Shown: positions 1-26,417 of the stretch, piece after piece
How positions within the stretch are numbered: the first letter of the stretch is position 1
Layout: each line of letters begins with the position of its first letter
DNA from: a virus
IMG/VR virus record: IMGVR_UViG_3300018415_000032
Location: 1 to 26,417 of that record
Direction: 5' to 3' (one strand)
Length of the DNA stretch: 26,417 nt
Notes under the pieces: generated by a model
The model's database searches: none
What the model was told of the DNA's origin: nothing
The model's input: only the letters and a program-made list of their open reading frames with translations
Made by a program: the position numbers and the translations under genes

Positions 1-1348
1 GTTGACCAGTTGCACCTATATCACCTTGTGGTCCTTGTGGTCCTTGTTGACCAGTTGCACCAGTGGCACCAATTTCACCTTGTGGTCCTTGTGGTCCTTG
101 TGGTCCTTGTTGACCAGTTGGTCCTTGCGGTCCTTGTGGTCCCTGTTGACCAGTTGGTCCTTGTGGTCCTTGTGGACCTTGCTGACCTGTTGCACCAGTA
201 GCACCAATTTCACCTTGTGGTCCTTGTGGTCCTTGCTGACCTGCTGGGCCTTGTGGCCCCTGTTGACCGGTTGGTCCTTGTGGGCCTTGTTGACCAATTG
301 GTCCTTGTGGGCCTTGTTGACCTTGTTGACCTGTTGCACCAGTGGCACCAATTTCACCTTGTGGTCCTTGTGGACCTTGTGGACCTTGTTGACCAGTTGG
401 GCCTTGTGGGCCTTGCTGACCAGTTGGACCTTGTGGACCTTGCTGACCTGCTGGGCCTTGTGGTCCCTGTTGACCAGTTGGTCCTTGTGGTCCTTGCTGC
501 CCAATTGCACCAGTTGCGCCAATTTCACCAGCAGGACCTTGTGGGCCTTGTTGACCAGTTGCACCTATAGGACCAGAGCCGCTTGATATAGTAACCGTTA
601 CGTCTTCATTACCAGGGCCAGTTGAACCAATGGAAACACCAGTTCCTGTGAAATTAATCTTAGATACATCAGTAGTGACACTAACACCGCTATCTTCTAT
701 TTCTATATTTTGTCCGCCACCGCCACCAGTTGCACCAACATATCTAAACCCTGTAATATAGAGATCAAAGCCGCCTGGATAATTTCCTCCAGTATTACTA
801 CTTATTGCTGATGCTAGATCATTTGCAATAAACAAAAGACCCATATCATAATTAAAAACCCAACCTACATAACCTGGATTATTATCTTGTTCTGCTGTTG
901 TTAATATTTCTTGGAAAGTACCAGGAGCCCCATTAGGATCACCGCTATAAAGTCTAACACTATAGCCTATTGACGGTGCACCTGATGCTTGTGGTATTGA
1001 TGGAGGTTGAATCCAATTTTGCTTTACACCTGATGAAGGGTCATTCAGTGTATTATAAGATATCCATGTATTATCTGCACCCGCAGTTACCCTACTTAAC
1101 TGTACTGCATTGGCTCCAAGTGAAAGATCTTCAATGTTTGTAGGATCTGCTGCTGCGTTAGATTGTGCAGTTGCTAAGTTACCTGCAATTGGGATAAGAG
1201 AATAATTGGTTAAAATTCTTTCAGGTAATACCTTTGGGCTAAATGATAATTTAGATTCGTACCACCTTGCCCCTGAATCTGCATCTATGACACCACCTGC
1301 CTGTACCTTAAAGGTTAACTTATTTACTTCAGTTGTACTAAATCCCAT
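1..1348 (-). CDS. Collagen-like fibre protein (partial, runs off left edge)
   Basis: The frame is open from the ATG at 1346-1348 to the left edge, giving 449 visible codons and no stop. Residues 1-258 form a non-repetitive head: the start [19 protein letters not shown], a [10 protein letters not shown] segment, then a glycine-rich linker (GATGGGGGQ). From residue 259 to the edge the protein is an unbroken Gly-X-Y run dominated by [10 protein letters not shown]-type units. Collagen-like phage proteins form trimeric fibre shafts, so a virion fibre or appendage is the likely role; the N-terminal part would attach to the particle and the receptor-binding end would lie beyond the window. It follows the 729-residue fibre gene by 27 bases and an AT-rich promoter-like box lies in that gap. 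Other frames across the repeat are also open but encode only low-complexity sequence. Exact fibre identity is not recognised. Confidence 0.85.
5..574 (-). repeat. Gly-X-Y (collagen) coding repeat, 64 triplets
   Basis: A glycine codon occurs at every ninth base from 574 down to 5, which is 64 consecutive Gly-X-Y triplets with no interruption. A higher-order cassette encoding [10 protein letters not shown]-like sequence recurs with starts at about 57, 192, 336 and 507. The spacings of 135, 144 and 171 bases are all multiples of nine, as expected if the array grows and shrinks by whole triplets. Between cassettes the unit is GQQGPQGP(T/A). Confidence 0.93.
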
Positions 1349-1366
1349 TTAACTAGTTTCTTTTTA

Positions 1367-1374
1367 TATTTATT
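1367..1374 (-). promoter_or_regulatory. AATAAATA box before the collagen-like gene
   Basis: Minus-strand AATAAATA lies 19-26 bases upstream of the ATG at 1348. It resembles the T4 late promoter core TATAAATA (established). The same octamer precedes the genes starting at 3565, 4882 and 20500. In AT-rich DNA it may instead be a translation-initiation A/T element. Confidence 0.35.
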
Positions 1375-1375
1375 C

Positions 1376-3565
1376 TCATCCAGTTTGTTGACTACCGTCA
1401 CTGAAGTTAAGAGTAGCTATAATTTGATCAATTCTAATAGAAGAATCGATTATTTGAATTTCTACATAGAAACCTTCAAGTGCGTTGCTGCCACCGAATG
1501 TACCACTAATGACATTACCAGGCGTTGATCCTGTTCTACATTGAGCAGAGCCATCGCCTGCATCGACGCTTGACGGTGGATCGGTATAATTTGCAAAATT
1601 AAAACCACTGCCGTGTAATGAATGAGGAACCGCGCCATAACCAACATTAGTTGATACTGGGGCTGCCTTCTTTCTTATGTATATTTTTAAATCTTCGTTT
1701 GCCAAATCAGTAAATGCATCACTTACAAAGTTACCACTAAATGATAACTCAAAACTTGTAATAACTTTTGTAGGTTGAGTAGTAGTTTCAAATAATCTGT
1801 GGTAGGTTGCAGTATCGCTATAACCTGAATAATTAGGATTAGCCCCACCTTCGTCTGGCTGATACGTTATTAGATTGTTAATCACTGTTGCATATGCTGG
1901 GCTGTTTCCGTTGTCCGCAAAGAATTTATCAGCCCTTACTAAATTACTTCCTACAACACATGCATCGTCAAACGGACTAGAAGATCCGGTCTGGTTTGAT
2001 ATTCCACTACCTAATGAAGGTACTGAATTCCATGTACTGTATGATGAAGACCCTCTCGTTAACCTAAACTCCTCATCATCAAATCTTTCTCTTAAAGAAT
2101 TTGAATTACCTGTTGTACTATAGGTATCTATTAAAATAGAAGATCCTGGTGATGATGGCTCCGAACTCGCATTCCAAGGATCATATACCTTAGAAGAAAT
2201 GGTTGCATCATTGTTTCTAAATCTAAAATTATTGTTTGTTATTTGCCAGTCATTGTAACTAAAGTTAATATTAAGCTGATTCCAATTATTTGACCAATTT
2301 GTAAATGTACCTACTGAAGGATTCCATGCGGTTAATTCAAGATTGGATAATCCATAATCAGCACCAGTGGCTCTAAAGTTCCAAACAGCAGCGCCAGATC
2401 TACCTTGTGTATTGGCATTTAAATTATCTATGTCATTTACATTTACTGTAAATGCAGACCCTGCTATATAATATTCAACCCCGCTTATATATTTTGTTAA
2501 TATTGAACCAGCACTTTCATTGATTTCAACAGTACCATTAATTGAAGGGGTAGATGGATACCCACCTAAGCTATTAGCATCAAAGAAAACATCAGATTGT
2601 GTATATGTATAACTTCCACTGCCATCTGTTGTAGTATCAACTGACATAGAAATTTCTACATGATAACGCCCACCAATTAAACCTGCATCATTAAAAACAT
2701 CTGCCATTATAACTGATACGGTTGCTATTGCTTGCCTTCTCGTTGAATCGGTTGTCATACTTGATACTGTAACCGAAATATCACCATCGACATTAGTGTT
2801 AGTTCCGTTTTGGTAAAGGGTTGGTGTGGTATATGTTTTAAGTACGCTCACACCATCAGCATCGTATACCGTTACCGTTATATCTGCATCGCCTGATGCA
2901 CTTAAACTAAATCCTGTTACCCTCTCTGCTGTTGAAAAATTAACAGTACCAGTAGTAGAATTATCGTAAGCAGATTGAACAGTACCTGCCCAGCCGCCAG
3001 TTTTAAAAGGTGAACCTTCGGTAGTAGGGGAGCTTATTCTTACGTTCTGTCTGGTAATACCACTTTCGCCTACGGTACCATTTGTAGTACCATCGGTTGT
3101 ATTAAAGTGAGAAGCAAAGGTTGGAGATGGGATAAAAACATTTACCTTACCAGGTGTACCACTATCCTCCGCTAAAACATCATTTCCAATAAAATTAAAT
3201 GTTTTGTACGTACCCACAGCAGACCCTTCGTCTTCTACGTGGATACCGGCAAACGTTAATTCATTAAGACCATTAAAAATAAGGTTAGTTTGTGAAGTAT
3301 CTAAATCAATTGATACCTGTTCATCTGAACCAACTGTTGTAATATCAATACCTTGTCCTGCAATAACAGAAGAACCGCCTCCACCTGTAGAAGATATAGT
3401 AATAGTATCACCACTTGGTGTACTAACTGTTGTTAATGTAACATTTGAACCTGCTACAAGCACTGGGTTATATGCAGCCTCAATAAACTCATCCAATGTA
3501 GCTTGTGTTATTAAGTCGCCACTTTCAAATAGTTCCTTTAATTGATATTTAGGTAGTACAGCCAT
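1376..3565 (-). CDS. Tail fibre-like structural protein
   Basis: 729 residues. The N-terminus (MAVLPKYQLKELFESGDLIT, then a TLDEFIEAAYNP segment) looks like a short helical virion-attachment region. It leads into alternating Thr/Ser/Gly-rich beta sequence (VTLTTVSTPSGDTITISS, GGGGSSVIAGQGIDITT) typical of phage fibre shafts. The rest is rich in Asn, Ser, Thr, Gly and aromatic residues with almost no cysteine, as expected for extended beta structure. No enzymatic motif is visible. It sits between the lysine-rich small protein upstream and the collagen-like fibre downstream, so the pair may form one appendage. ATG at 3563-3565 is used; the upstream gene stops 11 bases earlier. Fibre or baseplate-appendage function is inferred from composition and context, not from a recognised family. 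Confidence 0.7.
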   Translation of the reverse strand: MAVLPKYQLKELFESGDLITQATLDEFIEAAYNPVLVAGSNVTLTTVSTPSGDTITISSTGGGGSSVIAGQGIDITTVGSDEQVSIDLDTSQTNLIFNGLNELTFAGIHVEDEGSAVGTYKTFNFIGNDVLAEDSGTPGKVNVFIPSPTFASHFNTTDGTTNGTVGESGITRQNVRISSPTTEGSPFKTGGWAGTVQSAYDNSTTGTVNFSTAERVTGFSLSASGDADITVTVYDADGVSVLKTYTTPTLYQNGTNTNVDGDISVTVSSMTTDSTRRQAIATVSVIMADVFNDAGLIGGRYHVEISMSVDTTTDGSGSYTYTQSDVFFDANSLGGYPSTPSINGTVEINESAGSILTKYISGVEYYIAGSAFTVNVNDIDNLNANTQGRSGAAVWNFRATGADYGLSNLELTAWNPSVGTFTNWSNNWNQLNINFSYNDWQITNNNFRFRNNDATISSKVYDPWNASSEPSSPGSSILIDTYSTTGNSNSLRERFDDEEFRLTRGSSSYSTWNSVPSLGSGISNQTGSSSPFDDACVVGSNLVRADKFFADNGNSPAYATVINNLITYQPDEGGANPNYSGYSDTATYHRLFETTTQPTKVITSFELSFSGNFVSDAFTDLANEDLKIYIRKKAAPVSTNVGYGAVPHSLHGSGFNFANYTDPPSSVDAGDGSAQCRTGSTPGNVISGTFGGSNALEGFYVEIQIIDSSIRIDQIIATLNFSDGSQQTG

Positions 3566-3573
3566 TTATACTT

Positions 3574-3581
3574 TATTTATT
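3574..3581 (-). promoter_or_regulatory. AATAAATA box before the 729-residue fibre gene
   Basis: Minus-strand AATAAATA spans the stop codon of the upstream gene, 9-16 bases before the ATG at 3565. This is close for a promoter -10 element unless the transcript is nearly leaderless, so a translation-enhancer role is equally possible. Confidence 0.25.
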
Positions 3582-3960
3582 TCGTATGAAGAAGATCCAT
3601 AAATTTATCAAAGGATAAAAGTAATACTTTTTTCTTCTTCTTTTTCTTTTTTCCTTCTGGTGCATCTCCGCTACCAACCTTTTGTGTTGCAAAAGAATTA
3701 GCAGAGCCAGGATTACCAGGTAATGAAACATCACCCATGCCCTGTACATTCATATTAGGGTTAAGACTAGCTGCTGCTTCCTCCTCTACTTTATCAGGTA
3801 ATCCTTTTTCATCCGTATAAGCAAAATCCTCTAAGTCCTTTAAAGGTAATTTTGCTAAGTCTTTTATTTCATCAGAAGCATCTGCTGCTTTTAGTTCGCC
3901 CTTTTTATATTGAAGGGCTAAGGCAAACAATCTCCTTTGTGCTTTACTCTTCGCTGGCAT
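3577..3960 (-). CDS. Small lysine-rich protein with DUF3008-like N-terminus
   Basis: 127 residues. The start MPAKSKAQRRLFALALQYKKG resembles the short DUF3008-type N-terminus found in many phage and bacterial small proteins (family recalled, function unknown). Residues 30-62 are acidic and helical. A flexible Gly/Pro/Asn region follows (about 66-103), then eight consecutive lysines at 104-111, then a hydrophobic tail LLLSFDKFMDLLHTK. The tail's SFDKFMDLL resembles the SFSKFVNE motif inside the acidic protein encoded at 9562-11034. The ATG lies inside the end of the preceding nucleotidyltransferase gene (17-base overlap), implying translational coupling. The lysine run could bind DNA in the head, but that is speculation. 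Confidence 0.75.
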   Translation of the reverse strand: MPAKSKAQRRLFALALQYKKGELKAADASDEIKDLAKLPLKDLEDFAYTDEKGLPDKVEEEAAASLNPNMNVQGMGDVSLPGNPGSANSFATQKVGSGDAPEGKKKKKKKKVLLLSFDKFMDLLHTK

Positions 3961-4882
3961 TATACTCGTTTAGTGATTTTAAATTTTTCATTTCTTTGGA
4001 TTCCTTTACAGGCTGGAGTATGTCTTGTAATGTTCTATAAAAACTATGTATACTCTTAGGTGTCATTTTCTTAAATGTCTTTTCATCATCTACCTTAAGA
4101 GCATTACGGACTTTAGATGCTGATATGTTATCATCAGTTCTAAAAATTTCATATCCTGTAAATTCAGGATCTACACCTAATTCTTGGCGGTATCTATCTT
4201 TATTAATCATAGAATCATATGCCTTCTTTCGGTCAGTACCATAGCCCCACATCACTGGTTCATATGTAGGTCTCGCAGCAGCAAAGAGAGTATCAATAGC
4301 GCCGTTAGGAACTACAATTGCAGTTTCCAAAAAAGGGTATTGTTTTGCCATCTTAGCAAACATAGCTTGTTGTAATGATTCATCAAATGGTCTTTTCTCT
4401 GGATCAGGATTTTTACCTCTTACTAAAAATACGACTACAGGTAATCCGTTCTCCTTATACATTTTTTCAAAGACCTTAACATGCCCTAATGTAAAAGGCT
4501 GGAATCTTCCTACAAACATATTAACCTTTTTCATACCTGGCTTTTTATGTGGTACTTTTAATGCTTCATTAATAGGGGCAGTAGCAGTTCTTACTCTTTG
4601 CCCATAAGGTGATAATGAGTATCTCTTAACACCAGTTTCATCTTCACTAATATTAAATAATCCTAAGTTTCTTTTAAGCCATCTCTTATGAGCTTTAATT
4701 TCTGCAAGAATTGTATTAACCTCATCCTCAGTTAAATGGCCATCAGCAACAGCATCTAAAATAGCATTACGAACTTTTGCCGCGGTAGATACATTTTTAG
4801 CAGGATGTTTCTCTGTATACCTTCTCTTAACCGTTACTCTCTTTTCGGTTATAAATTCATGTATGTTTTTTAGGTTATTCAT
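3944..4882 (-). CDS. HxGH-type nucleotidyltransferase (NadM/NadR-like domain) with N-terminal extension
   Basis: 312 residues. The core at about 117-270 carries the cytidylyltransferase-like signature: GRFQPFTLGH at 125-134 (the (H/T)xGH nucleotide-binding site), GYGTDR at 213-218 and ISASKVR at 253-259, a form of ISxTxxR. The GRFQP-type start is typical of NMN adenylyltransferases (NadM, NadR) and relatives, which transfer AMP from ATP to a mononucleotide; the substrate here cannot be fixed from sequence. Residues 1-115 are a basic helical extension beginning MNNLKNIHEFITEK, which resembles a T4-type capsid-targeting peptide. A similar stretch, MKNLKSLNEYNAS, sits at the C-terminus (298-310). 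An (I)-N-E site at 104-106 lies just before the catalytic domain. The ATG at 4880-4882 follows the preceding stop by 12 bases. Confidence 0.8.
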   Translation of the reverse strand: MNNLKNIHEFITEKRVTVKRRYTEKHPAKNVSTAAKVRNAILDAVADGHLTEDEVNTILAEIKAHKRWLKRNLGLFNISEDETGVKRYSLSPYGQRVRTATAPINEALKVPHKKPGMKKVNMFVGRFQPFTLGHVKVFEKMYKENGLPVVVFLVRGKNPDPEKRPFDESLQQAMFAKMAKQYPFLETAIVVPNGAIDTLFAAARPTYEPVMWGYGTDRKKAYDSMINKDRYRQELGVDPEFTGYEIFRTDDNISASKVRNALKVDDEKTFKKMTPKSIHSFYRTLQDILQPVKESKEMKNLKSLNEYNASEE

Positions 4883-4894
4883 TTCACTCTTTTT

Positions 4895-7800
4895 TTATTT
4901 ATTCATTTTAAACCTGCCAGTTTCAGGATCAAAATCAGCATGTACTAAATTAGCAGAGTATACTGCATTAGGCCTAGGTATAGTAGTTCCATCTGGGCCT
5001 TTGCCTTTTGCAAATTTAAATCCTGGGTTAGGTGACGGTTTCATTAAAGAAGCATTAGTTACACCATCAGTGATATGAACACCTCCTGATTTTTTAGATG
5101 TAGATACATTAATGTTTCCGTATGACTGCTCTTCAAGATCACCGTTATGTACTGCAGCAACTAATAAAGAAGCTCTTAAGTGACCTATTAATGCATCCTT
5201 TTGATAATCTGGGAAAGGTCCATAACCATCAGCTTCCCACTTTTTCAAAGTATCATCGGCCCATTCTTCTGGTGAACGATTACCGTACTTAAGAGGTAAA
5301 TCATCTTTATTTATTATACCATTTTCTACTGCCCAGTTTTCTGTATTATCTAAAAGTTCATTACCTTTCTTAATTGTTTCAGGTGTGGTTGGTTCTTTAG
5401 TAGTACCTAGGAAGTTATTATGATTATCTGCAAGAGCATCTAATTTAGGACCAGTTTCTTTATTATAAAACTGCGATTCACCAATCTTATTTTTTAATGC
5501 AGAAGCAGCACCACCGTCTTTCTTAACAGATATGCCTCCCATAGTCTCCAGGTTAACAGCTAAACCTAAACCTTGCATAGCAACCTTTTCAGGGTAATCC
5601 GGATCATTAGGATCTAAGTCTATATCACCACCTAAACAAATTACATCGGCTACTGGGAAATTTTCACCAGCAGGTAATTCTGTACGATAACCTTTCTTGT
5701 TCATTGATATGTATGCAAAAGATTCAGCAAGGTCAGCACTACCTTTTCTGATTGCTTCAATGTCATCCATCTTTCTAAGTACTTCTACCATGGCATTGTC
5801 AAAATCTTCAGGAGATTCGATATTACTTAGGTCTTCAATACCTTTCAGTACCTCTAATTCCTTTTCGGTTGGATTATCACCTATCAGTTCTCTCATCTTT
5901 TTAGAAATAACCTGAGGATATTCCTTTTGTATTTTCTCAGCTCTTTCTTTTTGTGGGAGGTCATCTAATCCAGGTACAGTCTCAATCATTTCAACATCCT
6001 TTAAGTTAGCCCATTTCTCTAAACTCTTATTATGTCTTTCAATTGCGCGGTTTGTTCTCTTAACCAATCTACCTACCTCCTCATCGTTTAAATCAGGATT
6101 TTGTTTCTTGTAAGCCTCGTTTATACTTTCCATTAACTTACCTTCATCAGGTTTAGGTAATCTCTTAATGGTAGTGCCACCAACCTTAACTTCTTCAATT
6201 TCACCACTTTCGTTTTTCTTGGTTTCTACATTAGGTTTATATGTTTTACCTCCTGATATTTTATTGGGGTTAATATCTTTAGTAGCAATTTTAGGCTTAA
6301 CCCCACCAGCAACCGTTGTGGCAGAAGTAACTTCTAATCCCATATCTTTAAGAGATTGTACAGCAGAACCATCCTTATCCGAAAGACTCATAACCTTTTC
6401 ACGAGCACCTTGTGCAAATACACCAGGCTCAGATGAAGCAAAGTAAATTTTAAGCTTTCCTTTAGAATCACTCAACCTTGCATACTTACCAACAACCTCA
6501 GATTCTTCTTTAGAGAGCTTTCCACCGGATAGTAATTTATCGAATCCTTTAGTAAATGATTCTTTATCTTCTTTATTAGAAAATGCAATTCTGCTATAGT
6601 CGGATTTAATGTTTTTAACCCTAGCTTCAGTAAACTTTTTCTTCAATGAATCTGGTAATTCAGTTTCTGTACTTTTGTCTTTATCACCTACTATCTCTTT
6701 TGCCTTTTTATATGCCAGTGTATCTTTATCGTAACCTAACGCAGATGAAACTTTTACTTGTCTTCCTGTTTCTGGATTTTTAAATTTTTGATCTTCAATA
6801 CTGGCTTCTATGACAACCTTACCTAAATTAATAAACTTATTATAATTTAGAACCTTTTCTTCAACTAACATTTCTTCTGCGTTAGGCAAAAGAGATTCAT
6901 TAGTAGATTTAATTTTTAAGTAATCATCAAAGGTTTTAAATTTACCATCGTCCTCAGTTTTAATAACATCAATAACTTTACCTACCATTTTATTAAAGTC
7001 TTCAATAACCGTAGGTGTCATAATATTACCACCTTGCTTTCTTTTCTTTTTTAGAGAACCTAGCATTATCTTAAATAGATCTTTAAGTTGTGGATTTTCA
7101 GTAAGTATGTCTTTAGTTCTTTGACTTGGTATCAATTCTACATTTAAATCAAATTCATCACCTTTTGCAAATTCGGCCTTTTCAATATCAATCTTTTTAA
7201 TGTCCTTACCTCTCTTTGTAACATAATCATTAAAAATATTAGATACCAGTTCTATGTATCTCATATCTTCGGTATCACCTAATATTTCATGCTTCTTAAT
7301 TCCCCTCTCCTCTATGAAGGCTAAAAGATCTAATAAAATAATTTCATTAATATCTGCCGGTAGTTTTCTTAGTTCTACAGGTTCCTTATCCTTCATTAAG
7401 TTAATTGTATAAGGATCTATTAACTTGGCTGCAACTACCTGTTTAGTACCTGCCTTATAAAACTTAAAGATAATTGATTCAATAGGTTTCTTTAGATCAT
7501 TTTGTAAAGTAGTAGACTGTATAGAAGGATTTAAAATTTTTAGTAAGTATTCAGCAAATGAGTTTGTACTAAAAATAGCAGAATGATCTTCTTTAGGTGT
7601 ATCTAAAAATTCTTTTATCTTTTTCTTCTGTTCCTCTGTTAAGTAACCTTTAAATATTGGAAGTAGAGCAGTTACACCTAATGCATTTGCCCAGTCATTT
7701 AAAACTCTAGGATCATCTATAACCTTTAAGACTTTACCTGAGGGTGAGGTTACTGATATATGACTAAGGACCAAATTATTTTTAGGCAATCTATCATAGG

Positions 7801-8110
7801 TAATAATACCAGGACTATTACTTGGAAAATACTGAAAACAGAACATCCAGTTATCTGGAATGGAGGACATATTTTTAGAAGCCACTGATTTGATATATCT
7901 TATTGGCTTTTCATAATAGACCATCATAGTCCTATCAATAAGATTAATAGGTCTATGATTTGCACCTTTGTAAAAGTTAATGCCCTCTCCGCTCTTCTTA
8001 AAAGAAAATGAAGATCCTGACAGTTTTTCGGTCACTACCAAATAATCTTTAAATAAATCTTCGATTAATTGTTTACCTGCATCCTTATAGATCTGAGTTA
8101 ACTCTTTCAT
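4895..8110 (-). CDS. Giant multidomain protein with N-terminal ligase-like nucleotidyltransferase fold
   Basis: 1071 residues. The first 235 residues show a pattern like the covalent nucleotidyltransferase (DNA/RNA ligase) superfamily: motif I-like EKLSG at 28-32, a motif III-like MFCFQYF at 89-95, motif IV-like ESIIFKF at 211-217 and a motif V-like lysine in AAKLID (K229). The 423-residue protein encoded just upstream has the same arrangement, so the domains are probably paralogous. The acidic residue expected in motif III appears as Gln, so activity is uncertain. Residues 420-475 contain a NPETGRQVKVSSALGY segment of unknown role, and 650-800 are charged helices. The C-terminal part (about 800-1010) has a hydrophobic strand ending ADVICLGGD and then GGISVKKDGGAAS, a spacing reminiscent of PD-(D/E)xK nucleases. 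No transmembrane segment is seen. Function is unknown; it may be a virion-associated or injected protein. Confidence 0.72.
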   Translation of the reverse strand: MKELTQIYKDAGKQLIEDLFKDYLVVTEKLSGSSFSFKKSGEGINFYKGANHRPINLIDRTMMVYYEKPIRYIKSVASKNMSSIPDNWMFCFQYFPSNSPGIITYDRLPKNNLVLSHISVTSPSGKVLKVIDDPRVLNDWANALGVTALLPIFKGYLTEEQKKKIKEFLDTPKEDHSAIFSTNSFAEYLLKILNPSIQSTTLQNDLKKPIESIIFKFYKAGTKQVVAAKLIDPYTINLMKDKEPVELRKLPADINEIILLDLLAFIEERGIKKHEILGDTEDMRYIELVSNIFNDYVTKRGKDIKKIDIEKAEFAKGDEFDLNVELIPSQRTKDILTENPQLKDLFKIMLGSLKKKRKQGGNIMTPTVIEDFNKMVGKVIDVIKTEDDGKFKTFDDYLKIKSTNESLLPNAEEMLVEEKVLNYNKFINLGKVVIEASIEDQKFKNPETGRQVKVSSALGYDKDTLAYKKAKEIVGDKDKSTETELPDSLKKKFTEARVKNIKSDYSRIAFSNKEDKESFTKGFDKLLSGGKLSKEESEVVGKYARLSDSKGKLKIYFASSEPGVFAQGAREKVMSLSDKDGSAVQSLKDMGLEVTSATTVAGGVKPKIATKDINPNKISGGKTYKPNVETKKNESGEIEEVKVGGTTIKRLPKPDEGKLMESINEAYKKQNPDLNDEEVGRLVKRTNRAIERHNKSLEKWANLKDVEMIETVPGLDDLPQKERAEKIQKEYPQVISKKMRELIGDNPTEKELEVLKGIEDLSNIESPEDFDNAMVEVLRKMDDIEAIRKGSADLAESFAYISMNKKGYRTELPAGENFPVADVICLGGDIDLDPNDPDYPEKVAMQGLGLAVNLETMGGISVKKDGGAASALKNKIGESQFYNKETGPKLDALADNHNNFLGTTKEPTTPETIKKGNELLDNTENWAVENGIINKDDLPLKYGNRSPEEWADDTLKKWEADGYGPFPDYQKDALIGHLRASLLVAAVHNGDLEEQSYGNINVSTSKKSGGVHITDGVTNASLMKPSPNPGFKFAKGKGPDGTTIPRPNAVYSANLVHADFDPETGRFKMNK
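4896..4903 (-). promoter_or_regulatory. AATAAATA box before the HxGH nucleotidyltransferase gene
   Basis: Minus-strand AATAAATA lies 14-21 bases upstream of the ATG at 4882, overlapping the last codons of the giant gene. Same octamer as at 1367, 3574 and 20507. Confidence 0.3.
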
Positions 8111-8132
8111 TTGCTTATTTTTTGTTATCAGT

Positions 8133-8141
8133 TTATATATT
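8133..8141 (-). promoter_or_regulatory. ATATATAAA box before the giant gene
   Basis: Minus-strand ATATATAAA in the context GAATATATAAACTG, 23-31 bases upstream of the ATG at 8110. Nearly the same 14-mer precedes the genes starting at 11034, 15250 and 17613. It contains a T4 late-promoter-like core and is a plausible phage promoter. Confidence 0.4.
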
Positions 8142-8163
8142 CTTTACATTAATAGCTATATGG

Positions 8164-8190
8164 AAAGGATGGGTGCCATATTCATCCTTT
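8164..8190 (-). other. Intergenic hairpin, 8-bp stem
   Basis: AAAGGATG at 8164-8171 is the exact reverse complement of CATCCTTT at 8183-8190, with an 11-base loop. On the minus-strand transcript it is followed by CCATAT rather than a T-run, so it is not a classic intrinsic terminator. It lies in the 166-base gap between the 423-residue and 1071-residue genes. Confidence 0.5.
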
Positions 8191-8193
8191 ATC

Positions 8194-8216
8194 ATACTCT
8201 ATTAACGGCAGAGTAT
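8194..8216 (-). other. Intergenic hairpin, 7-bp stem
   Basis: ATACTCT at 8194-8200 pairs with AGAGTAT at 8210-8216 across a 9-base loop. It sits three bases from the hairpin at 8164-8190, so the leader of the 1071-residue gene could fold into two stacked stem-loops. Confidence 0.45.
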
Positions 8217-8255
8217 ATACAAAAATTACAAATATTAACTCTTAATACAGGTGAT

Positions 8256-8284
8256 GTAGATAAGTGTAGATATCTGTTATCTAC
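8256..8284 (-). other. Inverted repeat at the stop codon of the 423-residue gene
   Basis: GTAGATAA at 8256-8263 is the exact reverse complement of TTATCTAC at 8277-8284, with a 13-base loop. One arm contains the stop codon. No T-run follows on the minus strand, so it may protect a 3' end or mark processing rather than terminate. Confidence 0.4.
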
Positions 8285-9548
8285 CGTATTTAATAATACC
8301 TAATAATTGATTGAGTGGTGCAAAAGCCCCAGTTAATTTGTAAAGTTTTCCATTATATCTAAAAACAATACCTTCGCTAGGATAGATAGAATCAAGACCT
8401 CCTATTCTATCAAGCTTGGCTAATTGATCCTCTACCTTTTTAATTTGATTAACCCCGCCACCTTTTTTAATTTTTGTAGTTTCAGTATCAAGATAGGCTC
8501 TTAATCTTTGAGCTTCATCAGACGGGTTTGCCGCAACAAAATTACTTGCATTCCTAATAATAGTAGAGCCAAGCTCCAGGAATAAATCTTCAAAAGGTCT
8601 AATGTTTTCTTTATACTTTTTCTTAACATCTTCCTTATCATACTTTTTAACTAATGCAGCTTCTTCCTTTCCAATCTGTTTAGCAAGAGATCTCATATTT
8701 AATGTTTTCTTGTCGCCATAAGCCCATCTTCGTAAAAGTCCTTCTTTAACGTCCTGTGAAAGATTAGGAAAGTCTGCATCAATTAATTCCCTCCACCACA
8801 TTTCATGGTAACGAGAAACCTCATCACCATCATTCAGGCCATATCTTCTCTGTAAAGCAATAATCTTATCTTCAAACTTTTTCTTATTATTGCTAAAATC
8901 AACATCTTTTTGTAATTGAAGTATTCTAGGTGGAATAATCTTAAACGTTTTACCTACGTTTGATTTTACTTTGGCTAAGATTTGTGGAATTTCTTTAGCA
9001 GGTCTACTATCTGTATCTAAAATATTTCCATCCCCGTCCGTTTTTGTAATATTATGAAATTGAATAACATCAGTATCATAGTTAATTACATTAGGATTTT
9101 TAGAATAGATAAGCTCCATGTTCATGAAGTTCTTACCATCATTAAATATTTCAGCTTGCTTAGAAGAAGGTAACTTAGATAAAAGGTTAGCCAAATCTTT
9201 TGCAGCAAAAACAAAAGTGTCTCTAACACCAGGAACATCATGAGCTTCAAACTTTGAAACAAATTGATTTAATGACATAGGATCTTTAGTATCACCAGTA
9301 TTTCTAGCAAACATAACCTTTCCATCCTTCATTGTAACAAAAAGATTTTGGCCGTCTGTTTTTTCAATAGGCTCTTCTTCAAAGTTTAACTCGCCACGAA
9401 GGCCTGCATCAACAATTTTCTTAAAGTCACCGAAGGTTAAACCCTTGTCATCGTAAGGGTGGCTCATGTGACCGGCGGCACCGCCTTCAAAAAGAAATGG
9501 CTGGCTTTTGTCGGCCAGCCATTCTTCGAACAATTTTATATGTTTCAT
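8277..9548 (-). CDS. Ligase-superfamily nucleotidyltransferase with capsid-targeting-like N-terminus
   Basis: 423 residues from the ATG at 9546-9548. Conserved covalent nucleotidyltransferase motifs are visible: motif I EKTDGQN at 62-68 (lysine K63), a motif III-like MELIY at 144-148, motif IV SEGIVFRY at 391-398 and motif V KLYKLTG at 401-407. Members of this superfamily (DNA and RNA ligases, capping enzymes) attach a nucleotide to the motif I lysine. The segment GGAAGHMSHPYDD at 22-34 just before motif I looks like the signature of a phage subfamily; the real substrate is unknown. A 30-codon upstream extension is open, but it overlaps the previous gene and would hide the MKHIKLFEEWL start, which matches the targeting-like peptides of neighbours; the shorter start is therefore preferred. 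A roughly 180-residue charged helical insert separates motifs III and IV. Confidence 0.8.
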   Translation of the reverse strand: MKHIKLFEEWLADKSQPFLFEGGAAGHMSHPYDDKGLTFGDFKKIVDAGLRGELNFEEEPIEKTDGQNLFVTMKDGKVMFARNTGDTKDPMSLNQFVSKFEAHDVPGVRDTFVFAAKDLANLLSKLPSSKQAEIFNDGKNFMNMELIYSKNPNVINYDTDVIQFHNITKTDGDGNILDTDSRPAKEIPQILAKVKSNVGKTFKIIPPRILQLQKDVDFSNNKKKFEDKIIALQRRYGLNDGDEVSRYHEMWWRELIDADFPNLSQDVKEGLLRRWAYGDKKTLNMRSLAKQIGKEEAALVKKYDKEDVKKKYKENIRPFEDLFLELGSTIIRNASNFVAANPSDEAQRLRAYLDTETTKIKKGGGVNQIKKVEDQLAKLDRIGGLDSIYPSEGIVFRYNGKLYKLTGAFAPLNQLLGIIKYGR

Positions 9549-9561
9549 GGTTAGTTTTTTA

Positions 9562-11034
9562 TTATGATCCCATTGTAGATTGTAAAGCTCCAACCATTGC
9601 ACCATAATCTCCACTATACTTAGAAAGTAAACCGTCAATTACTTCGGTTGCTTTAGCTTCATCAAAATCTTCACCATGAGCATCTTTTAAGATTGCAGTT
9701 GCATATTCTTTAAACTCACCGTCATTTTTGATTTCCTTTTCGGAAACTTTTGCTTCTTCAACAGCTTCATCTTCTTCGGCTTCAACTTCTTCTTCTTCCT
9801 TTACTACAACAGTACCTTGTACATCAGCTTCGTCCTTTGCAGTTTCTGGTGCAGTTGTAATGTTTTGATCTTTAGTAACTAATTCTTCACCTTTAGATGC
9901 AGGCTCCTCTTTAGGTTTACCCATATCCATAATATCACCAGCAATACCAGCGGCAGTTTCAGAACCATCACCTTTTTCTGCAGGAATAGCAATACCGTCA
10001 GCGCCTACTTCTTCATCGGCAACTTCATCACCTTCAACTTTAGTAATTACTTCGCCTACTGCTTCTTCTACAGCATCTTCATCTTCCTCAACTTCTTCAT
10101 CTTCTTCAGCATCGTATGCTTCATTTACAAATTTAGAGAAAGACATAATTCTTGATTCTTCTTTCTTGTGATGCATATCTTCATCATCATCTTCTTCTTC
10201 TTTGTCGTATTTAACATCTTTCTTAAGAGCATCAATTTCAGCATCATCAGATTTAACAGCGCCTGCATAGTGATCTTCTTTTTCCTTATCATCTTCATGA
10301 TCCACTTTAACATCGCCCTTATCTTCTAACTCATCACCTTTCTTTTCATCTTCTTCACCTTCTTCTTCATCATCTTCAGCAAGAGGTTTAGCAGATGCAG
10401 CTACAGGAACAGCATAATCTTCAGGTTCCTCATCATCATCATGATACTTAACATTCTTGTTAACTGTGATTTCCTTTTCTTTAATGAAATCTTCAAATGC
10501 CATGATTCTTTTCTTAGCGGCAGGTTCAACCTCTTCACCAGATTCTTCATCATCACCTTCAGCAGGAACTTCCGCAGTAATTGCAGGATCATCAGAAACC
10601 TTTTCACCAGCCTTATCTTCAATATCTTTAGGCTCACCCATTGCTTTTACTTCATCCTCGATATCTTCGGCTTTATCTTCCTCAACATCGTCAGTTTCAG
10701 CAACTTCACCAGCGGCACTCATTTCTTCATCTTCTTCTTTTTCGCCTTCTTCGCCTTCTAAAGATCTAGGCTCTCCCTTTTTCTTTATTTCATCCTCGAT
10801 ATCTTCAGCCCTATCTTCTTCAATTTCATCTTCTGAAATATCTTGTTTTGGAGTGAAGTCCTTTAATAATGCTTCTAATTTAGATAAAAGATTTTTTTCT
10901 TTCTTTAATTCTTCAACGCTTTCATAACCCATCTTTTTAACAAGATCCATTACGGCGTCATGATTAGCGGTTGCAGATTCGTTTACAGAATCAGTAGCGG
11001 TGGCCATCATTGAAAACTTTTTGATTGGTTTCAT
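9562..11034 (-). CDS. Highly acidic repeat protein, candidate internal head/prohead core precursor
   Basis: 490 residues, dominated by Glu and Asp between residues 65 and 430. A segment of 17 residues (AEDIEDE...GEP, 74-90) is repeated at 120-136. Two near-identical islands interrupt the acidic sequence: RIMAFEDFIKEKE at 176-188 and RIMSFSKFVNEAYD at 295-308. Each is followed by or near a VKY plus acidic stretch (VKYHDDDEE at 195-203; VKYDKEEE at 274-281). Both islands resemble the targeting-like N-termini of neighbouring proteins and end in a (I/V)-x-E site. The last 65 residues are less charged and probably folded. T4 scaffold and core proteins gp22 and gp67 are cut by the prohead protease into acidic internal peptides, so this may be a functional analogue; that is inference. 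Starts at the ATG 11032-11034, 63 bases after uvsW. Confidence 0.75.
   Translation of the reverse strand: MKPIKKFSMMATATDSVNESATANHDAVMDLVKKMGYESVEELKKEKNLLSKLEALLKDFTPKQDISEDEIEEDRAEDIEDEIKKKGEPRSLEGEEGEKEEDEEMSAAGEVAETDDVEEDKAEDIEDEVKAMGEPKDIEDKAGEKVSDDPAITAEVPAEGDDEESGEEVEPAAKKRIMAFEDFIKEKEITVNKNVKYHDDDEEPEDYAVPVAASAKPLAEDDEEEGEEDEKKGDELEDKGDVKVDHEDDKEKEDHYAGAVKSDDAEIDALKKDVKYDKEEEDDDEDMHHKKEESRIMSFSKFVNEAYDAEEDEEVEEDEDAVEEAVGEVITKVEGDEVADEEVGADGIAIPAEKGDGSETAAGIAGDIMDMGKPKEEPASKGEELVTKDQNITTAPETAKDEADVQGTVVVKEEEEVEAEEDEAVEEAKVSEKEIKNDGEFKEYATAILKDAHGEDFDEAKATEVIDGLLSKYSGDYGAMVGALQSTMGS
10111..10152 (-). repeat. Second internal RIM-x-F-x-x-F-(I/V)-x-E island
   Basis: Codes for RIMSFSKFVNEAYD, residues 295-308 of the acidic protein. 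It matches the island at 10471-10509 in R-I-M, the two phenylalanines and the terminal Glu. Confidence 0.7.
10471..10509 (-). repeat. First internal RIM-x-F-x-x-F-(I/V)-x-E island
   Basis: Codes for RIMAFEDFIKEKE, residues 176-188 of the acidic protein. It resembles the N-terminal targeting-like peptides of the genes starting at 4882, 13264 and 17613. Confidence 0.7.
10627..10677 (-). repeat. AEDIEDE-GEP acidic repeat, copy 2
   Basis: Residues 120-136 of the acidic protein (DKAEDIEDEVKAMGEPK). It differs from copy 1 at only a few positions, consistent with tandem duplication of about 138 bases. Confidence 0.7.
10765..10815 (-). repeat. AEDIEDE-GEP acidic repeat, copy 1
   Basis: Residues 74-90 of the acidic protein (DRAEDIEDEIKKKGEPR); paired with the copy at 10627-10677. 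Confidence 0.7.
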
Positions 11035-11061
11035 TTTAAATTATCTTTTTTTGATTCTTTT

Positions 11062-11070
11062 TTTATATAT
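11062..11070 (-). promoter_or_regulatory. ATATATAAA box before the acidic protein gene
   Basis: Minus-strand ATATATAAA in the context GGATATATAAAAAA, 28-36 bases upstream of the ATG at 11034, in the 63-base gap after uvsW. A CTAAATA sequence, similar to the late-promoter motif reported for T4-like cyanophages, also occurs at 11095-11101. Confidence 0.4.
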
Positions 11071-11097
11071 CCATGTCCCATGTGAAAGATATTCTAT

Positions 11098-12600
11098 TTA
11101 GAATCTAACATTCTGTACCTCAAATGGGAATTTTTCCTCTTTGTATATTTTTCTTCTTTCCATACCGTGGCGATAGATGTAATTCATCCAGTCATGATCA
11201 TCTGCTTTGTATCTTAAATCATCAATAAAGTCATAAATCTTTACAGTATCTTTAGATTGGTGCTTTCTTAAACCCCTACCGATTGATTGTCTAATAATGA
11301 CTTCGGATTTAAATGATTCAGTGAAAAATATGTTATGTATATTTTTTATAGAAATACCAGTAGAAAAAGTCCCATAAGATGCTACAATTATAACATCATC
11401 ATTCTTCTCCATTCTACTTTTAAACTCTTCCCTAAAATCAGATTTAACCGACCCATCTACATAATAGACCTTTTTATCGGTTATTGATCTTAGCTTTTGA
11501 TATATCTTTTCACCGTATGCTATTTTATGAAATAATACCAATGAATTAGATGTAGACTTTTTAATTACCTGGCAAATAAAGTCTAATCGCTTTTCACTTT
11601 GATTAATAAAATTTTGCTCAAGACTAAATAATTTTTGTCTGTCATAAGGATTTTTTGAAAGAGATGAAAATGCTTCTTTTTGATCATCAGTAGCATATTC
11701 CATGTGGATCTGTAATACTTTACATTTTGCAATGTAACCTTCGTCTTGTAGGTGAGCAGCCTTAACTTGAGTAACCAAAGGGCCCATTGCTGACATAAGA
11801 CTTAATCTATTTACAGTTCCTCGCTTTGGGATTGTACCACTAAGTCCAAACCTATAATCACAATGCCAACACATATCCATAATTTTTTGAATTGAGTTTG
11901 CTTTTGCTTTATGAGTCTCATCCACGAATACAGCATCAAATTGGTTAAAGTATTCCTCATCCTTTTTAGTTAGAGATTGGTATGTACCAATAACTACATT
12001 TGAACTTTTTCTAATCTTAACCCCTGCATAAATTTGCTGAATCTTAATTGGTACCCTACTTTTATTGTATTCTTCAAAGTCACCAGTTGCTTGAACAACT
12101 AAACTTACATTAGGTACGATCATTAAAATTTTCTTTTTACCTAATTGCTCCATCATATATGCAACTACCATAAACGAGATTAATGTCTTACCTGCAGAGG
12201 TGGCTAATTCAGCAAGACACCTTCTGTACTTAAGAATTTTTAAAGCTGCATCTATTTGATAATCCCTAGGCTTAATTTCAGACTTTGCAAAAAAGTCGTC
12301 TACCCATGCCTTAAATATATCTTCGGTTATACTTGTATCAAAAATTTCAGTAATACCATTAAGGGTAAACTCATAATCATATTCTTTACAAATATCAATT
12401 ACTTCTTTCCACAGACCAGCAGGAATTTTATTTCTTTTTATAAATGAAATGTTTCCATCCCAGACTTTCTTTTTTACCAGAGGATGGAATCGCCATCCTT
12501 CTATTTTCTTAGTAAGACTAGATTTTAGCTGCTCATATTCCAATTCGGTACATGAGTCAATTACTAAAAACTTTTTATTGTCTGAGAGGGAGAGTTCCAT
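11098..12600 (-). CDS. uvsW: UvsW-like SF2 helicase
   Basis: 500 residues, close to T4 UvsW. SF2 helicase motifs are in order: RDYQ at 112-115 (Q-motif-like), Walker A ATSAGKT at 133-139, Walker B DETH at 227-230, SGT at 254-256 and motif VI QSIGRGLRK at 438-446. The N-terminal 100 residues match the size of the small substrate-recognition domain of UvsW. T4 UvsW is an ATP-dependent RNA-DNA and branched-DNA helicase that unwinds R-loops and remodels recombination intermediates, switching the phage from origin-dependent to recombination-dependent replication. The ATG directly abuts the end of the uvsY-like gene (1-base TAATG overlap), so translation is coupled. Motif content and the neighbouring uvsY-like gene make this assignment firm. 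Confidence 0.93.
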   Translation of the reverse strand: MELSLSDNKKFLVIDSCTELEYEQLKSSLTKKIEGWRFHPLVKKKVWDGNISFIKRNKIPAGLWKEVIDICKEYDYEFTLNGITEIFDTSITEDIFKAWVDDFFAKSEIKPRDYQIDAALKILKYRRCLAELATSAGKTLISFMVVAYMMEQLGKKKILMIVPNVSLVVQATGDFEEYNKSRVPIKIQQIYAGVKIRKSSNVVIGTYQSLTKKDEEYFNQFDAVFVDETHKAKANSIQKIMDMCWHCDYRFGLSGTIPKRGTVNRLSLMSAMGPLVTQVKAAHLQDEGYIAKCKVLQIHMEYATDDQKEAFSSLSKNPYDRQKLFSLEQNFINQSEKRLDFICQVIKKSTSNSLVLFHKIAYGEKIYQKLRSITDKKVYYVDGSVKSDFREEFKSRMEKNDDVIIVASYGTFSTGISIKNIHNIFFTESFKSEVIIRQSIGRGLRKHQSKDTVKIYDFIDDLRYKADDHDWMNYIYRHGMERRKIYKEEKFPFEVQNVRF

Positions 12601-13049
12601 TAAAATTCCTTATCGTCTAGATTTATACGGTTTCTAATTGCAAATGCCATATTATCTAATGTCTTAATACATTCATAATAATAATCAATATGAGATTGCA
12701 ACATGTCTATTTGTGTTTTTAATGAACTCAAATCAGCTTTTATAAACTGGTTCTTTTCGCCGTTAGTTAACTTAACATCATAATTAATAGAGTACTCCCG
12801 ATATTGTTGCTTATAATACCGATCCCATGTAGCATTCCTTTTATATATCGTAGTTTTAAAATCAGTAACTTTATCTAAAAGAATTTGCCTATATGATAAC
12901 ATTCTAACTTGACATTCTGCGAGTTCATTCATGTTTTTGAGTTTAGAAACCAAATCCTTAATTTTAAGTTTCCAATCATCACGGTCTTTGGTTAACCGCT
13001 GTTCCAACTGTTCGTTGGCTTCTTTAATTTGTGTATCGTCAAATGCCAT
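12600..13049 (-). CDS. uvsY: UvsY-like recombination mediator
   Basis: 149 residues, similar in length to T4 UvsY (137). No catalytic motif is expected. The C-terminal half (DLSSLKTQIDMLQSHIDYYY, then KTLDNMAFAIRNRINL and a final phenylalanine) resembles the C-terminal region of T4 UvsY, where a helix ends in a FAIK-type segment. UvsY loads the UvsX recombinase onto gp32-covered single-stranded DNA. The gene lies directly upstream of uvsW with a 1-base stop/start overlap, the same neighbourhood as in T4, and within the gp32-primase group. The call rests on position, size and visible sequence resemblance; a profile search would settle it. No uvsX gene is in the window. Confidence 0.7.
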   Translation of the reverse strand: MAFDDTQIKEANEQLEQRLTKDRDDWKLKIKDLVSKLKNMNELAECQVRMLSYRQILLDKVTDFKTTIYKRNATWDRYYKQQYREYSINYDVKLTNGEKNQFIKADLSSLKTQIDMLQSHIDYYYECIKTLDNMAFAIRNRINLDDKEF

Positions 13050-13264
13050 TAAAATATACCTTTATCATTATTAGTTTTCTTGTAGTTTTTTATTTTAGGT
13101 TGAAACTTTTTCTTAGGTACGGGTAAAGTAAAATTAGAATCAAATGAATTAACATTTATTTTACTGAACTTAGTAAATAGCTTTAACCTTTTCTTTGAGA
13201 TTTCAAAATCTTCATAAAAATCATCAAACTGCTCTGTCACAAAGTCATTGTAATTTTTTATCAT
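13049..13264 (-). CDS. Small basic protein with capsid-targeting-like N-terminus
   Basis: 71 residues, not recognised. It begins MIKNYNDFVTEQ, which fits the peptide M-x(4)-Y/F-x-x-F-(V/I)-T-E shared by several proteins here. After an acidic stretch (FDDFYEDFE, 13-21) the remainder is strongly basic and lysine-rich (KKKFQPKIKNYKKTNNDK at 52-69), like a nucleic-acid-binding tail. If cut after Glu11 the mature product would be about 60 residues and cationic, which suits a small DNA-associated internal head protein. It overlaps the primase stop by 4 bases and the uvsY-like start by 1 base, so it is part of the replication operon and could equally be a small replication accessory protein. Confidence 0.65.
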   Translation of the reverse strand: MIKNYNDFVTEQFDDFYEDFEISKKRLKLFTKFSKINVNSFDSNFTLPVPKKKFQPKIKNYKKTNNDKGIF

Positions 13265-14337
13265 ACAAATATTAAATCTAAATGATTGTTTGTAAAATAT
13301 TTATCTAACTGCGATAAGCACCCAGTTCGATGCTTATATTCATATTTGACTAAATCGTTAAGATCTTTGACCTTTTTAGAAGGTATTCTAAAATCCTTTA
13401 AAAACTTATCCCACATAAATACAGTATTTCCTGATTTAAGTTTTTCGATCATCCTACTCTTACCTTCTAAATCATTATCAAAGAAATATCTAACAGTAGG
13501 TATTTCATCAAAATCAAGTATCTGTTTTTTGACTCCAGTTAGGCCGATAGTATTAGTCATAAACATTGCATCAATAGGTCCTTCAAAAACAGTAAAATCC
13601 CTACTCATATCAGCAGTAAGAATACCAAAGATCATTGATATTTTATTTAGTGAATCAACATCTTCTTCATTGAGATTCATAGGTCGTTTTAGCCTATCAT
13701 ATATTCTTTCAATATTCCATGTCTTGTACTTAGGGCCACCACTATTCCCATCTAAGTCTCTAGTTTGAAAACCTATAATCTTATTATCAGAAGTTAAATT
13801 AAAAACATAAAGCTCTTTACGACGTGGATCATAACCGAAGTTTTCTGTTTTATGATGGAGTAACCTACTCTTAAGATATGGGTAAGCTCTATATGTAAGT
13901 GAGTTAATTGGATATACATTAAATCCTAACGCTATTTCATCAAAACTTAATGCCAAATTTTTAATCTTTTCAAATAAGTGAAATTCTAAAGTTTCTCCTA
14001 ATGAAAAGTTTTTACGGTTTTCTTTAATAAAATTGAGTACTCCTATTCTATCTTCACCTTCAAAGTTTAAATTATGATCTTTTAAGAAAGTATCTAAACT
14101 AACATGCGCAGAGCAATTATAACAGTGTACATACAAATCATTCCAATAAAGGTTGCCTCTTTTCTTTCTTACATTATCAGCAGAATCACCGCAGTATGGG
14201 CATGCAAAATTTAGTCTTTCTCTGCCTTCTAAGATTCTTCTTTTCTCAGGGTGAGAATGGTTTTGATGAAGAACTCGGACTACCTTTTCGATAATCCGAG
14301 CCTTCATCTCAGAAGATATTACTACTTCTGTTCCCAT
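13261..14337 (-). CDS. DNA primase (gp61/DnaG-like)
   Basis: 358 residues, near T4 gp61 (342). An N-terminal zinc-binding module is clear: CPYC at 46-49 and CYNC at 72-75. A TOPRIM domain follows, with the catalytic glutamate in VFEGPIDAMF (E252) and the metal-binding acidic pair in YFFDND (D287, D289), then a KDLNDL segment at 324-329. Primase synthesises short RNA primers on the lagging strand, in T4 together with the gp41 helicase, which is not in this window. The gene follows the gp32 gene by 4 bases and overlaps the next small gene by 4 bases, so ssDNA-binding protein, primase, UvsY and UvsW share one operon. Confidence 0.92.
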   Translation of the reverse strand: MGTEVVISSEMKARIIEKVVRVLHQNHSHPEKRRILEGRERLNFACPYCGDSADNVRKKRGNLYWNDLYVHCYNCSAHVSLDTFLKDHNLNFEGEDRIGVLNFIKENRKNFSLGETLEFHLFEKIKNLALSFDEIALGFNVYPINSLTYRAYPYLKSRLLHHKTENFGYDPRRKELYVFNLTSDNKIIGFQTRDLDGNSGGPKYKTWNIERIYDRLKRPMNLNEEDVDSLNKISMIFGILTADMSRDFTVFEGPIDAMFMTNTIGLTGVKKQILDFDEIPTVRYFFDNDLEGKSRMIEKLKSGNTVFMWDKFLKDFRIPSKKVKDLNDLVKYEYKHRTGCLSQLDKYFTNNHLDLIFV

Positions 14338-14341
14338 TTAA

Positions 14342-15250
14342 TTAAAGATCTAAACCATTAATGAAATCATCAAAGTCATCTCCACCACCTGAAGATTCAG
14401 ATGTTGGTTGAGCCTCGGTAGTATTAGTTACCGATTCTGCTGCCTTTTCGGCTTTCTTAGGTTCAGACGGTGCTTGTGCGCGTGTTACCGTTTCAATAGA
14501 CTCACCTGGATTACTGAACTGGGCGAGAACACTCATTACTTTATTTCTCTGTTCATCATTCCATGGGCGGTAATCAAAGTTAGCCAATTCTGGAGCATCC
14601 TTAATGTAATCCAAAATTGCAGTACGACCCGCATCATCAGATGTTACAGATTCACCGTTGATTGTCATAGCAGAACGAGAACCTTGGAATTTAGAAGAAT
14701 CATAGTTAGGATAACCACCTTTCTTAGAAATTACCAACTCAAAGTTCTTACCTTCAAACGGATCAAATACTTGTGTTGGTTCATCAAATTGAGGATTAAG
14801 TTCTTCATCAATTTTAGCTTTGATCTTATAACCAAACTTCATGATTTTAACTTGTCCCTCAAGATCACGGTTCTGTGGATCTTTAACGATTTGAACTAAT
14901 GCATAAAATACTTCTCTACGCTTAAGACCTTCCGACATCTTTTTATCTACAGCCGATTCAGAATTTCTAAGTTTAAAGAACATATCCTGTACTGGACATT
15001 TCTCACCAACAGTAGACGGTGAATCTGCGTAGAATCCGTTGCCATCTCGGTCTTCCAACCAATAGACATACTTACGAACGAAAGGTTTGCGTGGATTTTT
15101 TACATTAGGAAGAAACCTAATTAATGAACGGTAGGTACCGTCTTGACCCTGATCGGGTTTTGGTGTGTACAGATCGCTGCTTGGTGCGGGTCTGTCTCCA
15201 GTGTCAAGGTCCTTGACGCTTACACTGAAAATGTCGAATTCATTTGCCAT
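14342..15250 (-). CDS. 32: Single-stranded DNA-binding protein, gp32-like
   Basis: 302 residues, almost the length of T4 gp32 (301). The pattern through the core (YRSLIRFLPN, KYVYWLEDRDG, then KCPVQDMFF, VFYALVQIVKDPQNRDLEG, KFGYKIKAKI, FDPFEGKNFELVI, YPNYDSSKF) follows the gp32 OB-fold. The protein ends in the expected acidic tail GGGDDFDDFINGLDL, which in T4 recruits replication and recombination partners. The T4 zinc ligands (His-Cys-Cys-Cys) are largely missing: only one cysteine remains (C85 in KCPVQ), so this form is probably zinc-free. A 192-base leader precedes it, unusual in this compact window and consistent with regulated expression. T4 gp32 represses its own translation by binding its leader. 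Confidence 0.9.
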   Translation of the reverse strand: MANEFDIFSVSVKDLDTGDRPAPSSDLYTPKPDQGQDGTYRSLIRFLPNVKNPRKPFVRKYVYWLEDRDGNGFYADSPSTVGEKCPVQDMFFKLRNSESAVDKKMSEGLKRREVFYALVQIVKDPQNRDLEGQVKIMKFGYKIKAKIDEELNPQFDEPTQVFDPFEGKNFELVISKKGGYPNYDSSKFQGSRSAMTINGESVTSDDAGRTAILDYIKDAPELANFDYRPWNDEQRNKVMSVLAQFSNPGESIETVTRAQAPSEPKKAEKAAESVTNTTEAQPTSESSGGGDDFDDFINGLDL

Positions 15251-15347
15251 TTTAATTGCCTTTTTTTAAGTTTTACTTTTTGTTAATTTAAAAGCCATAA
15301 CTTAGCATTGCCTATTTGCGTGCCCGGGAATTGCCAATATACTTTGC

Positions 15348-15435
15348 CTTGTTAGTGCCAGTTTAAAAGTCCCTGAATAATCAGTTCCTTTGTTATTTAT
15401 ATATTCATATCTATACTTAGTTTCACACTAACAAG
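15348..15435. repeat. 10-bp perfect inverted repeat flanking the gp32 promoter region
   Basis: CTTGTTAGTG at 15348-15357 is the exact reverse complement of CACTAACAAG at 15426-15435, 68 bases apart. The arms bracket the TATAAATA box at 15394-15401. It may be an operator pair or a remnant of an insertion; a transcript from the internal promoter would contain only one arm. Confidence 0.5.
15396..15404 (-). promoter_or_regulatory. ATATATAAA / TATAAATA promoter candidate for the gp32 operon
   Basis: Minus-strand GAATATATAAATAA contains both the recurrent ATATATAAA box and an exact T4 late-promoter core TATAAATA (15394-15401). It is about 146 bases upstream of the gp32 ATG, which would give a leader of about 135 bases. 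Confidence 0.45.
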
Positions 15436-15442
15436 AAAAAAA

Positions 15443-16201
15443 TTAAAAATGCCAAATCCCACCACCGTCTCCTCTAAACGCTAATATTTTCCAATCTAAA
15501 TCAGTTGATACTATCTCATTTTTCCAGAGCCAGTATCTAATGATCCTTTCAGTACTTTTAGAAGTATTCTGTGTGTTATCTTTAATGTATTCCCAAAACT
15601 CTATAAAATCATTAAGTCTATTAATACCAAAAGAAAAACAAAAACTCGCAGTCCAATTCATTTCATATTCTGTCTGACCAGGCAACATCATATCAGGATA
15701 AGCTAGTATTGTATCATATGGATTATCATAATCCCATATTCTCTTAAAGTAAACTCCATCTTTATCATTTAAACCGCTACCACAATTATCGCTTAAGTTA
15801 TATCTACCTGATAGTTTTGTCACAAAGTCGTATTCCTTTAGTTTATGGCTATAATGATTTAAGAATGTAGAATATAAGACAGCTTCGCAGTGTGATTTAT
15901 TATGATGTGTATTTATAACCTTGGCGGCATCTTTATTTAAGTTTTCAATTCTTATACATTCTAAATCTTTATATCCCCAGATATTTTTTATAGTAGCCAA
16001 ATGAAGATCAACAGAAGATTCTTTTAATGATCCATCTACTAAATAAACCTTTGCATTTGGATACAGTAAGTAAACTGAATTTATTGCTAATAAAGTCTCT
16101 ACCATTCTTTCTTTACCAGTTTGAGTACTCCTGGTATCCATGTAATCAAATCTCCCTTTACTAGGTGAGACTACAGATCCTATTATAAATACATGTTTCA
16201 T
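15443..16201 (-). CDS. Glycosyltransferase-like protein
   Basis: 252 residues. The N-terminus (MKHVFIIGSVVSP, then a KVYLVDGSLK segment at 51-60) looks like the alternating strand-helix start of a nucleotide-sugar-binding fold. The segment EYDFVTKLSGRYNLSDN at 123-139 resembles the (F)xKxxGRY motif seen in some polysaccharide and LPS-type glycosyltransferases. The C-terminal half is rich in Trp and Tyr. No signal peptide or membrane segment is visible, so it should act in the cytoplasm. Its start overlaps the co-chaperonin stop by 4 bases (ATGA). Possible roles are modification of phage DNA, of virion proteins or of host surface sugars; the sequence does not decide between them. The family call is tentative. 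Confidence 0.5.
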   Translation of the reverse strand: MKHVFIIGSVVSPSKGRFDYMDTRSTQTGKERMVETLLAINSVYLLYPNAKVYLVDGSLKESSVDLHLATIKNIWGYKDLECIRIENLNKDAAKVINTHHNKSHCEAVLYSTFLNHYSHKLKEYDFVTKLSGRYNLSDNCGSGLNDKDGVYFKRIWDYDNPYDTILAYPDMMLPGQTEYEMNWTASFCFSFGINRLNDFIEFWEYIKDNTQNTSKSTERIIRYWLWKNEIVSTDLDWKILAFRGDGGGIWHF

Positions 16202-16470
16202 GAATCAAGAATAATTGCAGTAACGTCATTTTCGCGAATACTAAATATCTTTTCACCTTGAAATTCAAATTCAGTACCAGCCATATCATGAAATAAAATC
16301 TTAACACCTATTTTATAGTCTTCGTCTTCAACGTCTTCGCCGACAGATATGATAATACCAGAATAGGGTGGTGCATACTGCCCTTCTGTTTTTGGTACAT
16401 AAATGCTGCCGATTTTTTCCGGCTGTTCATCTTTTTTAAGAAATATTCTATTTTTTATTGCCTTTATCAT
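16198..16470 (-). CDS. GroES/gp31-like co-chaperonin
   Basis: 90 residues with the Cpn10 pattern: KNRIFLKKDEQPEKIGSIYVP corresponds to the first strand and mobile loop (IYVP in place of the GroES IVL tripeptide), then PPYSGIIISVGEDV, YKIGVKILFHDMAGTEF, and the closing strands KIFSIRENDVTAIIL. GroES caps the GroEL folding cage. T4 encodes gp31 to replace GroES for folding its major capsid protein gp23, and a similar role is likely here. The loop is slightly shorter than in GroES and the roof segment is reduced (EDVEDED). The ATG at 16468-16470 follows a 119-base gap, and the gene overlaps the next one by 4 bases. Confidence 0.85.
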   Translation of the reverse strand: MIKAIKNRIFLKKDEQPEKIGSIYVPKTEGQYAPPYSGIIISVGEDVEDEDYKIGVKILFHDMAGTEFEFQGEKIFSIRENDVTAIILDS

Positions 16471-16589
16471 GATTTTCTGAAACTAAGTTCTAAACTCTAT
16501 ATATAAAATATACTAAATTGAAGGAAGAAAAGTATCTAGTTATTAGCATTTAAGTATTCGGTGGTTTTAAAGTATAAAGTATTCTATGA
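16471..16589 (-). promoter_or_regulatory. Leader of the co-chaperonin gene with four ATACTT repeats
   Basis: A 119-base non-coding stretch. On the minus strand ATACTT occurs four times (plus-strand AAGTAT at 16530-16535, 16552-16557, 16570-16575 and 16577-16582); two copies extend to GAATACTT. A TTTTATATATAG stretch nearer the gene is promoter-like. Role unknown. Confidence 0.35.
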
Positions 16590-17285
16590 TCACTTCCTTT
16601 CTTTATTTGCATTCAAAATAAAATACGCATCCACTAAATCATCTATAGGCTTAGGGATCTTTTCTGAAAAGTCTTTACCTTGACACCATTTCCACAATTT
16701 AGTATTTCTTAAATCCTTATCATTAAACACATCATTTTGAAATGCCTCTACCATATAGTGCTTATTTGCATTTCCTTTACCTGCCAACTTCTTAACGTGT
16801 GATGGTTGAAATACCGATATTTTTTCTACACTAAATGCATTCACAATTTCATTTCTTAAAAATGTGTTGTATTGTATAATATCAATAAATGAATTACCCT
16901 TAGAGCCATAGGAGAATCCTTCTAAGGCAATACGGTGAGATTCTGTACCGTATAATGTAATTAAGACGTTTATTATCAATTCAGCTATCGCTTTACCATC
17001 TGTCATTTTTTCCCGCTCTCTAGGTAAAAAGTCCTTGCTGATTACATGCCTATAATAAGGAAAGCCTAAAATAGTTTTATTGTCAATAAGTTCTTTATGG
17101 ACTTCGAATGCTTTAGGTACTTTACGGCCCTTTTCGCCCCAGACTCGGTTACCATAATTAAAGAAGGTCATAAACTTGTATTTACCGTCATGACCCTGTG
17201 TACATAACCCTGGGCTATTTAGAGAAAAATCAATACCTGTGTAAATCACTAAGAAAGGATTATAGTCTTTTACCAAGAACTGCAC
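16590..17285 (-). CDS. RuvC-like (RNase H-fold) nuclease
   Basis: 231 residues. Acidic residues fit the RuvC/RNase H-fold pattern: D19 in the first strand (YTGIDFSLNSPG), E122 in IALEGFSYGSKG, and the C-terminal pair in PIDDLVDAYF (D215 or D216, with D219). The segment VFQPSHVKKLAGKGNANKHYM at about 158-178 matches the region of RuvC-like resolvases that carries a lysine and the KxxM helix. Such enzymes cut Holliday junctions or other branched DNA, here presumably resolving concatemers before packaging, the job done by endonuclease VII in T4. The ATG at 17285 makes a 26-base overlap with the upstream gene; a later start before the first strand is possible but no better codon is obvious. The fold call is firm, the exact substrate inferred. 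Confidence 0.8.
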   Translation of the reverse strand: MQFLVKDYNPFLVIYTGIDFSLNSPGLCTQGHDGKYKFMTFFNYGNRVWGEKGRKVPKAFEVHKELIDNKTILGFPYYRHVISKDFLPREREKMTDGKAIAELIINVLITLYGTESHRIALEGFSYGSKGNSFIDIIQYNTFLRNEIVNAFSVEKISVFQPSHVKKLAGKGNANKHYMVEAFQNDVFNDKDLRNTKLWKWCQGKDFSEKIPKPIDDLVDAYFILNANKERK

Positions 17286-17613
17286 CTAATGCAGCACCTA
17301 CTAATCGACTGGTTAATAAATCATAAAGAGCTCCTTTTTGAATTCCTAAAACTTTAGCAATTGCTTTACCTACGGCTTTACCTAAAGCAAAACCAGTAAG
17401 ACCTCCTAAAACAGATCCTAAAATACCTTCATTGACAACTTCTTCCATCACTTCTTCTAGATCTCTACCATTTGCATGCTCTTCCATAATACGATCAACT
17501 GCAGAGTTAATTGCAGCTTCCTGTTCCTCGGTTAAGTTTGATTCATTTAATAAGTTTTGAATATCAATAGAATCGTTACGGTTTTCGGTAAGATAGTCTT
17601 TAAAAGTTTTCAT
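17260..17613 (-). CDS. Glycine-zipper protein with capsid-targeting-like N-terminus
   Basis: 117 residues, family not recognised. It opens MKTFKDYLTEN, very like the T4 internal-protein targeting peptide, with an (L)-T-E site at 8-10. Residues 11-62 are acidic and helical, ending in VVNE at 59-62, a second (V)-x-E site. The remaining 55 residues are hydrophobic, glycine-rich and cationic: GILGSVLGGLTGFALGKAVG and, after a short link, LVGAALGAVLGKRL. GxxxG spacing of this kind (glycine zipper) is typical of membrane-inserting peptides. The simplest reading is a packaged protein that releases a membrane-active peptide, but a holin-like or structural role is possible. It lies between the tail-tube-like gene (22-base gap) and the RuvC-like gene. 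Confidence 0.7.
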   Translation of the reverse strand: MKTFKDYLTENRNDSIDIQNLLNESNLTEEQEAAINSAVDRIMEEHANGRDLEEVMEEVVNEGILGSVLGGLTGFALGKAVGKAIAKVLGIQKGALYDLLTSRLVGAALGAVLGKRL

Positions 17614-17627
17614 TTCTTTTGTATTTG

Positions 17628-17636
17628 TTTATATAT
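17628..17636 (-). promoter_or_regulatory. ATATATAAA box before the glycine-zipper gene
   Basis: Minus-strand TAATATATAAACAA, 15-23 bases upstream of the ATG at 17613 and overlapping the stop codon of the preceding gene. It is the same box as at 8133, 11062 and 15396. Confidence 0.4.
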
Positions 17637-18190
17637 TAGACCAGGTTAACCGCTATGTCCAGAATGTTATAAGTAAAATCAATATCAAAGGTTTGGAATT
17701 CAATTGTGTTACTTGAGAAGTTAAGATCCAACGCACTTACACCGTTCATAATCATATCCTTTAATTGAATCGTAACAAAAATATTACCTTCACCATCTAA
17801 CATTTGTAAACCAACACCTTCAGGCACAAATGGATTTTTACCACTTTGCTTATAATAATAATCAAAAAGTTCTACAGCCATCCAATAATTAACCCAGCCA
17901 TCAAATGCCTGCATTGTAATTGTTAAGCTTTTATCAAAAAGTTCTTGTTTAGGTAAGCTTGTTCTAAAATTTCTTGTATTGCCTGGAAAATCATTCTGTG
18001 AAACTGGATCAAAACTAGGTCCTGGTAAATTCATGGATTGAATTCCGTAATTAAAGTAATCTATAGGTTCTTTAATAAGCCCACCAGGAATTCTATTTAA
18101 ATAAGGTCTATACTTATCTGCTATTTCCTTAGGTATAAAGGTTCTAGGGAATTCAAATTTAAATTGGTTATTTCTTGCACTTAATATCAT
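17636..18190 (-). CDS. Tail-tube-fold protein (gp19/gp54-like)
   Basis: 184 residues. The C-terminal stretch SALDLNFSSNTIEFQTFDID followed by FTYN parallels the end of T4 tail tube protein gp19 (GELQLDWDSNNEIQTFEVTL). The central LTITMQAFDGWVNYW occupies the place of gp19's strand ending in DDWTVTVMND. The protein is therefore probably a member of the tail-tube fold family: the tube subunit itself or the tube initiator (gp48/gp54) at the baseplate. Two adjacent baseplate-type genes upstream favour an initiator, but length fits the tube subunit equally. The ATG overlaps the previous stop by 4 bases. No membrane or signal sequence is visible. Confidence 0.55.
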   Translation of the reverse strand: MILSARNNQFKFEFPRTFIPKEIADKYRPYLNRIPGGLIKEPIDYFNYGIQSMNLPGPSFDPVSQNDFPGNTRNFRTSLPKQELFDKSLTITMQAFDGWVNYWMAVELFDYYYKQSGKNPFVPEGVGLQMLDGEGNIFVTIQLKDMIMNGVSALDLNFSSNTIEFQTFDIDFTYNILDIAVNLV

Positions 18191-19140
18191 AATCCTAGAT
18201 TTTGTATTGCACCGATACCACCAGTAAGGCCACCAATACTTGAAGCCGGTGATGATTGGGTATTATATGATTCTAGATTATTAGCTGCAGTTTTTAAAGC
18301 CGAGCCTGTCATACTATTTGTAAAAGGATTACTTTCATTAACAACTTTCAATAATGCATTATTCTGTTGGGTTTGTAAGGCTAACAGATCAGCTTGGGCT
18401 TGAGCTGCTTCTGCTTCACTTAAAACTAATTCTGATTGAGCCGTACCTAATTGATCTGATAACAATGAAACTTCATTAGTTAGTGATAAGTTAGATGCAG
18501 TTAAAGATTGTATAGTAGAAATTTGCTCTGTGGAAATTCTTATTAAGTCAGAGTTTTCAGTATTAAGTCTTTGTATTTCATCCTGTAGTTTTTTTAATTC
18601 ATCTGCATATATTTCAGCTTGCTTTTGCATTTTTGCCGTTTGCGTTTCCTTTGCAGCATCTTGTAAATTTAAAAAAGTCCCTGTGTATAAAACACTTTCA
18701 TCACTTACACCGCTAACGGACTCCATTCTAGTTGATATGTAAAAGTTTTGATTATCTAATGCTAATATCTTTTTAGAATTTTCTTTATCAATTCTAAATA
18801 ATACTTGTCCTTGTGAAAGATCAACATTTTGTACTTGAGTCCAGTTAGGAATTCTAATTTCATCAGTTTCTCCAACAAATACCAATGTTAATGTACCAAC
18901 ATTACTTAAATCAATAGGTGTATCGGCAATTTCGCCGTTTTCACCAGTTTCATCAAATAGGGTAAAGATAACATAATCATCAAACGGAGATATTCTAATA
19001 GTACCATCCCCTTGTGGCAATGGCTCTGCTGATGGGTTTAAAGAAGTAAACTTTGTAAAGTATTCTTCCCTAGTCTTAACAACAGATTCATTTGTCTGTA
19101 CACCTAACGGAATATTTGTATTATTGAGTTGTGTCTCCAT
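18187..19140 (-). CDS. Virion protein with central coiled coil
   Basis: 317 residues, not recognised. Residues 30-160 are predicted beta-rich (IRISPFDDYVIFTLFDE, TLTLVFVGETDEIRI, ISTRMESVSG). About 165-260 form a long heptad-rich coiled coil (QKQAEIYADELKKLQDEIQR, LTNEVSLLSDQLGTAQSELV, then an alanine/glutamine-rich part). The tail is Ser/Gly/Ala-rich and ends IGGLTGGIGAIQNLGL. A beta head on a coiled-coil stalk suits a trimeric baseplate or fibre-attachment protein. It overlaps the upstream structural gene by 20 bases and the tail-tube-like gene by 4, so it is made within the tail module. Function inferred from context only. Confidence 0.65.
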   Translation of the reverse strand: METQLNNTNIPLGVQTNESVVKTREEYFTKFTSLNPSAEPLPQGDGTIRISPFDDYVIFTLFDETGENGEIADTPIDLSNVGTLTLVFVGETDEIRIPNWTQVQNVDLSQGQVLFRIDKENSKKILALDNQNFYISTRMESVSGVSDESVLYTGTFLNLQDAAKETQTAKMQKQAEIYADELKKLQDEIQRLNTENSDLIRISTEQISTIQSLTASNLSLTNEVSLLSDQLGTAQSELVLSEAEAAQAQADLLALQTQQNNALLKVVNESNPFTNSMTGSALKTAANNLESYNTQSSPASSIGGLTGGIGAIQNLGL

Positions 19141-20500
19141 TTTCCTCTGTTATTGTTTGTATTTTTGCTGGCGATATTGCAGCCTTCACGTTTAACCTAT
19201 CTCTAAATGAAGTTACATACTTAGTCTTAACTACAAGTTTTTCTGTTATCTTTTCAGAAGTTTGCCCAGGCGCATTACCAACACCTCCATTATTTACTAT
19301 AATATTTGAACCATCATTATTTGCCAACTGATTATAAACATTAGCAACAGTTGGAACCGTTCCTAAATTTATTTTCATTAATCTTCTACCATACTTATTA
19401 ACATCAAATGAAGTCAATTTAGCATTCTTTATTATCTGGGTATTATCTGCCCTGTTGTATAATCTTAGTAAATAATTAATAGAAAAAGATGCAGCTATTG
19501 CACTATTTAAAATAATAGGTCTGAATAATATAGGATTGTCAAAATTAGTCGTTTGTGTAAATACTTGTGTACTAGTTTTTATAAAGGATGTATTTATTTG
19601 TTCACTTACATTTATTTCATGAAATACAACATAGTCTCCACCTGAAGAATTTAACTGCGCTATGAAATTAGAAAAAGTTGATCCAGTTACTTCACCAGTT
19701 AATTCAAAATAATCTCCACCATCCGATTCAGTTACACTGGCATAAAGATCATCATAAATATCTCTACTAGGAATAGTAACAGCATTAATTTCTTCAACAT
19801 TATAATAGCTATAACTATTTTCAACTATAGTTTCATAAATACCAGTAGCCTTAAGAGTAATAGTAGGAGTACCTAAGAAACCTTGCCCTTCTGTTAACTT
19901 ATATCCTAGGCCATTAGGTACGGAAGAATTAAACTGATTATTCATAAAATAGAGGGAAGGGACTCTCCACTCTATGTACGTAGCATATAACTTATCATTA
20001 ATTAATACTGGGTCAGGATTAAATACAGGCGTATCAGTTTTTAGAAAATTTATCGATGAAAGATTTAGTAATACACCATCTCTTCTAGGTACTAATGCTT
20101 CAAAGATAATCCCATCATAACCAGTGAAAGTAAATCCAGCAATAAAATGGACTCTATAAGTATCGTATGCAACATTTATTTGAGGGCTAAATGTTTGTAA
20201 TACATTAGAGCTATCAGTTAGTAAAGGATCAAAATCATTATAAGGTACGCCTATACTAGTATCTAAATATGCATACTGAGTATTATTGGCATTTATTGAA
20301 GCCGCGGAGATATCTCTATAATTTCCCATTTCAACTGAAACAGAATCAGTATTAAAAAGATAACTACCACCCGTATGCCCATCTCTCATTATCTCAATCG
20401 GGTGAGTAGCAGTATTAAACTCTGTTGGGCTTGACTGACTGGTGTAAATATACTCTATAAGTATATTATCCGATATTTGTATAAATTTAGATGACTCCAT
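19121..20500 (-). CDS. Predicted baseplate/tail structural protein
   Basis: 459 residues, family not recognised. The sequence is beta-rich with many Thr, Asn, Ser and Tyr residues and no cysteine. Features include MRDGHTGGSYLFNTDSVSVE near residue 40, RVHFIAGFTFTGYDGIIFEA around 120 and a Tyr-rich IEWRVPSLYFMNN segment around 175. The C-terminus becomes charged and lysine-rich (SEKITEKLVVKTKYVTSFRD). No enzymatic motif, signal peptide or membrane segment is seen. It overlaps the coiled-coil protein gene by 20 bases, and such tight coupling suggests the two are made in fixed proportion and may interact. The context of fibre and tube genes supports a baseplate role. Confidence 0.65.
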   Translation of the reverse strand: MESSKFIQISDNILIEYIYTSQSSPTEFNTATHPIEIMRDGHTGGSYLFNTDSVSVEMGNYRDISAASINANNTQYAYLDTSIGVPYNDFDPLLTDSSNVLQTFSPQINVAYDTYRVHFIAGFTFTGYDGIIFEALVPRRDGVLLNLSSINFLKTDTPVFNPDPVLINDKLYATYIEWRVPSLYFMNNQFNSSVPNGLGYKLTEGQGFLGTPTITLKATGIYETIVENSYSYYNVEEINAVTIPSRDIYDDLYASVTESDGGDYFELTGEVTGSTFSNFIAQLNSSGGDYVVFHEINVSEQINTSFIKTSTQVFTQTTNFDNPILFRPIILNSAIAASFSINYLLRLYNRADNTQIIKNAKLTSFDVNKYGRRLMKINLGTVPTVANVYNQLANNDGSNIIVNNGGVGNAPGQTSEKITEKLVVKTKYVTSFRDRLNVKAAISPAKIQTITEENGDTTQ

Positions 20501-20506
20501 TCTAAT

Positions 20507-20514
20507 TATTTATT
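20507..20514 (-). promoter_or_regulatory. AATAAATA box before the 459-residue structural gene
   Basis: Minus-strand AATAAATA, 7-14 bases upstream of the ATG at 20500. This is too close for a normal promoter -10 unless the mRNA is leaderless, which argues for a translation-initiation role for at least this copy. Confidence 0.25.
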
Positions 20515-21278
20515 TACCACTGAAAAAACTTAGGCGTGTAATTTAACCCAAACCCAATAAACGGTGATACACCATCAATGCCATAACCAGCACCAATCTG
20601 TATACCAAGCCCTAGAGTTTTTCTATGTTGATATTGTAAATCTTTAAAGGCTTTACTTTCTTGATTAACTAATATTCCTTTTGCATCATTAAACGTAGTT
20701 CCTGGGTAATCCGTTGAAAGATTTACAAAAAGCTCTTTAGTTTTTGTATTTCTACTTAATGCTGCAGTTAACCAAATATTCTGATTTAAATCAATAGTAG
20801 CATTACCGAATTTATGATCCTGTTCATCATACGGAATAAATACACCAACACTCCTGGAACTTTTACCCCAAAATGAACTATCGGATAAATTTATAGCAGA
20901 TGTATAGTTTTCAAAGACTGTGTCAATCACGGTAACCGGAATTTCTACAATTACTTCTTTAATTACAGTTTCGGTCTTAATTACTGTAATAGGTGGCTTA
21001 CTCTTTTCGTATTCCAATTCTTCGTTTAACTCATCTAATGTTAAATTTAAAGCTCTAATCTCAGCGGCTGCATTACCATCAGCATCAATATAGTTTTTAA
21101 TAGTATCTAAAGAAGCCTTCCAATTATTTTCTATTCGAGTAACTTCTCTATTGGCTTCATCAACTGCTTGGCATTGTCTTAACAGTAAAATGCATAACAC
21201 AATAATACCACCCAATAAAAACATCCTAGTATTTTTAGGGTCAGTTATAAGACCAAGTATATTTTTAAGTATTATCAT
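20514..21278 (-). CDS. Membrane-anchored coiled-coil protein with outer-membrane-like tail (spanin candidate)
   Basis: 254 residues. A single transmembrane helix lies at about 19-33 (MFLLGGIIVLCILLL), followed by a short RQC. Residues 37-95 are a heptad-rich coiled coil, then a Val/Thr/Ile-rich linker (about 97-120). The C-terminal 35 residues (LGLGIQIGAGYGIDGVSPFI, then GFGLNYTPKFFQW) alternate Gly and hydrophobic residues and end in an aromatic, like the last strands of an outer-membrane beta-barrel. A protein anchored in the inner membrane with a periplasmic coiled coil and an outer-membrane-interacting end has the architecture of a one-piece spanin, which fuses the two membranes at lysis. 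Similar proteins occur in Bacteroidota phages (recalled, family name uncertain). It overlaps the 80-residue gene by 4 bases. No endolysin gene is visible nearby. Confidence 0.6.
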   Translation of the reverse strand: MIILKNILGLITDPKNTRMFLLGGIIVLCILLLRQCQAVDEANREVTRIENNWKASLDTIKNYIDADGNAAAEIRALNLTLDELNEELEYEKSKPPITVIKTETVIKEVIVEIPVTVIDTVFENYTSAINLSDSSFWGKSSRSVGVFIPYDEQDHKFGNATIDLNQNIWLTAALSRNTKTKELFVNLSTDYPGTTFNDAKGILVNQESKAFKDLQYQHRKTLGLGIQIGAGYGIDGVSPFIGFGLNYTPKFFQW

Positions 21279-21517
21279 AAACCTTCTTCGTAGACTTGTA
21301 ACAGCTTATATGGTGTAACTTCACTTTCACCATATTTTTCAATTAGTCTATCCATAAATTTTCTTTCCTTACCTTTCATCGTATCAAGCTCTTCAAAAAG
21401 ATTATCTCTCTTCTCGGCCAAACTTTGAATACTTTTTTGCATAAGATCTATAGAGGTTTCAATTTCTTTATACCTATCTATAAAATTTGCTAATTCTTTT
21501 CTTTCTTTTTTATTCAT
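21275..21517 (-). CDS. Small coiled-coil protein
   Basis: 80 residues, not recognised. Almost the entire sequence is a charged helix with heptad spacing (FIDRYKEIETSIDLMQKSIQ at about 12-31, then AEKRDNLFEELDTMKGKERK). The final portion is ESEVTPYKLLQVYEEGL. It has no membrane segment. It starts two bases after the 936-residue fibre gene ends and overlaps the spanin-like gene by 4 bases (ATGA), so it is coupled to both. It could be a fibre chaperone, a partner of the spanin-like protein or a small baseplate component. Confidence 0.6.
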   Translation of the reverse strand: MNKKERKELANFIDRYKEIETSIDLMQKSIQSLAEKRDNLFEELDTMKGKERKFMDRLIEKYGESEVTPYKLLQVYEEGL

Positions 21518-21519
21518 AA

Positions 21520-24330
21520 TTATAATAATTGGTAACTAAATGAGCCCAGGGCTTTACCGCCAGCGTCGCTATAACCGGAATTAGTTTGATCGCTTAATTT
21601 CCATCCGTTCCCGCTCAAGTCAACAAATAAAGGCTTCACTTCATTAATATTTGCCGGGTTATAATTATAAGCAGTCCCAGAACCAAACACATTTGTAGGT
21701 GTACCGCTATTTCCAGAACTATTTATAGGGAAAGGTAACACTCTATCGCCATTAGCCGAATTGTGAATCAAATAAAAGTGAACAGTAACAATACGCCCTA
21801 CTCTAGTCCAATTCATCTCCAATAAACTTATCGGCTGACCACTTACAATGCTAGTACCTTCATAATTACCTGACAACATTATGTATCTGTCCTTATCTAC
21901 AGCAGTAATTATATTATTATTTGTCGCGATATGAATATCACCTTCCATGTAAACCCCAACGGTTGAATCATATTGACCGTTAGCATTAGTATCAATTGCA
22001 GTCTGAGTCAACGATTGGTTAGTATTACCCATTATCATAACCTTTTGGTTTTCACCATCTAGTCTGATACCGCCTTTTCTATTCTGGTAAATTATAGCCA
22101 ATCCACCCTCATCACCATTAATATCACTTTCTGCTGATATCAAACTATCACCCAGCCTGGTATAAAATGCATTAGAGGAAAATGCGGAAGTTGTTAAATT
22201 AACGCCAAAATTAAGTTGTGACGTTCCATCCTGGTCTCTTAACTGCAGCCTACCCTTAGAATTAGCAGTTGAACTATTCTTAACAAATGAAGCTATGTAG
22301 TTTTCTCCAACAGTTAATAAATTTGAATCATTTGGTTGAATTACACTAATATACCCTTGGCCTGTACCAGTTGCACCGAATCTAATAGTAGGAGAAGTTT
22401 CACTCCCTGAGGTAGCATATGGGTTCCGTCCTATCCAAACATCGCCGTTGTTTGTAGGGCTAGTGCTAGGGCCATGTTCACCCCCACCAATATAAACAGT
22501 TCCGCCACTGCTATTAGCAAAGGCATCGCCACCTGATATTACAATAGCTCTACCACGACCTCCATTTGTGAAATTATTTGCCAAAGGATACCCAGAACCA
22601 CCTTTAATCGTTAAGGCATTAACCTGTGTTGGCCCATCGGTGATGCTAGTAGCAATAGGTCCAATAATCATTGGCCCTTCTGGATAAGAAAGAGCATTAT
22701 TTGACGCCTTAAATTCAATTTGCCCAGAACGATAATCACTACCAGTTGGAATATTACCACTTATCTGTAATACACTTTCGCTATACATCATAGTTGCTTT
22801 ACTATTGCCTCCTGTATATGTACCAATAAATGTACCTTCATTATTTAATTGAATACCTTTTAATCCACTGGCCTCGTTGATAATATTTAAATAGCTTGTA
22901 CCACCTATATATGGTAAGGATATATCACTCCTGGTGTTCTGTCCAAAATATATCTTATTTAATTTATTAGCTGTGGTTCCTATATTGGCAGTTGTTGCAG
23001 CTATAGGTATCAATTCACCGCTATCTAATATTTGCCAAGAAGAATTCTCTATTAAGCCAGTACCGTCCCATCTAACTATCCTAGTGTTAGCGCCTGTACT
23101 ACCTGTTAAATTTGAACCATCCCAACCTAATTGACCTTGTGGTATTGTCCCTAGATTATCATTTAATGTTCCTAGCCTACCTGAAGAATCTATAGAAACT
23201 AAACCTACGGGGCTAATTGTAGTATTTTGTAAATTAGGAAAAACCCATTCATTAGCCAAAGATGATATTCTTATTAAACCTTCTGCTAATAATCCTATAT
23301 CTCCTGCGGTTAATGATATTGAACCAGTATCAATAGTTGTTGTAGGTAACGAAACATTTCCTACTGTTAGTGATGCACTTTCTGACCCAACTGCAATTAC
23401 TTCAAATTTAGGCAATTGTGAATTATTAACTGCATTTAATTCAATAGTAAAATCTGATATATCATAAGGGCCAGTTAAGGTATTCCCTATCGTACCAGTA
23501 GTAAATGAAATAGATCTACCTGATCTGTACCGCTGTGCTTTTTCGAGAGTGTATATATTAAATCCGTATGTATCTGATATTGAGCCAGGTGCACCTGTTA
23601 TTGCTTTAGGTACATTTACAATAAGAGAATCATCAACACCTAACGCAATAGACGATAGAGATGAAATAGAATTTTGTTCAAAGTTATCCCCAGCAACATC
23701 ACCGCCGCCCATAAATTTGATTGCCTGAGCGGAGCTATTTTTTTGATGAACTAACATAGATACAATAGATGAGTCTATGCTACCAGCCATTGTAGTATTA
23801 AGCTGATATGCAGGAGTAAAAGGTATACCAGGATTTGCAGAAACATCGTTAGGTCCAACTGCACCTATTAAAGTAGAAGCAACACCCTGATTACTCACAG
23901 TTATACCGCTGGTAATAGGAGCTGGGTATAGGACATTTTGAAAATTTGCAGCATATACAGGATACGGGTTATTTCCAAATTGAGACCAACCTACAGATAT
24001 ACCCTGGGCTCCTTGTGGGCCCGTAAGATTAATTCCAGTGTTGGACCAAGTTAATCCAGTAAATTCCCAAACATCACCGTTAGATTGTAAATAGTAATCA
24101 GCAGTTAAAGGTGTAAGGGTAGGTGGTGTGACATTAGGATCATCGGTACCATCGTACCATTCTGTACCTCTTTCTCCTCTACCGCCAATTGGGCCTGGAG
24201 GGCCAATCGGTCCAGCTGGGCCTATCGGTCCACCACCATTTAATAATAGCTGATCAAAGTTAAAGTTAATCTTATCAACTACTTGTGAAATAGTATCAGA
24301 GGCTATTAATTCCTGTATTGTAATTGCCAT
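21520..24330 (-). CDS. Large tail fibre/baseplate appendage protein with collagen-like neck
   Basis: 936 residues. The N-terminus (SDTISQVVDKINFNFDQLLL, residues 11-30) is the short helix found at the start of many phage fibre and baseplate-attached proteins. It is followed directly by a collagen-like neck GPIGPAGPIGPPGPIGGRGE (34-53) and a second short one at 104-109. The long middle region is Ser/Thr/Gly/Asn-rich beta sequence, consistent with an elongated fibre shaft. The last 100 residues (from a WTRVGRIVTVHFYLIH segment) look like a compact C-terminal tip domain, where receptor binding or trimerisation is usually located. It is seven bases downstream of the partial structural gene. No enzymatic motif or chaperone domain is visible. 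Confidence 0.75.
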   Translation of the reverse strand: MAITIQELIASDTISQVVDKINFNFDQLLLNGGGPIGPAGPIGPPGPIGGRGERGTEWYDGTDDPNVTPPTLTPLTADYYLQSNGDVWEFTGLTWSNTGINLTGPQGAQGISVGWSQFGNNPYPVYAANFQNVLYPAPITSGITVSNQGVASTLIGAVGPNDVSANPGIPFTPAYQLNTTMAGSIDSSIVSMLVHQKNSSAQAIKFMGGGDVAGDNFEQNSISSLSSIALGVDDSLIVNVPKAITGAPGSISDTYGFNIYTLEKAQRYRSGRSISFTTGTIGNTLTGPYDISDFTIELNAVNNSQLPKFEVIAVGSESASLTVGNVSLPTTTIDTGSISLTAGDIGLLAEGLIRISSLANEWVFPNLQNTTISPVGLVSIDSSGRLGTLNDNLGTIPQGQLGWDGSNLTGSTGANTRIVRWDGTGLIENSSWQILDSGELIPIAATTANIGTTANKLNKIYFGQNTRSDISLPYIGGTSYLNIINEASGLKGIQLNNEGTFIGTYTGGNSKATMMYSESVLQISGNIPTGSDYRSGQIEFKASNNALSYPEGPMIIGPIATSITDGPTQVNALTIKGGSGYPLANNFTNGGRGRAIVISGGDAFANSSGGTVYIGGGEHGPSTSPTNNGDVWIGRNPYATSGSETSPTIRFGATGTGQGYISVIQPNDSNLLTVGENYIASFVKNSSTANSKGRLQLRDQDGTSQLNFGVNLTTSAFSSNAFYTRLGDSLISAESDINGDEGGLAIIYQNRKGGIRLDGENQKVMIMGNTNQSLTQTAIDTNANGQYDSTVGVYMEGDIHIATNNNIITAVDKDRYIMLSGNYEGTSIVSGQPISLLEMNWTRVGRIVTVHFYLIHNSANGDRVLPFPINSSGNSGTPTNVFGSGTAYNYNPANINEVKPLFVDLSGNGWKLSDQTNSGYSDAGGKALGSFSYQLL

Positions 24331-24337
24331 TCTGTTC

Positions 24338-26417
24338 TTATTTTTTAACTATAGTTATACTAAAACCAAACGATTCAGTAAAGCCAGTCCTTTTGTTATA
24401 TATTAAGCTAAGATCAAATGGATTGGTATTAAGTAAAGTAGAACCGATTGCTTTATTAATTGTTAAACCGGATGCAGATTTTTCAGAATTAGTTAACATC
24501 GCGGTACTATAATCTAAAGGTAGCTTTTCTCTGCTTTGTTTAACATAAAAATCAACATTGGATATCTTATATAAAGATAAAATATTTTGCTGAATATATC
24601 TAATAACATCATCATCTAATGTCTCTACATCATTATAGCTAAATTCAGGTTTAATGTATTTTTTAAACTGATTCTTAATAGGCTCAAACAAATATTCGGT
24701 TAATCTTTTTTGTATGAATAAGTAAAATTTAACAAAGGTTTCATTTTCTTCAGTCATAAACGTTCCATCTATTAAAGAAGGTTGTTTTATTGCATCTTTT
24801 ACAAACTCATCTGAATGTAAAAATGTTTCCAATTCAATTTGCAAAGGTACCTTTAAATATTTAGACCCAAAGAAAGACTTCTTTTCTGTCATTGCTCTTG
24901 TACCGATTATTGATTCTATTTGAGACTTATCAATACTTTTTCTGAAATAAGAAGGTTCCCAATTAGATGAAAACGTATAGAAATTTCTTTTTGCAATTCC
25001 TACTTCATTAACTAGAGGATATAGACTTAAGTATGCACTATCAGTAGAAAGCTCTAATACGGTAGAAGGATCTTCTTCATTAACCTTGTGATAAAATAAA
25101 TTCTTAATTTGTCCAAAGTTATTAACATCGCTACTATTAAATTGTGTGTTTGAGTATCTACACAATTCCATAACTTTATACTTATAAAGCTCATCAGGTA
25201 TAGGTGTTCCTGTATATCCTGAACCAGTAAGACCAGTGCCAGTAACATTATCAAAGTTAATATCTATATAAGGATCTCTAAAGTAAAAGATATCTAAGGA
25301 TGTAGGTTGATAATACCCTGCATGCCTGCCTATAGGAGTAATCCTAGGTTTGGTTTGTAGTGATAAATCATATCCTATAATATTTGTCAAATTAAACACA
25401 GTTGGTTTTGCTGGGTCAGGTAACACTCCAATGTATACAGATTTAAGAATGTCTTCCTGTACTCTTAATTCAATTGAAAATGTTTGTGCTAAATCACCAT
25501 CACTTGCTAATACACGGTTTCCTAATTTATCAATAGTTTCATAAATAATATTAGGATTTCCTGAATTTACATCGTTAAATATGTTTGCAAAACCAACAGA
25601 AGATAAGCGAGAAGAATAAGAATTAAAACCACCACCAAGTGTTACATATGTCGCTGATAATAATTCAAGAGAAGATGGTATTGGCCCTCCTGGTATATAC
25701 GGTGACCCATTTTCTGTTATTCCATTAATCCCTACAAAAAACTGATCATCTGATACTACCCTAAGTATGTTATCAATTTTATATAGTGAACCGCCAGCTT
25801 CAAATTGTATAGGATTAAATTGACCATCACTCCCTATTGATATGTCTCTTAAAAATCTAGGTTTTATACCATTTACATCTGGAACACCTTGAATCAAATA
25901 AGCATTGAGAGAAGGGTTAAATGTAGATGCTACAAAACTTATTGCACCTTGAACAATACCATTCTTATACTCATAATTTTGATCGGTATTTACAATAGGA
26001 TTACATTCGTTACTACCAGTTCCAGTTTTATAGTCGCTTTCAAATGAATATAAAGTAGTCCTATCTATTGACTGAGACCCATCATTAATACATTCATTAT
26101 TAAGAGTTAGAAAAATCAGCATTACAACAGTTTTCCATTTATCATTCTTAATAAATTTAATCTGTGTTTCAGGTTTATCTGGAGCGTTAGGTATAAGCAT
26201 AACCGAGAATCTATAATCGTTAAATTGACCATCATTAATATATGACAAAGACCTGGCATTAAAATTAGGCCTTTGTGTAGGGTCACTTTTAGTTTTAGCT
26301 ATAACCCTAACACCTCTTAAAAATGTTTCTGCAAAATTCTTATCATCACCTCCTGAAAATCTACCATATCTTAATTGCCTATCTATTAGATTAATGTCAC
26401 CACCAGTTGTAAACTTA
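24338..26417 (-). CDS. Large virion structural protein (partial, N-terminus beyond right edge)
   Basis: The frame is open from the stop at 24338-24340 to the right edge, giving 692 visible residues, so the true start lies outside the window. A TTG at 26246-26248 is the first in-frame start-like codon but the sequence upstream of it reads as ordinary protein (GGDDKNFAETFLRGVRVIA), so it should not be used. Visible features are a basic FLRGVRVIAKTK segment, a hydrophobic KTVVMLIFLTLN stretch, Tyr/Asn-rich beta sequence and a charged helical region near the end (around DAIKQPSLIDGTFMTEENET). The composition and position upstream of a fibre gene point to a baseplate wedge or similar tail protein. 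No recognised family. Confidence 0.7.
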   Translation of the reverse strand, partial: KFTTGGDINLIDRQLRYGRFSGGDDKNFAETFLRGVRVIAKTKSDPTQRPNFNARSLSYINDGQFNDYRFSVMLIPNAPDKPETQIKFIKNDKWKTVVMLIFLTLNNECINDGSQSIDRTTLYSFESDYKTGTGSNECNPIVNTDQNYEYKNGIVQGAISFVASTFNPSLNAYLIQGVPDVNGIKPRFLRDISIGSDGQFNPIQFEAGGSLYKIDNILRVVSDDQFFVGINGITENGSPYIPGGPIPSSLELLSATYVTLGGGFNSYSSRLSSVGFANIFNDVNSGNPNIIYETIDKLGNRVLASDGDLAQTFSIELRVQEDILKSVYIGVLPDPAKPTVFNLTNIIGYDLSLQTKPRITPIGRHAGYYQPTSLDIFYFRDPYIDINFDNVTGTGLTGSGYTGTPIPDELYKYKVMELCRYSNTQFNSSDVNNFGQIKNLFYHKVNEEDPSTVLELSTDSAYLSLYPLVNEVGIAKRNFYTFSSNWEPSYFRKSIDKSQIESIIGTRAMTEKKSFFGSKYLKVPLQIELETFLHSDEFVKDAIKQPSLIDGTFMTEENETFVKFYLFIQKRLTEYLFEPIKNQFKKYIKPEFSYNDVETLDDDVIRYIQQNILSLYKISNVDFYVKQSREKLPLDYSTAMLTNSEKSASGLTINKAIGSTLLNTNPFDLSLIYNKRTGFTESFGFSITIVKK

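Follow-up and report, generated by a model that had tools for sequence, protein, structure and literature searches.

The window, that is, the whole stretch of DNA analysed here (26,417 nucleotides), is a fragment from a virus record and carries a series of T4-like genes (gp54/tail-tube-like, gp32-like, primase-like, UvsW-like helicase, RuvC-like resolvase and GroES-like), which were named in part from PHROG matches and for the remainder from reading the sequences. The phage is T4-like and its host probably belongs to the Bacteroidota; related large aquatic Bacteroidota phages with T4-type head genes are known as "moraphages" (PMC12619734). One end of the window (positions 16-570) is a very repetitive low-complexity stretch with long overlapping open reading frames on both strands.

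Between the gp54-like and RuvC-like genes lies a reading frame for a 117-residue protein (Table 1), with LTE at residues 8-10, LNE at 22-24 and VNE at 60-62, after which 55 residues follow; its net charge is -10 over residues 25-62 and +6 over residues 63-117. A first-pass annotation had described LTE and VNE motifs, an acidic spacer and a 55-residue cationic zipper in this protein, and the reading frame and charges agree with that description.

Table 1. Positions in the window of the 117-residue protein gene, its parts, its neighbours and other proteins with CTS-like starts (↓ marks a cleavage position)
Feature	Coordinates	Strand	Basis or remark
CDS of the 117-residue CTS/glycine-zipper protein	17260..17613	-	stop codon included; ATG start; homologues
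T4 internal-protein-type capsid-targeting propeptide MKTFKDYLTENRNDSIDIQNLLNE, residues 1-24 (putative)	17542..17613	-	T4 N-terminus ranking
LTE, residues 8-10, first possible prohead-protease site	17584..17592	-	23/34 clusters
LNE, residues 22-24, best-supported prohead-protease site (LNE↓S)	17542..17550	-	
Acidic helical segment ending in VNE, residues 25-62	17428..17541	-	charge -10
VNE, residues 60-62, doubtful second cleavage site	17428..17436	-	P3 mostly Thr
Basic glycine-zipper domain, residues 63-117	17263..17427	-	period-4 small residues
ATATATAA, putative late promoter element	17629..17636	-	kept 5' of most homologues
Upstream neighbour, tail-tube/gp54-like protein	17636..18190	-	phrog_45 tail tube, E 1e-6
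Downstream neighbour, RuvC-like resolvase	16590..17285	-	phrog_159, E 2.5e-11; synteny
Nucleotidyltransferase-like protein (PF01467), CTS-like start ..IHEFITE	3944..4882	-	
Protein starting MKHIKLFEEWLADKSQPFLFE↓GG, CTS-like with LFE↓GG	8277..9548	-	homologue starts MKFLKSYEEFLNENLILEGG, MKLLSFDAFVNEMYQPVFEGG
71-residue protein, CTS-like start MIKNYNDFVTE	13049..13264	-	

Relatives and genomic setting

A scan of viral contigs returned 322 relatives of the protein, and further scans brought the full-length homologues to 109 distinct sequences, which form 34 clusters at 80% identity. The named relatives belong to LR756500.1, a 462-kb uncultured huge phage (49%), and to 15 Lak megaphages of Prevotella (about 40%), the latter without the MKTF-type start; the other homologues come from marine contigs. 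In every comparison that allowed an estimate of dS, dN was much smaller than dS for both halves of the gene, and the zipper half had the lower dN of the two; judged from sequence, the reading frame is a genuine gene under purifying selection.

Searches of Pfam, PHROGs, NCBIfam and PDB sequences gave no convincing named family. Weak matches to phrog_22557 and phrog_5453 were treated as compositional because the distant homologues do not share them, and the sole match in a scan of bacterial genomes, a TetR-family-like protein, was false. The fetched sequence contained no zipper paralogue, and the surroundings of the gp54-like gene in cultured Tenacibaculum and Chryseobacterium phages no homologue. 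In the part of the literature covered by our searches, neither this protein family nor the presence of T4-type tags in these phages was described.

Gene order around the locus (p459, p317, gp54-like, the 117-residue protein, RuvC-like, gp32, primase) is fixed in LR756500 and the marine contigs compared, with the tail-tube/gp54-like gene adjoining in every one. A comparison with the T4 GenBank record found the alt region next to T4 genes 48 and 54, on the opposite strand, a positional parallel that is only suggestive. Genes for a gp21-type protease and a gp23-type capsid protein are present in LR756500 and Lak-C1, and the protease also in several marine relatives; the protease gene is absent from the window, itself a fragment. 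In Lak-C1 (L082, 14488-16242) the protease extends at its C-terminus into a long acidic tail, and some 4.4 kb separate its gene from that of the Lak zipper protein.

Capsid-targeting tag and late-type promoter

When residues 2-11 were compared, ungapped, with the N-termini of the 75 T4 proteins in the GenBank record, the three internal proteins IpI, IpII and IpIII took the top three places (scores of 25, 24 and 24), and the fourth protein scored 16. A random ranking would place exactly these three on top about once in 67,000 times. The tag reads MKTFKDYLTE here and MKTFKEF.. or MKTYQEFIAE in T4, and the resemblance extends to an LxE/IxE site and to a small protein of late type, which bears out the targeting-like start proposed earlier. 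Past the tag the protein is dissimilar to IpI-III and carries a glycine zipper instead; a profile of the zipper matched no T4 protein, so homology is confined to the tag and we do not regard the protein as an IpI-III homologue over its full length.

The T4 gp21 protease cuts after L/I-x-E (PMC9026906). All 34 homologue clusters have [LIVM]xE[S/G/N/A/D] within residues 13-36, which in the window's protein is LNE↓S at 22-24, and in the alignment column 22 is Leu and column 24 Glu in 65 of 68 sequences each. This motif, which the first-pass annotation did not list, is the most conserved LxE site in the N-terminal part of the protein, and the N-arm site of the lineage's major capsid protein is likewise mainly LNE↓S, with LYE, LSE, VNE and ITE as variants. 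The LTE motif that had been proposed for the N-terminal cut is matched in 23 clusters and lost in the other 11, so the proposal of such a cut stands and its position moves to LNE. Because a tag of the T4 internal-protein type precedes the zipper domain, the protein is probably packaged; that it enters the head with the DNA and is cut after E24 seems to us quite likely.

Similar starts recur in these genomes. Occurrences of a CTS-like pattern in the first 28 residues exceed those in composition-preserving shuffles in the window (3 against 0.23), LR756500 (32 against 9.2), G013 (9 against 2.0) and G020 (6 against 0.6), counts that include the 117-residue family, come from mechanical gene calls and use a pattern drawn up after this protein and T4-type tags had been seen. 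The nucleotidyltransferase-like protein of the window has INE↓A directly before its catalytic domain and is possibly a packaged enzyme. The protein at 8277-9548 shows by eye a KxDG motif (EKTDG), as in ATP-dependent ligases, and a PDB sequence search with it gave no match. A strongly acidic protein of 490 residues (9562-11034, minus strand) has internal CTS-like repeats (RIMAFEDFIKE, RIMSFSKFVNEA) and ATATATAA upstream, and is a possible scaffold or packaged protein. The product of 3577-3960 (minus strand) has an N-terminus of the DUF3008 type (PF11450, E 9e-6); the sequence after it, SLNPNMNVQGMGDVSLPGNPG..GSGD, is very close to the mature N-arm of the lineage's major capsid protein. In LR756500.1 (L201-L224; for example 313382-317720 and 455031-455694), about 25 proteins start with MKYIKxYEEFLxE, some of them with leucine-rich-repeat-like sequence, which suggests large packaged cargo.

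The octamer ATATATAA lies close before the start of the gene and of most homologues examined, a few having near variants. What supports it as a promoter is where it stands in related genomes, and not enrichment in the window, where 8 copies compare with 5.3 expected. In G013 it is placed ahead of 26 genes in the sense orientation and 2 in the antisense, among them genes with N-terminal matches to the lineage's portal, protease and sheath proteins, and it precedes 6 of 9 CTS genes against 20 of 159 others (p 5e-4). This placement suggests that the gene is expressed late, alongside virion genes.

The glycine-zipper domain

The zipper reported earlier is genuine and keeps a four-residue register across 68 aligned sequences. 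Its register comprises thirteen positions, spaced by four, from 66 to 114; twelve of them (66, 70, 74, 78, 82, 86, 90, 94, 102, 106, 110 and 114) are occupied by Gly, Ala or Ser in 99-100% of the sequences, the exception being Asp at 98, and the small residues are concentrated in one phase of four (permutation p 5e-5). Pfam glycine-zipper domains share such regular small-residue helices, but the scores of the Pfam models (PF05433, PF13488 and PF13441) all fall under the curated cut-offs, the best at 22.0 against 24.2.

Two AlphaFold runs (pLDDT 55 and 60) gave low-confidence models with helices at 4-10, 18-23, 29-47, 52-61, 64-68, 73-88, 95-100 and 103-116, those at 29-47 and 52-61 falling in the acidic segment. 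Fold searches with these models against viral and PDB libraries were empty at E 0.001. Hydropathy and a crude insertion estimate gave no confident transmembrane segment in the zipper tail: the 19-residue hydropathy maximum is a moderate 1.41 and the insertion estimate is positive, that is, unfavourable. Residues 73-90 form an amphipathic helix with a lysine face (moment 0.40), and basic residues are conserved near 83, 87, 93 and 103.

Role in the virion and alternatives

Membrane action during DNA entry is our first-ranked, unproven function. Residues 1-24, as a T4-type propeptide, would place the protein in the prohead core, and the gp21-type prohead protease would cut them off at LNE↓S, behind Glu24. 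What is left, 93 residues with an acidic helical half joined to a basic zipper half, would remain in the head with the DNA and on infection exit through the tail; its zipper helices would then pack together within or on the inner membrane and make it easier for the DNA and the other packaged proteins to pass. The reality of the gene, its T4-type tag, the conservation of the site, the zipper register, the late-type promoter and the synteny all have their basis in sequence; that evidence reaches as far as packaging, and ejection and membrane action are speculative. We hold the chain as a whole tentatively, somewhat short of an even chance. That the zipper protein, packaged in the head and matured by the protease, leaves ahead of or with the DNA and itself opens the host inner membrane, as a dedicated DNA-entry factor of a type not known from T4, we consider rather unlikely.

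Phage tails of the contractile type and the T6SS are related machines. Known glycine zippers make channels in membranes or render inner membranes permeable, the T6SS effector Tde1 requires its GxxxG motif to cross the inner membrane and enter the target cytoplasm, and glycine zippers have been noted in some tape-measure proteins (PMC10240207). With Tde1 and the C-termini of those tape-measure proteins (PMC10240207) the protein described here shares the repeated GxxxG and a proposed action, making the inner membrane permeable while a contractile machine delivers its cargo. The likeness is one of motif and not of demonstrated homology, and the Tde1 zipper is N-terminal to a nuclease whereas here it belongs to a stand-alone, probably packaged protein. 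Against the chain as a whole stand the zipper without a clear transmembrane span, an AlphaFold pLDDT of 60 with no fold match, the Lak homologues with their different, non-MKTF start, and the position of a fixed core gene beside tail genes, which would suit a structural role too.

T4 internal proteins are highly variable, whereas this is a core gene, kept in a single place beside the gp54-like gene. Such fixed synteny and strong conservation favour the main rival to membrane action during entry, a prohead core component or membrane tether whose tag binds the core and whose zipper either holds the growing prohead to the inner membrane or just oligomerises within the core, with little or nothing injected. 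T4 proheads form on the inner membrane and detach at maturation after gp21 cleavage (PMC9026906), and a cut at E62-G63, if it occurs, would free the anchor. The gene lies outside the head gene cluster, however, and searches found no homologue of T4 core proteins, and we judge this role unlikely.

The first-pass annotation had proposed cuts at both LTE and VNE: these would release the last 55 residues as a pore former resembling a bacteriocin, which the acidic spacer could neutralise before maturation. E62-G63 is indeed invariant and N61 nearly so, P3 is Val or Ile in the window's own sublineage, VNE↓S is the capsid site of the relative L172, and the freed peptide would have a pI of 10.7. Across the 34 clusters, however, P3 of the VNE site is Thr in 20 (Val in 5, Ile and Met in 3 each, Ala in 2, Leu in 1). 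An aliphatic P3 is thus found in 12 clusters, against all 34 at the N-terminal site (Fisher p 3e-9, a guide and not a strict probability because clusters share ancestry, in a test whose N-terminal search took aliphatic P3 alone, at any position in a 24-residue stretch). Moreover, three genomes of the Thr-type lineages have LYE capsid sites. With LTE lost in 11 clusters and no Pfam bacteriocin match above threshold, the two-cut reading is quite improbable. Like class II bacteriocins (PF10439), the zipper sequence is cationic and glycine-rich and has GxxxG, but the one PF10439 match (E 0.47) is far under the cut-off, no double-glycine leader or immunity gene was noted, and the neighbours are phage tail and replication genes.

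A second cut at VNE is accordingly doubtful. The P3 contrast, the conserved columns 22 and 24 and the LYE capsid sites of the Thr-type genomes lead us to expect one cut, after E24, which would likely leave a mature product of 93 residues (25-117) and not a free 55-residue peptide. We expect E62-G63 to mark the start of the zipper fold, although a relaxed protease could conceivably cut VNE too in the window's own sublineage. If the second cut is absent, the idea that the spacer neutralises the peptide until cleavage loses its basis. By analogy with glycine zippers that make inner membranes permeable (PMC10240207), the protein might act as a pore or a bacteriocin and might assist DNA in crossing.

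The lysine face and the conserved basic residues would also suit a DNA-associated internal protein, in which the helix at 73-88 and the basic tail bind the genome, the acidic half tunes the binding and membrane contact is incidental, but DNA-binding proteins do not usually have a glycine zipper and the overall pI after the E24 cut is 4.9, which makes this decidedly improbable. A non-virion late membrane protein (a lysis accessory or superinfection-exclusion factor) would fit the small size, the glycine richness and the late-type promoter, but its IpI-III-like N-terminus would then have arisen by chance, against the top three T4 matches being exactly IpI-III, a protease site conserved in 34 of 34 clusters and other proteins with similar tags, and we regard it as very improbable.

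To our knowledge there is no settled account of how contractile-tailed T4-like phages bring their DNA across the inner membrane, and a conserved, probably packaged protein with a membrane-type helical zipper, in a phage group that is widespread in marine and gut settings, offers a concrete candidate for this step. Internal proteins of T4 were already known; what is new is a glycine-zipper domain on such a protein, and as a core gene. Many proteins of these large phages probably carry the T4 head-targeting tag, about 25 of them in the 462-kb genome, and packaged cargo may therefore be predictable from sequence.
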